The position numbers and the translations under genes are program-made. Below, piece after piece: positions 1 through 64,000 of a stretch of DNA of 64,000 nt; the stretch's first letter is position 1, and every line of letters starts with the position of its first letter. The notes under the pieces were generated by a model. The model did not search any database and was not told the origin of the DNA. It saw nothing but the letters and a program-made list of their open reading frames with translations. The stretch comes from Prolixibacteraceae bacterium (GTDB lineage: Bacteria; Bacteroidota; Bacteroidia; Bacteroidales; Prolixibacteraceae), in assembly GCA_028377305.1 (NCBI GenBank), contig JAONJW010000003.1, positions 1 to 64,000 on the forward strand. The letters run 5' to 3'.

Positions 1-984
1 CATATTCTAGAGGATAGATATACACTTGTTGAAATCGATGACGAGTTAAATAAAATTGAGTCAGAGCGTCCATATTATTCGTCATTTGTAGAGTTCTTAT
101 CTTTTGCATTAGGTTCAGGAGGCTTCTCATTACTGTATGATTCCAATTGGGTTACTTGTTTGATTTCAGTATTCCTCGGAGGAATAGTCTATCTATTGTG
201 GAAATTTGCAATGAAACATACCTATATGATTGGTATGTTTGAAATATTATCTGCCTTTATATCTGCTGTATTAGCGAGTGTTTTGAGTCTATTCTTTCCA
301 ACTCTTAGTATCCCAATAGCCATTCTATCTGCAGTCATCGTATATGTCCCAGGATTGAGTATCTCTTTGGCTTTAGAAGAGCTCTCTAGTCGTGGTTTGT
401 TGGCTGGTACCGCTAGACTTATGGATGCTTTTGTGGTGTTGATAAAACTAATAGTTGGGGCATTGGTCGGAGTACAGCTGATGGAAAAATTATTAGAGAT
501 ACCCCACAACTATATTGTAGATCCTGTTACTCCTATTACAAAGGGACTGGCAATCATCCTCTTATCTTTCTGTATCGCAGTACTCTTTAACGTGCAAAAA
601 AGAGAAGTTATTTTTGGCGTAATATCTGGTTTTATTGCCTATCTATGTTCTTATATGTTAGGTCAATACATTGGAATGATCCCCGCTATTTTTATGGCAT
701 CAGTATTGGTTGGTGTCTATAGCTGTCTTCTAGGAGGTTGGCGAGATGTTCCATCTTTGGTATACATTGTTCAAGGAATTATCATTATGGTGCCAGGTAG
801 CCGATCTTATATTGGAATAACAGATTTCTACTTTTCACAACCCATATCAACAACTGAGAATATGGGTCAATCGGCTCTATTTATGTTTGCTGCAATCATG
901 GGAGGATTGATTATTTCTAACTCGATATTTACCATGGATAATATGAAGAGAATAAGAGAGGTGAGAAAACGTATGTGTCACTAG
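1..984 (+). CDS. Threonine/serine exporter, ThrE family (5' truncated by window edge)
   Basis: The reading frame is open from base 1, so the 274-residue track ORF, which begins at a TTG, is only the C-terminal part. The true start lies upstream of the window. The visible 327 residues begin with the tail of a soluble region and continue as about nine or ten hydrophobic segments. Two family-like signatures are visible: a segment with PGLSISLALEELSSRG and the following RLMDA helix, typical of the ThrE/YjjP domain, and a second hydrophobic half with VPGSRSY, typical of the ThrE_2/YjjB domain. Known members export threonine and serine across the inner membrane. The substrate here is inferred from the family only. 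The stop codon shares the bases CTAG with the stop of the convergent HxlR gene. Confidence 0.85.
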   Translation, partial: HILEDRYTLVEIDDELNKIESERPYYSSFVEFLSFALGSGGFSLLYDSNWVTCLISVFLGGIVYLLWKFAMKHTYMIGMFEILSAFISAVLASVLSLFFPTLSIPIAILSAVIVYVPGLSISLALEELSSRGLLAGTARLMDAFVVLIKLIVGALVGVQLMEKLLEIPHNYIVDPVTPITKGLAIILLSFCIAVLFNVQKREVIFGVISGFIAYLCSYMLGQYIGMIPAIFMASVLVGVYSCLLGGWRDVPSLVYIVQGIIIMVPGSRSYIGITDFYFSQPISTTENMGQSALFMFAAIMGGLIISNSIFTMDNMKRIREVRKRMCH

Positions 985-1355
985 TTATTGAACCTCTGTC
1001 TCGCTTCTTGTATCTCTTGATGATTAATTTGCGACCACTCTTCTAACGACTCTAAATAGGGGATGAAAGATAGACCTAATTTAGAGAGCGCATATTCAAC
1101 TCTTGGAGGAACTTCAGGGTATATGTTTCGTATTATCATACCATTCTCTTCTAGGGATCGAAGTGTTTGTGTTAACATCTTTTGAGATATGCCCTCTAGG
1201 TTATCTCTTAAGTCTTTGAACCTTATTGGAACCGCATCTTTTACTTTATATCTATTGGATAATTCGTATATGATCAATAGACTCCATTTGTTAGTGATGA
1301 TATTTAAAGTAGCCTTAATAGGGCACTGATCGAGAATAATGGATTTTTTTTTCAT
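981..1355 (-). CDS. HxlR-family winged-helix transcriptional regulator
   Basis: A 124-residue protein with the whole HxlR fold: N-terminal CPIKATLNIITNKWSLLII, the RFKDLRDNLEGISQKMLTQTLRSLEE recognition helix region, and the PPRVEYALSKLG wing. It carries a single cysteine, Cys11, in the QCP motif. In the HxlR relatives YodB and HypR the equivalent N-terminal cysteine senses quinones, diamide or aldehydes. The gene is divergent from a flavodoxin-fold quinone-reductase-like gene and DoxX, the kind of target such sensors control, so a redox or electrophile repressor of those two genes is the best inference. Its stop overlaps the stop of the ThrE-type gene. Confidence 0.9.
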   Translation of the reverse strand: MKKKSIILDQCPIKATLNIITNKWSLLIIYELSNRYKVKDAVPIRFKDLRDNLEGISQKMLTQTLRSLEENGMIIRNIYPEVPPRVEYALSKLGLSFIPYLESLEEWSQINHQEIQEARQRFNN

Positions 1356-1391
1356 TCGTATCTATGTGTTAATCAGTAATAGTTGCTTGAG

Positions 1392-1406
1392 GGTAAGTTA
1401 ATTACC
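1392..1406. promoter_or_regulatory. Candidate HxlR operator (GGTAA-N5-TTACC)
   Basis: A perfect 5-bp inverted repeat, GGTAAGTTAATTACC, lies in the divergent intergenic region, 13 bases before the -33-like element of the downstream gene pair. HxlR proteins bind short palindromes of this kind as dimers. A second imperfect dyad, GTAACGTATTGTTATAC, overlaps the -33 element. Binding is inferred from position only. Confidence 0.35.
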
Positions 1407-1419
1407 TAAAAGTAACGTA

Positions 1420-1450
1420 TTGTTATACGCTCTTTTTGTTAATATGTTTG
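1420..1450 (+). promoter_or_regulatory. Bacteroidota-type promoter of the oxidoreductase-doxX pair
   Basis: TTG at 1420-1422, a 20-base spacer and a perfect -7 element TATGTTTG (consensus TAnnTTTG) at 1443-1450, 28 bases before the ATG at 1479. Confidence 0.55.
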
Positions 1451-1478
1451 CAATATAGGTTTAATCTAAATAAATAAA

Positions 1479-2066
1479 ATGAGAAATCTGATCATCTATA
1501 CACACTTTAACAACGAGAGTTTTACAAAGGCTGTGGTAACAAAAATGGAACAAGAACTTCTAAATGCGAAACAAGAGGTAGAGGTTGTTGATTTATATAA
1601 AGACAAATTTAATCCTGTTTTAGATCTTCAGGACTTTAACTATTCATTCAATGGAGGTGATATTCCCAAAGATGTCAAAGCATACCAAGAAACCATCTCT
1701 AAAGCCGATAATTTGATATTTGTATTTCCATTATGGTGGTGGCAAATGCCTGCAATCCTAAAAGGATTCTTTGATAAAGTCTTTACCCAAGGTTTTGCTT
1801 TTGAATATACTTCTGAAGGGCCAAAAGGATTATTAAAAGAGAAAAAAATCGATATCGTTATCAATACTGGTAGTAATGAAGCACATCTTTTTGGTAGTAA
1901 ATCTGCCGAGAGTTTAGAGCATTATTTTAATTCAGGACTTTTAGGATATTGTCAATTGTCGGCAGACATCCACTTTTTCACAGATGTACTCCACGGAACC
2001 CATGAAGTAAGACAATCATATTTAGATCGTATTCCTGAAATATTAAAAATAGAGAACAATGATTAA
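1479..2066 (+). CDS. NAD(P)H-dependent flavin oxidoreductase (flavodoxin-like quinone reductase family)
   Basis: A 195-residue flavodoxin_2-fold protein related to KefF, MdaB and NQO1. The first strand IIYTHFNNESFTKAV is the FMN/FAD phosphate loop. FVFPLWWWQMPAILKGFFDKVF (about residues 81-102) is the family signature for flavin and quinone binding. Relatives transfer two electrons from NAD(P)H to quinones or azo compounds in the cytoplasm, avoiding semiquinone radicals. The gene overlaps doxX by eight bases, so the two are translationally coupled, and it is divergent from the HxlR regulator. The cofactor and substrate are not fixed by the sequence. Confidence 0.88.
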   Translation: MRNLIIYTHFNNESFTKAVVTKMEQELLNAKQEVEVVDLYKDKFNPVLDLQDFNYSFNGGDIPKDVKAYQETISKADNLIFVFPLWWWQMPAILKGFFDKVFTQGFAFEYTSEGPKGLLKEKKIDIVINTGSNEAHLFGSKSAESLEHYFNSGLLGYCQLSADIHFFTDVLHGTHEVRQSYLDRIPEILKIENND

Positions 2067-2463
2067 AGACAAAAATAACGATTTGGGACTACTAATTTTA
2101 AGATTTGCAGTTGGAGCTTTAATGCTTTTTCATGGCATCTCAAAAATTGGAGCTTTAGGGATGATTGAAGGCATACTAGCATCTAAAGGCCTACCAACAG
2201 CTATGGCATATGGTGTATATATTACTGAAATAATAGCACCATTATTGATCTTGATAGGGTATAGAACACGTCTATCTTCTTTGGTGTATGTATCAGGGTG
2301 TATCTTTGCATTTTTATTGGTGCACACCCGTGATTTCTTTGCATTAAACGATCATGGAGGCTGGAAAATAGAGCTTTTGGGATTGTATACTCTTGGTGCA
2401 GTGGCACTATTTTTTACTGGAGGAGGAAAGTATGCTACTTCTACTTCAAATAGATGGGATTAA
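2059..2463 (+). CDS. DoxX family membrane protein
   Basis: A 134-residue four-helix membrane protein with the DoxX signature LILRFAVGALMLFHGISKI at the N-terminus, the second helix with YITEIIAPLLILIGYRTR, and the late ALNDHGGWKIELLGLYTLGA segment. DoxX proteins are small inner-membrane subunits linked to quinone or thiosulfate redox chemistry and, in mycobacteria, to an oxidoreductase complex against oxidative stress. It starts inside the end of the oxidoreductase gene, so the two form one operon, which supports a joint redox role under HxlR control. The exact reaction is unknown. Confidence 0.88.
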   Translation: MIKDKNNDLGLLILRFAVGALMLFHGISKIGALGMIEGILASKGLPTAMAYGVYITEIIAPLLILIGYRTRLSSLVYVSGCIFAFLLVHTRDFFALNDHGGWKIELLGLYTLGAVALFFTGGGKYATSTSNRWD

Positions 2464-2471
2464 ATCGATGA

Positions 2472-2515
2472 AGAGGAGAGCTCCAAATCAGTGGACAACT
2501 CTCTTCTTTTTGTTT
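2472..2515. terminator. Bidirectional terminator between doxX and the TonB-receptor-like gene
   Basis: The stem AGAGGAGAG / CTCTCTTCT has one G-U pair and an 18-base loop, followed by a T-run on the plus strand. It lies between two convergent genes. Confidence 0.55.
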
Positions 2516-4920
2516 TACAACCTCTTCAAATCTTGATTATTTACATCTTTTCGTTTGAATTTAATGTTTCCTCCGAGTGAGTAACTCAATGAAAGGATAA
2601 CGCTTTGTTGATCACTATTTACTTTATAATATGTCTTCGTATTATTCTGTATCATCTCGAAACCATATTTTTGTGTGTTCAGTAGATCATTCCCTGATAA
2701 AGATATATTCAACTTATTATTACTGGTCGTATAGTTGATTGCACAGTTTAGGTTTGAAGAAGAGAAGGTGGTCTCTCTATCTCCTTCATCCCCGGTGTTA
2801 TACCAATAGTTTGCATTGAAAGATATGTTCTTGAACAAGGTATTTACAAATGGCCTAAAGTCATTATTTATCCTGAAATAGGTACTCCATACTTCATTAT
2901 CAACAATATCAAATCGGGCATCAGTATTTTTGTTTGTTCTCCAATTGGTTGAGGTCCCAATATTACAACTCCACCATTTTACTTTGAATCCATAATCTAG
3001 ATTTAGATAGACTTTATCTTCCTTAAAATTATTGTATCTAGAGGTGATAAAGAGATCTTTCTTTTGGTCATAATACAACACATTGCTATTAAACATATCT
3101 CTGTCTTGAATGTAGCCTAGTGAAAATATAAACCTTTTGTGACTAAATCGAAATGAGTAGTTATCACTAATCATGGGCTTAAGGAATGGATTCCCTTGAT
3201 TAATATATTTATCTCCAGTATAGTTCGTTGCAGGACTCAATGCCCATATCCACGGTCTTGTAAAGCGCTTGTTGTAAGAGATTGTAAAACTGAGTCCACT
3301 GGATGTCTTATAGCCAAGAATAGCATTAGGAAAAAGACGTGTATAAGAGTTATTGTAGGTGCTGTCAATCTTTAATTCATAAGATGACGTTTTTGTGTGT
3401 TCGGCTCTTACTCCTACTCTAAAATATAATTTCTTCCAATTCTTATTCATTTCAAGATATGACGCATAAATGTCTTCTTTGTAGATAAACTCAGTGTCAC
3501 TTGAAGGTTCTATTTTCCATTGTCCGTCATTAATTTCAGTAGAGAATATTCCATCTGATTTATTAAATGAGGCTTTAGTTCCAAGTGAGATTTCACACCC
3601 TAGAACCTCTTTCAAAGAGTAGTCTATTGCATAAGAGGTGAAATCACTACTGTTCTGCGTGTTGTTTCTTCGATCCAAGGCATGTACATCAGGACTATTC
3701 ACATTGTTGATAAGTAGGCCATCTGTTGTGTTTTTGGAGAATACACCTCCTGTTTGAAGAGTCAATAAATCACCTCTTTTATTGGTAGTGATGTCTATTT
3801 GTGAATAGATATTTTGGATGTTTGCACTAGTAATATCACTATTATTATACCTGTTACTATAACTCTCAGAAAAGCTCTGCGATTGATTCTGGTAGTTTGA
3901 TATGTGTTGATCCCCGAGATACGATTTTCTATTGTCTTTATCTAAATAGCTATACCCAATACCTATTGATAGAGTTTTAGAGAAGTCGTAATTTATCTGA
4001 GAGCGAACCCCTCGATTATAAAGGTTATTATTCTGTTGTACGTTGTCTATTAAATGCAGATTGAGGGGATATTCTTGGATCATGAATATTTCATTATCCG
4101 GTTTGTTCCTGATGATATTAATTGCACCATTAAAACTAAGCTTATTTCTCTTTATTGTAATGGAAGTATTTGCACCATAATCTTCTCCTCTGTCTCTTTT
4201 TCTTGCTTGAAGTGATAGGTTCGCACCAATAAAATCACTCTTTTTCTTTTTTAGAACAATATTAAGTACCCCGGCATTTCCTCCAGCATCATACTTTGCT
4301 GGTGGGTTTTCAATTATCTCAATATCTTTAATATCTTTTGGATTAATAGTTCCCAAATAGGATGATAGAGCGTCTCCGTCAAGATTTAATTGTTTGCCAT
4401 TAATGGTCACAATTAATGTACCCTTTCCGATCATATTAATGGTTCTATTATTTGTATCCACGATAAGGCCTGGAGCTTTGGACAGAAGATCAAAACTATT
4501 GGCACTGGTGTTACTTGCATAACTGTTCTCAACATTAAAAATCACTTTGTCATGTTGAGAAATAATCCTCCTTCTTTGTCCCATGACTGTAACTTCTTGA
4601 AGATCTTCAAGAGGAATAAGTCTTATGGGCTCTAGTGATATTGCTCCTTTTACACCGATATTTTTCCACTGTGTTTTGTAGCCAACATAGCTAATGCGTA
4701 ATAGGTAGTCACCTTTTGGAAGTTGAAAGGAGAACTCTCCTTGACTATTTGTTACTACCCCCTTGACATAGCTACTATCGCTCTTTGCTAAAATAAAAGT
4801 GTTAACTAACGGAAGTGGTGCCTCTTTATTATCTACAACTTGACCTGTGATGGTTTGTGCATTTCCTTTTAGAATAAAAACAAGAATAAGTAGTGATAAA
4901 AGAATACTTCTAATCTTCAT
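2515..4920 (-). CDS. Outer-membrane beta-barrel receptor with CarboxypepD_reg-like domain (OMP_b-brl_3 type)
   Basis: An 801-residue protein. Residues 1-21 are a signal peptide ending in NAQ. Residues of about 23-105 form a carboxypeptidase-regulatory-like domain (ITGQVVDNKEAPLPLVNTF, then GEFSFQLPKGDYLLRISYVGY). Residues of about 125-225 resemble a TonB plug (SFDLLSKAPGLIVD, IEIIENPPAKYDAGGNAGVLNI). The rest is rich in short aromatic beta strands typical of a barrel. This subfamily in Bacteroidota is annotated as TonB-dependent receptor or outer-membrane beta-barrel family protein. No SusD-like partner is adjacent, so no glycan substrate can be assigned. It stands alone, convergent with doxX and followed upstream by a long non-coding stretch. 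Confidence 0.85.
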   Translation of the reverse strand: MKIRSILLSLLILVFILKGNAQTITGQVVDNKEAPLPLVNTFILAKSDSSYVKGVVTNSQGEFSFQLPKGDYLLRISYVGYKTQWKNIGVKGAISLEPIRLIPLEDLQEVTVMGQRRRIISQHDKVIFNVENSYASNTSANSFDLLSKAPGLIVDTNNRTINMIGKGTLIVTINGKQLNLDGDALSSYLGTINPKDIKDIEIIENPPAKYDAGGNAGVLNIVLKKKKSDFIGANLSLQARKRDRGEDYGANTSITIKRNKLSFNGAINIIRNKPDNEIFMIQEYPLNLHLIDNVQQNNNLYNRGVRSQINYDFSKTLSIGIGYSYLDKDNRKSYLGDQHISNYQNQSQSFSESYSNRYNNSDITSANIQNIYSQIDITTNKRGDLLTLQTGGVFSKNTTDGLLINNVNSPDVHALDRRNNTQNSSDFTSYAIDYSLKEVLGCEISLGTKASFNKSDGIFSTEINDGQWKIEPSSDTEFIYKEDIYASYLEMNKNWKKLYFRVGVRAEHTKTSSYELKIDSTYNNSYTRLFPNAILGYKTSSGLSFTISYNKRFTRPWIWALSPATNYTGDKYINQGNPFLKPMISDNYSFRFSHKRFIFSLGYIQDRDMFNSNVLYYDQKKDLFITSRYNNFKEDKVYLNLDYGFKVKWWSCNIGTSTNWRTNKNTDARFDIVDNEVWSTYFRINNDFRPFVNTLFKNISFNANYWYNTGDEGDRETTFSSSNLNCAINYTTSNNKLNISLSGNDLLNTQKYGFEMIQNNTKTYYKVNSDQQSVILSLSYSLGGNIKFKRKDVNNQDLKRL

Positions 4921-5280
4921 TTGTCCGGAATTAAGTTAGTAAATTAGTTATTCCTTAAACTAAAGTGTAAAACATCATTTTGATGCATTATATTTTTTAC
5001 ACGAAATAGTTAAGGTGCACTTGAGTTGATGATAATGTGGCAATGGTTTTACTTAGAATCCATTCTTTTGAGGTAACGGGTGTCGCTTCATGTTCATTGG
5101 ATTCACAACAATAAACATATTGTTTGTAGAGGTAAGACGATGAACACTGAAAAAGGTTACATCCATCTAATAATTTTTTTTAATATATGAGAGTGGATAT
5201 TTTACTTGGCGGTATAAAATCTACATTTCACTTGGTCAAGTGATACTCAATAGAGGGTGATTTCGAAGTATTTGATAATA
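4921..5280. other. Gene-free stretch upstream of the outer-membrane receptor
   Basis: About 360 bases without a credible ORF. It should hold the minus-strand promoter of the receptor. A perfect 7-bp inverted repeat, TCACTTG-GT-CAAGTGA, lies at 5228-5243. No RNA gene was recognised apart from the neighbouring tRNA. Confidence 0.5.
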
Positions 5281-5314
5281 AAAAAGGCTTTAGCCATAAG
5301 CTAAAGCCTTTTTT
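5281..5314 (-). terminator. Intrinsic terminator of tRNA-Arg
   Basis: The stem GGCTTTAGC / GCTAAAGCC has a 5-base loop and is flanked by A- and T-runs on both sides, so it can work in either direction. It lies immediately downstream of the minus-strand tRNA. Confidence 0.8.
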
Positions 5315-5318
5315 ATTG

Positions 5319-5390
5319 TACCCACACACGGATTCGAACCATGATCTACAGTTTAGGAAACTGTTGTTCTATCCCTTGAACTATGCAGGC
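5319..5390 (-). tRNA. tRNA-Arg (anticodon CCU)
   Basis: Read on the minus strand, the 72-nt sequence folds as a cloverleaf. The acceptor stem is GCCTGCA/TGTGGGT, with G-U pairs. The D-stem is GTTC/GAAC. The anticodon stem ACAGT/ACTGT encloses the loop TTCCTAA, so the anticodon is CCU. The variable loop has four bases, and the T-arm is CATGG-TTCGAAT-CCGTG. The discriminator base is A and CCA is not encoded, so it must be added after transcription. It reads AGG arginine codons. A terminator hairpin follows directly. Confidence 0.9.
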
Positions 5391-5465
5391 ATTGGTATTT
5401 TATATGAATGCAAAAGTATAGTTTTTTTTATGCCTTACAAAAGAAAACCAATGGATAATTATAAA

Positions 5466-6629
5466 TTATACTGTTTCGATCATCGCAGTCACTTTATTAA
5501 GCTTTTCAGCCAATTGATCTAATACATCATTAGGCTTTGCGAAACATATACGTATTAAGTGACTTTTTCTGTTCTTTTCATGTTGGAATACAGAAACAGG
5601 AATTGTAGCAATGCCATGCTGCTTAATCAATCTTTCTACAAACTCAATGTCCGGGTCACTAGAAATCTTACTGTAATCAAGGATTTGGTAATACGTGCCT
5701 TTACAAGGAACAAACTCAAATTCACTATCTTTTATTAAGCGTAAGAAATAGTTTCTTTTCCCTTGGTACATTTCAGAAAGTTCACCGTTGTCATCAAATA
5801 AAGAGAGATATTCAGCTAAGGCCAATTGTGCTGGAGTATTTGTACTTTGTCCATTATACGCTTGAGCCTTTACATATTCCTTTATTAATTTCTCAGGGCC
5901 TAATACATAAGATATACCCCATCCATTAATACGGAAACTAGGACCAAAGTCCGAAACGATCAATGTTCGAGATTTCAATTGTTCGTACTGTGCAAAGCTG
6001 TGATGCTTCTCTGTATCAAAGACAATCTTCTCAAAAGATTCATTTCCAACAATAATTATGTTGGTGCCATTGGTAAGCTTGATAAGGCTCTTAATATCCT
6101 CATCTGTCATGACTCTACCCGTTGGGTTTTGAGGTGAATTTAGAATGATCATTCTTGTTTTTGTAGAGATCATCTTCTTTACCTCTTCCCATTCTATTTG
6201 GAAACTTGGTGCTTTAAGACCAATGAATCTTGCACGTCCTCCGTTACTCTCTATAGGAGGTATAAAGGATTCGATAGAAGGTTCAAAAACGATAACTTCA
6301 TCACTCTCTTTAATGAATGTATTAATTGCAGTAGCTATACTTTGAATCGTACCAGTAGATATGGTAATCTCTGACTCTTCATTATAGTTTGAACCATATT
6401 CATTATTAATTCTTTGCGTAATTTGTTTGCGCAAAGGTGCAACGCCATTTAATGGCGCAACATTATTAACTCCTTCTTTCATGTATTTCTGAACAAGATC
6501 AATAAGCTCGTCAGGACATACGATGTCAGAAGAAGGAAGAGCTACATTTAATGCATTGTACTCTTCGGCAAGTTTCTTAATGTATGCGAAAATATTATTT
6601 CGCGAAAGAGGAATTTTTGCTGTTGCCAT
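5466..6629 (-). CDS. Class I/II aminotransferase homologue lacking the PLP lysine (probable pseudoenzyme)
   Basis: Counting from the ATG at 6629, which gives MATAKIPLS and is more natural than the longer track start, the protein has 387 residues. It aligns along its whole length with methionine aminotransferases of the YbdL type: GVAPLRKQI (62-70), STGTIQSI (91-98), NSPQNPTGRV (164-173), NTPAQLALAEYL (264-275) and IRICFAKP (359-366). Key cofactor positions are changed. The SDEVYEHI motif of YbdL reads GNESFEKI here, so the pyridine-nitrogen Asp is Asn196 and the Tyr is Phe199. The SFGKT lysine motif reads DFGPS, giving Pro230 in place of the Schiff-base lysine. GWK/R becomes GWG. The carboxylate-binding Arg360 remains. 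Ordinary PLP transamination is therefore unlikely. A structural, regulatory or ligand-binding role is inferred. Confidence 0.85.
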   Translation of the reverse strand: MATAKIPLSRNNIFAYIKKLAEEYNALNVALPSSDIVCPDELIDLVQKYMKEGVNNVAPLNGVAPLRKQITQRINNEYGSNYNEESEITISTGTIQSIATAINTFIKESDEVIVFEPSIESFIPPIESNGGRARFIGLKAPSFQIEWEEVKKMISTKTRMIILNSPQNPTGRVMTDEDIKSLIKLTNGTNIIIVGNESFEKIVFDTEKHHSFAQYEQLKSRTLIVSDFGPSFRINGWGISYVLGPEKLIKEYVKAQAYNGQSTNTPAQLALAEYLSLFDDNGELSEMYQGKRNYFLRLIKDSEFEFVPCKGTYYQILDYSKISSDPDIEFVERLIKQHGIATIPVSVFQHEKNRKSHLIRICFAKPNDVLDQLAEKLNKVTAMIETV

Positions 6630-6816
6630 ATTCTTATCTAGAATAAAATCCAAAACAAAAGTAAACAAAAAACAGATGGTTCATCATCCTAGAGGATAAT
6701 TATAAGCTAAAAACACTAAATTGATAGAGTACATTAGCTCTAACCCATTAATAGTATGACAAATAACCAATAGTGAAAAAACTGACGTTTTATGTCAACC
6801 TTTTAAGGAAAACATT

Positions 6817-7491
6817 CTAAGCAAAGATTTGTTTGACAACATCGAGTGATTTAATCTTAAGAGAGATATTTAAAGTACGTTCGATATGAATAATAATAAT
6901 TTCAATCCATTTATTCCTTATCCCTCTATTCCACCTTAAACTATTCAATAAATCGAACTGAAGTTTATTACAAGAGAAGTTTGTTGAAGCTAATTCGTTG
7001 TTTACAATATATTGTTGAAGCTTATCTTGAGTGAGTTCATAACCTTGTATCTTGATTAACTGGAAAAGAAATACGATATGAAAATTCTCTGAACCTTGGT
7101 CGTTAATATCGAGTAAGTTGAATGCATTGACGACAAATTCATGCAGAATGTTTGTGTGAGTTTCCTCCACCGTTAATTTATTTAGAACCTCACACAAGAA
7201 AAATGCCTGACTCGATTTCATTATATCATATGGAATCGCATGATAACTATTCGTAAGGCTTGCTTCTTTTAGTTGGTAGAGATTTTGTCTCATACTTTGT
7301 TTGACCAATACACATTGTATTTGGTATGAAGGTTGTAGATAGGCACGAAGGGCTTTCCCTTTTTTTGTTGATATCCCTGAAACAATACAGTTGACCTTAC
7401 CTAAGGTCGGAGTGAGTATGTGAACAATTTTTTTACTCGAGGTATAGTCTGTCATACTCAATACAACTGCTTCTGTATGTAATGGCTCCAT
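6817..7491 (-). CDS. recO: DNA repair protein RecO
   Basis: A 224-residue protein with the RecO N-terminal OB fold (HTEAVVLSMTDYTSSKKIVHILTPTLGKVNCIVSG) and the helical C-terminal domain. The region SYHAIPYDIMKSSQAFFLCEVLNKL matches the family. RecO anneals single-stranded DNA and, with RecR, loads RecA on SSB-coated gaps (RecFOR pathway). The C-terminal zinc cysteines found in some RecO proteins are not apparent, which is common in Bacteroidota. It begins seven bases after the end of the porZ-like gene, so they probably share a transcript. Confidence 0.9.
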   Translation of the reverse strand: MEPLHTEAVVLSMTDYTSSKKIVHILTPTLGKVNCIVSGISTKKGKALRAYLQPSYQIQCVLVKQSMRQNLYQLKEASLTNSYHAIPYDIMKSSQAFFLCEVLNKLTVEETHTNILHEFVVNAFNLLDINDQGSENFHIVFLFQLIKIQGYELTQDKLQQYIVNNELASTNFSCNKLQFDLLNSLRWNRGIRNKWIEIIIIHIERTLNISLKIKSLDVVKQIFA

Positions 7492-7498
7492 GCGATAT

Positions 7499-9814
7499 TT
7501 ATTTTACAATGAGAATCTTGTTCTTTCCTGTAATCGTTCCGTCGGGATTAGAGACAAGAATCTGATATACACCAGATGCGGCTTTTTGTCCAAATCGATT
7601 TACACCACCCCATTTTACTCGCCCTCCTTTAGACTGTAATATCGCAACAAGGGTATTACTAGAATTTACAATTCTTATTTCACTATCTAAAGCCAGTCCA
7701 TCTATCGTTAGTTCTGTATGTTTCGATAGTTGATAAGGACTCGGATATACTGTTATATTTTCCAAAGTTAATGATCCTCTTGTTGCATCTCCTTGTAATG
7801 AAACAACACCTTGTTTTGTCGCAATAAAGACCTCTCCAGTAACAGGTTCAACAATCACTTGTCTAATGTCATTGGTTGGAAGGGGACTATTGTCGGTATC
7901 AAAATGTTTAAGCTGAGCACTACCGTCCGGATTGAACAGATACACACCACTATTCTTTGTGCCGACCCACTTTTGGTTCCCTTCATCTATTGCAATCGAA
8001 GAAATTTGTTCACTCTCTAGTATTGGATGGAAAAGGTTATCTCCAAGATCAAGTGATGGTTGGAATGCGTAAAAATCCTGTTTGGTTAATGAGTTTTCAG
8101 GATAAGCATACACAAAAACTCCTTTATTGGTGCCCAGCCAAATCTGTCCATTTTTATCTAGGACCATTTGTGTTATCATACTTGGATCGGTGAATGAGTT
8201 TTCCGTGTTGTTTTGGAAAAAAGCTCTTACTTTAAGGATACGTTTTTTACTTCCATCCTTGTTCATTACAAATATCTCAGGGGTACCAACTTTAGGCACC
8301 CAAATCTGATTACCTACAATGTAAGGTCGTTTTACCCAATCATAACTATCTCCGTCTGGCGATGTAAAGGCGGTCCATTCTCCATTCTTGTAACGATGCA
8401 AGAACTTACGTGTAATGGTGTTGGTTACCCAAAGTGTTCCATCATAATCGATATCCATACCTCCTATTCTAGTGTATCTTCCTGTAGGGTTTGCATTTTG
8501 TAATGTACTATTGGTATAGAAGAACACATTCTTACATCGATTATCTTGTATTTCCATTATTCCCGAACCATAAGAGCTTATGTATAGGTGTTTAGGATCT
8601 CTTGGATCCACCACGATATCGGTTAAATCATTGAATCCACGATCTAGATTATCTTCAATATCATCTCTGTTGTAAGTAGTCCACTCATTATCTGGGGAAT
8701 TAAAAGTAGTATAAAGGAAAGGGTTCCATGCATTCCACCACTCATTCTTTAAGAAGCCATTAATGATGTATAGATCATCATTAAAACTTCTCATATTTTG
8801 AAAGTCCACGTTATTGGGACCTGTAATTTTGGTTTGCACTCCAGTCTTTAAATCTTTAGATACGATAAGACCATTAAGATCTGAACCAATTGAGAGTCTA
8901 CCCTCTGCATCTATATTTACATCATTGAATATAATATTATGTGATTCATCATTCCATTGTAGTGACTGGATTTGCTTCACTTTATTCCAATCTCCTTTAA
9001 AAATGTTCAGTTTATCTCTTTCCACAATAAGCAACTGATCATTTGCCACCTTTAATGATCTCAAAGAGGATGTAATAAATGGGCTTTTTGATAAACTCCC
9101 TTGCGTCAATAAATAAAGACTGTTGGTTCCAGAACAAGCTACATAGAGTTGATGTTTGTAGCATTCAATATCGGAAAGTTGTACACCGTTATAGGATGGA
9201 ATAAAGTTCCAATTTTTATAATTCATCTTATTGGTGTCTGAAGACATTGATGCGACATAAATTCCGTTTTTATTGATTGCATAGATATAATCTTCGTATA
9301 TACATAGGTCAAGAATCGGAATCTGAGAACTATTGCCTCCAACAATCCATGTCTCTTTTATCTCCACCTTCTTTGCATCAATCCAAACAATCCCAAAATC
9401 ACAGCACAGATAGATATCGTTCTTGTTCACATAGATGTTTGATATCTTTTTGTTCTTTAGGGAAGACGAGTAGATAATATCATCAATAACATAAACCGTT
9501 CCATCATCAATGATGTTTACCCCTCCATTTTTATAACCAATCACAATTTTATTACCTACATGGTCTAGGGTGGTGGGTGAGGTGAAGGACAGTCCGCTTA
9601 CTTTTGAGAAAATATCAACTTCTTGATGTTGAACATCCAGAACAAGTAATCCTGTGTTAGACAATCCAATCACTTTATTGTCAGACGAGATGACTCGTTT
9701 AATCGAAGAATAACTATCATATACGGTCCATCGCTCGGCAAATGATGTAGAGGACAAACCGAAGAATAGCATAAAAAGTAGGATGTTAAAACACTTGTTA
9801 TGGATGTTCTGCAT
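7499..9814 (-). CDS. porZ: PorZ-like two-beta-propeller protein of the type IX secretion system
   Basis: From the ATG at 9814 the protein has 771 residues. A longer start at 9835 is possible, but the shorter one gives a normal signal peptide ending in SFA. The mature start WTVYDSYSSIKRVISSDNK and repeated propeller strands (VIGLSNTGLLVLD, KIVIGYKNGGVNIID, GQIWLGTNKGVFVY, QKWVGTKNSGVYLF) match PorZ and two-component-regulator propellers. The last 90 residues (ENITVYPSP to NKILIVK) resemble a T9SS C-terminal sorting domain. PorZ is the surface component that delivers A-LPS to the PorU sortase in Porphyromonas. The length and domain order fit, but a generic propeller protein is the alternative. 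Confidence 0.8.
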   Translation of the reverse strand: MQNIHNKCFNILLFMLFFGLSSTSFAERWTVYDSYSSIKRVISSDNKVIGLSNTGLLVLDVQHQEVDIFSKVSGLSFTSPTTLDHVGNKIVIGYKNGGVNIIDDGTVYVIDDIIYSSSLKNKKISNIYVNKNDIYLCCDFGIVWIDAKKVEIKETWIVGGNSSQIPILDLCIYEDYIYAINKNGIYVASMSSDTNKMNYKNWNFIPSYNGVQLSDIECYKHQLYVACSGTNSLYLLTQGSLSKSPFITSSLRSLKVANDQLLIVERDKLNIFKGDWNKVKQIQSLQWNDESHNIIFNDVNIDAEGRLSIGSDLNGLIVSKDLKTGVQTKITGPNNVDFQNMRSFNDDLYIINGFLKNEWWNAWNPFLYTTFNSPDNEWTTYNRDDIEDNLDRGFNDLTDIVVDPRDPKHLYISSYGSGIMEIQDNRCKNVFFYTNSTLQNANPTGRYTRIGGMDIDYDGTLWVTNTITRKFLHRYKNGEWTAFTSPDGDSYDWVKRPYIVGNQIWVPKVGTPEIFVMNKDGSKKRILKVRAFFQNNTENSFTDPSMITQMVLDKNGQIWLGTNKGVFVYAYPENSLTKQDFYAFQPSLDLGDNLFHPILESEQISSIAIDEGNQKWVGTKNSGVYLFNPDGSAQLKHFDTDNSPLPTNDIRQVIVEPVTGEVFIATKQGVVSLQGDATRGSLTLENITVYPSPYQLSKHTELTIDGLALDSEIRIVNSSNTLVAILQSKGGRVKWGGVNRFGQKAASGVYQILVSNPDGTITGKNKILIVK

Positions 9815-9839
9815 AATTAATATAGATTGGAACAAGTAG

Positions 9840-10430
9840 TTATGATTTTTTTGTGTTATAGGTACTAAGAAACAAACTCAACTTTCTAACAGCTACACCA
9901 CGATGACTAATAAGATTCTTTTCTGAGCTAGTCATTTCTGAAAAAGTTCTACTGTAACCATCGGGTTTGAATATTGGATCATATCCAAAACCATCTTCTC
10001 CAGATCGTTCAGTTGTTATTTCCCCTTTTACAATACCTTCAAACTCATACTTCTCATCATCAATAATCAATGAGATTACTGTGCGAAACTGGGCTTTTCG
10101 ATTTTCACTTCCTTTGAGTTCATGTAGAAGTTTGTGCATATTGTCTTCTGCCAAACAATCGGGTCCAGCATATCTAGCAGAGTACACTCCAGGAGCGCCA
10201 TTTAATGATTCAACTTCTAAGCCCGTGTCATCGGAAAAACAGTTTTGACCATACTTATCATGAATATAGGTTGACTTTATTAAGGCATTCCCCTCAAGTG
10301 TTAAGGCGGTTTCAGCGATCTCTTCATGACAGTTAATGTCATGAAGACCCAATACCTGATAACTATCCCCAACCATCTCTTGAATCTCTTTTAGCTTATT
10401 GGGATTGTGTGTCGCGAATATGATTTTCAT
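9840..10430 (-). CDS. rdgB: RdgB/HAM1-type non-canonical purine NTP pyrophosphatase
   Basis: From the ATG at 10430 the protein is [17 protein letters not shown]..., 196 residues, which matches the usual RdgB start. The 28 extra residues in the track are not family-like. Conserved parts are [57 protein letters not shown] and [11 protein letters not shown]. The enzyme hydrolyses ITP, dITP and XTP to monophosphates and keeps deaminated purines out of DNA. The gene lies 25 bases before the porZ start, in the same direction. Confidence 0.93.
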
Positions 10431-10518
10431 GATTACATATGATTTAAATGAGAAATGCCACAAATATAAACGTAATATTTGTGGCATTTGGTATATATGC
10501 AATGATCTAATCACTTAT

Positions 10519-10710
10519 TTAGAAGTCGTTTTCCGATGGAATAATTATTGCCATTATAATGTAGAGCACCGGAACTATTGGTATAAAGAAACTTAAAATG
10601 ATAGTAGCAACTCTTACAGCCACAGGATCGATTTCAGGATTAATATACTCTGCTACACCACCGCATACACCGGCGATAACCTTATTATTTGATCGTTTAA
10701 GTTTTTTCAT
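10519..10710 (-). CDS. Small PspC-domain membrane protein
   Basis: A 63-residue protein consisting only of a PspC domain: KRSNNKVIAGVCGGVAEYINPEIDPVAVRV followed by one long hydrophobic segment and IPSE. PspC is the membrane sensor of the phage-shock response in proteobacteria. Stand-alone PspC proteins are widespread in Bacteroidota and of unknown mechanism. It lies 12 bases from the preceding DUF4252-like gene and in the same direction as the larger PspC gene and padR. Confidence 0.9.
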   Translation of the reverse strand: MKKLKRSNNKVIAGVCGGVAEYINPEIDPVAVRVATIILSFFIPIVPVLYIIMAIIIPSENDF

Positions 10711-10722
10711 AATTTATATCTA

Positions 10723-11229
10723 TTATAGACCAATGTCTTTCATTGCCATATCTTTAAGATAATCAAGCTCAAGATTTCCAAAGTCGCCATAGTAAGAAAC
10801 TAGAAATGATCCTTGGTTTTCTTTTTCTGGACTTACCAGAATATGAAACTCTTTAATCTTAGATTTATCATTGATAACCCAAGAATGGAAAGAGACATCA
10901 TTGCGGTCAATATTCATTTCACTAACAATATCGTAAATGTTGAAAGGTTTCTTATTAAAAGCCTTACAAACAAATTTCTCAAAAGAAGGTTTCAAATCAC
11001 TCTTTGAGACATCATAATGAATAAAGCGCACTTCATCTATGTGATTAACAATCTCTGCTTGTTGTGCTCCTAGTTCTGTCGAAGACATATTGATAAATGG
11101 TCTTGACATTTCCATGTATGTCGCTGCATCGCTTGACTCTATCGCATCATAAATATCGTCTGACTTCGACTGTGCCATTGCAACACATGAAAAAAGAAGT
11201 ATGATTAGTGAGAGGAATGTATTCTTCAT
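10723..11229 (-). CDS. DUF4252-like exported protein
   Basis: A 168-residue protein with a clear signal peptide (MKNTFLSLIILLFSCVAMAQ) and a mature region resembling the DUF4252 family, often encoded next to sigma factors or PspC genes in Bacteroidota. Visible features are a long acidic alpha segment, the string VRFIHYDVSK, and a late FLVSYYGDFGNLELDYL segment. No catalytic motif is recognised. Function is unknown. Position downstream of PadR and the large PspC gene suggests an envelope stress regulon. Confidence 0.7.
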   Translation of the reverse strand: MKNTFLSLIILLFSCVAMAQSKSDDIYDAIESSDAATYMEMSRPFINMSSTELGAQQAEIVNHIDEVRFIHYDVSKSDLKPSFEKFVCKAFNKKPFNIYDIVSEMNIDRNDVSFHSWVINDKSKIKEFHILVSPEKENQGSFLVSYYGDFGNLELDYLKDMAMKDIGL

Positions 11230-11351
11230 GCTATTATTAAATGTTTGATTGATATATTGTTTCTGTAAAAATAGAAAACAATATGATTAATTTATAATAG
11301 CACTGCTAATGAAATGCGTTTTATTCTTTTCAATAGGTTGTTTAGCTGTAT

Positions 11352-12803
11352 CTACTCACTTACTTTTTTTAATCCTTTGGGAAGTTGTTTCCAAAAATGA
11401 TCAGTCATTTCGTAATCCCAAGTGTTATCCAAATTCTTTACATCATCTAAAATGTTTGATATAGACTTGTCGAGAAATATAGTTCGACCAGTAGGAACCT
11501 TAAGTTGCATATTTAATCCCACCACTTTAGGCACTCCTTCATATAGGTGAACTGGTAGGTAAAGTGTGTCTCCTTCTAATTTATAGTATTTTGAGCCATC
11601 TGTAAGTTTACCTTTGGATAGTGAGGCTTTTAGCTTTAATTGATAGTTATTACTACTACTTTTTTTAATGTTAAGTTTAGTAATGTTAATCAACTCTTTA
11701 TCTGTAATTGACTCTTCTGCAGTGATCCATAATGTGTCATTTTGATGCTTCAATGGATAATAAAATGTACAGTTATAATTCGAATTAGACGCCGAATTAT
11801 TGTTCATTTTAATCCAAGAGCCATTTGGGATTTTGTCAAAATCAATGTTGTGAATATAGTATTTAGCCACTTTAACTGTATTCATAATACAACCCACCCA
11901 AAGGATTAATAAAAATATGCCAACCCACCTTTTGGTTCTTAGATCCCACTTAATGCTTTTTAATTTAAAGATTAGTATAACAATGAGTGGTATAACAAAT
12001 AGTCCACTGACTATCAATGAATCTAGCATACTAAGTTCAAATGTATCTATTGAGAACATGTTACCATGAAAGCTCGTGATATGTCCAAAGGTTGCAGTAA
12101 GAAGGAGAACTAGAGGCAATATCAATATAATCACGAGTAGTACAACGAAAAATGGAAGTAATAGAGGCAACAAAAGTAGTCCCAAAAGCCATTTCAAGCA
12201 TCCACCACCACTGCTTCGAAACATCATCTCTTCGTCTATCTCTTGAGAATGTTTCTGAATATTATCTACTGTCGGAGCAATTCCCCGCATTTGCATATAG
12301 TTTACTCTAGTTCGTGCTTTTGGGATAATAATCCATAATACAATATACAACCCAATTCCTAGCCCTCCTACAAAACAGGATAGGATTAGTAGTAGACGAA
12401 GAAAAGCGATATTTATATTTGCATAAACTGACAAACCTGATAAGACACCACCAATTACACCTTTTTGGGGAAATCGAAATAGTTTTCTGCTAGGTCCTTG
12501 AGGAGCAAATTTATCTTGTTTTTGCTCATCCTCTTCATCATCTTGATCAAATAATGAAGGGTCGCCCAATTGCTTTATAACCCTGCTTGCGGTATCAATA
12601 TTGATTGAGCTATCATCTTTAATTCTCTCTTCAATAAATAGTTCCGCAATACGACCTTCAATATCTTTGATGATCTCAACACCACCTTCTTGCCCATTAA
12701 AGTGACTGTTGAGCTTCTGAAGATAGTTGTTCATTACCTCGTACGCATCCTCATCAATGTGGAATGTGGTACCTGCGATATTAATAAAAACGGTCTTTTT
12801 CAT
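11352..12803 (-). CDS. PspC-domain membrane protein with C-terminal extension
   Basis: A 483-residue protein. Residues 1-100 are a soluble, acidic N-terminal region (KTVFINIAGTTFHIDEDAYEVMNNYLQ, common before PspC in Bacteroidota). Residues of about 107-163 form the PspC domain (GVIGGVLSGLSVYANINIAF plus a hydrophobic helix). Further transmembrane segments lie at about 205-240, 260-280 and 290-312. A soluble C-terminal domain of about 165 residues follows. It starts 14 bases after padR, so the two are almost certainly cotranscribed, and PadR is its likely repressor. Relatives are annotated only as PspC domain-containing protein. Confidence 0.9.
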   Translation of the reverse strand: MKKTVFINIAGTTFHIDEDAYEVMNNYLQKLNSHFNGQEGGVEIIKDIEGRIAELFIEERIKDDSSINIDTASRVIKQLGDPSLFDQDDEEDEQKQDKFAPQGPSRKLFRFPQKGVIGGVLSGLSVYANINIAFLRLLLILSCFVGGLGIGLYIVLWIIIPKARTRVNYMQMRGIAPTVDNIQKHSQEIDEEMMFRSSGGGCLKWLLGLLLLPLLLPFFVVLLVIILILPLVLLLTATFGHITSFHGNMFSIDTFELSMLDSLIVSGLFVIPLIVILIFKLKSIKWDLRTKRWVGIFLLILWVGCIMNTVKVAKYYIHNIDFDKIPNGSWIKMNNNSASNSNYNCTFYYPLKHQNDTLWITAEESITDKELINITKLNIKKSSSNNYQLKLKASLSKGKLTDGSKYYKLEGDTLYLPVHLYEGVPKVVGLNMQLKVPTGRTIFLDKSISNILDDVKNLDNTWDYEMTDHFWKQLPKGLKKVSE

Positions 12804-12817
12804 ATCAATATTTAAGA

Positions 12818-13144
12818 TTATAGTTGTTTGATATTATTTACTGTACTAGACAGTTCGGTCCATGATTCTTCAAGTCCTTCTAAAAATTGACTGCCATCTG
12901 CAGTAAGAGAGTAATACTTGCGAGGCGGTCCTTGTTGAGATTCTTGCCATTGATATTCAAGAAGTCCTGCATTTTTCAATCTTGTTAGCAAAGGATATAA
13001 TGTCCCTTCCACAATAATCAACTTGGCATTCTTAAGCTCTTGGATTAATTCCGAAGCATATAATGGCCTCTTAGATAAAAGTAGAAGTACACAATACTCT
13101 AGTATTCCTTTACGCATTTGTGCTTTCGTATTGTCTAACTTCAT
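12818..13144 (-). CDS. PadR family transcriptional regulator
   Basis: A 108-residue winged-helix protein with the short PadR layout: QMRKGILEYCVLLLLSKRPLYASELIQELK, the recognition helix VEGTLYPLLTRLKNAGLL, the wing QGPPRKYYSLTADG, and a C-terminal dimerisation helix. PadR proteins repress their own operons by binding palindromes near the promoter. Two palindromes lie just upstream. The gene is first in an operon with the large PspC gene, a partnership seen in many Bacteroidota. Confidence 0.92.
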   Translation of the reverse strand: MKLDNTKAQMRKGILEYCVLLLLSKRPLYASELIQELKNAKLIIVEGTLYPLLTRLKNAGLLEYQWQESQQGPPRKYYSLTADGSQFLEGLEESWTELSSTVNNIKQL

Positions 13145-13180
13145 AACTATTAAGATTGGTGATTGTCATCTTTGATATTA

Positions 13181-13212
13181 CAAAGGTTATAAAAAATATA
13201 GTACTATGCAAT
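13181..13212 (-). promoter_or_regulatory. Candidate promoter of the padR-pspC operon
   Basis: On the minus strand the -7-like element AACCTTTG (13181-13188) is preceded, after 20 bases, by ATTG (13209-13212), which sits in the spacer of the palindrome at 13198-13224. The match to TAnnTTTG has one mismatch. Confidence 0.4.
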
Positions 13213-13224
13213 ACATAGTACTAT
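13198..13224. promoter_or_regulatory. 11-bp perfect inverted repeat, candidate PadR operator 1
   Basis: ATAGTACTATG and CATAGTACTAT, separated by five bases, centred 67 bases upstream of the padR start codon and overlapping its -33-like element. PadR operators are palindromes placed in this way. The assignment is inference. Confidence 0.5.
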
Positions 13225-13226
13225 TG

Positions 13227-13248
13227 ATCTGTATAGTATTATACAGAT
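13227..13248. promoter_or_regulatory. 9-bp perfect inverted repeat, candidate PadR operator 2
   Basis: ATCTGTATA and TATACAGAT, separated by four bases and lying two bases from the first palindrome. It contains the TGTA/TACA half-sites reminiscent of known PadR sites (ATGT-N-ACAT). Confidence 0.45.
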
Positions 13249-13650
13249 TGATTCGGATGAATGGGCATTAATTAATCTATGTTAAAATAGATTAACTTAG
13301 TTTGTATGGCCACCAATGATAACAATCCGACCAAGGTTGACATCTGTTGAAAAGGTGAGGGGTATACAAAATAAGACCTTTTGGGCATGTACGTTCAGAT
13401 ATAAAGGGGGCGATAAATACACCGATATCAGAAGAGAGGTGTCGTAAGAAATTGCCAGGGGAGAGAACTTTGGGTTATTGGAATATACGATGTGTTACTA
13501 AAGTCCCTTTCATTATTGGGAAAGGAGATAAGGGATACTCAAAAAAATGTACGATGGTATGAAGAGAATAAAAAGGGTATTGTGTTACTGCGAGACGACC
13601 CTTAATTTTAAACCAAGATTGGGGTCCTTACATGTTGTTTACAAAAAATT
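13249..13650. other. Gene-free stretch between padR and typA
   Basis: About 400 bases with no ORF of convincing length or family, no tRNA, and no repeat shared with other parts of the window. The base composition is somewhat richer in G than nearby intergenic DNA. It may be the remnant of a lost gene or hold an unrecognised RNA. Confidence 0.4.
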
Positions 13651-13684
13651 AAAGCCCCATTCGGTGGATCACCGATGGGGCTTT
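13651..13684 (-). terminator. Intrinsic terminator of typA
   Basis: A strong stem, AAAGCCCCAT(T)CGGTG / CACCGATGGGGCTTT, with a 3-base loop and one bulged base. On the minus strand it is followed by TTTAATTTTTTG. It lies 37 bases after the typA stop. Confidence 0.85.
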
Positions 13685-13720
13685 AATATATATGATAAAA
13701 AAACTACAAGCTAATGGAGA

Positions 13721-15526
13721 TTATCCAATTTGTTTTGAAGCTCTTTTTCTTTCGTTCTCATCCAAAATAATCTTACGAATACGGATAGACTCAGGAGTCA
13801 CCTCTACGTACTCATCTTTTTGGATATACTCTAATGCTTCTTCCAAGCTAAAGCGAATAGGAGGAGCAAGTTTTACTTTATCATCAGTACCAGAAGAACG
13901 TACGTTAGATTGTTTCTTACTTTTGGTTACGTTCAAAACAATATCATCTGCTCTACTACTTTCACCTACAACTTGACCTACATAGATATTCTCTTGAGGG
14001 TCTACAAAGTAGTTACCTCTATCTTGAAGTTTGTTAAGTGCATACGCAAAAGTTGTACCTGTCTCCATTGCAATCAATGAACCATTTGTACGTGTTGGAA
14101 TAGCACCTTTGTATGGTTCGTAAGCTACAAAACGGTGTGACATAACTGCCTCACCTTGGGTTGCAGTAAGCATATTTGTACGAAGACCAATGATACCACG
14201 TGATGGAATACGGAACTCTAAATGAATTCTATCTTCCTTACGCTCCATATTCAACATTTCTCCTTTACGGCGAGATACAAGATCGACTGCAGTTGAAGAA
14301 AGTTCTTCTGGAAGGTCAATACTTAACTCTTCAATTGGCTCGTGCTTCACTCCATCAATCTCTTTGATTAATACCTGAGGCTGTCCTACCTGAAGTTCGT
14401 ATCCTTCACGACGCATTGTTTCGATTAGTACTGACAAATGTAGTACACCACGACCATATACATTCCATGCATCCGCAGAGGCTGTTGGCTCTACTCTTAG
14501 TGCAAGGTTTTTCTCTAGCTCTGCTTTCAGACGATCACTGATGTGTCTACTTGTAACATATTTACCCTCTTTCCCGAAGAATGGAGAGTTGTTAATAGTA
14601 AACAACATACTCATTGTTGGTTCGTCAACAGCAATAGGCTTTAATGGTTCTGGATTTTCGAAATCACAGATTGTATCTCCAATGTCGAAACCGTTAATAC
14701 CAACGATAGAACAGATGTCACCATTGCTAACAGATTCTACTTTCTCTTTACCTAAACCAGAGAAGGTGTAGATCTCTTTAATTTTAGTTCTTTTGATAGA
14801 ACCATCACGTTTTGCAAGAGATACATTCATTCCCTCTTTCAACTCTCCTCTATTAATACGACCAATCGCAATACGACCAACATAGTTAGAGAAGTCAAGT
14901 GATGTGATCAACATCTGTGGAGTTCCAGGATTCTCGATAGGAGCTGGAATGTTTTCAACAATCGAATCAAGTAATGCAGTGATGTTGTCTGTAGGATTAT
15001 TCCAATCCGTACTCATCCATCCTTGTTTTGCAGAACCATAAATTGTTGGGAATTCAAGCTGCTCTTCTGTAGCTCCAAGGCTAAACATTAGATCGAATAC
15101 CTGCTCTTGAACTTCCTCAGGACGACAGTTTGGTTTGTCTACCTTATTTACAACAACGATAGGCTTCAAACCTAAATTGATTGCTTTCTCTAGTACGAAA
15201 CGTGTTTGAGGCATCGTTCCTTCAAATGCATCTACCAACAATAGTACACCGTCAGCCATATTCAATACACGCTCTACTTCACCACCAAAGTCCGAGTGAC
15301 CAGGAGTATCGATAATGTTGATTTTAGTGTCGTTATATTGAACCGATACGTTCTTCGATAGAATAGTAATTCCTCTCTCTCTCTCTAGATCGTTGTTATC
15401 AAGAATAAGGTCTTTTGTTTCCTGATTTTTTCTAAGAACATTCGCTTGCAGAATCATCTTATCCACCAAGGTTGTCTTACCGTGGTCAACGTGAGCGATG
15501 ATCGCAATATTTCTAATATTTTGCAT
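13721..15526 (-). CDS. typA: Translational GTPase TypA/BipA
   Basis: From the ATG at 15526 (MQNIRNIAIIAHVDHGKTTL) the protein has 601 residues, the normal TypA length. The track start adds seven residues. Motifs are G1 AHVDHGKTTL, the switch RERGITI, G3 DTPGHSDFGGEVERVL, G4 NKVDKP, and the C-terminal EPYKGAIPTRTNGSLIAMETGTTFAYAL typical of BipA. It is a ribosome-associated GTPase of the EF-G class that assists 50S assembly and growth under stress or cold. A perfect -7 element, TATTTTTG on the minus strand (15545-15552), lies 18 bases upstream. Monocistronic, with its own terminator. Confidence 0.95.
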   Translation of the reverse strand: MQNIRNIAIIAHVDHGKTTLVDKMILQANVLRKNQETKDLILDNNDLERERGITILSKNVSVQYNDTKINIIDTPGHSDFGGEVERVLNMADGVLLLVDAFEGTMPQTRFVLEKAINLGLKPIVVVNKVDKPNCRPEEVQEQVFDLMFSLGATEEQLEFPTIYGSAKQGWMSTDWNNPTDNITALLDSIVENIPAPIENPGTPQMLITSLDFSNYVGRIAIGRINRGELKEGMNVSLAKRDGSIKRTKIKEIYTFSGLGKEKVESVSNGDICSIVGINGFDIGDTICDFENPEPLKPIAVDEPTMSMLFTINNSPFFGKEGKYVTSRHISDRLKAELEKNLALRVEPTASADAWNVYGRGVLHLSVLIETMRREGYELQVGQPQVLIKEIDGVKHEPIEELSIDLPEELSSTAVDLVSRRKGEMLNMERKEDRIHLEFRIPSRGIIGLRTNMLTATQGEAVMSHRFVAYEPYKGAIPTRTNGSLIAMETGTTFAYALNKLQDRGNYFVDPQENIYVGQVVGESSRADDIVLNVTKSKKQSNVRSSGTDDKVKLAPPIRFSLEEALEYIQKDEYVEVTPESIRIRKIILDENERKRASKQIG

Positions 15527-15729
15527 GATTTCAAATTTAGAGCGCAAAAATACATATAAATATCACGCAATAAACATATTTCCTTGTTAAAAATCATAGA
15601 TCTTTGATTATTAACGTTCTGTTCATGTTCAATAAAGAAATGAAAACATATTTTGTCGTTACATGAGGCTATTTGTACAATCAATGGAAATTATTAAGGA
15701 GGCATTCTTTATAATTCCAATCCCGATTT

Positions 15730-17607
15730 TTAGAACCCGTGACTATAGAAAACAAGTTCGGCATCTGTGAAAGTTTGCATCTTATCTCTGACTTGTTTGT
15801 TCATAGGAATAGTTTCTGTAATGTGCTTTTTGTATGAATATAGTTGCTCATTTTTATGATGTTTATCTGACTCTAGTACATACTGTTTCCCGATGGTATA
15901 ACATCTACCTTCTGGAGTAGTGCTATAGGCAAACTCTCTTTTTGTCTTATTCAGATCATATCCCAATGTCGTGTTGGTGTAGTTAACCTTTAGATGACCT
16001 AATAACGTAGGATACACATCGAGCTGAGATGCGATGTCTTTACAAGCTTGGGGTTGTATCTCTCCCGAAGGATCCCAAATTATAAAAGGGATATGAAATC
16101 GATCCATCTTGTCAGATGATTTGTTCCATATTACACCATGGTCGGCTACAAATGCAAAGATGGTGTTTTGAAACCAAGGTTGCTCAGAAGCTTGGTCAAT
16201 AAGTTGGCTAATGGACCAATCAGCATAAGAGACTACCTGTTGATCTTTATCGCCTTTCTTGACTTTGTAGTAGTCTGGGACCAGCTTAGGTTCGTGGTCA
16301 CTAATGGTTATGAATGTGGCAAAAAAAGGAGATTTATTCTTGTTATATATTTTGTTGATATGATCAACTCCAAATCGAAATAGGTAGTCATCGGGCACTC
16401 CCCAAACAGAGTTAATTCGTGCCTTTGTCTCGTAATTCTTTTCAGAGTAAACTTCATTGTATGTATTAGACAAAGCAAAACCACGCATGTTGTCAAATTC
16501 TTCATTGTGAGGAATGAAGAAAAGGTTGTAATAACCTTGCTTACTCAATGCATTGGGTAGCCCATCAAATTTAGGGTCGACACTATTTTTTAATTGATTC
16601 AGATTAAAAAGAGATGGGGCACTGCCTAAAATCCCCGCCACACCATAATGGGTCATAGGTCCCACACTATACATGTTATCATACACTTCAGAAACGGTCG
16701 ACAAGCTGTCAAGAAATGGAGTTAGTTCAAGTTTGGAACCAAATCTCCCCATCTTTTGGCAGGACATGCTTTCCATAATCACTAGCACCAAATTCTTCTT
16801 CGCTTTGTCATCAGTATGAAAAGTGGTAGGTCTGCCCATATCAGGATGGTTTTGTTTTATAATCCGTTTTGCTATTCTCTTGCGACACATCTTAACCTTG
16901 TGTTTCTTTTTATAGAACTTGAATGTCTTGATGATGCTGAAAGTAGGGTCTACAGCAACATGTCCAAGAAACGAGTCGTTGCAGAAATTACAATAGTATA
17001 GCGTTAATGGATGTCGTTTCTTTAGGTGCCCTCGAATACCGGTAAATAATCCCAACGTGACGATTATAACCATAATGATAGTCTTAATCGCTCCATAAGT
17101 TATTGGATTGAACTCATAGGCATAAACCTTTTTTAAGAGAAGATAAAATATCACCATAGCAATCAAAGATGCAATTAGATATATGCAATATGTAGGTGTG
17201 TATACCAACATCAAAAGAGAGGTGGCAGATGGATCAATTGCATCAAATATCTGTGCAGATAAGGGGAATCTAAAATGTAGAAAATAAGGAATATTCCCGA
17301 TGTGCAATATGATCGATATCCCAATCATCACATAGTAGTAGAAGAATAAAATACGATTTAAAATATCACTCTTCTTCCTAAACAGATATTGAACAAGATA
17401 ACATAGAAGTGGAAGAATAGATAAGATCGAAATATACCATACGCTAAATCGGAGGTGTGTAACGAAAGACATTAACACATCCCATAGGGATGATGTTTCT
17501 GCAGTTAGATGATAAAAGTGGAGGTAGAAAACCCCATCTAAAATAAAGGATACAATGACTCCAAGTATGAATACATACAAGCCATTTAATTGAATGCTTT
17601 TTCTCAT
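15730..17607 (-). CDS. LTA-synthase-like membrane sulfatase/phosphoglycerol transferase family protein
   Basis: A 625-residue protein with about five N-terminal transmembrane helices (residues of about 10-190), then a periplasmic alkaline-phosphatase-superfamily domain. That domain begins KKNLVLVIMESMSCQKMGRFGSKLELTPFLDSL (metal-binding Glu), has the probable nucleophile Thr in SVGPMTHYGVAGILGSAPS, and has metal ligands in ISDHEPK and FVADHGVIW. Relatives include LtaS and the OpgB/MdoB phosphoglycerol transferases. In Bacteroidota these are thought to modify envelope glycans or lipids with phosphoalcohol groups. The substrate here is unknown. It is a single gene with long non-coding DNA upstream. 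Confidence 0.85.
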   Translation of the reverse strand: MRKSIQLNGLYVFILGVIVSFILDGVFYLHFYHLTAETSSLWDVLMSFVTHLRFSVWYISILSILPLLCYLVQYLFRKKSDILNRILFFYYYVMIGISIILHIGNIPYFLHFRFPLSAQIFDAIDPSATSLLMLVYTPTYCIYLIASLIAMVIFYLLLKKVYAYEFNPITYGAIKTIIMVIIVTLGLFTGIRGHLKKRHPLTLYYCNFCNDSFLGHVAVDPTFSIIKTFKFYKKKHKVKMCRKRIAKRIIKQNHPDMGRPTTFHTDDKAKKNLVLVIMESMSCQKMGRFGSKLELTPFLDSLSTVSEVYDNMYSVGPMTHYGVAGILGSAPSLFNLNQLKNSVDPKFDGLPNALSKQGYYNLFFIPHNEEFDNMRGFALSNTYNEVYSEKNYETKARINSVWGVPDDYLFRFGVDHINKIYNKNKSPFFATFITISDHEPKLVPDYYKVKKGDKDQQVVSYADWSISQLIDQASEQPWFQNTIFAFVADHGVIWNKSSDKMDRFHIPFIIWDPSGEIQPQACKDIASQLDVYPTLLGHLKVNYTNTTLGYDLNKTKREFAYSTTPEGRCYTIGKQYVLESDKHHKNEQLYSYKKHITETIPMNKQVRDKMQTFTDAELVFYSHGF

Positions 17608-18750
17608 TAAGTTATTTATAGTGTGTATTATGTAAAGTTAAATAAAGAATATATTTATTCAAATTTATAAGGGTGCTCCTTCAATTATTATTCAGTGAAA
17701 TACCACAGAGAGATCTGTCAATCGAAAGATGTTTTTGACTTGACTAGAGTTTGTATTTGTGGTATAATAAATACACTAAGAGTGCAAGGAAGGGTCGAAT
17801 AAACGCATGAGACATCTATAGGTTCTTATCTAGTTCTTCTTCTTTTCTTTATAAACAACTTTATATTAGCTCGTTGCCTGCTTGATTTGTTGTGGGGGTA
17901 ATATTCTAAAGAATGATTACTTATATAGTCTACCACGGATTCAAATAACCTTCATAATTCTTTGATAAGTGATTGCTAGGGGGTCTCTTCGTCTTTTATC
18001 TGTGGTATGTCCATGCTCCCTCCATGGTTTAACCATCAATTTCGGGGTATCGATGGTTAAACCATGGAGGGAGCATGGACATACCATGGACAAAGTCCTG
18101 AGGAAACACTTGTTAGAGTATAAGCAAATAGCTAGGGGGAGGGGGATAAATGGGTAGTGTAAATTTTACACCGTCGATAAATGGAATTGAGGTCTGATTT
18201 GATTTATTTGGTGATGGTGTATTGGGCTCTTGATTGATGTTTATTTTTACGTTTAACTAAAACTTGTCTTTTCTTTGTGTTTGTCGTGGTATTAGATGTG
18301 TTTGAAGAAGGAATGTTCAGGTGTTAAGGTTAATAAGAACTGTTTTTAAACATTAGGTTTTGATTATAGTGAAAGTGTAAAGAAAAATAGTGTATGTTAC
18401 AAATAGCGACTGTATTGTAGTAATGTGTAAGTGATTTTTTAAATAAAAAGTGTAAATGTAAGTGAATTGATTCTTTAACTTTTATGTTTTTTATACAATG
18501 AGTTAATTTATTGTGTGTAATTATCTCTTATTTCACTGTGCAACATGGTGTTGGGTGATAATAGTCATCTTGGTGTTGTTAAGAAAATGTTAACTTGCTC
18601 GTCCTTATCTAAAAAAATAGATAGGATATTTACCTAGGCCAATAAGAGGAATTATCTGTTTGATTTCAAGTTTATTAATTATTTTCCATTAAAAATATTT
18701 TTTGGATAGTTAATATTAATTTAATCAAAGGCATTAAAATTAAGGCTTAT
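17608..18750. other. Long gene-free region upstream of the TonB receptor operon
   Basis: More than 1.1 kb without a credible gene. The only track ORF (17969-18157) runs through an inverted repeat and is not protein-like. Contents are the 35-bp perfect inverted repeat at 18003-18086, and an upstream promoter-like pair, TTTG (18274-18277), 19 bases, TGTGTTTG (18297-18304). A nearer and better promoter follows at 18751. The region is large enough for a regulatory RNA or a long leader, but no known family was recognised. Confidence 0.55.
18003..18086. repeat. 35-bp perfect inverted repeat with 14-nt spacer
   Basis: Bases 18003-18037 and 18052-18086 are exact reverse complements (TGGTATGTCC...AACCATC against GATGGTT...GGACATACCA). 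The 14-base centre is unpaired. Each arm also contains the near-palindrome ATGGTTTAACCAT. There is no T-run, transposase or coding match. It can form a long RNA hairpin or a DNA cruciform. Confidence 0.95.
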
Positions 18751-18781
18751 TTTGCTGCCGAAATACGAAACAATATATCTG
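18751..18781 (+). promoter_or_regulatory. Bacteroidota-type promoter of the TonB receptor-lipoprotein operon
   Basis: TTTG at 18751-18754, exactly 19 bases of spacer, then TATATCTG at 18774-18781 (one mismatch to TAnnTTTG). This predicts a leader of about 130 bases before the ATG at 18916. Confidence 0.65.
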
Positions 18782-18915
18782 TTTTAATGAATTTTAATAC
18801 AGATATATATTGAGAGAGAATTATGAGACAAGTCTATACAAAGATGTGTTTCTAAAGAGAATGAAATCAAGCTTATGAGAGCTGACTAATATTTAAAACC
18901 CTTTAAATCTTGACG

Positions 18916-21492
18916 ATGAGAAGAACTGCTATTTGTTTTTATCTCCTAATCTGTTTATGCTTAACATCTTTTGCCGCTCTTGCAGATGGTGTTATTACAG
19001 GTAAAGTTGTGGATGCAACTTCTGGAGAAGAGCTAATCGGATCAACAGTAATGTTGAAAGGCACAACACGAGGTACTGCAACAACTTTTGATGGTACATT
19101 TCAGTTAAAAGCACCTGCTGGAAAACACACCTTGGTGATTAGTTACATTGGATACACAGAAATAGAGAAGAGAGTAACCATCAAAGATGGTGAAACCATT
19201 AATCTAGGACAAATTGGTTTAGAAGATGGAGCGATTGGTATTGGAGAGGTAAGTGTAATGGCGTCTGTTGCTGTTGCGCGTGAGACTCCTGTTGCGATCT
19301 CTACGATTAAGCCAGAAATTATTCAAGAGAAATTGGGATCTCAAGAGTTCCCCGAAATTCTTCGTTCAACCCCATCGGTTTATGTTACACGTTCAGGTGG
19401 TGGATATGGTGATTCTCGTATCAACTTACGTGGTTTTGATTCAAGAAACATTGCCGTTTTGATTAACGGTGTGCCAATCAATGGCATGGAGAATGGTAAA
19501 GTGTTCTGGAGTAACTGGGCTGGTTTGAGCGATGTGACTCGTTCAATGCAGGTTCAGCGTGGTCTTGGTGCTGCTAAAATTACTGTTCCTTCTGTAGGGG
19601 GTACGATTAATATTTTGACAAACACTACAGATGCGAAAAAAGGTGGTCATGTATATGTTGGCACCGGTAATGATGGTCGTCGTAAAGAGGCTATTACTTT
19701 ATCGACAGGTATGAATGAAGACGGATGGGCAGCTTCTGTCAACGTGGCACACAACACTGGTCAAGGTTGGGTTGATGCAACATCATATGATTCATGGTCT
19801 TATTTTGCCAATATTTCTAAGCGTGTAAACGATTACCACACACTATCGTTTACTGTTTTTGGTGCACCACAGGAGCATGGACAGCGTTACAATAGAATGT
19901 TGATCGAAGAGTATCAGACGATTGCAAGAAACGACTTGAAATATAACCCAGATTGGGGATACAAGCAGGGAGAGAAGTATAACTCTTCTTACAACTATTA
20001 CCATAAGCCTCAGGCGATCTTGAATCACTTCTGGACTTTGAATCCTTCTACAAATATCAGCTCTGCATTGTATGCTTCAATTGGACGTGGAGGTGGACGT
20101 CGTACTGCTGGACCAAATAGAGGTGCTTTCAACTATACGAATGAGGATTATCGTATTGATGGACAGATCAATTTCAATAAGATCATGGATGAGAATATTG
20201 CTGCAGCCAATGGAGGAAAAGAGGCACAGGCATATATGACAAACTCAATAAATAATCATGAGTGGGTAGGTTTGTTATCTAACCTTACGCATGAAATTGA
20301 TGATCGTTTGAAGTTAACAGGTGGATATGATGTCCGTTGGTATAGAGGAGTTCACTATACAGAGGTGGATGATCTATTGGGTGCAAAATTTGCAACAGAT
20401 GGAAGTGATAAAAATTTCGGTTCTAGAAATGTTGTAGAGGGTGACACGATAAGCTTCTACAATGAAGGACATATCTGGTGGGAAGGTGCCTTCACGCAGT
20501 TAGAATACTCAAACGATATTATATCAGCATTTGTTTCCGGTTCATTTTCTGCAAAACAGTACAAAAGATTAGATACTTTCAACTATGCACCTGGCGATCA
20601 GGAGACCGATTGGAATAACTTCTTTGGATATAGTGTTAAAGGTGGAGCGAATTACAATATAGATGAGTATCACAATGTATTTGTTAATACAGGATACTTT
20701 GAGCGTCAACCAGAATTTAATGCGGTATATATTGACTACCGAAATAAATTCAATGAGGGAGTGCGAAATGAGAAGGTGTTTAGTGTGGAAGTTGGTTATG
20801 GTTTCAAAAACCACTTTATGCAAGCAAACATCAATGCTTATTATACACAATGGCTAGATAAAACGGTGACGCAATCTATTCGTGATAATCAATCAGGTGA
20901 TCGCTTGACTGCAACTCTTTTGGGTGTAGATGCACTTCACAAAGGGGTAGAGTTAGATTTCCGTTTATTCCCAACTAAACAATTTACGCTTTATGGGCAA
21001 ATGTCTCTAGGGGATTGGAGATGGCAGAACGACATTAAAGATGTTCAGATTTATGACCAAGATAATAACCCATTTGGAGACCCTGTTAACCTATATATCG
21101 GTAATACTCATGTTGGAGATGCTGCTCAGTTTACATGGAGTTTGGGAGCAGATTACGAGGTGTTAGAAGGGGTGAAGATTGGTGCAGATTATCACTATTA
21201 TGGTAAGAATTATGCTTACTTCAGAGTAACAGATCGTAATGTGGATCCAGGAGAAGGATATGATAACCCAGATGCATGGCAGATGCCTAACTATGGATTA
21301 CTTGATGCAAATATCAAGTGGGACTTCAAATTCGCTGGATTGAAATCAACTCTATATGGAAAGGCTAGTAATATCCTAAATACAGAATATGTTGCAGATG
21401 CTAGTGATGGAGCAAGCCACACATGGAGAGATGCTGAAGTGTATTATGGGTTAGGTACAACTTGGTCAATGGGCCTAAAGGTTCGTTTCTAG
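18916..21492 (+). CDS. TonB-dependent receptor with CarboxypepD_reg-like domain
   Basis: From the ATG at 18916 (MRRTAICFYLL) the protein has 858 residues. The track start is a TTG six bases earlier. It has a signal peptide ending in ALA, a regulatory domain at about 25-110 (ITGKVVDATSGEELIGSTVML, HTLVISYIGY), a plug at about 125-240 (GSQEFPEILRSTPSVYVT, RINLRGFDSRNIAVLINGVPINGMENGKVFWSNW), and a large barrel ending in VRF, the usual aromatic C-terminus. It is an outer-membrane energised importer. The next gene encodes a lipoprotein that is not SusD-like, so the substrate could be something other than a glycan. The intergenic gap is 43 bases, consistent with one operon. Confidence 0.92.
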   Translation: MRRTAICFYLLICLCLTSFAALADGVITGKVVDATSGEELIGSTVMLKGTTRGTATTFDGTFQLKAPAGKHTLVISYIGYTEIEKRVTIKDGETINLGQIGLEDGAIGIGEVSVMASVAVARETPVAISTIKPEIIQEKLGSQEFPEILRSTPSVYVTRSGGGYGDSRINLRGFDSRNIAVLINGVPINGMENGKVFWSNWAGLSDVTRSMQVQRGLGAAKITVPSVGGTINILTNTTDAKKGGHVYVGTGNDGRRKEAITLSTGMNEDGWAASVNVAHNTGQGWVDATSYDSWSYFANISKRVNDYHTLSFTVFGAPQEHGQRYNRMLIEEYQTIARNDLKYNPDWGYKQGEKYNSSYNYYHKPQAILNHFWTLNPSTNISSALYASIGRGGGRRTAGPNRGAFNYTNEDYRIDGQINFNKIMDENIAAANGGKEAQAYMTNSINNHEWVGLLSNLTHEIDDRLKLTGGYDVRWYRGVHYTEVDDLLGAKFATDGSDKNFGSRNVVEGDTISFYNEGHIWWEGAFTQLEYSNDIISAFVSGSFSAKQYKRLDTFNYAPGDQETDWNNFFGYSVKGGANYNIDEYHNVFVNTGYFERQPEFNAVYIDYRNKFNEGVRNEKVFSVEVGYGFKNHFMQANINAYYTQWLDKTVTQSIRDNQSGDRLTATLLGVDALHKGVELDFRLFPTKQFTLYGQMSLGDWRWQNDIKDVQIYDQDNNPFGDPVNLYIGNTHVGDAAQFTWSLGADYEVLEGVKIGADYHYYGKNYAYFRVTDRNVDPGEGYDNPDAWQMPNYGLLDANIKWDFKFAGLKSTLYGKASNILNTEYVADASDGASHTWRDAEVYYGLGTTWSMGLKVRF

Positions 21493-21535
21493 TGATTTAA
21501 TATGGTATAATATTATTGTATAAAAAGAAAATATA

Positions 21536-22843
21536 ATGAAAAATTTTATATATACACTTCTTATTGGCGGAGCCGTTTTAACAGCATGTGATCCATTAGA
21601 AGATATCAATGATGAAGTGGAACAAAATGTTGCTGCCATGCAGCAATTACAACTAGAAAGATCATCACAAACAAAAGCTGGGGATGTTGAGAAGATGACA
21701 TTGCCAGTGGCTGATCTAGAAATGCTTAATACTAGCATTTCTGAAGATCCTAAAATGTCGAAGGATAATAAAAAACACCTAGAGAACAAAGCATATTTAG
21801 AGTCTTTCTTTGATACACAAGATCCAAAGTTAACAACGGAAGAAAGAGAAGCATTATATGCAAAATTTAATAGTATTGCGAAATATAAGTCTTTTAATGC
21901 CAACCTAGATGACAAGACAATTAGTTTAGCAATCAGTTCTATTTTAGCAAAGAATTTCTATGCAAAAGCAGGCGTATTGTTAGAAATTGTATACCCAGAA
22001 TACAATCCACTTAAAAAGAGTAATTTGGTGGATACCTACACTTTAGTGGATGAGGATTATGGTGGGAAATATACAAGCTTTAGTGACAAGGGTTATCTTT
22101 CAAATTTTGTCGCTAAGAAATATGGTGATCAAGTTTCGCAGAGAGGTGACTATGTGTTATTGTCTTATACTTGGTATGATAAACCAACAAAAGAGACTAC
22201 GAAATATAAGGATGTCCCATTTATTTATGATGGATCAACATTTATTACTCCTTCAATATTGTCTAGTGATGAATACTATGGAATGAAGCAAAGTTATGCG
22301 AATTTCAGTTCAATAGGTGATGCAGAAGCTCTAATGTCAATATATTTCACAAACAAGGATATATATGCCAAAGAAGGAGACGTTTTGGTAAAGGCCGTAA
22401 AGATCTATAAGGAAGATAACTACGCTATTGTAAGACTTAAGTATACCAATGGAGCATACCATATATTAGGAGATACAGTCTTCGCAGGAAAACATTTTGT
22501 ATACCTTCAGGGAGAGACAGCATATAAATTTAAGTGGTTGGCAATTCCTAATTACAATTTTGTAAAAGCTGATGCTGACGCTACGGTTAACAAAACTTAT
22601 AAGTTTACTGATGCTGACTATACTTTGGTTGGTAATGGTAAATATAAGAATTTTGATATGGAACCTACTCACGATATGGCTCCTGAACAAGATGAGGATA
22701 CATTCTTGAAAATGATGGGAATGGTACTTAGAATTGAGTTTGCCACAGAACCTGTTGGAACAGTTATCGAAGTAACGTATAATGAATATACAAAAGCAAC
22801 GAAGACTGTAGAGAAGAAGATTAAGCTAAAAATGACTCTATAA
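21536..22843 (+). CDS. Lipoprotein with three copies of a DY-type repeat, partner of the TonB receptor
   Basis: A 435-residue protein with a lipobox VLTAC (Cys18) followed by acidic residues (CDPLEDINDE), the pattern that directs Bacteroidota lipoproteins to the outside of the outer membrane. After a charged helical region, a motif recurs three times in diverged form: a DY or EYY start, then Y-x-F, a hydrophobic helix, a Gly-Asp or Gly-Thr turn and a V-x-Y or similar strand (YTLVDEDYGG..., LSSDEYYGMKQSY..., FTDADYTLVGNG...). Similar segments occur in other Bacteroidota lipoproteins of unknown function. It follows the receptor by 43 bases and is closed by a terminator, so the two form a two-gene system. 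A ligand-capture role is inferred. Confidence 0.75.
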   Translation: MKNFIYTLLIGGAVLTACDPLEDINDEVEQNVAAMQQLQLERSSQTKAGDVEKMTLPVADLEMLNTSISEDPKMSKDNKKHLENKAYLESFFDTQDPKLTTEEREALYAKFNSIAKYKSFNANLDDKTISLAISSILAKNFYAKAGVLLEIVYPEYNPLKKSNLVDTYTLVDEDYGGKYTSFSDKGYLSNFVAKKYGDQVSQRGDYVLLSYTWYDKPTKETTKYKDVPFIYDGSTFITPSILSSDEYYGMKQSYANFSSIGDAEALMSIYFTNKDIYAKEGDVLVKAVKIYKEDNYAIVRLKYTNGAYHILGDTVFAGKHFVYLQGETAYKFKWLAIPNYNFVKADADATVNKTYKFTDADYTLVGNGKYKNFDMEPTHDMAPEQDEDTFLKMMGMVLRIEFATEPVGTVIEVTYNEYTKATKTVEKKIKLKMTL

Positions 22844-22865
22844 AACTTGTTCTCGAATCTAATAG

Positions 22866-22901
22866 AAATGGGTTGTCTTAAATCAAGACAATCCATTTTT
22901 T
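22866..22901 (+). terminator. Intrinsic terminator of the receptor-lipoprotein operon
   Basis: A 14-bp stem, AAATGGGTTGTCTT / AAGACAATCCATTT, with one G-U pair and a 5-base loop, followed by TTTATT. It begins 22 bases after the stop codon. Confidence 0.85.
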
Positions 22902-23138
22902 ATTAGATTATAATAATTAATATTAACTACCAGTGTCTATGGTTTATGTTTAATAAGGGGCTAGTGTAGAACCCTTAGTATAACGCCTCGACTAAGGATA
23001 TCAAACTTGTATTATTGAATAACTAAAACCTCAAGGATATCGAATAAGAAATGATTGCAATTCTTATGTGTAAGGTGCAAATGGTATTTATTTACACCTT
23101 ACATTCAGGGATATTCACAATCGGTAGTGTTGATTAGA
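22902..23138. other. Intergenic region with a stem-loop after the MG2-like gene
   Basis: No gene is seen. A stem-loop, TGTAAGGTG(C)AAAT / ATTT(A)CACCTTACA, lies at 23069-23103 with one mismatch. It is placed where the minus-strand gene should terminate but lacks a clear T-run. Confidence 0.45.
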
Positions 23139-25244
23139 TTATTTTGAAACCACTAACTTACCATAGTTTGCTCCGTATTGATTTAGATCGCTTACTCCCT
23201 CTATCCGATAGAAAAGTTCATTTGGACATTTACTATCTTTGATTAGAATTGTCGCTTCTCCGTTATTATTCGTTTTTAAAGTCGGATTCCAATATAGGGT
23301 TCTTGTCTTTGTACTATTATTCCTAGAAAGAATATTGGTATTATTTATTTGATGATCTTTTGTTAAATATATAGTAGAGATCATTATTGGACATTTTGAT
23401 GGTGTTGCACCTTTATCTCTCCAAGGATTGATGTTTTGCTTGGTCTTAATGTCTTCTACTACCTTGTCGGCTTTTGCCCCATATAGAGCCACTCTTTCAG
23501 TATTACTGCCCACTAATGAGGTGCGAGATATAATCAAACTAGAGTCTATGTTTGGAAGAGATTCAAATAGATAACCATTTACTCGATATAAACTTTTAAC
23601 CTCCTTTGAAGAGGATATGGATGGATGAAGTTTACTTTGGTTTACTACTTTATAATCTTTAAACACGTTATCAAGTTCAAATAATCTTAGCGAATTGAAT
23701 TGATCATATGTAGTATGAGTTATTATATTTGTGTCGTCACTAGCGGAAGGGAAAAGGTATAGCGTCTCAACTCCTTTGGGCTTGTGTAATATGTATTTCC
23801 CATTTGCATTGGTTTTAAACCGTAAGATAGGATTTAAGTTTTTATCCGTTGCGATATAGGATACATCTCCTTTTGAAGAGTATACATCAATCACATCACT
23901 GTGAACTGTTTTACCTGTATTATGTTGTGAGTTCAGCAGGTCTGACGTGATGTAATCACTGTTTGTTTCGGACACGAGTAGTGTATTAATGTCAGGAATA
24001 TCAGAAAATGGAATAATATTATTCTCTAAGCATATGGTATTGGGAGTTGTATAGATGTATCCAAAATTGCCCATTGGATTTACTCTAGGTTTGATATGTG
24101 AGTTTAATGCAACCATTTTAGGTAGGCTTATCCTGTTGTTCTGAATTAAAGAATTATCATCACATATTGAGGCAGAGAAGTTTCCAACTACAGCTTTTCC
24201 ATGACCATCTGTAGCCTTTAATTTAACTAATGTATAGCCATCTATTTTACTCGTCTGTATCGAAAGTTTTAAATTAGGTGATTCCTTCATGTATATCTCT
24301 CTCTGTGCCACCATTTGATTGCTCGCACTCCATGCAGAGAAGTGAATCACGCCATTAATGTCTAATTCACCAGTAGGAACTGTAACCTTTGTATCTTTTG
24401 TGTCGACTATGATTTCTTTATCTAGAAGAACCTTTCCATTGATTGTAGCAATTGCTCGGATCTGTTTCTTTTGATTTGATCTGAGAACTAACATTCCTGC
24501 ACCACAATACTCAATAGCAAGGGTGTTTGGGTAGACCTTCGGTAATGGAGTTTTCATTCCATTTGAATCCACGCTATAGTATGCCTTGTTGGCTTGTGGG
24601 GTAAGGTAAAAAGATCCGATACCATCTGAATTAGTCTGATACTTTGCAACTCTCTTTCCATCAGCATCTTCGATTATTCCATGAGCTGGTATTGGATTTC
24701 TATTAGAAGTCATTGACTTTACAACAATCTTGTTCTTTACATCCGCACTTAACCAATAACCTTCTGGATAGAAAGCGACAACACCTTCTTCATTAGCTTC
24801 AATAGAATCAGGATCACCGATAGTTATTGGCACAATAGCAGAAGCATCCTGCGAACTCGCCTTAAGGTAGTATTGACCATCCTCAAGTTCTTTTGGGATA
24901 CTTATTTGAGAAGCACATATTCCATTTTCAGAACGAACGATTTGATCTACTACGGTGCTTATTCTATTTTTAATAAGTGAGATCTTAATATCTGTTTGTC
25001 CCTGGGGATCACGAATAAGCTTTCCTTGATTTAGTGTATAACAGACCACTCCAATATTTTCGCCGCTTTGGTAATAATTCCGATCTGTATGAATGGATAC
25101 TTTGATATTAGTACTACTTGGTAGGGTAGTTACAGAAGTGAGGTTTGAGGAGTTGTAGTTGTTTTTTTTTGTCTCTTTTGGGGTGGATGAATAGGCATTA
25201 AAAGTAAGAGATAATACGACCAGAAGTAGGGTATAATTGCTCAT
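23139..25244 (-). CDS. Exported MG2/macroglobulin-like protein of unknown function
   Basis: A 701-residue protein with a signal peptide (MSNYTLLLVVLSLTFNAYSS). An Ig-like MG2-type domain at about residues 50-145 (VSIHTDRNYYQSGENIGVVCYTLNQGK, GQYYLKASS) resembles the tie-like domains of alpha-2-macroglobulins and Bacteroidota proteins. A further beta-rich domain follows (VVAFYPEGYWLSADVKNKIVVKS, GIGSFYLTPQ), and the C-terminal portion carries a carboxypeptidase-like segment. No thioester motif (CGEQ) is present, so it is not a classical protease trap. Such proteins are surface or periplasmic and often sit near receptors. No partner gene is evident. Confidence 0.7.
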   Translation of the reverse strand: MSNYTLLLVVLSLTFNAYSSTPKETKKNNYNSSNLTSVTTLPSSTNIKVSIHTDRNYYQSGENIGVVCYTLNQGKLIRDPQGQTDIKISLIKNRISTVVDQIVRSENGICASQISIPKELEDGQYYLKASSQDASAIVPITIGDPDSIEANEEGVVAFYPEGYWLSADVKNKIVVKSMTSNRNPIPAHGIIEDADGKRVAKYQTNSDGIGSFYLTPQANKAYYSVDSNGMKTPLPKVYPNTLAIEYCGAGMLVLRSNQKKQIRAIATINGKVLLDKEIIVDTKDTKVTVPTGELDINGVIHFSAWSASNQMVAQREIYMKESPNLKLSIQTSKIDGYTLVKLKATDGHGKAVVGNFSASICDDNSLIQNNRISLPKMVALNSHIKPRVNPMGNFGYIYTTPNTICLENNIIPFSDIPDINTLLVSETNSDYITSDLLNSQHNTGKTVHSDVIDVYSSKGDVSYIATDKNLNPILRFKTNANGKYILHKPKGVETLYLFPSASDDTNIITHTTYDQFNSLRLFELDNVFKDYKVVNQSKLHPSISSSKEVKSLYRVNGYLFESLPNIDSSLIISRTSLVGSNTERVALYGAKADKVVEDIKTKQNINPWRDKGATPSKCPIMISTIYLTKDHQINNTNILSRNNSTKTRTLYWNPTLKTNNNGEATILIKDSKCPNELFYRIEGVSDLNQYGANYGKLVVSK

Positions 25245-25379
25245 AGGCTTAGGTTTAATGTGAATATTTAAACTGTTTGTTTTTACTGTTACTTATATAG
25301 TATATCAAAGATTATGCCGTCTTTTAACATATATTAGTCTAATCTTATTTTATCTTGATTGAATTTTAGAGGTTAAAAT

Positions 25380-25421
25380 AGGAGTCCATAAACTCTATCT
25401 ATATTGAGTTTATGGACTCCT
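25380..25421. repeat. 16-bp perfect inverted repeat in a divergent promoter region
   Basis: The arms AGGAGTCCATAAACTC and GAGTTTATGGACTCCT are exact complements around a 10-base loop. The element lies between the start codons of the MG2-like gene and the patatin gene, where no gene ends, and lacks a long T-run. It could be an operator, a leader attenuator hairpin, or the terminator of an unseen short transcript. Confidence 0.9.
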
Positions 25422-25535
25422 TGTGTGGGATTTGTTATTAGAAACTGAATAAGAATATAAGTTGTAGATTATTTGATAACTAAACATATTAGTCAAGATT
25501 GATGTTAGTTATAAGTCAATACTATAATTTGGGAT

Positions 25536-26360
25536 ATGAAAAAAGAGATCGTATTGGTTTTGGGTGGAGGAGCAGCCAAAGGGTTAGCCCACATCGGTGT
25601 TATAAGAGCATTGGAAGCGCATGATTATATAATAAGAGAGGTGGTAGGAACTTCTATTGGGGCTTTAGTTGGAGGAGTGTACTGTGCAGGAGGACTTGAT
25701 GCAATGGAGCGAATTATGACTTCGATGAAACGCACCGATTACTTAAAGTTGGTGGATATCACGATTGGTAAAGAGGGATGGGTTAAAGGTGGTAAGATTT
25801 TAAAAATTATGGAGAAAGAGGTGGCCAAAGATCAAGATATTTCTGACTTGGCAATTTCTTTTACAGCCGTTGCTACCGATATGCTTACCCATCAAGCCTT
25901 GGCGATAGGTAGTGGTAGTTTGCATCAGGCCATTCGTGCCTCAATCTCTATTCCCGACTTCTTCGTTCCTGTCTCTAGAGATGGGATGAAGTTGGTGGAT
26001 GGGGGACTTGTTTCGCCTCTTCCATTGGAGTTTGTTCAGAATAAAACGCTTCCTGTGGTTGCAGTTACACTTAGTGGAAAGCCTCCTAAGAAAGGGACTG
26101 TTATGGATGATGAGAAGAAGAAGACATTCTTGGCCTCTAAACTTCATTTTCCATCGATGAGGATTGCCAGTGTAGATATGTTAGTGTCCTCCTTGGAGTT
26201 AATGTTGATGACAATTTGTGAACAGTCTATATTGTATTATAAACCAGAGATGGTGGTGTCTGTCCCTTGGAATAGTTGTCAGTTCCACGAATTTCATAAA
26301 GCCAAGGAGCAAATCGAATTAGGCTATCGTTTGACAGAGGATCTTTTGTCTCGTCGTTAA
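25536..26360 (+). CDS. Patatin-like phospholipase
   Basis: A 274-residue patatin-fold hydrolase. The oxyanion loop GGGAAKG is at residues 10-16, the nucleophile elbow GTSIG at 38-42 (Ser40), and the catalytic dyad Asp155 in the DGG motif of MKLVDGG. This matches the RssA/YchK type of bacterial patatins, which cleave acyl esters of phospholipids. There is no signal peptide, so the protein is probably cytoplasmic or membrane-associated. It stands alone between a divergent neighbour and nadA, which follows on the same strand after 165 bases. Confidence 0.92.
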   Translation: MKKEIVLVLGGGAAKGLAHIGVIRALEAHDYIIREVVGTSIGALVGGVYCAGGLDAMERIMTSMKRTDYLKLVDITIGKEGWVKGGKILKIMEKEVAKDQDISDLAISFTAVATDMLTHQALAIGSGSLHQAIRASISIPDFFVPVSRDGMKLVDGGLVSPLPLEFVQNKTLPVVAVTLSGKPPKKGTVMDDEKKKTFLASKLHFPSMRIASVDMLVSSLELMLMTICEQSILYYKPEMVVSVPWNSCQFHEFHKAKEQIELGYRLTEDLLSRR

Positions 26361-26474
26361 GTTGTTGTGGTATTGGTTCCTGGTGATGAATGTGTATAAC
26401 AATCTTAAGAAATAAAGGTTTGTTGGTTATTTCTATATAGTTACAAAAAGGTTTCTTATTTTTGGGACCCACAA

Positions 26475-26494
26475 TATCCTTTGGTAAAAGGATA
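26475..26494 (+). promoter_or_regulatory. Small hairpin upstream of nadA
   Basis: The 8-bp perfect repeat TATCCTTT / AAAGGATA encloses a 4-base loop, 31 bases before the nadA start codon. It could be an operator or a leader hairpin. No T-run follows. Confidence 0.3.
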
Positions 26495-26525
26495 CAAATG
26501 AAATATTAACACATTCAATATTAGT

Positions 26526-27518
26526 ATGGAACCCATACAGATTAAAGAGATGTTAGAGGAGAAAGGTTTTATTGATATGCCTATCTCAAAAGAAGAGGAC
26601 ATCGTTAGCCAAATAGAGAAATTGAAGACGGAGAAGAATGCTGTGATACTAGGTCACTTCTATATATCTCCTGAACTACAGGATATTTCAGACTTCCTAG
26701 GGGACAGTCTGGCACTTGCAAGAAAAGCACAAGAGACAGATGCGGATATCATCGTTTTCTTAGGAGTTCACTTTATGGGTGAGACAGCTAAAATTTTGAA
26801 CCCTTCAAAGAAAGTGATTATTCCAGATCTTAATGCGGGATGCTCTCTTGCTGAGTCTGCTCCAAAAGATGCTTTTGCTGCGTTTAAATCGAAATATCCA
26901 GATCATCAAGTTATTTCTTACATCAACTGTACTGCGGATATTAAAACGTTGACAGATGTGGTTGTCACTTCATCTAATGCAAGGCAGATTGTGGATTCTT
27001 TTCCTGACGATGCTAAGTTGATCTTTGCTCCGGACAAGAACTTAGGGAACTATATGAACTCGGTTACAGGTCGTGATATGGTACTTTGGGATGGTGCTTG
27101 TATGGTACACGAAAAGTACTCTCTGGAGAAGATCATCAAACTAATGGATGAGAACGAAGATGCAAAATTTATTGCCCACCCAGAGTGTGAACAACCTGTT
27201 TTGATGGTTGCTGATTTCGTAGGATCAACCACTGCTTTGTTGAATTTCGTGAAAGAGAGTAACGATAAGAAATTTATTATTGCAACTGAGAGTGGCATTC
27301 TTCATCAAATGAGTAAGGAGTGTCCAGATAAGATACTTATTCCTGCTCCATCTGTGGATTCGACTTGTGGATGTAACGATTGTACTTTTATGAAGCTGAA
27401 TACACTTCCTAAATTGTATAATGCATTGAAGTATGAGCAACCAGAAATAATTTTGTCTGAAGAGACAATTGAACAAGCAAAGTCTCCAATATTACGAATG
27501 TTGGAGTTATCTAAGTGA
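26526..27518 (+). CDS. nadA: Quinolinate synthase NadA
   Basis: A 330-residue protein with the NadA signature set: AVILGHFYISPELQDISDFLGDSLALAR, VHFMGETAKILNPSKKVIIPDLNAGCSLAES, YINCTADIKTLTDVVVTSSNA, IFAPDKNLGNYM, HPECEQPV and the C-terminal DSTCGCNDCTFMKLN. The conserved cysteines that hold the [4Fe-4S] cluster are present. It condenses iminoaspartate with dihydroxyacetone phosphate to quinolinate in NAD synthesis. nadB and nadC are not adjacent. A weak terminator follows. Confidence 0.97.
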   Translation: MEPIQIKEMLEEKGFIDMPISKEEDIVSQIEKLKTEKNAVILGHFYISPELQDISDFLGDSLALARKAQETDADIIVFLGVHFMGETAKILNPSKKVIIPDLNAGCSLAESAPKDAFAAFKSKYPDHQVISYINCTADIKTLTDVVVTSSNARQIVDSFPDDAKLIFAPDKNLGNYMNSVTGRDMVLWDGACMVHEKYSLEKIIKLMDENEDAKFIAHPECEQPVLMVADFVGSTTALLNFVKESNDKKFIIATESGILHQMSKECPDKILIPAPSVDSTCGCNDCTFMKLNTLPKLYNALKYEQPEIILSEETIEQAKSPILRMLELSK

Positions 27519-27546
27519 TGTTCAAGAAAATAATATAAATATGAAG

Positions 27547-27582
27547 AATCTCTGTTACGATTGTGGCAGGGATTTTGTATTT
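27547..27582 (+). terminator. Probable terminator of nadA
   Basis: The stem AATCTCTG / CAGGGATT has one G-U pair and a 12-base loop, followed by TTGTATTTT. Confidence 0.55.
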
Positions 27583-27679
27583 TAACACCTTGATATTTTG
27601 ATCTTGATTGATCTAATCCCAATTCTATCTCGAGAAAGTAGTATTGGTGTGAAATGGAAACGACATGAATAAATTTGAT

Positions 27680-28987
27680 ATGAAAAAAATATTTAGATCT
27701 TTAAGTTTTCTTCTCCTCCTTTCATCCTTAATTATTAGCGGATGTAAAAAGAGTAGTAATAATGATAATAGCACTACGAAACCTACTGAACCACAATTGC
27801 CAGGTACGTATTATGGATCAGTGACGATTAATGCCTCTGATTCAGATGAAATACTTAAGAAATTTGCTGATGAGAAATATGATCGAATTAGTGGGTCTTT
27901 AACCGTTACCTATGCACATGATAATCTATCTAGTTTAAGTACGGTAAGAGAAATCACAGGATCATTAAATATTAATGGGATAGATGTTACAGATATTGAT
28001 TTTGTTCCTAAGTTAGATCAAGTAGGAGGGAGTGTTATTCTTAGAGATTTATCTAAGGTTACAACACTAAACGGTCTTTCTCTTGTCGATAGTATCAGTG
28101 GTGGATTAACAATAATAAGTTGTCCTGAAATAACCAACTTAGAGGGATTAGATGCATTGATTCTTCTTAGAGGAACTTTGATGTTAGAGAATCTAGACAA
28201 ATTAGCTAGTCTTGAAAATTTGTCTAAATTGAAAGAGTTAAATGGCTCATTAATAATGAATCAATGTAATGCCATTGAGTCATTGAATGGAACAGCATTG
28301 ATCGACTCTATCCCAGGTAATGTAGTGTTGAGGAATTGCGATATGTTGAATAACTTTGATGGGCTGGATAATGTAAAATATTTAAGTGGAAAGGTCGAAG
28401 TAAATAATCTTTCTGCTTTAGTAGACCTCTCGTTGTTACCGAAAGTGGATACCATCAGAATGAATGTACTGGTGTCGAATTGCGATGGGTTAGAGACCGT
28501 AACTGGTTTTGGAAGTGTTGAAGAGATTAAAGAAGGACTTCAATTTCAAAACTGCCCGGTGCTTAATACTGTTTCTGGTTTTACAAAGTTAGATTCGATT
28601 GGAGGAACACTATCTGCCCAATATTGTGATCATTTAGGTAACTTCAGCGGATTGTCAAGTTTGCGATTAATTAAAGGTAACTTGGAGTTATTAGGATCAT
28701 CAGAGATGACAGCATTGACTGGTTTTACTTCACCTCTTCGTATTAATGGAAAACTGAATGTCCGTAATAACTTAAAACTTACCTCACTAGGTGATGGTGC
28801 TGATGCAAGTGCAACAGGTTTGGCTGTAATAAGAGAGGTTCATGGAGGTATAGATATATTCTATAATAAAGAGTTGTCAGCATATTGTCCTCTAGCTAAT
28901 ATCACGACATTAGAAGGTGCATTTAGTTGCTTTGGAAACAAAGAAGATGCAAAATCCTTAGATGGAGTCAAGGAGATGTGTAAATAG
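27680..28987 (+). CDS. Lipoprotein of tandem receptor-L-domain-like repeats
   Basis: From the ATG at 27680 the protein has 435 residues with lipobox IISGC (Cys22). The track start adds five residues. After a linker rich in Asn, Ser and Thr, the rest is made of about a dozen repeats of 22-25 residues of the form GSLxIxxCxxLxxLxGLxxLxxIxG (for example GGLTIISCPEITNLEGLDAL and GSLIMNQCNAIESLNG). These resemble the Receptor L-domain solenoid found in surface proteins. Such folds bind protein or glycan ligands. The gene stands alone, and no function is recognised beyond probable ligand binding at the cell surface. Confidence 0.8.
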   Translation: MKKIFRSLSFLLLLSSLIISGCKKSSNNDNSTTKPTEPQLPGTYYGSVTINASDSDEILKKFADEKYDRISGSLTVTYAHDNLSSLSTVREITGSLNINGIDVTDIDFVPKLDQVGGSVILRDLSKVTTLNGLSLVDSISGGLTIISCPEITNLEGLDALILLRGTLMLENLDKLASLENLSKLKELNGSLIMNQCNAIESLNGTALIDSIPGNVVLRNCDMLNNFDGLDNVKYLSGKVEVNNLSALVDLSLLPKVDTIRMNVLVSNCDGLETVTGFGSVEEIKEGLQFQNCPVLNTVSGFTKLDSIGGTLSAQYCDHLGNFSGLSSLRLIKGNLELLGSSEMTALTGFTSPLRINGKLNVRNNLKLTSLGDGADASATGLAVIREVHGGIDIFYNKELSAYCPLANITTLEGAFSCFGNKEDAKSLDGVKEMCK

Positions 28988-29010
28988 ATAGTTTTACCTT
29001 TTCTTTATAT

Positions 29011-29051
29011 ACAACAAGAGTCACCCTTGGAATTGAGGTGACTCTTGTTGT
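29011..29051. terminator. Bidirectional terminator-like hairpin between the repeat lipoprotein and ilvE
   Basis: A 15-bp perfect stem, ACAACAAGAGTCACC / GGTGACTCTTGTTGT, with an 11-base loop, lying between convergent genes. T-runs are weak. Confidence 0.65.
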
Positions 29052-29073
29052 AAATAGGCGCTAATGAATTAAA

Positions 29074-30087
29074 TTATTCAATCACATCAATCCACCCGTG
29101 TTTGTCTTCTACTGTACCATATTGAATGCCACGAAGTGTATCATATAGCTTAGTGCTAACTTTTCCAGCATCGGTGCCGTAATTGTATTCTTTGTTTTCT
29201 TCCACGTCTACAATACGCTTAATCGGTGATATTACAGCAGCAGTACCACATGCTCCAACTTCATCAAAGGTTGCAAGTTCCTCCTCTTCGATAGGGCGAA
29301 CCTCTACATTCATTCCTAGGTCAGTTGCAATTTGTCTAAGACTCTTATTTGTGATAGACTCTAAGATTGATGATGATCGAGGAGTGATATATTTATTTCC
29401 TTGAATCGCAAAGAAGTTTGCAGGTCCACATTCATCGATATATTTTTTTTCTTTTGCATCCAAATATAGAACGGCAGAGAAACCTTCAGAGTGAGCTCTT
29501 TCTCCAGCAACCATACTTGCAGCATAATTACCGCCAACCTTGAATTTTCCTGTTCCATGTGGTGCTGCACGATCATATTCACGATATATCGCAAGATCAG
29601 TTGGTTTAAAACCTTCTTTGAAGTATGGTCCAACAGGCATTACAAATACTACGAATAGATATTCATCTGCCGGTTTTACTCCTACTTGTGCACCTGTTCC
29701 GATTAAAAGAGGTCTGATATATAGTGAAGCACCACTTTCGTATGGAGGAATAAAGTGTTCATTAAGCTCAATCGCTTTTTTGACAGCATTACAGAAAATG
29801 TCTTCAGGAATTGGTTGCATACGTATACCTTCTGCAGATTCTGACATGCGTTTAGCATTATCCTTCATTCTGAAAACACGTATCTTACCATCTTTGCCCT
29901 TAAATGCTTTTAAGCCTTCGAAACATTCTTGACCGTAGTGAAGACAAGTTGCACCCATGTGCATGGTTATTTCTTCAGAAGAATGTGTTTCTAGTCCTCC
30001 CCATTTGCCATCTTTGAAATAGCAACGTACATTATAATCGGTTTTAGAGTAACCAAACCCGAGATTTTTCCAGTCTTTAGTTTCCAT
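29074..30087 (-). CDS. ilvE: Branched-chain amino acid aminotransferase
   Basis: A 337-residue class IV PLP aminotransferase. It has the family start LGFGYSKTDYNVRCYFKDGKWG, the substrate motif LHYGQECFEGLKAFKG, the PLP lysine region GTGKFKVGGNYAASM, DECGPANFFAIQ, and GTAAVISPI near the end. It interconverts Leu, Ile and Val with their keto acids. A perfect -7 element, TACCTTTG on the minus strand (30233-30240), is the best promoter candidate, leaving a leader of about 140 bases. No neighbouring ilv genes are in the window. Confidence 0.95.
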   Translation of the reverse strand: METKDWKNLGFGYSKTDYNVRCYFKDGKWGGLETHSSEEITMHMGATCLHYGQECFEGLKAFKGKDGKIRVFRMKDNAKRMSESAEGIRMQPIPEDIFCNAVKKAIELNEHFIPPYESGASLYIRPLLIGTGAQVGVKPADEYLFVVFVMPVGPYFKEGFKPTDLAIYREYDRAAPHGTGKFKVGGNYAASMVAGERAHSEGFSAVLYLDAKEKKYIDECGPANFFAIQGNKYITPRSSSILESITNKSLRQIATDLGMNVEVRPIEEEELATFDEVGACGTAAVISPIKRIVDVEENKEYNYGTDAGKVSTKLYDTLRGIQYGTVEDKHGWIDVIE

Positions 30088-30358
30088 CTCTATCGTTTAA
30101 GATTGTTATCAATAAAGAAGCCTTATATTGATTTAAGGCATCGTGTGTCGTTTAATATTGTTAGCAATAAGATGAAAGTGTGGATCTTATGCCATATTTC
30201 AAAAGGAATTTCTGTTAATATCCTTATGAAATCAAAGGTACAAATAGTAAAAGTAAAATATACTAACAAATAAGCATATAAATATCAAAGAAAATAGATA
30301 AATTTACTCTTTGGTATATAGTTAAATTAATATTAGGATCAATCTAAAAAATACTTTT

Positions 30359-30775
30359 ATGAAATACATATTTTGGACCATGGTATTGATTGGATTTGCT
30401 TTTACTTCATGTCATAGTCTAAAAAAATCTTCTTCCGAAGAGACAAAAACTGAAAGTACCAAAGCGAAATCAACACCACTAACAGTCAAGAAAGAGAAAG
30501 TCGTGGCAGCAAAAGGAGAGGATTCTTCTGTTGGCAACTTTAAATATTATATTATTTGGGGAAGTTTCCAACATCAGGAAAATGCTCTAAAATTAAAGAA
30601 GCAGTTAATCGACGAATACCAAACACCGGCTTTTATTCTAGTCAATGAAGAAGGTTGGTTTCGTGTCTGTTTCGAGAGTCATAATAAAGAGAAAAGCGCA
30701 CGAGCACGTATTCAACAGTTACGAGACAAATATCCTAATTTTGAGACAATGTGGTTGTTGATTAATAAATTATAA
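30359..30775 (+). CDS. SPOR-domain lipoprotein
   Basis: A 138-residue protein with lipobox AFTSC (Cys18), a charged low-complexity linker rich in Ser, Lys and Glu, and a C-terminal SPOR domain (FKYYIIWGSFQHQENALKLKKQL, then GWFRVCFESHNKEKSARARIQQLRDKYPNFETMWLL). SPOR domains bind denuded peptidoglycan glycan strands at division sites. It therefore probably tethers an outer- or inner-leaflet lipid anchor to the wall. Monocistronic with a strong terminator. Confidence 0.9.
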   Translation: MKYIFWTMVLIGFAFTSCHSLKKSSSEETKTESTKAKSTPLTVKKEKVVAAKGEDSSVGNFKYYIIWGSFQHQENALKLKKQLIDEYQTPAFILVNEEGWFRVCFESHNKEKSARARIQQLRDKYPNFETMWLLINKL

Positions 30776-30777
30776 GT

Positions 30778-30814
30778 AAAAATCCCAAAGCAAAATATAT
30801 GCTTTGGGATTTTT
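30778..30814. terminator. Bidirectional terminator between the SPOR gene and frr
   Basis: A 15-bp perfect stem, AAAAATCCCAAAGCA / TGCTTTGGGATTTTT, with a 7-base loop, directly between two convergent genes. Confidence 0.9.
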
Positions 30815-30830
30815 AATAGCGTATCAAACA

Positions 30831-31397
30831 TTACACAGTAAGAATATCTACTTCTTTAGCTTTTAGTAGTTCGTCGACTTTCTTGATGTATTTATCCGTA
30901 AGCACCTGTACATCTGCTAATGAGTTCTTCTCTTGATCTTCAGAGATCTCAGTTGCTTTTAACATTTTTTTGAAAGTGTCGTTCGCATCTTTACGTGCAC
31001 CACGTATAGCGATCTTAGCATTCTCTCCAGCAGTATTAGCATCTTTAACAAGCCCTTTACGACGTTCTTCAGTCAATGGTGGTACATTAAGACGAATAAC
31101 CTCCCCATTATTATCAGGATTTAGCCCAAGATTAGAGTTTATTAGAGCCTTTTCAATATCTGGAATAAGTTGCTTCTCCCATGGCTGTACTGCAATTGTA
31201 CGTGCATCAGGAGTATTGACATTTGCAACTTGAGATAGAGGGGTTGGAGACCCATAGTACTCGACCATTACACCATCTAACATGCGAGGACTTGCTTTAC
31301 CTGCACGAATACTTGCTAGTTCTTTATCAAGATGCTCAATCGTGTTGTCCATCTTTTCTTGAACCATATCTAAAATCATTTGTAACTCTTCATTCAT
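30831..31397 (-). CDS. frr: Ribosome recycling factor
   Basis: A 188-residue protein with the whole RRF sequence: KMDNTIEHLDKELASIRAGKASPRMLDGVMVEYYGS, the head-domain region TIAVQPWEKQLIPDIEKALINSNLGLNPDNNGEVIRLNVPPLTEERR, and the tail helix IKKVDELLKAKEVDILTV. RRF splits post-termination ribosomes together with EF-G. It follows pyrH by 83 bases on the same strand, the conserved pyrH-frr pair. Confidence 0.97.
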   Translation of the reverse strand: MNEELQMILDMVQEKMDNTIEHLDKELASIRAGKASPRMLDGVMVEYYGSPTPLSQVANVNTPDARTIAVQPWEKQLIPDIEKALINSNLGLNPDNNGEVIRLNVPPLTEERRKGLVKDANTAGENAKIAIRGARKDANDTFKKMLKATEISEDQEKNSLADVQVLTDKYIKKVDELLKAKEVDILTV

Positions 31398-31480
31398 TGC
31401 TTAGGAGTTTTTATGGTTGTTTTATCTATTTTATCAGAATAACTCAATCTATCCATATTTGTTCTTCAAATATAGTGAGA

Positions 31481-32194
31481 TTAGTTATTATACACATATG
31501 TTCCAATATTTTCTCCATCGATAACCTTTACAAGGTTGCCAATTGTATCCATATCAAAAACAATAACAGGTAAATTATTTTCTTTACACATGGCTGTTGC
31601 TGTAAGATCCATAATTTTCAACCCTTGACTGTATATCTCATCAAAAGTAATTTGATCATATTTTGTTGCTGAAGGGTCTTTTTCAGGATCTGCTGTGTAT
31701 ATTCCGTCAACTCTTGTTCCTTTAAGCATAACATCTGCTTCAACTTCTATTCCACGAAGGCTTGAACCTGTATCAGTTGTAAAATATGGATTACCTGTTC
31801 CACCTGAAAGAATAACTACTTCTCCAGATTCTAGGCTTTCAATGGCTTTATCTTTAGAATAGAACTCTCCTACAGGCTCCATTCTTATTGCAGTTAAAAC
31901 ACGATTCGCAACCCCATTATTTTTAAGAGCAGATCCAAGTGCTAAGCTGTTAATAACAGTTGCAAGCATACCCATTTGATCTCCTTTAACACGATCAAAT
32001 CCTTGAGTTGAGCCACTTAAACCTCTAAAGATATTTCCTCCTCCGATTACAATTGCTACTTGAACGCCTTTGTCAACGATCTCCTTGATTTGAGTTGCAT
32101 AGTCGTTAAGTCTTTTTGAATCGATGCCATATTCTTGGCTTCCCATTAATGATTCTCCAGATAGTTTAAGTAGTACTCTTTTAAATTTTGCCAT
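31481..32194 (-). CDS. pyrH: UMP kinase PyrH
   Basis: From the ATG at 32194 ([18 protein letters not shown]) the protein has 237 residues, the normal length. The eight extra track residues are not family-like. Motifs are [55 protein letters not shown], and [20 protein letters not shown] near the end. The bacterial hexameric enzyme makes UDP from UMP and ATP. A promoter lies just upstream. In many Bacteroidota pyrH-frr follow tsf directly, but here 6 kb of glycan genes intervene. Confidence 0.97.
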
Positions 32195-32215
32195 GATTAT
32201 AGAAAAATGTTTTGC

Positions 32216-32246
32216 CAAAATTACGATAGATTAAGCAGATACGAAA
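32216..32246 (-). promoter_or_regulatory. Bacteroidota-type promoter of pyrH-frr
   Basis: Minus strand: TTTC (one mismatch to TTTG), exactly 19 bases, then a perfect TAATTTTG. It is 22 bases from the ATG at 32194. Confidence 0.6.
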
Positions 32247-32372
32247 ATATCTATGCGAGAATTAAACGGGTTTTATACACCATTAATTCTTGAATTGCAT
32301 AAAAAGTATAGATGATGCTATTTATTAGATCTTTTGTTAACTTCGTGAGTGAATTAATGAGTAGAATGTTTT

Positions 32373-33191
32373 ATGGATGATCTAACGAATAAAGGTGTAG
32401 TTAAGGATGGTGTTTCGTTAATTATTACAACATATAATTGGCCGGAGGCACTCGATATTGTTTTGGAACGAGTTGTTAACCAGTCAGTTATGCCTAATGA
32501 GGTTATTGTTGCAGATGATGGTTCAACTGAGGAAACAAAAGAACTAATTGATCTTTGGAGGGAACAATTTCCTGTTCCTGTCATCCATTCATGGATTGAA
32601 GATGAGGGGTTTAGAGCTTCAATGAGCCGTAATATGGCAATTAAGCAATCTTCATATAGTTATCTGATTTTTCTTGATGGTGATATTTTGATTCGCAGAA
32701 GATTTGTAGAGGATCACCTTAAAGCACGGGAAAAAGGATATTTCTTGGCAGGTTCAAGAGCTAGACTAAGTAAAGAGTTGTCGGATAGATTATTATCAAA
32801 AGAAATCCGTAGGGAAGGGTTTTTCACAAAAGGGGTCGGACGTAGATTGGTCTTTCTTCACTGTCCATGGTATCATAAGTTTGTAAAAGGAATTACAGAT
32901 CACTATAAGAAAGTTCGAAGTTGTCATCTCTCCTTATGGAGAAAAAATATTATTGATGTAGATGGATTTGATGAGTCTTTTGAAGGTTGGGGACTTGAAG
33001 ATTCTGATTTGATTGTTCGTCTAATGAACAATGGAGTCAAACGTAAGAACCTACCACTTATAGCTGGATGTTCACATATCTTTCATTCTCAGAAAGAGAA
33101 TAATCGTCTTGCTGAGAATGAAAAGTACCTACAGGCTGCTATTGAAAGAAAGCAAACAATGGCAGTTAAAGGAATATCAAAGAGTAAATAG
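32373..33191 (+). CDS. Family 2 glycosyltransferase (galactosyltransferase-like C-terminus)
   Basis: A 272-residue GT-A enzyme. The N-terminal half has VSLIITTYNWPEALDIVLERVVNQ, the nucleotide-binding VADDGSTEETKELI, and the metal-binding pair DGD (residues of about 98-100) in LIFLDGDILIRRRF. The second half carries the Glyco_transf_7C signature DGFDESFEGWGLEDSDLIVRLMNNG. It transfers a sugar from an NDP donor onto a surface glycan. It is divergent from pyrH and ends one base before the stop of the convergent GT2 gene. Confidence 0.9.
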   Translation: MDDLTNKGVVKDGVSLIITTYNWPEALDIVLERVVNQSVMPNEVIVADDGSTEETKELIDLWREQFPVPVIHSWIEDEGFRASMSRNMAIKQSSYSYLIFLDGDILIRRRFVEDHLKAREKGYFLAGSRARLSKELSDRLLSKEIRREGFFTKGVGRRLVFLHCPWYHKFVKGITDHYKKVRSCHLSLWRKNIIDVDGFDESFEGWGLEDSDLIVRLMNNGVKRKNLPLIAGCSHIFHSQKENNRLAENEKYLQAAIERKQTMAVKGISKSK

Positions 33192-33192
33192 A

Positions 33193-34248
33193 TTAATTGC
33201 TCTTTGATGCTTCATATAGTGTATATCTATTATGTGTATGTTTTTTTAGAGCACTCTTTCTTTTCTTACGATTAAAATGATATACGATACCAACTTTAAG
33301 TAAATACTTGGTTAAAAGAATGTAGTTGCTGAATTCTTTCTTATATTGTTTCTTTATCAGGGTATTAATTAGTGGAAGATAAAGTTCTTTGTAATTTATG
33401 CAATGATGAACATCATTCTTCTCAATGATTTTTAATATGAATGCTTTAAATATACTTTGTTCTTCATTGTTATTAAATGATTTGTATTTCCAAAGATACT
33501 TACTGATTTGAGATTCTTCTTCTGAGAGTGGGCCAATGATAGCCGTAAGGTATCTAAGGTTAATTTCATTAAAGTTGTCTTCTTGTTGTTTCTTTTTTAA
33601 TGAACTAACTTGCTTGTTATGTACTCGATATAAAAGTAGTACTTCATCTATATTGGCTAGCTTGGTTACAAGAGCTGCTCTTGTCCACAAGTCATAGTCC
33701 TGAGTCGAACACAAAGATTCATCATAGAATAGATTGTACTTCTTGACATCTTCAGTTCTAATCAAAACGGAGGGATGTGCTAAACAGCTTTTGAAAATTA
33801 GTTTTGCTTTTATCTCTTGTGGAGTCGATAAATTAATCCAAAACTTCTTAGATTTTCCAAACATTTTTATTTGGCTACCTACAATCGATATATCCTTGTT
33901 TTTTTCAAGAAAGTCTATCTGCTTTTCAAATCTTGTTGGCAAAGCTATATCGTCAGCATCCATTCTAGCAATATACTTACCATCAGCAATCTCTAAAGCA
34001 CGATTCATTGAGTAAGCTAGTCCACGATTTTTATCATTCAAGATTATTTTGATACAACGATTAGATGTAGATAGCTCTTCCAGAAAATTATGCAAATCTG
34101 TATATTGGGGATTATCATTAACAATGATAAATTCAATGTCCTTTATCGTTTGATTTAAGATTGAGTTGACAGCTTCTGTTATCCAATTAAAATCTTCATT
34201 ATAAACAGACATTAGTACGGATACAACCACTTGATGTGTTTCTTTCAT
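33193..34248 (-). CDS. Family 2 glycosyltransferase
   Basis: A 351-residue GT2 enzyme. VSVLMSVYNEDFNWITEAVNSILNQT, FIIVNDNPQ and the metal motif RMDADDIA (residues of about 94-101) define the GT-A domain. DYDLWTRAAL is the usual acceptor-side motif. The last 120 residues are basic and have no recognised domain. The coding DNA appears more A+T-rich than the flanking translation genes. It probably acts in the same polysaccharide pathway as its neighbours. Its 3' end touches the convergent GT2 gene. Confidence 0.9.
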   Translation of the reverse strand: MKETHQVVVSVLMSVYNEDFNWITEAVNSILNQTIKDIEFIIVNDNPQYTDLHNFLEELSTSNRCIKIILNDKNRGLAYSMNRALEIADGKYIARMDADDIALPTRFEKQIDFLEKNKDISIVGSQIKMFGKSKKFWINLSTPQEIKAKLIFKSCLAHPSVLIRTEDVKKYNLFYDESLCSTQDYDLWTRAALVTKLANIDEVLLLYRVHNKQVSSLKKKQQEDNFNEINLRYLTAIIGPLSEEESQISKYLWKYKSFNNNEEQSIFKAFILKIIEKNDVHHCINYKELYLPLINTLIKKQYKKEFSNYILLTKYLLKVGIVYHFNRKKRKSALKKHTHNRYTLYEASKSN

Positions 34249-34539
34249 CTTTAATACTTGATTTGAAATATTGTGTACAACATAAGAAATGAAAAATATG
34301 CAAATAAATATAAGAATGTTTAGGTTGTTTGCCTAAGGTTGTAAAAGAGTTAACTATATCATCTTCAATGTTCAGGTATATGCCAATAATTGGAGCTAAC
34401 TTTAATGACAAGATCTCATTTAAATTGGTTTGATATTTTTGTCTGTTTAAATAATTACGGTCGTTTAGAGGATATTTATGTGTTGGATTTGTTCCATTGT
34501 AATTTTCTAAACAATCAAAAGTTCATAGCCAATATAAGA
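34249..34539. other. A+T-rich intergenic stretch inside the glycan block
   Basis: About 290 bases between two minus-strand glycosyltransferase genes. No gene is seen. The short plus-strand ORF here is a shadow running into the next gene. Confidence 0.5.
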
Positions 34540-35412
34540 TTAGTTGTTAGAATTAATCCCAATTCGTTGAACTATTTGAGAAAGATAGTATTTATCATCA
34601 GATGATTCAGCAAAGTTGCTTCCTGTTTCATTATTACTCTTGTTATCTATTGACGTGGGAACTTTAGCACCTTTGAGAAACCATTCATATTCAATATCTA
34701 TATGACCTAGATCTAAAGCATGATAGCCTTTTTGACAAAGTTCATATGATAAAACTGTTGCAGTTGGACCGATTGCCAAGATAAATAATTTAGTCTTATC
34801 CATTTGAGAACAACTTGACAGTAACTCATCATAGCAATCAAATGCATTCTCACATTTAGTCAGTATCCTAATAGTCGATTTTGCATTATCAAATAGTCCA
34901 TTCCCAACACCAAGTCGCGAAAATTCACCTTCTACGATCACAATGTCTTTTTGATCCCACAAAGACCTTAAATCTCTGAATATATTATCACAATTAGATT
35001 TGTCTTTAAATATCATATATGGACGTGAGATAAATGCCGTTCCATAAGTCTTGTCATGTGAGAGAAATGACATTGTAATTAACCTATAACGTTTAATAAT
35101 TTTAAACCAAAACTCTCTAGATCTTATAGTAAATTTTGATAATGAGCTATAAATATCAGGAATGCATACACAGATCTCCTTGTTATTACTTGACAATATT
35201 TCAAATAATCTTTTCTTTAGTTCTGGATTATTATCTTGGAATTTAATGCTTTTATCTGTTAGCATTAATGTAAACTCACCGTCACCAAACCTACAAATAG
35301 ATTTTGTTTTTGCAATTTCAATTGTGTCTGTTATTGATAGAATCTTTGGGGGACTTTTGATGAATCTTGTGACATAATAGTCAATTAGCCCTTTTAGTGA
35401 AAGTCTGATCAT
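34540..35412 (-). CDS. GT-D fold (DUF1792-type) glycosyltransferase
   Basis: A 290-residue protein with the GT-D fold signatures: KSICRFGDGEFTLML, the ICVCIPDIYSS region, FISRPYMIF, a central VIVEGEFSRLGVGNGLFDNAKSTIRIL, and the late IGPTATVLSYELCQKGYHALDLGHIDIEYEWFL. These enzymes (SP_1767/DUF1792 family) add glucose or another hexose to protein or polysaccharide glycans. The gene is A+T-rich and lies in a surface-glycan block. The exact donor and acceptor are unknown. Confidence 0.85.
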   Translation of the reverse strand: MIRLSLKGLIDYYVTRFIKSPPKILSITDTIEIAKTKSICRFGDGEFTLMLTDKSIKFQDNNPELKKRLFEILSSNNKEICVCIPDIYSSLSKFTIRSREFWFKIIKRYRLITMSFLSHDKTYGTAFISRPYMIFKDKSNCDNIFRDLRSLWDQKDIVIVEGEFSRLGVGNGLFDNAKSTIRILTKCENAFDCYDELLSSCSQMDKTKLFILAIGPTATVLSYELCQKGYHALDLGHIDIEYEWFLKGAKVPTSIDNKSNNETGSNFAESSDDKYYLSQIVQRIGINSNN

Positions 35413-35690
35413 TATAAAAAATATTGGATATTAATATGGGAAGTCTGAAAAATGAATCACTGCTAGAAATATTTTTATACTAGTAGATATGCCTTGTCGT
35501 TTGACGTAAATTAACAGATTTGTTTATAGAAAAGAAGGAATAAATAACGTATTAATACTACATTAAAATATTATTATCCCAATCAAAAAATAAAAAGCGC
35601 TCAAAGATAATGATTTTAACAAGATAATAAATGTTTTAAGTAATATAACAAAATACGCCTTAAGTTTTAAACAATGAAATAATAATATTT
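35413..35690. other. Very A+T-rich intergenic stretch
   Basis: About 280 bases between the GT-D gene and the GT4 gene, with no ORF, tRNA or clear repeat. It presumably contains the minus-strand promoter of the GT-D gene. Confidence 0.4.
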
Positions 35691-36800
35691 TTACTTTTCA
35701 TAGACCTCTTTATAGACTTCTAAAGTAGTTAAAATACTTTTCTCTGTAGTGTGATATTTTAGAACATGTTTATATGCAGCATCAATAATGTGCTTTCTTT
35801 CATGCTGATTATCGAGAAGGTATTTTACATGAACTGCTAATGTTTTATAATCACCTACTTCGGCAGACATTCCTGTTACTCCATTTGTAATAATTTCAGG
35901 TATACCACCAGCACGTGTTGTAACGACAGGACATCTCAGGTGCATTGCTTCCATAATAGAGATCGGAAGACCTTCTCTTTTAGATGTTAGCACGAAAATG
36001 TCAAACTGAGGAATTTTAGATTTTGCATCATCACAGAATCCATAGAAGAAGAAATTCTGTTTTAAGTTAAAGTCTGATACTAATTTTTTAAATGTTTGAG
36101 TTCTCTTTTTATGCCCTCCGATATTAAAAAAGAATACATTTTTCATTTCCATTTTATTAACGAGCTCATTGGCTAGATGAATTAAAACAGAAAGATCTTT
36201 TGCTTCTGTATGATTCGCAATATTACCAATTATTACTGCATTATCCGGAAGGTTAAATTCGTCTTTTAGTTGAGAGACATTGGGATTGGGGACATATTCT
36301 GGATCAATACCATCATATACAACTGTCATTGTATCTACATTGCTAGATTTGATCGTCTTAGAGAAACCTTTAACTACATCTTTAGAAACGCAAATAATTT
36401 TTTTGATACATCGCATATTGTATTTGACCCTACTGATGAAAGTGGACGAAGAGCTTAGTCCCTTTTTTGCGAAAATTACTTTATAGTCTATATTCTTTAC
36501 TACAGTTGCCATATAGTGCCGAGTTACTGCACCGCTATTATGTATATGGATAATATCTGGATTAATCTCAGATAATACTCTACTGTATTCATTTGCTCCT
36601 TTTATTGAATATTTTCCAAAAGGAGATATTGCATAACAATCAACTCCTAACTCTTTTGCTTTGTTATGTAGAGGACTCTCGTTTAAACAAACCAAAGATT
36701 GCTTAATTTCTTTATTAAGAATACTTGATTCTAGTAGGATAACTAGTTGTTGCTCATTACCTCCCCAGAATTTTGCATCGGAGAAATGTACTATATGCAT
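35691..36800 (-). CDS. Family 4 glycosyltransferase
   Basis: A 369-residue GT-B enzyme. The N-terminal part has HFSDAKFWGGNEQQLVILLESS, and the donor domain carries VIIGNIANHTEAKDLSVLIHLANELV. The classical EGLPISIMEAMHLRCPVVTTRAGGIPEII is the GT4 nucleotide-binding EX7E element. It probably transfers a hexose to a lipid-linked glycan. A perfect -7 element, TACCTTTG on the minus strand (36823-36830), lies 22 bases upstream of the start codon. Confidence 0.92.
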   Translation of the reverse strand: MHIVHFSDAKFWGGNEQQLVILLESSILNKEIKQSLVCLNESPLHNKAKELGVDCYAISPFGKYSIKGANEYSRVLSEINPDIIHIHNSGAVTRHYMATVVKNIDYKVIFAKKGLSSSSTFISRVKYNMRCIKKIICVSKDVVKGFSKTIKSSNVDTMTVVYDGIDPEYVPNPNVSQLKDEFNLPDNAVIIGNIANHTEAKDLSVLIHLANELVNKMEMKNVFFFNIGGHKKRTQTFKKLVSDFNLKQNFFFYGFCDDAKSKIPQFDIFVLTSKREGLPISIMEAMHLRCPVVTTRAGGIPEIITNGVTGMSAEVGDYKTLAVHVKYLLDNQHERKHIIDAAYKHVLKYHTTEKSILTTLEVYKEVYEK

Positions 36801-37079
36801 AATAACTATTTTTTATTTTGTACAAAGGTAGTATTTTTTTGTTATAAAAATGAAGGTGTCGTTTTAGTTTAAGTGTATGGAAAAGAGGTTGTTACTGTTT
36901 GGTGTTCGTGACATGTCTTATATATAGTAGTATTTTAAATGTTTCTTCTTTATTTGATTAGTTGACTTTTGCTACAGAATGTTATTATATTTAGTTGTTT
37001 ATTCAAAGTGTTAGATGTTTCGTGAAGGATTAATTTATATCATCCCCCTTCACGTGTTTAGTTTTAAATATAAATATCA
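36801..37079. other. Divergent intergenic region with a palindrome upstream of the DegT gene
   Basis: No gene is seen. An 8-bp perfect inverted repeat, CGTGAAGG / CCTTCACG, with an 18-base spacer lies at 37021-37054, 26 bases before the DegT start codon. It may be an operator or leader hairpin. Confidence 0.5.
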
Positions 37080-38246
37080 ATGATCAATAAAGTTCCTTTT
37101 TGTAAAGTCGTATGTGACGGTAATGAGTTAAAGTACATAACAGAGGTGATTGAAAGTGGGTGGTTAACAACTGCTTCTAAGACAGCAACCTTCGAGAAGT
37201 TATTTGCAGATTATGTGGATGCCACATATGCATGTGCCGTAAATTCATGTACTGCTGCATTGCATCTAGGCTTAGAAGCTTTGGGTGTTAAAAGAGGAGA
37301 TAAGGTCTTTGTTCCTTCCCTAACTTTTACCGCTTCTGCTGAAGTTATTCGATATATGGGGGCAGATCCTGTATTTTTGGATATATGTTATGATACCAAA
37401 GTAATTACTGCAGATATTTTAGATGCAGCCATTAATGAACATCCCGATGTAAAGCATCTTATCTTGGTTCATTATGGAGGCTATCCAGCTCCTCTCTTGG
37501 ACGATGAATCGGAGGGTATAATAGGCATTTGCAAGAGAAATGAGATTAAAATCCTAGAAGATGCAGCTCATGCTTTTCCAACTAAGATTGGAGAGAAATA
37601 TATTGGTTCCATAGGAGATATCACCTGTTTTAGTTTCTATGCAAACAAAACCATCACCAGTGGAGAAGGTGGTATGTTAACAACCAACGATTCGGAGATA
37701 TTCAATAGGGTGAAGACGATGAGACTTCACGGAATAAACAGAGATGTATGGGATCGTTTTACTTCAGATAAGCCATCTTGGGAGTATGATGTCGTTGCGC
37801 CAGGGTTTAAATATAATATGCCAGATCTAACTGCAGCAATTGGTTTAGCACAGCTGGAAAGGGCTGAAGAGTATCGAAAGAGTCGTCAAGAATCAGCGGA
37901 ATATTATTTCCGACATTTATCTTCAGTAGATGCTATTGATTTACCTGTCGTGAATATCCCGAATGAGAACCATGCATGGCATCTCTTTGCGATTGTTTTA
38001 AATGATAAGAGTATGATTAGTCGTAATCTTTTTATTGAAAAACTGTCGGAGAAAGGCATTGGAACTTCGGTTCATTATAAACCGGTTCATTTAATGACTT
38101 ATTATAAGCAGAAATATGGTGGAGTATCAGATTTGTCAAATACTGAGAAAGTGTGGAAAGGCACTGTTTCTCTTCCTCTTTTTCCATTCATGAAAGAAGA
38201 AGAATTAGCTTATGTATGCGATGTAATTAAAGATATTTTAGTTTAA
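37080..38246 (+). CDS. DegT/DnrJ/EryC1-family sugar aminotransferase
   Basis: A 388-residue PLP enzyme of the nucleotide-sugar aminotransferase type. It has the characteristic start FCKVVCDGNELKYITEVIESGWLTTASKTATFEKLFADYV, FVPSLTFTASAEVIRYMGADPVFLDI, EDAAHAFP, the Schiff-base lysine in FYANKTITSGEGG, and the late WHLFAIVLNDK and GTSVHYKPVHLM. It makes an amino sugar nucleotide for surface glycan. It closes the glycan block and is followed by a terminator shared with tsf. Confidence 0.93.
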   Translation: MINKVPFCKVVCDGNELKYITEVIESGWLTTASKTATFEKLFADYVDATYACAVNSCTAALHLGLEALGVKRGDKVFVPSLTFTASAEVIRYMGADPVFLDICYDTKVITADILDAAINEHPDVKHLILVHYGGYPAPLLDDESEGIIGICKRNEIKILEDAAHAFPTKIGEKYIGSIGDITCFSFYANKTITSGEGGMLTTNDSEIFNRVKTMRLHGINRDVWDRFTSDKPSWEYDVVAPGFKYNMPDLTAAIGLAQLERAEEYRKSRQESAEYYFRHLSSVDAIDLPVVNIPNENHAWHLFAIVLNDKSMISRNLFIEKLSEKGIGTSVHYKPVHLMTYYKQKYGGVSDLSNTEKVWKGTVSLPLFPFMKEEELAYVCDVIKDILV

Positions 38247-38264
38247 AAATATTTAGTGTAAAAG

Positions 38265-38298
38265 AAAAGCGGGTGCCCATTCATGGACACCCGCTTTT
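38265..38298. terminator. Bidirectional terminator between the DegT gene and tsf
   Basis: The stem GCGGGTG(C)CCAT / ATGG(A)CACCCGC has one mismatch and a minimal loop, with A-run and T-run flanks. It lies between convergent genes. Confidence 0.85.
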
Positions 38299-38323
38299 TA
38301 GTGTATCTATAGTAGATCCAGAA

Positions 38324-39148
38324 TTATCCGTTCAAAGAGTTGCGAACCATTCCTGTTACATTAACACCTTTAGCTTCTTGAGCTAGGTATTGAGAAACAG
38401 TCATTTTTCCATCTTTCACGAATGATTGCTCGATAAGAGTATTCTCTTTGAACCACTTGTTAAGTGATCCTTGAGCAATCTTCTCAAGCATATTCTCTGG
38501 CTTACCTTCTTGGCGGAATTTCTCCATTGCAATACGCAACTCGTTCTCAACAGTTTCAGCAGCAACTGCATCTTTGTTGATTGCGATAGGTGCCATTGCA
38601 GCAGCTTGCATTGCAACGTCTTTTCCAACTTGCTCAGGAACAATACCGTCAAAACCGATCATAGTAGAAAGCTTGTTTCCAGCGTGAATGTAAGGAGCAA
38701 CATAAGCTGCTTCTAAACATGCATAGAAAGAAAGATCTAGCTTCTCTCCAACAACACCTGTCTGCTCAGCGATAAACTCACCAACAGTAGTGTTATCAAT
38801 AGCAAGTGCTTTCAACGCCTCAAGATCTGCCACTTTGTTTTCAATCGCTACATCAAGGATTCTTGTTGCAAGAGCAATATAGCTTTCGTTTTTCGCTACG
38901 AAATCAGTTTCACAGTTCAAAACTAGCATTGCACCAAAAGTATTATCAGCTGAAGTTTTTGCGATACAAACTCCTTCAGTTGCTTCACGATCAGCACGCT
39001 TGTTTGCGATTGCTTTACCACGCTCACGGATGATCTCAACAGCACGATCGTAATCACCTTCAGCCTCAGTTAAAGCTTTCTTACAATCCATCATACCAGC
39101 GCCTGTTGCTTTACGCAACTTCATTACATCTTTTGCATTTACAGACAT
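38324..39148 (-). CDS. tsf: Translation elongation factor Ts
   Basis: A 274-residue EF-Ts: AKDVMKLRKATGAGMMDCKKALTEAEGDYDRAVEIIRERG (UBA-like N-domain), then NCETDFVAKNESY, followed by the coiled-coil and C-terminal modules ending in VTGMVRNSLNG. It recycles EF-Tu by nucleotide exchange. It follows rpsB by 25 bases and is part of the rplM-rpsI-rpsB-tsf unit. The region between tsf and pyrH, usually short in related genomes, holds the glycan block. Confidence 0.97.
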   Translation of the reverse strand: MSVNAKDVMKLRKATGAGMMDCKKALTEAEGDYDRAVEIIRERGKAIANKRADREATEGVCIAKTSADNTFGAMLVLNCETDFVAKNESYIALATRILDVAIENKVADLEALKALAIDNTTVGEFIAEQTGVVGEKLDLSFYACLEAAYVAPYIHAGNKLSTMIGFDGIVPEQVGKDVAMQAAAMAPIAINKDAVAAETVENELRIAMEKFRQEGKPENMLEKIAQGSLNKWFKENTLIEQSFVKDGKMTVSQYLAQEAKGVNVTGMVRNSLNG

Positions 39149-39173
39149 GGGTCAGAAAATATTAGGTTGAAAA

Positions 39174-39932
39174 TTATTTATCTTCTTTAGCAGCCTCTTT
39201 CTTAGAAGCTTCTTTCTCTTTATTATCCTTTTCACGATCCATCTTACGCTCAGTAAGACCTTCTTTAATAGCATCAGCCATAATAGAAAGAACAAGCTCG
39301 ATAGATTGAGAAGCGTCATCGTTAGCTGGAATTACAAAGTCAATATCTTGTGGATTTGAGTTTGTATCAACCATACCGAAAACTGGAATACCAAGGCGTT
39401 TTGCCTCACGTACAGCAATCTTCTCTTTCATCACGTCAACTACAAATAATGCAGCTGGAAGACGAGATAGATCAGAGATAGATCCCAATACTTTCTCTAG
39501 TTTCGCACGTTGACGAGTAATTTGAAGCTTTTCACGCTTAGATAAGTTTGACCAGCTACTCTCATCTTTCATCAACTTATCGATAGTAGTCATTTTCTTA
39601 ACTGCCTTACGGATAGTAGGGAAGTTAGTTAACATACCACCAGCCCAACGCTCAGCGATATAAGGCATGTTGATTTCGCTAATTTTTTCAGCTACGATAG
39701 TTTTCGCTTGCTTCTTAGTAGCAACGAAAAGGATTTTACGACCAGACTTCGCAATTTGCTTAAGTGCAGCAGCAGATTCGTCAATTTTAACTACAGTCTT
39801 CTGAAGATCGATAATATGAATACCGTTTTTCTCCATGAAGATGTATGGAGCCATATTTGGATTCCACTTTCTTTTAAGGTGACCAAAATGTACACCTGCT
39901 TCTAGCAATTGCTGAAAATCAGTTCTAGGCAT
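39174..39932 (-). CDS. rpsB: 30S ribosomal protein S2
   Basis: A 252-residue S2: FQQLLEAGVHFGHLKRKWNPNMAPYIFMEKNGIHIIDLQKT, AERWAGGMLTNFPTIRKAVKKM, and RLGIPVFGMVDTNSNPQDIDFVIPANDDASQSIEL. A lysine- and glutamate-rich C-terminal tail is present. The 105-base gap between rpsI and rpsB contains a possible promoter and a 10-bp leader hairpin, so rpsB-tsf may be controlled separately, for example by S2 binding its own leader, as known in E. coli. Confidence 0.98.
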   Translation of the reverse strand: MPRTDFQQLLEAGVHFGHLKRKWNPNMAPYIFMEKNGIHIIDLQKTVVKIDESAAALKQIAKSGRKILFVATKKQAKTIVAEKISEINMPYIAERWAGGMLTNFPTIRKAVKKMTTIDKLMKDESSWSNLSKREKLQITRQRAKLEKVLGSISDLSRLPAALFVVDVMKEKIAVREAKRLGIPVFGMVDTNSNPQDIDFVIPANDDASQSIELVLSIMADAIKEGLTERKMDREKDNKEKEASKKEAAKEDK

Positions 39933-39961
39933 AATAAATAATGTTTACTTTCTGTTTAAGC

Positions 39962-39999
39962 AACCTCAAAGTAGTTCCACAAAGGAGATCTTCGAGGTT
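39962..39999 (-). promoter_or_regulatory. Candidate rpsB leader hairpin
   Basis: Minus-strand stem AACCTCGAAG / CTTTGAGGTT (one G-U pair), with an inner TCC/GGA pairing in an 18-base loop, 30 bases before the rpsB ATG. Upstream, CAAAAATA on the plus strand (40011-40018) is a perfect minus-strand -7 element, TATTTTTG. An autoregulatory S2 leader is inferred. Confidence 0.45.
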
Positions 40000-40037
40000 T
40001 AGATACTAAACAAAAATATGTTTTAATAAAAATGATA

Positions 40038-40424
40038 TTAACGCTTCGAGAATTGGAATTGTTTACGAGCTTTAGGCTGACCTGGTTTCTTACGTTCAAC
40101 CTCACGAGGGTCACGTGTCATGAATCCAGCTTTACGAAGATCAGACTTAACTGCTTCGTCAATCATTACTAAAGCACGAGAAATACCAAGACGAGCAGCT
40201 TCCGCTTGTCCTTTGTATCCACCACCATCAAGGTTGATTTGGATATCATACTTCTCAACTACATCAAGAAGAAGTAGAGGTTGTCTAACGATATACTGTA
40301 GTATATCTGATGGGAAGTAAGTTGCAATATCACGCTTGTTAATTGTGATTTTACCAGCACCCTCTTTCACGTAAACACGTGCAACTGCGGCTTTTCTTCT
40401 ACCAATTGCGTTTATAGTCTCCAT
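40038..40424 (-). CDS. rpsI: 30S ribosomal protein S9
   Basis: A 128-residue S9: NAIGRRKAAVARVYVKEGAGKITINKRDIATYF, then GGGYKGQAEAARLGISRALV, and the C-terminal TRDPREVERKKPGQPKARKQFQFSKR that reaches into the tRNA P site. It begins five bases after the end of rplM, consistent with a single transcript. Confidence 0.98.
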   Translation of the reverse strand: METINAIGRRKAAVARVYVKEGAGKITINKRDIATYFPSDILQYIVRQPLLLLDVVEKYDIQINLDGGGYKGQAEAARLGISRALVMIDEAVKSDLRKAGFMTRDPREVERKKPGQPKARKQFQFSKR

Positions 40425-40429
40425 ACTAC

Positions 40430-40885
40430 TTATTTAATGTCATCTAGGTTAATAACTCTAGGTTGTTGAGCTTCTTGGTTGTGCTCACCACCTACATAAA
40501 CTTTTAAGTTTGTAAAGATCTTACGACCTAGACGGTTTTTAGGTAACATACCTTTAACCGCTTTCTCTACTAAACGCTCTGGGTATTTAGCAAGAATATC
40601 TTCCGCAGTCATAGAACGTTGTCCCCCTGGGAATCCAGTGTGACGAAGGTACTCTTTCTGTGTAAGTTTCTTACCTGTCAAACGAACCTTCTCAGCATTG
40701 ATAATGATTACGTTATCTCCACAATCCACGTGAGGTGTGAATGATGGTTTGTTCTTTCCACGCAAAATTTTAGCAACTTTACTGGCAAGACGTCCTAGTA
40801 CTAGGTCTGTAGCATCTACTACAACCCACTCTTTTTTTACCGTAGCGTTATTCGCTGATACGGTTTTGTAGCTTAAAGTATCCAC
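40430..40885 (-). CDS. rplM: 50S ribosomal protein L13
   Basis: A 151-residue L13 starting MDTLSYKTVSANNATVKKEWVVVDA, as in other Bacteroidota, with LVLGRLASKVAKILRGKNKPSFTPHVDCGDNVIIINAEKVRLTGKKL, RHTGFPGG and KGMLPKNRLGRKIF. The start codon is GTG; no in-frame ATG is nearby. It heads the rplM-rpsI-rpsB-tsf unit, with a perfect promoter about 165 bases upstream and a structured-looking leader. Confidence 0.97.
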   Translation of the reverse strand: MDTLSYKTVSANNATVKKEWVVVDATDLVLGRLASKVAKILRGKNKPSFTPHVDCGDNVIIINAEKVRLTGKKLTQKEYLRHTGFPGGQRSMTAEDILAKYPERLVEKAVKGMLPKNRLGRKIFTNLKVYVGGEHNQEAQQPRVINLDDIK

Positions 40886-41245
40886 TTGCTTCTTTTTAAT
40901 TTAAATAAATATAAAAATTAACAATTACGTTTTATTCTTAAAAACTCATCATCTTCGGATGTATCTGATATCCATAAAGTGGAGCTAACACCTATGTTTC
41001 TAGACACATTCAAGACTACAGTTCACAAGTATGGATGGTAATTGAGCCGCAAAGATAGTGTTTTTTACTGTATTTCAATAAGAAAGCTATTTTTTTTGTC
41101 ATCGTTTACTAAGCCATTGAAGAACTCTCCCATTTTAACTGTTACAGCACAGATTTTATCTTGAAACAGTATCATTATTTGTGAACTAATAGGAGATGAG
41201 GTTTGTTATTTATTTAATAATAGGGGTATCCCTAAAATAGGAATT
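40886..41245. other. rplM leader and divergent intergenic region
   Basis: No gene is seen. On the minus strand a leader of about 155 bases lies between the promoter at 41050-41079 and the rplM GTG. It contains complementary TCCATA / TATGGA segments and a CATC-CGAA-GATG tetraloop hairpin, which could form an L13-binding autoregulatory leader of the kind described for Bacteroidia ribosomal operons. The match was not checked against a covariance model. Confidence 0.45.
41050..41079 (-). promoter_or_regulatory. Bacteroidota-type promoter of the rplM-rpsI-rpsB-tsf unit
   Basis: Minus strand: ATTG, 18 bases, then the perfect -7 element TATCTTTG (plus-strand CAAAGATA at 41050-41057). Confidence 0.65.
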
Positions 41246-41872
41246 ATGGTTAAAACGATAGTTAAAAGAACAAAAGTCCGCTCACGTTCTGAACAACATC
41301 GACCGTCTCGCAGTCCAGTTTCAGATTCTGTTGGATTGGATAAAGGTTCCCGTAAGCAACAATTGAATAGGGATAAGTTTAGGCAGTGCAGTCGTTTAAT
41401 GAAGTTGACAAAGAGAGTGTGGGATGAAGGATTCTTTTCGACACAAGATAGAAATAGTTATCGGGAGTGCTTCTCTTATAATATGAATTATGCTTTTACA
41501 TGGAATGGGAAGCGGTGGATACTTGATCCTGCTAAAGTTTTGTTATCAAAGCGTATTCCTAAGTTTCGCCCTAAAGATATCTCTGTTGAATCTAATGAAT
41601 TTGAGGTGTTTTTTAGAATTGATAAAATGGAGATTACTAATGATTCTAGTGGAGGATACGCTATCTTCATTGATGATAATATGGAGGAGGTTCTCATAGT
41701 TGAAATACATCGATTGGGTGATAATCTGTTCACGACTTTAATCCCATCATATTTTAAAGCTAAATATTTCTATTTACACCTCTCTCTTTATCGTTCTTTT
41801 TGCGTGGACGATGTTACCTCTCGTGAGGTATATGATTCTGTATTTTTAGGTAATTTTAAAGGCTTAAAATAA
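41246..41872 (+). CDS. DUF6266-like protein of unknown function
   Basis: A 208-residue protein without signal peptide or membrane segment. It starts with a very basic region (KRTKVRSRSEQHRPSR). The stretch LNRDKFRQCSRLMKLTKRVWDEGFF, followed by SYNMNYAF and LDPAKVLLSKRIP, has the layout of the DUF6266 family of Bacteroidota (N-rich R-x-F helix, GF turn, SYN-x-A, S-K-V-L-x-S-x-G/R), and the C-terminus (VYDSVFLGNF) also fits. No function is known for that family. It is divergent from rplM, and a 42-codon ORF follows after seven bases. The family assignment is by eye. Confidence 0.6.
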   Translation: MVKTIVKRTKVRSRSEQHRPSRSPVSDSVGLDKGSRKQQLNRDKFRQCSRLMKLTKRVWDEGFFSTQDRNSYRECFSYNMNYAFTWNGKRWILDPAKVLLSKRIPKFRPKDISVESNEFEVFFRIDKMEITNDSSGGYAIFIDDNMEEVLIVEIHRLGDNLFTTLIPSYFKAKYFYLHLSLYRSFCVDDVTSREVYDSVFLGNFKGLK

Positions 41873-41879
41873 AATTATT

Positions 41880-42008
41880 ATGGCTATCATGAGTTTATAT
41901 AACTACCGAAAACGTTTGCGGAGGTTATCTTTTGTAAATCATGTAGTTGGTGGGTTTTCTGCAGCTAAATATTTATATCTTCGTATAGAAGAAATGTCTA
42001 TTATTTAA
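41880..42008 (+). CDS. Possible small basic protein (42 aa)
   Basis: An ATG-initiated ORF of 42 codons, MAIMSLYNYRKRLRRL..., seven bases after the DUF6266-like gene and 15 bases before the glycosidase gene. The first part is strongly basic. It is not in the track because of its size. Its tight spacing is the only support. It may be a chance ORF. Confidence 0.25.
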   Translation: MAIMSLYNYRKRLRRLSFVNHVVGGFSAAKYLYLRIEEMSII

Positions 42009-42023
42009 AATCAGATCCAGAAT

Positions 42024-44756
42024 ATGTTACAGTGGAAAAAGTTTAATGAGATAGCTAGGCTCATGGCTATTCTTGTTGGTTTCAGTAGTATTTTAACTGC
42101 TTGTCAAGATGATAAACCAATATATGAGAGCCAATCTTTCTCTATCTATAAAGATCGAGTGGAACAGGGGGCTTACACTGCAAAGGTCCATTCGAATACC
42201 CATATGACTTCTAATTATGAAAGTCCTTTAAATAGTATTAGTCGTGCTGTCGAATTTAAGTATAGTTTGAATAAGCAAGACAATGACCTTCCTATTAATG
42301 TCAATCGACGTATTGTAATTAGACCTGAAAATGGGGTTTTTGTTACTCCCATTTCAACGTTTGGTGTGAACAATGCAGATACTACATCCGTGGATGATGT
42401 GAATGATCTTTTAGAGCCAAAGACCAAAGTTGTTTTTCGTCTAGATTTAAGAGATGTTTTGGCATCGTTCGAAGAGAAAGGATATTACGAAGATCGTAGT
42501 GGAGAAAGAGTAATGAAGCGTGATTTCAATGGTGTATATATTGCTGGAGGTGTTCCACCTCTTTCTTGGGATTTCGAGAATTTTGGTGATTATCAACAGA
42601 TGAAAGATCCCGACGGAGATGGCATTTATGAGATTAGCTATGAGTTTAATGTGTTTAATCCAGATAGGCATGTCGCAGAAGCGTGGAAATTGAAGAGTGA
42701 TATTTCAGAATATCCTCAGTTTAGTTCTGATATTCCTCTGTTGAATGCTCTTTATGCGATGGCTTTGGAAGAGGCAAAAGCGGATAGTGAAAAGGATGGA
42801 ACATGGAGAACTGGACAGAAATGGGGTGGGGTATGGACACGTGATGTGAGCTATTCTACCATCTTAGGTGTTGGAATGATTGATCCTACAAGATCTCTCA
42901 CTTCTTTGAGAAAGAAGGTGAGAGGTGGTCGCATTGTCCAGGATACTGGCTCTGGAGGGGCTTGGCCAGTATCTTCAGATAGAGTGGTGTGGACACTTGC
43001 TGCATGGGAAGTATATAAGATCATGGGCGATGATGCATGGTTGAAAGAGGCATATGACATTATCTCCAAATCGGTAGAGGATGATTGGAAGATTGTTTAC
43101 GATCCAATGACAGGGTTGATGCGTGGCGAATCTTCATTCTTAGATTGGAGAAAACAGACTTATCCACGATGGATGGATAATGTGGATATTTATAGCTCTA
43201 AGAATCTAGGTACGAATGCAGCACATTATGAAGTGTATCAGATTTTGCAACAGATGGCTGCGCTACTTGGTGATAATGAGAAGCTGTTGGTTTATAAGCA
43301 ACGAGCAGAGTCGTTGAAGCTCGCGATAAATAAACATCTATGGCAACCCCAAAGTGGATATTATGGACAATACCTCTATGGAAGAGGAGCAGATGTGCTT
43401 TCTCCAAAGTCGGAAACATTGGGTGAAGCATTTACTGTGTTGTTCGATGTTGCTGATCATCAAAAGAGTGAGTCGGTAATTTCAAAGATGCCTGTGGTTG
43501 CTTATGGTGCACCATGTGTTTATCCACAGATTCCAAGTATACGTCCTTATCACAATAATGGTATATGGCCATTTGTTCAGGCGTTCTATAATCAAGCTGC
43601 CGCAAAGGTTGGTAACGAAAAGGCGTTAAATGCAGGATTGGCATCGATCTATAGAGCTGCTGCTCTATTCTTGACTAATAAAGAGAATATGGTTGCTGAT
43701 AATGGTGATTTTGTTACTGCTTTAAATTCAAGTGAGATGTTGTGGAGTATTAGTGGCAACCTGAGTATGATTTACAAAGTGTTCTTTGGAGTGGATATCA
43801 ATGCCCAAGGGATTTTGTCGTTTCATCCAGTGGTCCCAGAGTCATATCAAGGGAAGAAGAGTTTAACTAATTTAAAACTTCGTAAGGCTACCATTGATAT
43901 TACGATGGAAGGTTTTGGTCGTCATATTTCCGAGATGTATGTTAATGGCAAGCGTGTGGATAATAAGCTTGACTTGAATGAATCGAAACATTATAAGGTG
44001 AAAATAGTTCTTGATAACAAAGGTTTTGGTGAAGGTCAAGATGTCAATATGGTAGCCAATAAGTTCCAGTTGGAGATGCCACAAAATGTACGTTGTGAGA
44101 GTGGTAAGATATACTGGGATCGAGTAGAGGGTGCCACAGGGTATCTTGTTTACAATGATGGGAAATGTCTTTCTACGGTACCAACAGATGAAAAAGCTCC
44201 ATCATTCTCTTTTGACTTACCAAAGTCCGATGGTTTGACACATCGTTATTCTATCATAGCTAAAGGGGGTGATGATCTACTCAATTCATATATGTCTTCC
44301 CCAATATTGTACAGTAGCCATCCTACGAATGAACAGACGATACTATTAAGATCGTATGCTAAAGACAAGCAGGTTTCTATTCCTAATGTAGATAAAAAGA
44401 TGGTTGAACTTTCGGTAGCGGGGGTTAATAATGTAGTTATGGTTCCCATTCGTACGAAGAGAGGAAAGCACTATCAATTCTATGTTAATTATGCCAATGG
44501 AAATGGGCCATGGAATACAGATAATAAATGTGCTATTCGATCGGTTTATGTTGATGGAGTGTATGTTGATCCTTTGGTGATGCCACAACGTGGGGTTAAC
44601 GAATGGGGGTCGATAGGACATTCAAACATTATATCATTCACAGCGAAAGGTTCTAAGACTATGATTAAGATCTGTTTCGAGAAAGAGAATCGCAATATGA
44701 ATATCCAAGTCAATCAAGCTTTGGTAAAGGATATGAAGGTATTCGAAGTGGAGTAG
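42024..44756 (+). CDS. Surface lipoprotein with six-hairpin glycosidase domain (glycogen-debranching/GH63-like)
   Basis: A 910-residue protein. The lipobox is LTAC (Cys27), followed by QDD, a surface-export signal. Residues of about 130-215 form a beta-sandwich resembling E-set/starch-binding domains (DPDGDGIYEISYEF). Residues of about 235-615 contain an (alpha/alpha)6 barrel: GQKWGGVWTRDVSYSTILGVGMIDP (about 265-288), DTGSGGAWPVSSDRVVWTLAAWEVYKIMGD, FLDWRKQTYPRWMDN, RPYHNNGIWPFVQAFYNQAAA and NSSEMLWSISGNLSMIYKVFFG. The C-terminal 220 residues are carbohydrate-binding-like. Homologues in Bacteroides are called glycogen debranching protein. An alpha-glucosidase or alpha-mannosidase-like surface activity is inferred. 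No SusC/SusD pair is adjacent. Confidence 0.78.
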   Translation: MLQWKKFNEIARLMAILVGFSSILTACQDDKPIYESQSFSIYKDRVEQGAYTAKVHSNTHMTSNYESPLNSISRAVEFKYSLNKQDNDLPINVNRRIVIRPENGVFVTPISTFGVNNADTTSVDDVNDLLEPKTKVVFRLDLRDVLASFEEKGYYEDRSGERVMKRDFNGVYIAGGVPPLSWDFENFGDYQQMKDPDGDGIYEISYEFNVFNPDRHVAEAWKLKSDISEYPQFSSDIPLLNALYAMALEEAKADSEKDGTWRTGQKWGGVWTRDVSYSTILGVGMIDPTRSLTSLRKKVRGGRIVQDTGSGGAWPVSSDRVVWTLAAWEVYKIMGDDAWLKEAYDIISKSVEDDWKIVYDPMTGLMRGESSFLDWRKQTYPRWMDNVDIYSSKNLGTNAAHYEVYQILQQMAALLGDNEKLLVYKQRAESLKLAINKHLWQPQSGYYGQYLYGRGADVLSPKSETLGEAFTVLFDVADHQKSESVISKMPVVAYGAPCVYPQIPSIRPYHNNGIWPFVQAFYNQAAAKVGNEKALNAGLASIYRAAALFLTNKENMVADNGDFVTALNSSEMLWSISGNLSMIYKVFFGVDINAQGILSFHPVVPESYQGKKSLTNLKLRKATIDITMEGFGRHISEMYVNGKRVDNKLDLNESKHYKVKIVLDNKGFGEGQDVNMVANKFQLEMPQNVRCESGKIYWDRVEGATGYLVYNDGKCLSTVPTDEKAPSFSFDLPKSDGLTHRYSIIAKGGDDLLNSYMSSPILYSSHPTNEQTILLRSYAKDKQVSIPNVDKKMVELSVAGVNNVVMVPIRTKRGKHYQFYVNYANGNGPWNTDNKCAIRSVYVDGVYVDPLVMPQRGVNEWGSIGHSNIISFTAKGSKTMIKICFEKENRNMNIQVNQALVKDMKVFEVE

Positions 44757-44797
44757 TTACTCGTGTTGTTCGAATAGCGTAAAATATTAAAATAGAA

Positions 44798-44838
44798 TAG
44801 CCATCTTCCGACAGTTTTGCTGTTAAGGAGGATGGCTA
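44798..44838. terminator. Terminator after the glycosidase gene
   Basis: A 12-bp stem, TAGCCATCTTCC / GGAGGATGGCTA, with one G-U pair and a 17-base loop, followed by ATCTGTTTTTA. It lies between convergent genes. Confidence 0.7.
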
Positions 44839-44862
44839 ATCTGTTTTTATAGTCGTTGGTTC

Positions 44863-46302
44863 TTACTCTTTTTTATTCAAGATAAGACGGTTGTATAGAA
44901 ATAGTGCAACGACAGAAAAGATACCAATACCGTAGATCACTACCCATATCTTTGAAGGGTTGTATTGAATCCACAGCAAATTGGTCAGTTCGATATCCGA
45001 AAGATTCATCTTTTGAGCTACAGCATGGAAATATTCGTTTTGTGATAGTTCGCTAGAGATGGCAAAGCCTTTTTCTGTTGCGAATTCTTTTACGATTGTT
45101 GCTTTGTCTGACCATTTACCATAAAGGTCTCCAGCAATCACTCCAGCGAATAGGTTTCCTAAGAATACAGGGATAAATGAGTATCCCATATAAAGAGCTT
45201 TCTTCTCTTTGGGAGCAATCATCCCGATATATTCTGTGATCTTAGGTGATGATGACATTTCACCTACTGCAAATATAAAGATGGCGAAGATTGTGAAGTA
45301 TACATTTTGTGTGTATAGAGACAAAGCCATACCTGTTGCACAAACAACGAAACCACTCATCATGGCATTCAATGCTTTCCATCTCATTACGATAGAAGAG
45401 ATGATGATTTGGTAAAGAATGATGAATAGCGCATCCGAGTTAACAATAAACTCTGCTTGCATTGTCTGCGTATCAGCGTCACCGTAGGTGTTACTGATTG
45501 CAGGGTAATGCTCCGCAAACCAATGATATAAAGAGGTTGTATCTACCCACTGTGTAATAAATACAGGAAGGGTGAAGAACAGCTGATTGTACATTGTCCA
45601 AAAGCCAGCTACGATAATAAGGAATGTGACGAATTTTAGATCTTTGAATACCTCTCCAATATTACTGAAGATATGTGAAACAGTCTGTCCGATAGTTGTC
45701 TTCTGTATTTTTTCCTCTTTTTGTGGTTCATGATAGAAGTACAAAAGAATGAAGTTTAGACTGACAATAAAGGCAGAAATATAGAAGATGTTGTTTGGTT
45801 CTGATTTGGTTGTAAGCGTTATAAGAGGACCGATAAAAGCACCGATGTTTACCATCATATAGAAGATGCCAAATGCAATAGAACTTGTCTCTTTGGTACT
45901 TACTTTGGCTATCGTTGCAGAGATAACTGGCTTAAAGAGTGCCGCACCCAAAGCAAGGTATAAATAGACCATAAATACCCCGATGAAAGAGTCTACATGT
46001 GGAAATAGAAGGAATGCTGTGATATAAACAATGAAAGAGATAAAAAGTGTTTTCTTATAGCCTATGCGATCGGCTATGGCACCTGTGATGACAGGAAGGA
46101 AATATAGAATGGCAGTACCGACTCCCATAATCCAACCTTTATCTTGTTGGGTAAGCTCGAGACCTCCTTGATCAGCAGACCCTGTAAGGTAGTTTGCAAA
46201 AAGAGCAAAGAAGCCGTACCATGCCCAGCGTTCAAAAAGCTCAATAGAATTCGCAACCCAAAATGTCTTTGGGAACTTAGAAAAAACTTTAGTTATTGAC
46301 AT
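44863..46302 (-). CDS. POT-type major facilitator transporter
   Basis: A 479-residue, about 12-helix membrane protein. The first helix carries ELFERWAWYGFFALFANYL, which includes the POT proton-coupling motif ExxER followed by an aromatic. Another POT-like feature is GAIADRIGYKKTLFISF between helices 2 and 3. A long periplasmic or cytoplasmic stretch with TSLYHWFAEHYPAISNTYG lies in the middle. Members import di- and tripeptides with protons, but related Bacteroidota proteins are annotated only as MFS transporter. Monocistronic and convergent with the glycosidase. Confidence 0.87.
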   Translation of the reverse strand: MSITKVFSKFPKTFWVANSIELFERWAWYGFFALFANYLTGSADQGGLELTQQDKGWIMGVGTAILYFLPVITGAIADRIGYKKTLFISFIVYITAFLLFPHVDSFIGVFMVYLYLALGAALFKPVISATIAKVSTKETSSIAFGIFYMMVNIGAFIGPLITLTTKSEPNNIFYISAFIVSLNFILLYFYHEPQKEEKIQKTTIGQTVSHIFSNIGEVFKDLKFVTFLIIVAGFWTMYNQLFFTLPVFITQWVDTTSLYHWFAEHYPAISNTYGDADTQTMQAEFIVNSDALFIILYQIIISSIVMRWKALNAMMSGFVVCATGMALSLYTQNVYFTIFAIFIFAVGEMSSSPKITEYIGMIAPKEKKALYMGYSFIPVFLGNLFAGVIAGDLYGKWSDKATIVKEFATEKGFAISSELSQNEYFHAVAQKMNLSDIELTNLLWIQYNPSKIWVVIYGIGIFSVVALFLYNRLILNKKE

Positions 46303-46716
46303 TGCGTTGTTTATTGTGTTGGTTATACTCTTAAAAATGCCTCTAGTGCTCTAAAAAGAGTTCCGATTTTGATAATCGAAATAGATCAATAATTTTATTA
46401 TTTGTCCAAAAGTAATAAAAATAATATGTAAATGCTTTTTGATTGAAGTAAGTTGTTTCATATTATCAATGATAACGTCATTCCGCTTTCATAGTGTTAA
46501 TGAGTGTGATTTTAGTGTCACGCATGGTGGGGGCATAATTACTCTATTAGACATTGTTTATCTGACTATTCTCATGGTGTCTTGGATCGTTTTTCTGCTT
46601 CTTTGTAATAACGTCAGGACTAATTTCGTACTTTAAACTCTTTTTTATACATTGGTGTGCCTTTCGGAAAATGTCATCCATTTGAGGAAAGAAGAAGCGA
46701 TTAAATTTGATAGTTT
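46303..46716. other. Intergenic region upstream of lipA
   Basis: About 410 bases. The track ORF 46439-46636 is not protein-like and is not called. A perfect -7 element, TAAATTTG (46702-46709), with TTTG at 46681 (17-base spacer), ends only seven bases before the lipA ATG, so transcription may be almost leaderless. Confidence 0.4.
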
Positions 46717-47574
46717 ATGGAAAATAGAAGAAGAAAACCTGATTGGCTTAAGATTCGTTTGCCAGAAGGAAAGACATATCAGAACCTACGAGGTATTGTA
46801 AAAGAGCATAAGTTACACACTATCTGTTCATCAGGACGTTGTCCTAATATGGCAGAGTGTTGGGGAAATGGTACCGCTACATTCATGATTCTTGGAGAGA
46901 TATGTACGAGATCATGTAAGTTTTGTGCGACCAAAAGTGGACGTCCACTGCCCCTAGATCTGAAAGAGCCTAAACGTGTTGCCAACTCTGTGAAGCTGAT
47001 GAAGCTTAAGCACTGTGTGGTGACTTCTGTCGATAGAGATGACTTAGATGATGGTGGAGCTCAAGTTTGGGCCGAGACTATTAGAGAAGTGAAAGCAGAG
47101 AATCCTACCACAACCATGGAGGTGTTGATTCCTGATTTTAATGGCGACACTGCTTGTATCGATAAGGTAATCGATGCCCAGCCTGAAATTATATCACACA
47201 ATCTTGAAACCGTGCGTCGTATAACACCTAGTGTAAGAAGTCGTGCGAAATATGATTTAAGCTTGTCCGTGTTGAAATATATTGCGGATGCTGGTGTGGT
47301 AACCAAGACTGCATTGATGTTGGGCCTTGGAGAGACAAAGGAGGAGATCATGGAAGCGATGGATGATCTACGTGCCAATGGTGTTGAGATCTTAACAATG
47401 GGGCAATATCTGCAGCCAACAAAGAAACATATCGAGGTGCAGGAATATTTCCATCCAGACTATTTTGCGGAGCTAAAAGAGATTGGCCTACAGAAAGGTT
47501 TTCGAGTGGTCGAAAGTGGTCCTATGGTTCGTTCATCTTATCATGCAGAGAATCATATTCGTAAGATACAGTAA
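46717..47574 (+). CDS. lipA: Lipoyl synthase LipA
   Basis: A 285-residue radical-SAM enzyme. The auxiliary-cluster cysteines are in [13 protein letters not shown], the radical-SAM motif is [10 protein letters not shown], and the family also shows [70 protein letters not shown], and the C-terminal [10 protein letters not shown] (SAM-cluster Ser). It inserts two sulfurs into protein-bound octanoyl groups of 2-oxoacid dehydrogenases and the glycine cleavage H protein. It is followed by lipB after 26 bases. Confidence 0.97.
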
Positions 47575-47600
47575 TTGTTCGACATTATTAGAAGCGCTTT

Positions 47601-48305
47601 ATGAATAAAGATATTGATATTATAGACTTAGGTCAAGGTGCCTATCAAGAGGTGTGGGATCTTCAAGAGAAGTATTTTAAAGAAGTTTTAAACATAAAAA
47701 AGCAGAACAGTTCATTGGAGTCGAAAAAGTCGACTCCTAACCGTTTAATTTTTGTAGAGCATCCTCATGTTTTTACTTTGGGTAAGAGTGGTGATGAACA
47801 TAACCTATTGGCAAACTATATACAGTTACAGGCCAAAGATGCTGAGTTTGTAAAGACCAATAGAGGTGGAGATATTACTTATCATGGACCAGGGCAGATC
47901 GTAGGATATCCCATATTCGATTTAGAGAACTTCAATATTGGTTTACGGACCTACATAGAACTGATGGAAGAGGCAGTCATTAGAACGATCGCCGAGTATG
48001 GAATTACAGGTACTCGTGATGATGCGGCTACCGGTGTCTGGTTAGATACAGATAAGCCTGCGTTAATGCGTAAAATATGCGCCATTGGAGTGAGAGCATC
48101 ACGATTTGTTTCGATGCATGGTTTTGCTCTCAATGTGAATACAGATCTTGAGTATTTCGATTTAATCAATCCATGTGGCTTTCAAGATAGAGGGGTTACC
48201 TCCATTCAAAAAGAGGTGGGACAAAGAATAGATATAGAAGAGGTGAAGGCAAAACTAGCCAAACACCTTACTTCTCTAATTCAAGACGCTCCTTTTGACG
48301 TCTGA
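47601..48305 (+). CDS. lipB: Lipoyl(octanoyl) transferase LipB
   Basis: A 234-residue protein with the LipB motif set: EHPHVFTLGKSGDEHNLL, RGGDITYHGPGQIVGYPI, RKICAIGVRASRFVSMHGFALNVNTDLEYF and the catalytic cysteine in LINPCGFQDRGVTSI. It moves octanoyl from ACP to the lipoyl domain that LipA then sulfurates. Its last 38 bases overlap the end of the 90-residue gene on the opposite strand. The lipA-lipB order makes a complete de novo lipoylation pair. Confidence 0.97.
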   Translation: MNKDIDIIDLGQGAYQEVWDLQEKYFKEVLNIKKQNSSLESKKSTPNRLIFVEHPHVFTLGKSGDEHNLLANYIQLQAKDAEFVKTNRGGDITYHGPGQIVGYPIFDLENFNIGLRTYIELMEEAVIRTIAEYGITGTRDDAATGVWLDTDKPALMRKICAIGVRASRFVSMHGFALNVNTDLEYFDLINPCGFQDRGVTSIQKEVGQRIDIEEVKAKLAKHLTSLIQDAPFDV

Positions 48306-48540
48306 TCCCAATTGTTTTACCTATATATTGACCAAGGAAATAAGATCCAAAAAGAAAAGGTGCTAAACTCCAAGTTAATGATATTCCATTAAGTGAGCGA
48401 AACCATATTACAAACGGTACGGGTAGATGAATAAATACAAACCATAGAAATGAGAATTTCTTGGTGGATGCTCTAAAGTATCCAAAAGGTATATTGAAAA
48501 TTAAAGTTCCTATACAGGTGATGATTGCAGAATATATCAT
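48268..48540 (-). CDS. Small conserved membrane protein of unknown function
   Basis: A 90-residue protein with three hydrophobic segments (about residues 3-22, 28-48 and 56-78). The pattern IFNIPFGYFR, KKFSFLWFVFIHLPVPFVI and GSYFLGQYIGKTIG recurs in Bacteroidota proteins annotated as hypothetical. The C-terminal tail is charged (RRQKERLELEK). It overlaps the end of lipB by 38 bases on the opposite strand. No function is known. Confidence 0.65.
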   Translation of the reverse strand: MIYSAIITCIGTLIFNIPFGYFRASTKKFSFLWFVFIHLPVPFVIWFRSLNGISLTWSLAPFLFGSYFLGQYIGKTIGIRRQKERLELEK

Positions 48541-48705
48541 GTGATGCTTGTCTTTAGTTTGTGGGGTTGAAAGTAATAAAATACATTTAAGTCTTTATAT
48601 GTTTGATGTGAAATATGTATGTTAAATGATAAAAGAAAACAGCTTTAACATTGATTAACTGAAATGTTTGGGTGTCAAATGAAATTTATATGCATATTTG
48701 CAGTG

Positions 48706-48785
48706 TAAGGGAAAAGCAAATTTTTTCATAGGAATTTTAGGTTAGGTTAGGTTTGAGGATGTCCAACAGGACATCCTTTTTTATT
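48706..48785 (+). ncRNA. Candidate small RNA with its own terminator
   Basis: A -7-like CATATTTG, the same form as seen upstream of the NhaC gene, is followed about 80 bases later by GGATGTCC-AACA-GGACATCC and six T's. No ORF lies between them, and no upstream plus-strand gene needs this terminator; lipB ends about 450 bases earlier. A direct repeat, GGTTAGGTTAGGTT, lies before the hairpin. The -33 element is weak (22-base spacer). Family unknown. Confidence 0.3.
48757..48785 (+). terminator. Strong intrinsic terminator without an assigned gene
   Basis: The stem GGATGTCC / GGACATCC with loop AACA is followed by TTTTTTATTTT. Confidence 0.8.
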
Positions 48786-48812
48786 TTAACGCTATTATAT
48801 AGTTAAAAAGAT

Positions 48813-48843
48813 AAAGCCTAAATGATTGATTCATCTAGGCCTT
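48813..48843 (-). terminator. Terminator of the dus gene
   Basis: The imperfect stem AAGCCTAAATGA / TCATCTAGGCCTT contains one bulge and one G-U pair. On the minus strand it is followed by TTTATCTTTTT. It lies just past the dus stop. Confidence 0.6.
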
Positions 48844-48861
48844 ACTTCATATCTACAGACT

Positions 48862-49875
48862 CTATTTGAGACTAATATTGGTATAGTCTACTCTAGTATC
48901 TGCATATCTTTCTGCAATTTCATCTAATAATAGCAACACTTCGTCTAGTTCATCTGCACGTAATAATCTTATTCGGATGTCTCTAAAATTATGGAGGCTA
49001 GGAAAGTATTTGGCAAAATGACGACGCATCTCTTTTACTGCTCTTTCTGGAGAATCTTTCCAATTGACTGATTGTGTTAATTGTTCTTTTACATTATCAA
49101 CAATCTCAGGTACAAGTGGTGATGGAAGAAGTTTACCCGTTTCTAGATAGTGTCTAATTTCTTTGAATATCCAAGGTCGTCCAATAGCTCCACGACCAAT
49201 CATTAGCCCATCCACACCAGATTGCTCTAAACACTCTTTCGCTTTTAATGGACCATTGATATCACCATTACCAATAATTGGGATATGCATACGGGAGTTA
49301 TTCTTAACTTTTGCGATCCAATCCCAATCTGCTTCTCCTGTGTAAAGCTGCTTTCTAGTTCTTCCATGAAGTGTTAGTGCAGCAATACCTGTATCTTGAA
49401 GTTGTTCGGCAACATCTACGATCACCTTACTGTTATCATCCCAGCCAAGACGTGTCTTAACGGTCACCGGTTTGTTGACTGCATTTACTATCTGTCGTGT
49501 CATTTCGACCATCTTAGGTACATCTTGAAACATACCCGATCCAGCTCCTCTATTAACGATCTTCTTCATTGGACAGCCAAAGTTAATGTCGATGATGTCG
49601 GGATTGGACTCTTCCGCAATCTTTGCTGCTTCAACCATCGATTCTATGTTATGACCAAAAATCTGAATACCAACAGGTCTGTCGAATTCAAAAAGGGTCA
49701 TCTTCTTCTTTGTTTTGGCTATATCTCTAATCAATGCTTCTGATGAAACAAACTCAGTATACATTACATCAGCTCCAAATTTCTTACACATATATCGAAA
49801 CGATTTATATGTAACATCCTCCATTGGGGCTAAAAATAATGGCATTGAGCCTAGTTCTATATTTCCGATCTTCAC
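48862..49875 (-). CDS. dusB: tRNA-dihydrouridine synthase (DusB type)
   Basis: A 337-residue flavoenzyme of the Dus family. LFLAPMEDVTYKSFRYMCKKFGADVMYTEFVSSEAL at the N-terminus, the catalytic cysteine in NFGCPMKKIVNRGAGSGMFQD, TVKTRLGWDD, LHGRTRKQLYTGEADW, PIIGNGDING and LMIGRGAIGRPWIFKEI are all present. It reduces uridine in the tRNA D-loop with NADPH and FMN. The DusB subtype is inferred from overall pattern and phylum. It is a single gene with its own terminator. Confidence 0.93.
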   Translation of the reverse strand: MKIGNIELGSMPLFLAPMEDVTYKSFRYMCKKFGADVMYTEFVSSEALIRDIAKTKKKMTLFEFDRPVGIQIFGHNIESMVEAAKIAEESNPDIIDINFGCPMKKIVNRGAGSGMFQDVPKMVEMTRQIVNAVNKPVTVKTRLGWDDNSKVIVDVAEQLQDTGIAALTLHGRTRKQLYTGEADWDWIAKVKNNSRMHIPIIGNGDINGPLKAKECLEQSGVDGLMIGRGAIGRPWIFKEIRHYLETGKLLPSPLVPEIVDNVKEQLTQSVNWKDSPERAVKEMRRHFAKYFPSLHNFRDIRIRLLRADELDEVLLLLDEIAERYADTRVDYTNISLK

Positions 49876-50075
49876 GATTTACTAATTTAATTTTGACGAC
49901 AAATATAGAAAAAAGATTTTTAACTCCTTAATAGTCAATTGTACGACTGTCTCAATATGTTTTATATAAATTCATTACTGTCTACAATGATGCTTTGATT
50001 GTGAACAATTGTGCAATTATCTTAGCTTTGTGTATCTTAAACATAGAATCTTAGGAAATAGATAATATAAACTGT

Positions 50076-50987
50076 ATGTATAATATTGAATTAAAAAGAA
50101 AACCTCTTATTGCGATATTATTTTTGTTGATAGGAGCTCTTATTTCGCAATTGGTAGCAGGTTCGTTAACAATCTTTCCCATGACTTTGATAGGAATGAA
50201 TATGCAATCTCAACTCGGCTTAGTTTGGCTTATTGGGGTTAGTTCTTTGACGATGTTTGTAGGGACAGGATGGTTCTTTTCTTACACGTCTATGAAAGGT
50301 AACTTTAATGATCTTAGCTTTGGCACATCTGAAGACCGCAAAAAATATTTTATATTGATATTTTTTATGACGCTTCTTGCCATACCTATTTCAACTTACT
50401 TAGGTGAGTTAAATCAAGCGATCCCTTTCCCTAAATTCGCAAGTGGATTGGAGAGGTGGTTGCATGATCTTGAGAAAGATTCGATGGAGGTAATAAAAAA
50501 ACTTCTAAGTACAACGAGTCTCCCTTTCTTGTTTGCTAATCTATTGGTAGTTGCAGTAATTCCTGCGATCGGAGAAGAGATTTTTTTTAGAGGAATCATT
50601 CAAAGAATGATTTTTAATAAAATAAAAAGTGTTCATAAGTCTGTGTGGATCGCAGCAGTATTGTTTAGCGTACTTCATTTGGAGTTCTCAGGATTAATCC
50701 CACGGATCTTTCTTGGTGCTTTGCTAGGCTACATCTATTATTGGACAGGTAGTCTTTGGATGTCTATATGGGCACATTTTATTAATAATGGGACACTCGT
50801 TGTATTGGCCTACCTTTCGTCTAAAGGTGTTTTAGGAATTGATGTTATTGATAATGATATCCCAGTGTCGCAGTTAAGTGGATACATGATGATGGCTGTT
50901 GTCCTATTTGTTCCAGCAGTGAGATCCTTATATGCGAAACGTAAATTATTTGAAGTCGAGAATCAAACTGTGGTTGAGGATAGTTAA
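50076..50987 (+). CDS. CPBP family intramembrane metalloprotease (first copy)
   Basis: A 303-residue protein with about seven transmembrane helices. The Abi/CPBP motif EExxxR is Glu167-Glu168...Arg172 in AIGEEIFFRGIIQRM. The second motif, FSVLHLEFSG, provides the His, and the C-terminal WAHFINNG gives the last metal-site His. Family members cleave CAAX-like or membrane substrates, or act in bacteriocin immunity and signalling. Substrate unknown. Another CPBP gene of similar size lies 1 kb away on the opposite strand. Confidence 0.9.
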   Translation: MYNIELKRKPLIAILFLLIGALISQLVAGSLTIFPMTLIGMNMQSQLGLVWLIGVSSLTMFVGTGWFFSYTSMKGNFNDLSFGTSEDRKKYFILIFFMTLLAIPISTYLGELNQAIPFPKFASGLERWLHDLEKDSMEVIKKLLSTTSLPFLFANLLVVAVIPAIGEEIFFRGIIQRMIFNKIKSVHKSVWIAAVLFSVLHLEFSGLIPRIFLGALLGYIYYWTGSLWMSIWAHFINNGTLVVLAYLSSKGVLGIDVIDNDIPVSQLSGYMMMAVVLFVPAVRSLYAKRKLFEVENQTVVEDS

Positions 50988-51022
50988 AGTATAAGTCTAT
51001 GGTTCTAATGATAGAAGTTGAA

Positions 51023-51781
51023 TTAGACTTCAATCATTAGACTTGGATCTAGGATATTCAACTTACATTGACGTTTATCCGACTCTTTTCTTGCTCTCTC
51101 ATATGGACGATAGACATAGGTTACTCCATATTCACTAGCTCTTTCTCGTTTTCTTTCAGAGGGAAGTCTTGAGAAATATCCCTCTATTTCATTCCATAGA
51201 GTAAGTATATATTGGTCTGCATCATTTCGTAGCTTTAATACTTCTTCGGAGAGTCTAAGTGTACTTTTCTTGAAAGTATTATGACTAAAATATAGGTCCT
51301 TAAATAGATCGTACTTAACTTTCACCACAGCGATAGAAGGAGAGTAGATTGGATTTCCTCTTTGTGCTATGCGTTCTTGTTCTCCAATAATATATTTCTC
51401 TCCCCATAGAATAAGATCCTTATCATTGTTCAGTGGAGGAAGTTTGGTATTGTTCGGGTCTAACCCATAAAAAACGCGTGTTTCAGCTTTGATCTCCTTT
51501 CTTATAACCGCAAAATTATATACTTGTATAAAGTGATGAAGATATAATCTTGCATTTTCTACTGCTTTCCCATACTTCTTACTATTCATATTTTGTTCTT
51601 TAATTGCCTGTTTCTGATTCAAGGTGGCTCTTTCATAAATAGGATAGAATGATTGAAGCTTAGCAAGAAGAGACGCATCAAATGGAATACTATTAATACT
51701 TTGTTTGTCGGAGATATCAATGGCTTTACGAATAGCTCGTAACCTTGCTTTATCAGTATTGGGCAGTCTACGATATGGCAT
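51023..51781 (-). CDS. Conserved hypothetical protein of Bacteroidota
   Basis: From the ATG at 51781 (MPYRRLPNTDKARLRAIRKA) the protein has 252 residues. The track start adds three. It is soluble, rich in charged helices, with ARLYLHHFIQVYNFAVIRKEI and a later FYGLDPNNTKLP, WGEKYIIGEQERIAQRGNPIYSPSIAVVKVKYDLF. No catalytic motif or nucleic-acid-binding fold is recognised. It lies between two CPBP protease genes, convergent with the first. Similar proteins occur in related genomes as hypothetical proteins. Confidence 0.7.
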   Translation of the reverse strand: MPYRRLPNTDKARLRAIRKAIDISDKQSINSIPFDASLLAKLQSFYPIYERATLNQKQAIKEQNMNSKKYGKAVENARLYLHHFIQVYNFAVIRKEIKAETRVFYGLDPNNTKLPPLNNDKDLILWGEKYIIGEQERIAQRGNPIYSPSIAVVKVKYDLFKDLYFSHNTFKKSTLRLSEEVLKLRNDADQYILTLWNEIEGYFSRLPSERKRERASEYGVTYVYRPYERARKESDKRQCKLNILDPSLMIEV

Positions 51782-51983
51782 AATTATCACGAATAAAGGG
51801 GCGTTATCCTACTACTATTATCAAATACTATAAGACATAACTATGTTGAAAAGTGTGCATATCGTTATGTTCTATATATCTAAAACGACATAGTAGAAAA
51901 ATTGTTCTATAATTTAAGATTAAAGCAATTTACGTTAATTATTTTCAATATGAAGTTATTTCTTTCCCAAAAGAAATAACGAT

Positions 51984-52886
51984 CTAATCATATGCCTCCT
52001 CACTTCTATGAAAATATAGAAATAGACATATGATGATTGTGAATTCAAAGAGAATAGATAATATGGAACCTTCAAAGCCAAATTCTCCACCATTCATGAT
52101 GGTTGTGGTGGTTGTATGACTTTCAATCACTGAATAGAATGATATACCGCTAACATTAAAACCAAATAATGATTGGAAGAAATTCCAGCTTGCGTGAAAA
52201 GCAATAGGAAACCACAAATTGTTGGTATATAGATATGAAAGTCCAAATGTGACTCCTGCTAGGAATAGACTTATTAAGGGGACCAATCCAAGGTTGGGGT
52301 TATACCCATGCATAAGTGTAAAAATAATGGAGCTAAACAATAGTGCAATATACTTATTATACTTGCTCATCAATACACGTTGTATATATCCTCTCACTAA
52401 TATCTCCTCTGTCATTGCTCCAAAAATAAAAAAGAATATAGATGCAACCATCTCGGTTAGATTAAAATGTGTGCGAAGAAAGATTAGTTGATTGGTCGAA
52501 ATAAGAACAATATAACCAATGATAATGCATAATGCAGCTATTATAATACCGAAGATAATGTCTGCGATCCGATTATTAATTCGTAGACCGATATCACGCA
52601 ACTTCTTCTTTTCAATTATTCGTACTGCCCCCCATATTGTAAGCATGGTAGCAAACAGTCCGGATAAACTCGTCCAAAAGTGAGAATTTGAAGACATTTC
52701 TGCTTCTGGTGAATCAATACGAATACCCAACCACATTGTCGTGATATAGGTACAGATACCATATATCACGACCCATGGTACAATAATAAATAAAGACATT
52801 AGCCATAGATACTTTTTTTGACTGCAAGAGGTATCCTGAATAGCATCTTCTTTATGTGATATTTTATTGATATACTGAAGATTCAT
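51984..52886 (-). CDS. CPBP family intramembrane metalloprotease (second copy)
   Basis: A 300-residue protein with a cytoplasmic N-terminal region and about seven membrane helices. EExxxR is Glu160-Glu161...Arg165 in MTEEILVRGYIQRVLM. FTLMHGYNPN supplies the second-motif His, and AFHASWNFFQ the third. It is only distantly similar to the first copy, so it is not a recent duplication. It is preceded on the same strand by the sdh/frd unit promoter region and followed by the hypothetical gene. Confidence 0.9.
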   Translation of the reverse strand: MNLQYINKISHKEDAIQDTSCSQKKYLWLMSLFIIVPWVVIYGICTYITTMWLGIRIDSPEAEMSSNSHFWTSLSGLFATMLTIWGAVRIIEKKKLRDIGLRINNRIADIIFGIIIAALCIIIGYIVLISTNQLIFLRTHFNLTEMVASIFFFIFGAMTEEILVRGYIQRVLMSKYNKYIALLFSSIIFTLMHGYNPNLGLVPLISLFLAGVTFGLSYLYTNNLWFPIAFHASWNFFQSLFGFNVSGISFYSVIESHTTTTTIMNGGEFGFEGSILSILFEFTIIICLFLYFHRSEEAYD

Positions 52887-53011
52887 GGCATATATGGGGA
52901 TAAAAGTATAATAGTACTTAATGTTGTAAATGTATGTTAAAATATATTATTCTAATATGAAACTATATATGTTGTTTAGCATGCAAATAAAATATGGACT
53001 GAGATGTGATA

Positions 53012-53044
53012 TAAAAAAAGCGCCACTTGCGAAAGCGGCGCTCT
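53012..53044 (-). terminator. Terminator of the sdhCAB unit
   Basis: The stem AGCGCC / GGCGCT with an inner CTT / AAG pairing is followed on the minus strand by a run of seven T's, 28 bases after the sdhB stop. Confidence 0.85.
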
Positions 53045-53072
53045 TTATTATTTGATTAGTGCACTGCGACAA

Positions 53073-53834
53073 TTAGTCTGCTAGTTTTGCACATAAATAC
53101 TCACGGTTCAAACGTGCAATGTTTGAAATAGAAATTGCTTTAGGACATGCGATTTCACATGCACCAGTGTTGGTACATCCACCAAATCCAAGCTCATCCA
53201 TTTTAGATACCATTGCTTTCGCTCTACGCTTACCTTCTACTTTACCTTGTGGAAGTTTCGCAAATTGTGAAACTTTCGCAGATACAAATAGCATCGCTGA
53301 AGAGTTTTTACAAGTGGCAACACAAGCACCACAACCGATACATGCAGCTGCATCCATTGCTTCTTCTGCATCGTCTTGTCCAATAGGGATCGCGTTACCA
53401 TCAGGAACACCACCAGTACCTACAGAAACATAACCACCTGCTTGTTGAATCTCTTCAAAAGCATTACGGTTAACAATCAAGTCTTTGATTACAGGGAATG
53501 CTCCAGCTCTCCAAGGCTCAATCGTAATTGTCTCCCCTTCGTTGAATTTACGCATGTGTAACTGACAAGTTGTAATTTCTGTATCAGGTCCGTGTGCTTC
53601 ACCATTGATGTAAAGAGAACACATACCACAGATACCTTCACGACAATCGTGATCAAATGCAACTGGATCATTACCTTCACGAATCAATTGATCGTTAAGG
53701 ATGTCTAGCATCTCTAGAAAAGAACTTCCTTGTGAAACATTTTCCAACTCATAGGTCTCGAATGCTCCTTGTGATTTGGAGTTTTTCTGTCTCCAAATTT
53801 TGATATATAGCTTATTTAAAATCTTATCTGCCAT
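53073..53834 (-). CDS. sdhB: Succinate dehydrogenase/fumarate reductase iron-sulfur subunit
   Basis: A 253-residue protein. The [2Fe-2S] ligands are in [22 protein letters not shown], the [4Fe-4S] motif is [17 protein letters not shown], and the [3Fe-4S] motif is [15 protein letters not shown]. It passes electrons between the flavin subunit and the membrane quinone site. The set is of the type used by anaerobic Bacteroidota for fumarate respiration. Spacing of 23 bases from sdhA supports one transcript. Confidence 0.96.
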
Positions 53835-53857
53835 CGTAATGTGGATTATCTAACTAA

Positions 53858-55798
53858 TTATTTATAGCTACGTTGAACAAGTTTTACATTCTCGAAAACT
53901 AATTCTTCTTTATGCATTACAGGCTCTTGCCCAGCACCTTTATACTCCCAAGCCGAAGCGTAACATCCGATCTCATCGTTACGTTTTGCTTCTCCTTCTT
54001 CTGTAGCCGACTCTTCACGGAAGTGTCCACCACATGATTCATTACGTGCCAATGCATCTAATGCCATAAGTTCAGCAATATCGAATGAATCTGCCACACG
54101 AACTGCTTTCTCTAGTTCAGGGTTAAGATTATCCAATTCACCTGGGATGCGTACATTTGTATAGTACTCGTCACGTAGCGCACGAATCTCTGAAACAGCC
54201 GTTTTCAAACCTGCTTCATTACGAGACATACCTACATGATCCCACATGATCATACCCAACTTTTTGTGGAAATAATCTACTGGCTCTGATCCATTCGCAT
54301 TGAAAAGTTGACTCAAGCGATCTGTAACACTCTTCTCGGCTTCTGCAAACTCAGGAAGGGTTGTCTCGATCTTAGGAACCATGATTTCATCTGCAAGATA
54401 ATCACCGATAGTATAAGGAAGAACGAAATATCCATCTGCCAATCCTTGCATCAATGCGGATGCTCCTAGACGGTTTGCACCGTGATCAGAGAAGTTTGCT
54501 TCTCCTAATGAATATAGTCCAGGAATGGTTGTCATCAAGTTATAATCAACCCATGTTCCACCCATTGTGTAGTGAATCGCAGGATAGATCTGCATAGGGT
54601 TGCTATATGGATCAACGTCAGTAATCTTCTCATACATCTGGAAAAGGTTACCATAACGCTTCTCAATAGTATCGCGTCCCAAACGGTCGATAGCATATTT
54701 AAAGTCAAGGAATACCGCTTTACCTTCAGCATTTACACCGAAACCTGCATCACAACGCTCTTTTGCAGCACGAGAAGCAACATCACGCGGTACAAGATTA
54801 CCGTATGATGGGTAACGACGCTCTAGATAAAAGTCGCGATCCTCATCTTTAATATCATTTGCTGAAATCTCTCCTTTTTGAAGTTTAACAGCATCTTCTT
54901 TCTTCTTTGGTACCCAAACACGTCCGTCATTACGTAAAGACTCTGACATCAAAGTCAACTTAGACTGCTGTGATCCGTGAACTGGAATACAAGTCGGGTG
55001 AATCTGTACGAATGCAGGATTCGACATGTAAGCTCCACGACGGTAAATCTGTGCTGCTACCGATCCTGAACATCCCATTGCATTGGTAGAAAGGAAGAAT
55101 ACGTTCCCATAACCTCCTGTACACATACATACAGCATGAGCACCATGTTTTTGAATCTCTCCAGTGATCATGTCACGAGCAATAATACCTCTTGCCTTAC
55201 CATCAACAACAACAAGATCTAGCATCTCCGTACGGTTATGCATCTCTACTGTTCCTGCGTTGATCTGACGGTTTAGTGCTGAATAAGCTCCCAACAATAA
55301 CTGCTGACCAGTTTGTCCACGAGCATAGAACGTACGACTTACCAATACACCACCGAATGAACGGTTAGATAGTGATCCGCCATATTCACGTGCAAATGGA
55401 ACTCCTTGTGCAACACATTGGTCAATGATTAGAGGTGAAACCTCTGCCAAACGATATACGTTCGATTCTCTTGCTCTATAGTCTCCACCTTTAATTGTAT
55501 CGTAGAAAAGACGATAGATAGAGTCATTATCGTTTTGATAATTCTTTGCTGCGTTGATACCTCCCTGTGCTGCAATAGAGTGTGCACGTCGTGGAGAATC
55601 TTGATAACAGAATGCCTTTACGTTGTATCCTAGCTCTCCTAATGAAGCAGCTGCAGATGCACCCGCAAGACCTGTTCCTACAACGATAACGTCTAGTTTA
55701 CGCTTGTTCGCTGGAGAAACAACTTTAATACTTGCTTTATGTTTAGACCATTTCTCGGCCAATGGCCCAGCTGGTGCTTTTGAATCTAAAATGCTCAT
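53858..55798 (-). CDS. sdhA: Succinate dehydrogenase/fumarate reductase flavoprotein subunit
   Basis: A 646-residue protein. [29 protein letters not shown] is the FAD-binding Rossmann segment. [24 protein letters not shown] carries the histidine for covalent FAD. Substrate and capping-domain residues lie in FVQIHPT and around the conserved HYTMGG motif, and the late [26 protein letters not shown] helps define the subfamily. The 646-residue length matches the Bacteroidota-type B enzyme. Direction of reaction cannot be read from the sequence. Confidence 0.96.
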
Positions 55799-55819
55799 CT
55801 GTAAAATCCTTAAAGGTTC

Positions 55820-56512
55820 TTAGAATTTAATCATGAAGTATAATGGAATAATCGCGAATCCGACTGCAATTACCCATGCTAAGATGCGTGCAGCCACTTC
55901 TAATCGCTTTCTCCAAATCTGGTTGTTCCATCCAATAGTATGTAACGCTGACCAGAATCCGTGAGAAATGTGAAGTCCTAAAAGTCCGGAAGCAACGATG
56001 TAGATGATACAGTATAGTGCTGATGATTTAAATAAACCCGCAACAACAGCATAGGCATTTTCCATCTCAACACTTACACCACTTTGCATTACGTGAACTG
56101 CCGTAAGACCTTCGTGTGTGATCTTGAATTTCCACCAGAATTGTGCGATGTGCATTACCAAGAATGCAAGCACCAAACCTCCAAGAATCAACATGTTCTT
56201 CGATGGAGCTATTGGACTAAGCACTTTATCTCCTGAATTGTAAGAAATAGGACGTGCCTTTCTGTTCTCCAAAGTGATTACGAACGACCAAATGATGTGA
56301 ACCAAAAAACCTAGTGCCAATACAGGCTCCATAATCTTGATTGCTGGATTGGTAGCCATAAAGTGTGCTGCCATGTTAAACAAGTCGCCACTGTCGTCAA
56401 AGATCAACAGTAAGTTCAAACTCAGGTGAACACAGATGAATGTTATCAGGAATAACCCAGTAACACTCATAAAGAATTTCTTCCCGATGGAAGATTTCAT
56501 AAAACTGCTCAT
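55820..56512 (-). CDS. sdhC: Succinate dehydrogenase/fumarate reductase cytochrome b subunit
   Basis: A 230-residue membrane protein with five helices, starting MKSSIGKKFFMSVTGLFLITFICVHLSLNLL. Histidines in the helices (CVHLSLN, FLVHIIWSF, FLVMHIAQFWWKF, GLHISHGFWSAL) fit the dihaem cytochrome b of B-type Sdh/Frd (menaquinone). The ATG codes for MSSFMKSS, with a second Met four residues later. A perfect promoter element lies about 60 bases upstream. It is first in the sdhC-sdhA-sdhB order. Confidence 0.95.
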   Translation of the reverse strand: MSSFMKSSIGKKFFMSVTGLFLITFICVHLSLNLLLIFDDSGDLFNMAAHFMATNPAIKIMEPVLALGFLVHIIWSFVITLENRKARPISYNSGDKVLSPIAPSKNMLILGGLVLAFLVMHIAQFWWKFKITHEGLTAVHVMQSGVSVEMENAYAVVAGLFKSSALYCIIYIVASGLLGLHISHGFWSALHTIGWNNQIWRKRLEVAARILAWVIAVGFAIIPLYFMIKF

Positions 56513-56569
56513 AAGTCTCTATTTAAGATATTTGAATCTTTATATAACTGATTTCTATTTAAATCTCCA

Positions 56570-56601
56570 CAAATGTAGAACCCATACGTAAATAGATCAA
56601 T
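56570..56601 (-). promoter_or_regulatory. Bacteroidota-type promoter of sdhCAB
   Basis: Minus strand: ATTG, 20 bases, then the perfect -7 element TACATTTG. The leader is about 50 bases. Confidence 0.6.
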
Positions 56602-56741
56602 AGATCGGCACTATAATTCGACAATTTAAAATGTTTCTAAAAATACAATTCAGTTAGTCTAAAATGTTCATTATTAATACGTAAACATAAAAAGTGTATT
56701 GAACGATCGAATCATCTACTAAAAAAAGTTGTATTACATAC

Positions 56742-57599
56742 CTATTGATCTTCTTTTGTGTCTGTTTTTGTCGATTCTTTTACCTTTTGTCTCTCCTGCC
56801 AATGAGCATCAATTTGAGTGGTAAATTGGTTTAATTGAAATAAGAAAATCTCTGGTTCTTCAATGAATCCATGATGCCCTGAATGTTCTAAAACAGTCAA
56901 ATGTCCATTTCTCCAATTCGGAAAATCTGCTTGTAATTTTTCTAACGGTGCTACTTGGTCATATTTTCCCGCAATGATATGTACGGGAATAGGGTAGCAG
57001 TTTACAAGATGATGCCAAGAGTGTCTTCCTTTCATTGCTTCAATGATATTTACCAATGAAGCGGGGGTCATCTTTTGAGCATCCTCGATCATCTCATCCA
57101 TTACCGAACGCATCCTCTCTCTGTTTTTAGGCGCAAAACTGTCTGGAATAGAGATGCGGGCAATACTCCCTGCTTTTCCCTTTAAAACAAAGCTCTTCTC
57201 TCTCTCTTTAAGTTTTTGATACTCTTTGCTTGCTGCCCATGTAGCACTATGAATAAGGTTTAGGGATTTTAGTGTATTGGGATAAAAAGCAGCCATGGCT
57301 TGTCCCACGTAACCTCCCATAGAGTGCCCTGCGAAATGAACACGTCCTTCAATTTCCAAATGGTCAAGAAGCATCATCATATCTGCTGCAATCTCATCAA
57401 AGCTAAAAGGGGTTGTAACCTCACCAGCATCTCCATGTCCTGGAAGGTCTACCGCGATGACCTTATATTGGAGTGCTAGTTTCTCTTTTATTGGATCGAA
57501 CGCCTTTTTCGATTCCATATAACCGTGTAGAAGTAAAAGGACTTCTCCTTCTCCAAATACTTCAACACAATAGTTTCTATGGTTAATGTTTAGATACAA
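56742..57599 (-). CDS. Alpha/beta hydrolase
   Basis: The track start (57671) is an ATG, but residues 1-24 are not family-like, and a perfect -7 element (TATCTTTG on the minus strand, plus-strand CAAAGATA at 57637-57644) lies inside that part. The TTG at 57599, giving MYLNINHRNYCVEVFGEGE and 285 residues, is preferred; the longer form remains possible. Motifs are LLLHGYMES (oxyanion), DLPGHGDAG, and the nucleophile elbow GHSMGGYVG. The catalytic Asp lies in AGKYDQVAP and the His in HSGHHGFIEEPE. The fold is that of esterases, lipases and C-C hydrolases. Substrate unknown. Confidence 0.88.
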   Translation of the reverse strand: MYLNINHRNYCVEVFGEGEVLLLLHGYMESKKAFDPIKEKLALQYKVIAVDLPGHGDAGEVTTPFSFDEIAADMMMLLDHLEIEGRVHFAGHSMGGYVGQAMAAFYPNTLKSLNLIHSATWAASKEYQKLKEREKSFVLKGKAGSIARISIPDSFAPKNRERMRSVMDEMIEDAQKMTPASLVNIIEAMKGRHSWHHLVNCYPIPVHIIAGKYDQVAPLEKLQADFPNWRNGHLTVLEHSGHHGFIEEPEIFLFQLNQFTTQIDAHWQERQKVKESTKTDTKEDQ

Positions 57600-57671
57600 A
57601 ATGTGTATGATATTTAAGTGTTTATCTGAATACTGACAAAGATAACATCTTTGTGACGAAAAATAGACCAT

Positions 57672-58030
57672 ATGTTTTACCTTAATTATTGGGACCAGAG
57701 GTCTGCGTTATTTTTTAGTAATTATTTTGAATAAATAGTGCAAAGTCCTAACTCCTAACTCTTAATCCATGTGTATTTCATTTCCTAAGTACTATATTAC
57801 TGTACTAGATGAAAAATTACGGATTAAGTTAGAATACAATGAATTTGTTTATTGAAGTTGTAGATAACGTAGTGACCCTACTGTCTTGACAAGGTTTATT
57901 TTATCAAGAACTTATAATAAGGGCATATGATTTATCTATTAAATATGAAAATAAATTAAAAATCGCATGAAATATTTCATATCTTAAACTAAGAGGGGCA
58001 TATTTGCAGAAAAATGCAACTAATATAACA
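57672..58030. other. Divergent intergenic region with a structured element
   Basis: About 360 bases between the hydrolase and the NhaC gene. It contains an imperfect long stem-loop at 57755-57832 and a promoter-like CATATTTG at 57999-58006, 24 bases before the NhaC ATG. Confidence 0.55.
57755..57832. repeat. Long imperfect stem-loop (78 nt)
   Basis: Nested complementary segments: CTAAC-[TC]-TTAATCC pairs with GGATTAA-GTTAG, ATTTCAT with ATGAAAAAT (internal bulge), and CTAAGTAC with GTACTAG around a short loop. It is probably a structured RNA, an operator array, or a decayed mobile fragment. Confidence 0.6.
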
Positions 58031-59335
58031 ATGAACAATAGCGTAAAATCAAACAAATGGGCACTTTTGCCTATTCTTGTTTTCTTAGTAATATATCTGG
58101 TTTCGTCTCTTTGGTCTGGTGACTTTTATAAGATGCCATTGATAATCTCTTTCCTTGTGGCGGCATTTTGTGCCATTGCGATGAATATGGAAAGATCTGT
58201 TCCTGATAAAATCGAATCTTTTGTAAAAGGAATGGGAGATAAGAACATCATGATGATGGTGTTTATTTTTCTATTAGCAGGATGTTTTGCTGCTACAGCA
58301 AAGGCCGTGGGAGCTGTGGACGCTACGGTTAATGTAGGATTACATTTTCTGCCTCCCAATATCATGCTCGCAGGAGTGTTTATCATTTCATGTTTTATAT
58401 CTCTTTCAATTGGTACTTCATTAGGGACAATCCTTGCATTGGCTCCGATGGCGGTTTCATTATCTGAACGAGGAGGTGTAGGCATCGCATTGGCTCTTGG
58501 AGCTATTGTTGGTGGTTCTATGTTTGGAGACAATTTATCTTTGATCTCTGATACTACTATCGCTGCCTCAAGAACGCAAGGGTGTTCGATGAGAGATAAG
58601 TTTAGGATGAACTTCAAAATAGTCGTTCCTGCTGCCATCGTTTCGATCGTGATATATGCCCTATGCAATGTTTCTAGCAGCGTTGAAGCTACAGGCTTTA
58701 CTACACAAGAGTTGATTATGGTACTGCCTTATCTTTTTGTGTTAATCTCGGCACTGGCTGGTATGAATGTAATTTTTGTTTTACTTCTCGGCACTGTATT
58801 TGCAGGCTCAATTGGCCTATTGACTGGCAAACTTGCTGCCTGGGAATGGTTAAAGACCATGAGTGGTGGAGCTATGGGGATGTCGGAAATCATTATAATC
58901 TCTATGATTGTAGGTGGTATTGTGGAGTTGATCCGAATTAATGGTGGAATACAATTTCTATTGAATACCATTGGAAAGCGTGCCAATGGTAAAAAGGGAG
59001 CAGAGTTTGGTGTAGCTATGCTGGTTGGTTTGGTGAATGTATTTACTGCAAATAATACCATTGCTATTGTTATGTCTGGGCCCATTGTAAAAGATATTGC
59101 TTCTGCTTATAATATTTCACCGAAAAGAGCTGCTTCTATTATGGATACCTTCTCTTGTTTCGTACAAGGTATGATCCCATATGGAGCACAGATTCTCGCT
59201 GCGGTAACATTAGTTGGGCTAGACAAGGTGACACCAATAGAATTAATGCAGTTCTTGTACTATCCATATTTAATGGGAATGGCTGCAATTTTATCGATCT
59301 TACTTCAATGGCCAGTAGAAAAAGTCAAATCTTAA
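58031..59335 (+). CDS. NhaC-family Na+/H+ antiporter
   Basis: From the ATG at 58031 (MNNSVKSNKWALLP) the protein has 434 residues; the track start is a TTG nine residues earlier. It has about 12 membrane helices. TSLGTILALAPMAVSLSERGGVGIALALGAIVGGSMFGDNLSLISDTTIAA is the NhaC/IT-superfamily core, with conserved acidic residues in GDNLSLISDTT. It may export sodium or malate coupled to lactate, as known in relatives. It may be cotranscribed with the TonB receptor that begins 55 bases downstream. Confidence 0.9.
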   Translation: MNNSVKSNKWALLPILVFLVIYLVSSLWSGDFYKMPLIISFLVAAFCAIAMNMERSVPDKIESFVKGMGDKNIMMMVFIFLLAGCFAATAKAVGAVDATVNVGLHFLPPNIMLAGVFIISCFISLSIGTSLGTILALAPMAVSLSERGGVGIALALGAIVGGSMFGDNLSLISDTTIAASRTQGCSMRDKFRMNFKIVVPAAIVSIVIYALCNVSSSVEATGFTTQELIMVLPYLFVLISALAGMNVIFVLLLGTVFAGSIGLLTGKLAAWEWLKTMSGGAMGMSEIIIISMIVGGIVELIRINGGIQFLLNTIGKRANGKKGAEFGVAMLVGLVNVFTANNTIAIVMSGPIVKDIASAYNISPKRAASIMDTFSCFVQGMIPYGAQILAAVTLVGLDKVTPIELMQFLYYPYLMGMAAILSILLQWPVEKVKS

Positions 59336-59352
59336 CAACATTATATGTTCAC

Positions 59353-59393
59353 CATTGTTGCTATTAGTGTAAATCAAACTAATAGCAACAATG
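59353..59393 (+). promoter_or_regulatory. 16-bp perfect hairpin covering the TonB receptor start codon
   Basis: CATTGTTGCTATTAGT (59353-59368) and ACTAATAGCAACAATG (59378-59393) are exact complements around a 9-base loop. The final ATG of the right arm is the start codon at 59391. It could act as a translation-blocking hairpin, an attenuator, or the end of the NhaC message. Confidence 0.85.
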
Positions 59394-61787
59394 AAAAATA
59401 TAGTGATGCTTTGGGCTTTGATGTTATTCCTAGTAACAGGAAGCCTATATGCACAAACAAAGAACCAAGGAGTATTTAAAGGTATTGTTGTAGATGCCCA
59501 AACCAATAAACCCTTACCCTTTGCTGCGGTTCAAATTGCAGATACTACTGATGGTGCAATAACCGATGATGAAGGTCTATTCACTATCGAAAATATTAAA
59601 CCAGGTTATCATGCCATCAAAGTTACGCTTCTAGGCTACAAAACGTTTATTTCTGATGCCCTTCTTGTAACCAATGCCAGATCTACTTATTTACAAGTCT
59701 CTCTTTCCCCTTCAGTGGTTGATATTGATGAAGTCAAAGTGAGACCGTCTGCTTTTAAAGAGAAGGTGGAAGCCCCTATTGCCTTCCGTTCAATCCCTAT
59801 TGAAGAGATTGAGCGTAATCCTGGAGGAAATAGAGATATATCTAAAGTGATTCAATCCTATCCAGGAGTGGGATCTTCTGTCTCCTTCCGTAACGATCTA
59901 ATTGTCCGAGGTGGTGGCCCTTCGGAGAACCGTTTCTTTTTAGACGGTGTAGAGATTCCCACCATTAATCACTTCACAACACAAGGAGCTTCTGGAGGTC
60001 CTACAGGAATTTTAAATGTTGATTTCATTCGTGAGGTAAACTTTTATTCGGGATCTTACCCTACAAATTTCGGAATGCCATTAAGTTCGGTTCTCTCTTT
60101 CGAACAGAAGGATGGAAATACGGATAAGATGAAATTTAGGGCCACCGTTGGCGCCTCCGACTTGGCATTAACAGCTGATGGACCAATAGGGGCGAAAACC
60201 ACCATGGTTGCTTCAGCCCGAAGATCCTATTTGCAGTTTCTATTCCAGTTACTGGATCTACCTTTTCTACCAACATATAATGATGTTCAGTTTAAGATTA
60301 AACATAAGTTTGATAGTAAGAATGAATTGACTTTTATAGGTATTGGAGCTTTTGACGACCTTGTTTTAAATGAGGATGCCAACGAGACAGAAGAACAGAG
60401 ATATATTCTAGGGAATATACCGACCAACAATCAGTGGAGTTATACTTTAGGTGCAGTATATAAACATTTCTATGACAAAGGATATCATACACTGATATTA
60501 AGTAATGACCGCCTCGATAATAGTGCAGAGAAGTATAAAGATAATGTGGAGACTGTAGATAACTTGAATCTTAACTATAACTCTTACGAGATGAACACTC
60601 GTTTTCGTTATGAGAATCACTTCTACCATGAAAACTTTAAGGCTGTATCGGGGGTTAGTGTTCAAAATGTCCAATACTATAATAAAACCTTTCAAAGAGA
60701 ATATCTTGGAGATGAGGTTGTTGATTATCAATATAAAACTAATCTTGACTACTGGAAGTTTGGTCTGTTCACACAGCTAACACAGGCTTTCTTTGATCAA
60801 AGACTTGACCTATCTCTAGGTCTACGAATTGATGGTTCTAGCTATGCCTCTTATATGAATAATCCTTTTAAACAATTTGCCCCACGACTGTCTGTAAAAT
60901 ACAATTTCACGGATAAGTTAAGCTTAAATGGTTATGGTGCCAGACTTTATCAATTGCCGGTAAACACCACTCTTGGATATAAAGATTTAGAAGGAAATCT
61001 CGTAAACAAAGACAATGAAATTACTTTTATATCCTCTGATCAGTTGGGACTAGGATTGGTATTACGTCCGCGAGAGAATACAGTTTTCTCTGTAGAAGGT
61101 TTTTATAAGCAGTATGATAAGTATCCCTATTCTGTTCAAGATTCAATCTCTACTGCGAGCCAAGGTGGCGACTTTGGTGTGGTAGGTACAGAAGAGGTGA
61201 CATCCACCTCTAAAGGGCGAGCCTATGGAATGGAGACCCTTTATCGTAATAGCGATTTGAAAGGGTTTAATGTGACAGCATCTTATACTTTCTTCTACTC
61301 CGAGTTCCAAGACTATCGCCATGTATATATCCCTTCATCATGGGATGTACGACACATATTGGCTTTGACTGTATTGAAGAATCTGCCTAAAAATTGGTCA
61401 ATTGGGGCAAGATATCGTTTTCAGGGTGGATCACCCTATACTCCATATAACGAGCCGAAATCATCACTAAAAGAGGCTTGGGATGTACAAGGACAAGGGT
61501 ATCTCGATTATGCTGCATTTAACACGGAGCGACTAGGCTCTTTTTCACAGCTAGACCTGCGGGTGGATAAAGCTTGGTATTATGACAAGTGGACGCTGAT
61601 GTTTTATGTTGATATCCAAAATGTGTTGGCTACTGCTACCGATACTCCAGATGTATTGGTACAACAGTTTGATGAAAGTGGTATTCCTTTGACAGACCCT
61701 AACGATCCTAATAGGTACGATTTGAAATATCTAGACACCTCTTCTGGGAACATGATTCCAACCATAGGTATTATGGTCGAATTTTAG
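59391..61787 (+). CDS. TonB-dependent receptor with CarboxypepD_reg-like domain
   Basis: A 798-residue protein. It has a signal peptide ending in LYAQ, a regulatory domain at about 25-110 (FKGIVVDAQTNKPLPFAAVQI, GYHAIKVTLLGYKTF), a plug at about 120-235 (RDISKVIQSYPGVGSSVSF, NDLIVRGGGPSENRFFLDGVEIPTINHF), and a barrel ending in GIMVEF. The start codon is inside a perfect hairpin; a second Met at residue 6 also gives a usable signal peptide. It follows the NhaC gene by 55 bases and has no SusD neighbour. The substrate is unknown. Confidence 0.93.
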   Translation: MKNIVMLWALMLFLVTGSLYAQTKNQGVFKGIVVDAQTNKPLPFAAVQIADTTDGAITDDEGLFTIENIKPGYHAIKVTLLGYKTFISDALLVTNARSTYLQVSLSPSVVDIDEVKVRPSAFKEKVEAPIAFRSIPIEEIERNPGGNRDISKVIQSYPGVGSSVSFRNDLIVRGGGPSENRFFLDGVEIPTINHFTTQGASGGPTGILNVDFIREVNFYSGSYPTNFGMPLSSVLSFEQKDGNTDKMKFRATVGASDLALTADGPIGAKTTMVASARRSYLQFLFQLLDLPFLPTYNDVQFKIKHKFDSKNELTFIGIGAFDDLVLNEDANETEEQRYILGNIPTNNQWSYTLGAVYKHFYDKGYHTLILSNDRLDNSAEKYKDNVETVDNLNLNYNSYEMNTRFRYENHFYHENFKAVSGVSVQNVQYYNKTFQREYLGDEVVDYQYKTNLDYWKFGLFTQLTQAFFDQRLDLSLGLRIDGSSYASYMNNPFKQFAPRLSVKYNFTDKLSLNGYGARLYQLPVNTTLGYKDLEGNLVNKDNEITFISSDQLGLGLVLRPRENTVFSVEGFYKQYDKYPYSVQDSISTASQGGDFGVVGTEEVTSTSKGRAYGMETLYRNSDLKGFNVTASYTFFYSEFQDYRHVYIPSSWDVRHILALTVLKNLPKNWSIGARYRFQGGSPYTPYNEPKSSLKEAWDVQGQGYLDYAAFNTERLGSFSQLDLRVDKAWYYDKWTLMFYVDIQNVLATATDTPDVLVQQFDESGIPLTDPNDPNRYDLKYLDTSSGNMIPTIGIMVEF

Positions 61788-61794
61788 TTTAGAC

Positions 61795-61834
61795 AATTAA
61801 GGCGTCGAATGGATTTAACATTGACGCCTTAATT
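61795..61834. terminator. Bidirectional terminator between the TonB receptor and sucD
   Basis: A 12-bp perfect stem, AATTAAGGCGTC / GACGCCTTAATT, with a 16-base loop, between convergent genes. Confidence 0.85.
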
Positions 61835-61852
61835 CTCTAAATTATTAGGTGG

Positions 61853-62722
61853 TTATGACAACAACTTCTTAATCAGTTCAGGAATCTCTTCAGGTTCTCT
61901 AGCTACAGGAATACCTAATCCTTCATAACATGCAATCTTGTCTTGTGCAGTACCACTGCCACTAGAGATAATCGCTCCGGCATGCCCCATCTGCTTTCCA
62001 GCAGGAGCAGTTTGACCTGCGAAGAAAGCAACCACTGGTTTGGTCATATGATTCTTGATAAATGCGGCAGCTCTCTCTTCAGCATCGCCACCAATTTCAC
62101 CAATCAATACGACGGCTTTGGTTTCTGGATCAGCTTCAAATTGTTCTAGTAATTCTAAATAATACAATCCCGCAATTGGGTCACCACCAATGCCAATACA
62201 TGTGCTTTGACCGATACCATTACGTGTAAGCTGGTCTACCATTTCATAAGTCAGAGTTCCACTTCGACTTATAAGCCCTACATTTCCTTCCATAAATATA
62301 TTAGTTGGAAGGATTCCAATCATAGCTTTACCGGGTGATATTAGACCAGGGCAGTTTGGTCCAATCATACTCGTGCCATTCTTATTTAAGACCGCTTTTA
62401 CCCTTAGCATATCTACCACAGGGATACCCTCTGATATAGCGATAACAAGTCTTACCCCTGCCTCTGATGCTTCAATGATTGCATCAGGAGCAAAACGTGC
62501 AGGGACAAATATGATGGATGTGTCTGCCCATGTATTTAAAACAGCCTCTTGCATCGTGTTATATACTGGAACACCTTCTACTGTTGTTCCTCCCTTTCCA
62601 GGTGATATTCCTCCAACTATATGAGTGCCATACTCTATCATCTTTTTTGTGTGGAATGCACCATCTCTACCTGTAATGCCTTGTACGATGACGCGACTCT
62701 TTTTATCTATTAGAATGCTCAT
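61853..62722 (-). CDS. sucD: Succinyl-CoA ligase alpha subunit
   Basis: A 289-residue Suc[43 protein letters not shown] (CoA-binding loop), [40 protein letters not shown], and the phospho-histidine in [17 protein letters not shown]. With SucC it makes succinyl-CoA from succinate, or runs in reverse to make ATP or GTP. It begins 28 bases after sucC. Confidence 0.97.
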
Positions 62723-62750
62723 AATAACTCAATTTTGATGAATGCAATGT

Positions 62751-63884
62751 TTATGATAATGTAGAAATAGCAAGTTTAGCTGCCTCACTCATGGATGAAA
62801 CGGTCTTCACTTTGCTTGAAGTACTTAGAATCTTAAGACCCTCTTCTGCATTAGTGCCCGATAGTCTGATCACTATAGGAAGGGTGATTTTAATCTCTTC
62901 AAAAGCCTGTAAAAGTCCATGAGCTACATCATCACATCGAGTGATTCCTCCAAAAATATTAATCATGATGGCTTTTACATTGGGGTCTTGTGTAAGGTAA
63001 TGCATCGCTTGTTTCACCTTCTTTGGATTAGAGCTTCCACCAATATCAAGGAAGTTGGCTGGTGTTCCTCCGTAAAGCTTGATCATATCCATCGTGGCCA
63101 TGGCAAGACCTGCTCCATTGACCATGCAGCCAATATTGCCATCGAGTTTAATATAGCTAAGACCATGTTGCTTTGCTTCTAGTTCGAGCTTTTCATCTTC
63201 GTCATCATCTCGAAGTTTATCTAGGTCGGGATGACGGTACATTGCATTGTCATCAATGGTCATCTTCGCATCTAACGCAATCATCTTTTCCTTACTTGTT
63301 ATAACTAGTGGGTTAATTTCAACCAAGGATGCATCTTGATCCACGAAAACTTTGTACATCTTCTCAATGGTATCTGCGAATTGTCTAACAAGATGAATAT
63401 CCTTGAAAAAATCGAATGCGACCTCTCTTGCTCGAAAAGGAGCTAAACTAGAACCTATAGGAAGAGCGTATTTTTGAATCTTCTCGGGGCTTACTCTTGC
63501 AACTTCTTCAATCTCAACGCCTCCTTCTGAGCTGACCATGAGAAGAATAGTATGATTGCTTCGATCGATAGTAAGACCTACATAGTACTCTTTCTGAATA
63601 TCTACAGCCTCTGAGATAAGTACTTTCTCAACAATATGTCCTTTAATATCCATTCCGAGAATGGTATTGGTTGCCATCTGAAGTTCCTTTTCATTTGAAG
63701 CAAGTTTTATTCCACCAGCTTTCCCTCGGCCTCCAGTATGCACTTGTGCTTTCACAACAACCTTTTTATTGATTTTTCTAAAAGCTAAGATAGCTTCTTT
63801 GGTATCAATACATAGTTTCTCTTTAGGCGTACAAATTTGATATCTGCTAAATATCTCCTTCGCCTGGTATTCATGTATTTTCAT
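62751..63884 (-). CDS. sucC: Succinyl-CoA ligase beta subunit
   Basis: A 377-residue SucC with the ATP-grasp fold: MKIHEYQAKEIFSRYQICTPKEKLC, VVVKAQVHTGGRGKAGGIKLA, YYVGLTIDRSNHTILLMVSSEGGVEIEEV, VNGAGLAMATMDMIKLYGGTPANFLDIGGSSNPKKVKQAM and NIFGGITRCDDVAHG. It forms the TCA-cycle enzyme with SucD. The start context is normal. The last 116 bases of the window upstream of it contain no further gene. Confidence 0.97.
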   Translation of the reverse strand: MKIHEYQAKEIFSRYQICTPKEKLCIDTKEAILAFRKINKKVVVKAQVHTGGRGKAGGIKLASNEKELQMATNTILGMDIKGHIVEKVLISEAVDIQKEYYVGLTIDRSNHTILLMVSSEGGVEIEEVARVSPEKIQKYALPIGSSLAPFRAREVAFDFFKDIHLVRQFADTIEKMYKVFVDQDASLVEINPLVITSKEKMIALDAKMTIDDNAMYRHPDLDKLRDDDEDEKLELEAKQHGLSYIKLDGNIGCMVNGAGLAMATMDMIKLYGGTPANFLDIGGSSNPKKVKQAMHYLTQDPNVKAIMINIFGGITRCDDVAHGLLQAFEEIKITLPIVIRLSGTNAEEGLKILSTSSKVKTVSSMSEAAKLAISTLS

Positions 63885-64000
63885 ATAAACAGGATTATAA
63901 GAATGAATAAAATGGCTACTGATAAAACATCTATTCTTGTAATATGTTTATATAAATCTCTTCTACAATGGGTTGTTATATAGCATGTTTTAGTTGAAAA

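Follow-up and report, generated by a model that had tools for sequence, protein, structure and literature searches.

The window, i.e. the whole analysed stretch of 64,000 nucleotides from a Prolixibacteraceae bacterium, carries on its minus strand a gene for a protein of the class I aminotransferase fold, preceded on the same strand by recO, porZ and rdgB (Table 1). Its frame runs from the ATG at 6629 to a stop codon ending at 5466 and gives 387 residues with no internal stop; the limits assigned by the preceding sequence-only reading were correct, the strand now being specified as minus. Concerning the placement in databases, the protein exceeds the gathering score of the Pfam family PF00155 covering the class I/II aminotransferase fold (134.9 bits vs. 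19.7) and matches the NCBIfam model NF006569 of methionine aminotransferase in full length with 392.1 bits, i.e. under the curated cut-off of 420. The phmmer search aligned residues 4–378 with the E. coli YbdL (PDB code: 1u08; E 4.7e-76), to which the protein is closest within the class I aminotransferases, and the full-length homology of the YbdL type recognised by that reading thus holds. In the same alignment, Pro230 falls opposite the Schiff-base Lys of 1u08, which is no artefact of the alignment since the region around the motif is ungapped. An AlphaFold2 model, built from an 18-sequence alignment restricted to close relatives of the protein, was of moderate quality (pLDDT 64.6; pTM 0.57), its best match in the PDB being again YbdL 1u08 (E 8e-33; TM 0.73); the prediction thus suffices to confirm the fold, but gives no usable geometry of the pocket.

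Table 1 Features of the pseudo-aminotransferase locus in the window (counts of residues refer to 65 distinct Prolixibacteraceae sequences)
Feature	Coordinates	Strand	Basis or conservation
Predicted pseudo-aminotransferase, YbdL-type class I fold, 387 aa	5466..6629	-	translation, NCBIfam and PDB matches, family alignment, tree
Codon of Arg360, retained (active enzymes: substrate α-carboxylate Arg)	5550..5552	-	Arg in 64/65
Codon of Gly238 (active enzymes: Lys/Arg to PLP phosphate)	5916..5918	-	Gly 59/65, Lys/Arg 0/65
Codon of Pro230 (Schiff-base Lys position)	5940..5942	-	Lys in 0/65
Codon of Phe199 (active enzymes: Tyr to PLP ring)	6033..6035	-	Phe in 60/65
Codon of Asn196 (active enzymes: Asp to pyridine N)	6042..6044	-	Asp 35/65, Asn 25/65
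Codon of Asn164, retained	6138..6140	-	Asn in 64/65
Codon of Ile95 (active enzymes: phosphate-loop Thr)	6345..6347	-	Thr in 4/65
recO, directly upstream, same strand; syntenic context, functional partnership not shown	6817..7491	-	adjacent in 79/81 genomes
porZ (T9SS PorZ); syntenic context	7499..9835	-	NF052228, E 1.6e-151
rdgB/HAM1, non-canonical purine NTP pyrophosphatase; syntenic context	9840..10514	-	gene order kept in most genera examined

The roles of residues were assigned from the description of class I enzymes, according to which the Schiff-base Lys is strictly invariant in every catalytically active aminotransferase, the pyridine nitrogen is held by an Asp, the ring is touched by an Asn and a Tyr, the phosphate by an Arg and by a Tyr of the other subunit, and the substrate carboxylate is held by a C-terminal Arg (PMC9309667). 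From these residues, the window protein lacks the Schiff-base Lys as well as the pyridine Asp, the ring Tyr and the phosphate Arg/Lys, the substrate α-carboxylate Arg being present as Arg360. Both the translation and the 1u08 alignment agree with the sequence-only reading on Asn196, Phe199, Pro230, Gly238, Arg360 and the motif NSPQNPTG. The loss of three cofactor contacts, claimed there as a joint one, is confirmed and goes even further—the phosphate-loop Thr is replaced by Ile95, the ring-stacking Tyr by Ile119, and the Tyr whose phosphate contact serves the other subunit by Val57—but the losses were not all simultaneous, position 196 being still occupied by Asp in many family sequences. Of the ten cofactor and substrate contacts checked, the protein keeps only Asn164, Ser226 and Arg360. 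No obvious substitute Lys was seen, the lysines conserved in the group being mostly common in active relatives, too.

Using the threshold of E ≤ 1e-60, a homologue was found in 81 of 140 Prolixibacteraceae genomes, covering 16 of the 23 genera; it should be noted that the residue counts are based on the 65 distinct family sequences and not on every one of the 81 genomes, with some sequences coming from a second collection. Position 230 is occupied by Pro (55 sequences), Ala (5), Thr (2) and His, Ser or Arg (1 each), but never by Lys, and Tyr is found at position 199 in three sequences, i.e. 62 of the 65 are without it. The lysines at positions 230 and 238 are thus gone clade-wide and Tyr199 nearly so, the loss of Asp196 being partial. 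Ser226 and Gly236 have been retained in all 65 sequences, with Gly229, Gly236 and Trp237 present in 64–65. The three congeners, with 85–91% identity to the window protein, and all the other recO-linked Prolixibacteraceae sequences inspected are without the Schiff-base Lys as well, and its absence is therefore due neither to chance nor to a sequencing error. Within the family, a Lys-bearing copy was encountered only once, as a canonical YbdL that one genome (G093; L058) possesses besides the pseudoenzyme, at an unrelated locus. The gene is missing in about 40% of the family genomes, so its function is dispensable.

The dN/dS values (Nei–Gojobori) are 0.02–0.09 within genera; in the genus g17, the gene's own values (0.055–0.088) are similar to those of the neighbouring genes. 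For the window's genus, where many of the synonymous distances approach saturation, the comparison of identities is the safer one, giving between congeners 83–91% for the pseudo-aminotransferase, 73–89% for RdgB and 52–73% for both RecO and PorZ. The sequence-only reading had regarded the gene as maintained rather than decaying and had proposed looking for a Pro conserved across a clade and for dN/dS below 1; both were found, the family clade being supported by 99/98 in a tree with the active-site columns masked. A decaying remnant, which might be suspected from the lost active-site residues and from the genera without the gene, is virtually excluded by these dN/dS values and by the frames being intact across 16 genera. 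The clade thus exhibits what is expected of a pseudoenzyme, i.e. the catalytic residues lost, with the fold and the frame under purifying selection.

With regard to the neighbourhood, the order rdgB–porZ–recO–gene is kept on one strand in most genera examined, and the only two deviations from the position directly downstream of recO concern a locus at a contig edge and a genome in which recO was not detected. When 30 recO loci were read in genomes lacking a match, no trace of the gene was seen behind recO, rdgB, porZ and recO usually being still there. The PorZ match is absent in four genomes carrying the gene (G082, G087, G100 and G101), and PorZ is found in many genomes and genera without it. 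Neither PorZ nor RecO therefore needs the gene, and the gene does not need PorZ; conserved gene order alone is weak evidence of shared function. An accessory role in type IX secretion, suggested by the neighbouring porZ and the order kept in most genera, is accordingly most improbable and was rejected as the main role, since each of the two, PorZ and the gene, is gained or lost irrespective of the other. Two of these genomes without a PorZ match, G087 (L080) and G082, are small ones from the genus g9; in G087, porZ is missing between rdgB and recO, and the pseudo-aminotransferase has been kept (rdgB–recO–gene). The RecO of the window, which evolves unusually fast in its genus, matches RecO_C in its C-terminal part only to residue 154 of 224.

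The nearly universal adjacency to recO could also mean that the protein is a pure structural scaffold, its dimer surface binding RecO or another protein and the old active site being irrelevant. The fold-core positions fixed while the cofactor site was replaced, as well as the different parts of the site dismantled in different lineages, are in favour of this explanation, which we nevertheless consider rather unlikely, because Asn164 and Arg360 are fixed in almost all family sequences, RecO evolves much faster than the pseudo-aminotransferase in the window's genus, and recO persists in genomes without the gene. A second possibility, that of a dead subunit paired with an active aminotransferase, has a precedent in the PLP fold in SPTLC1/LCB1 with LCB2 (PMC3794620) and could draw on the fact that, in this fold, the site of one subunit is partly formed by residues of its partner. 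It is, however, very unlikely and the active partner was rejected: at E ≤ 1e-60, no other YbdL-type protein was detected in the window genome (77% complete) and the three congeners (99%), the next homologue in the former being only 28% identical, a canonical copy accompanies the gene in the single family genome mentioned above, and the position of Tyr57, a residue serving the other subunit, is occupied by Val in the window protein.

The history outside the family was followed in the YbdL-type loci of about 70 other Bacteroidales genomes and 29 loci from elsewhere in the class. The canonical YbdL sequences sampled keep Lys, Asp and Tyr; those of the 29 loci, read from a class-wide profile search with little sampling outside Bacteroidales, are all canonical lysine-bearing enzymes. 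All the lysine-less sequences sit in one divergent YbdL-derived group of 50 rows (support 97/87), some members of which come from complete single-contig genomes. In the tree built with eight active-site columns masked, the Prolixibacteraceae clade joins the clade with Lys replaced by Glu (L147–L150) at 80/92, a placement that cannot be regarded as firm. The state of the Schiff-base Lys has changed at least six times on the Bacteroidales tree, always within the divergent group; the losses in L136, L142, L224 and L233 come each from a single sequence and could include errors, those in L232 and L235 supporting each other. A single common clade of all lysine-less sequences was rejected (p-AU 4e-35). 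The order in which the contacts were lost differs by lineage: in L232 and L235 (both from the family f97) and L233 (f11), the Schiff-base Lys is replaced by Ile or Val with most other PLP contacts intact; f97 further has Arg360 replaced by Gly, with two members still possessing the Lys. A carboxylate ligand therefore cannot be the function common to the whole divergent group.

Among the PLP-fold enzymes of other classes, there are some that lack the Lys. Together with the three group relatives that have lost the Lys and kept most other contacts, they would speak for non-covalent binding of PLP or PMP with altered chemistry. This is highly doubtful for the window protein, however, because in the Prolixibacteraceae clade the phosphate Lys/Arg, the phosphate-loop Thr, the Tyr and often also the Asp have gone, the lost contacts being often replaced by hydrophobic residues.

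Another neighbour found in the divergent group is a GH3-like protein (PF03321), directly downstream of the gene in 10 of 22 divergent loci; these adjacencies are not independent events, since they are restricted to three families. Among 35 canonical loci, there was one distant GH3 match on the opposite strand. The acyl-amido synthetase of this type lies directly downstream on the same strand in L114, L133, L144–L146, L154, L157, L221, L224, L232 and L235, and in the Prolixibacteraceae genomes of the genus g2, a GH3-like gene is located about 6 kb upstream. Such enzymes are able to conjugate amino acids with acyl groups (PMC12493201) and would therefore fit as a partner of an amino-acid-binding protein, but the presence of GH3 in the family, in 135 of 140 genomes whether the gene is there or not, does not follow the gene. 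The GH3-like synthetase as a partner was thus set aside as no more than a lead. As to the divergent group as a whole, often linked to recO or GH3, it may tentatively be proposed—with somewhat less than an even chance—that it took on a non-catalytic function before losing PLP chemistry, the Lys then disappearing on at least six independent occasions (replaced by Pro/Ala, Glu, Arg, Ile or Val). This would leave a natural series of intermediates between the enzyme and a protein free of the cofactor, in which the window protein would be one of the most eroded members.

Based on the above results, the loss of the PLP site, the wide retention of the gene, the strong purifying selection and the fixed place behind recO can be regarded as established at the sequence level, and we infer with high confidence that the protein performs no PLP-dependent catalysis. 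It very probably fulfils a non-enzymatic, as yet undescribed job under strong selection. The reading we favour, as reasonably probable, is a pseudo-aminotransferase without cofactor that has been preserved for binding or as a scaffold and may still hold a carboxylate ligand by means of Asn164 and Arg360. A YbdL-like aminotransferase encoded behind recO would have ceased to bind PLP in the Prolixibacteraceae ancestor or earlier, by changes of the Schiff-base Lys to Pro, the phosphate Lys to Gly, the phosphate-loop Thr to a hydrophobic residue and the Tyr to Phe, the protein then being kept with the aminotransferase fold and without the cofactor. The old substrate cleft with Asn164 and Arg360 would bind a ligand resembling an amino acid or a keto acid, and the protein would work by binding, as a sensor, regulator or scaffold on a partner, and not by catalysis. 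Such binding, within the old cleft or close to it, is suggested by Asn164, Ser226 and Arg360 being the only contacts left and being fixed in the clade, and its chances appear about evenly balanced; Asn164 and Arg360 may instead have been kept for structural reasons. The repurposed binding or regulatory protein proposed by the sequence-only reading is hence compatible with the lost PLP site and purifying selection, but remains a matter of inference.

The database label likely for these proteins, "PLP-dependent aminotransferase", is very probably wrong for a whole bacterial family. Documented PLP-fold pseudoenzymes are few, and here one group of genes offers a natural series of losses—without the Lys but with most contacts kept, without the substrate Arg but with the Lys kept, and with nearly everything lost—so that biochemistry can test directly in what order an enzyme of this kind is dismantled around its cofactor, and what stays. 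Pseudoenzymes of the PLP fold as such are already known (Rv3778c and SPTLC1); in the open-licence literature, no description was found of the Prolixibacteraceae clade or of any lysine-less pseudo-aminotransferase of the YbdL type or class I. SPTLC1/LCB1 of serine palmitoyltransferase is a PLP-fold protein without the Lys and with a non-catalytic role (PMC3794620), but it works with an active paralogue, none of which was found for the window protein. Rv3778c from Mycobacterium tuberculosis, a homologue of PLP enzymes, is expressed and presumed non-catalytic (PMC12910592); it likewise lacks the covalent Lys, but is related to cysteine desulfurases and not to the YbdL-type class I enzymes. YbdL itself, the methionine aminotransferase from E. 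coli (1u08; NF006569), exhibits the same full-length fold with ~34% identity in the structural alignment, although its Schiff-base Lys, phosphate Lys, ring Tyr, pyridine Asp, ring-stacking Tyr and phosphate-loop Thr are all replaced in the window protein, which scores under the NF006569 cut-off; common to both are the Asn of the NPxG motif, Asn164 and Arg360.
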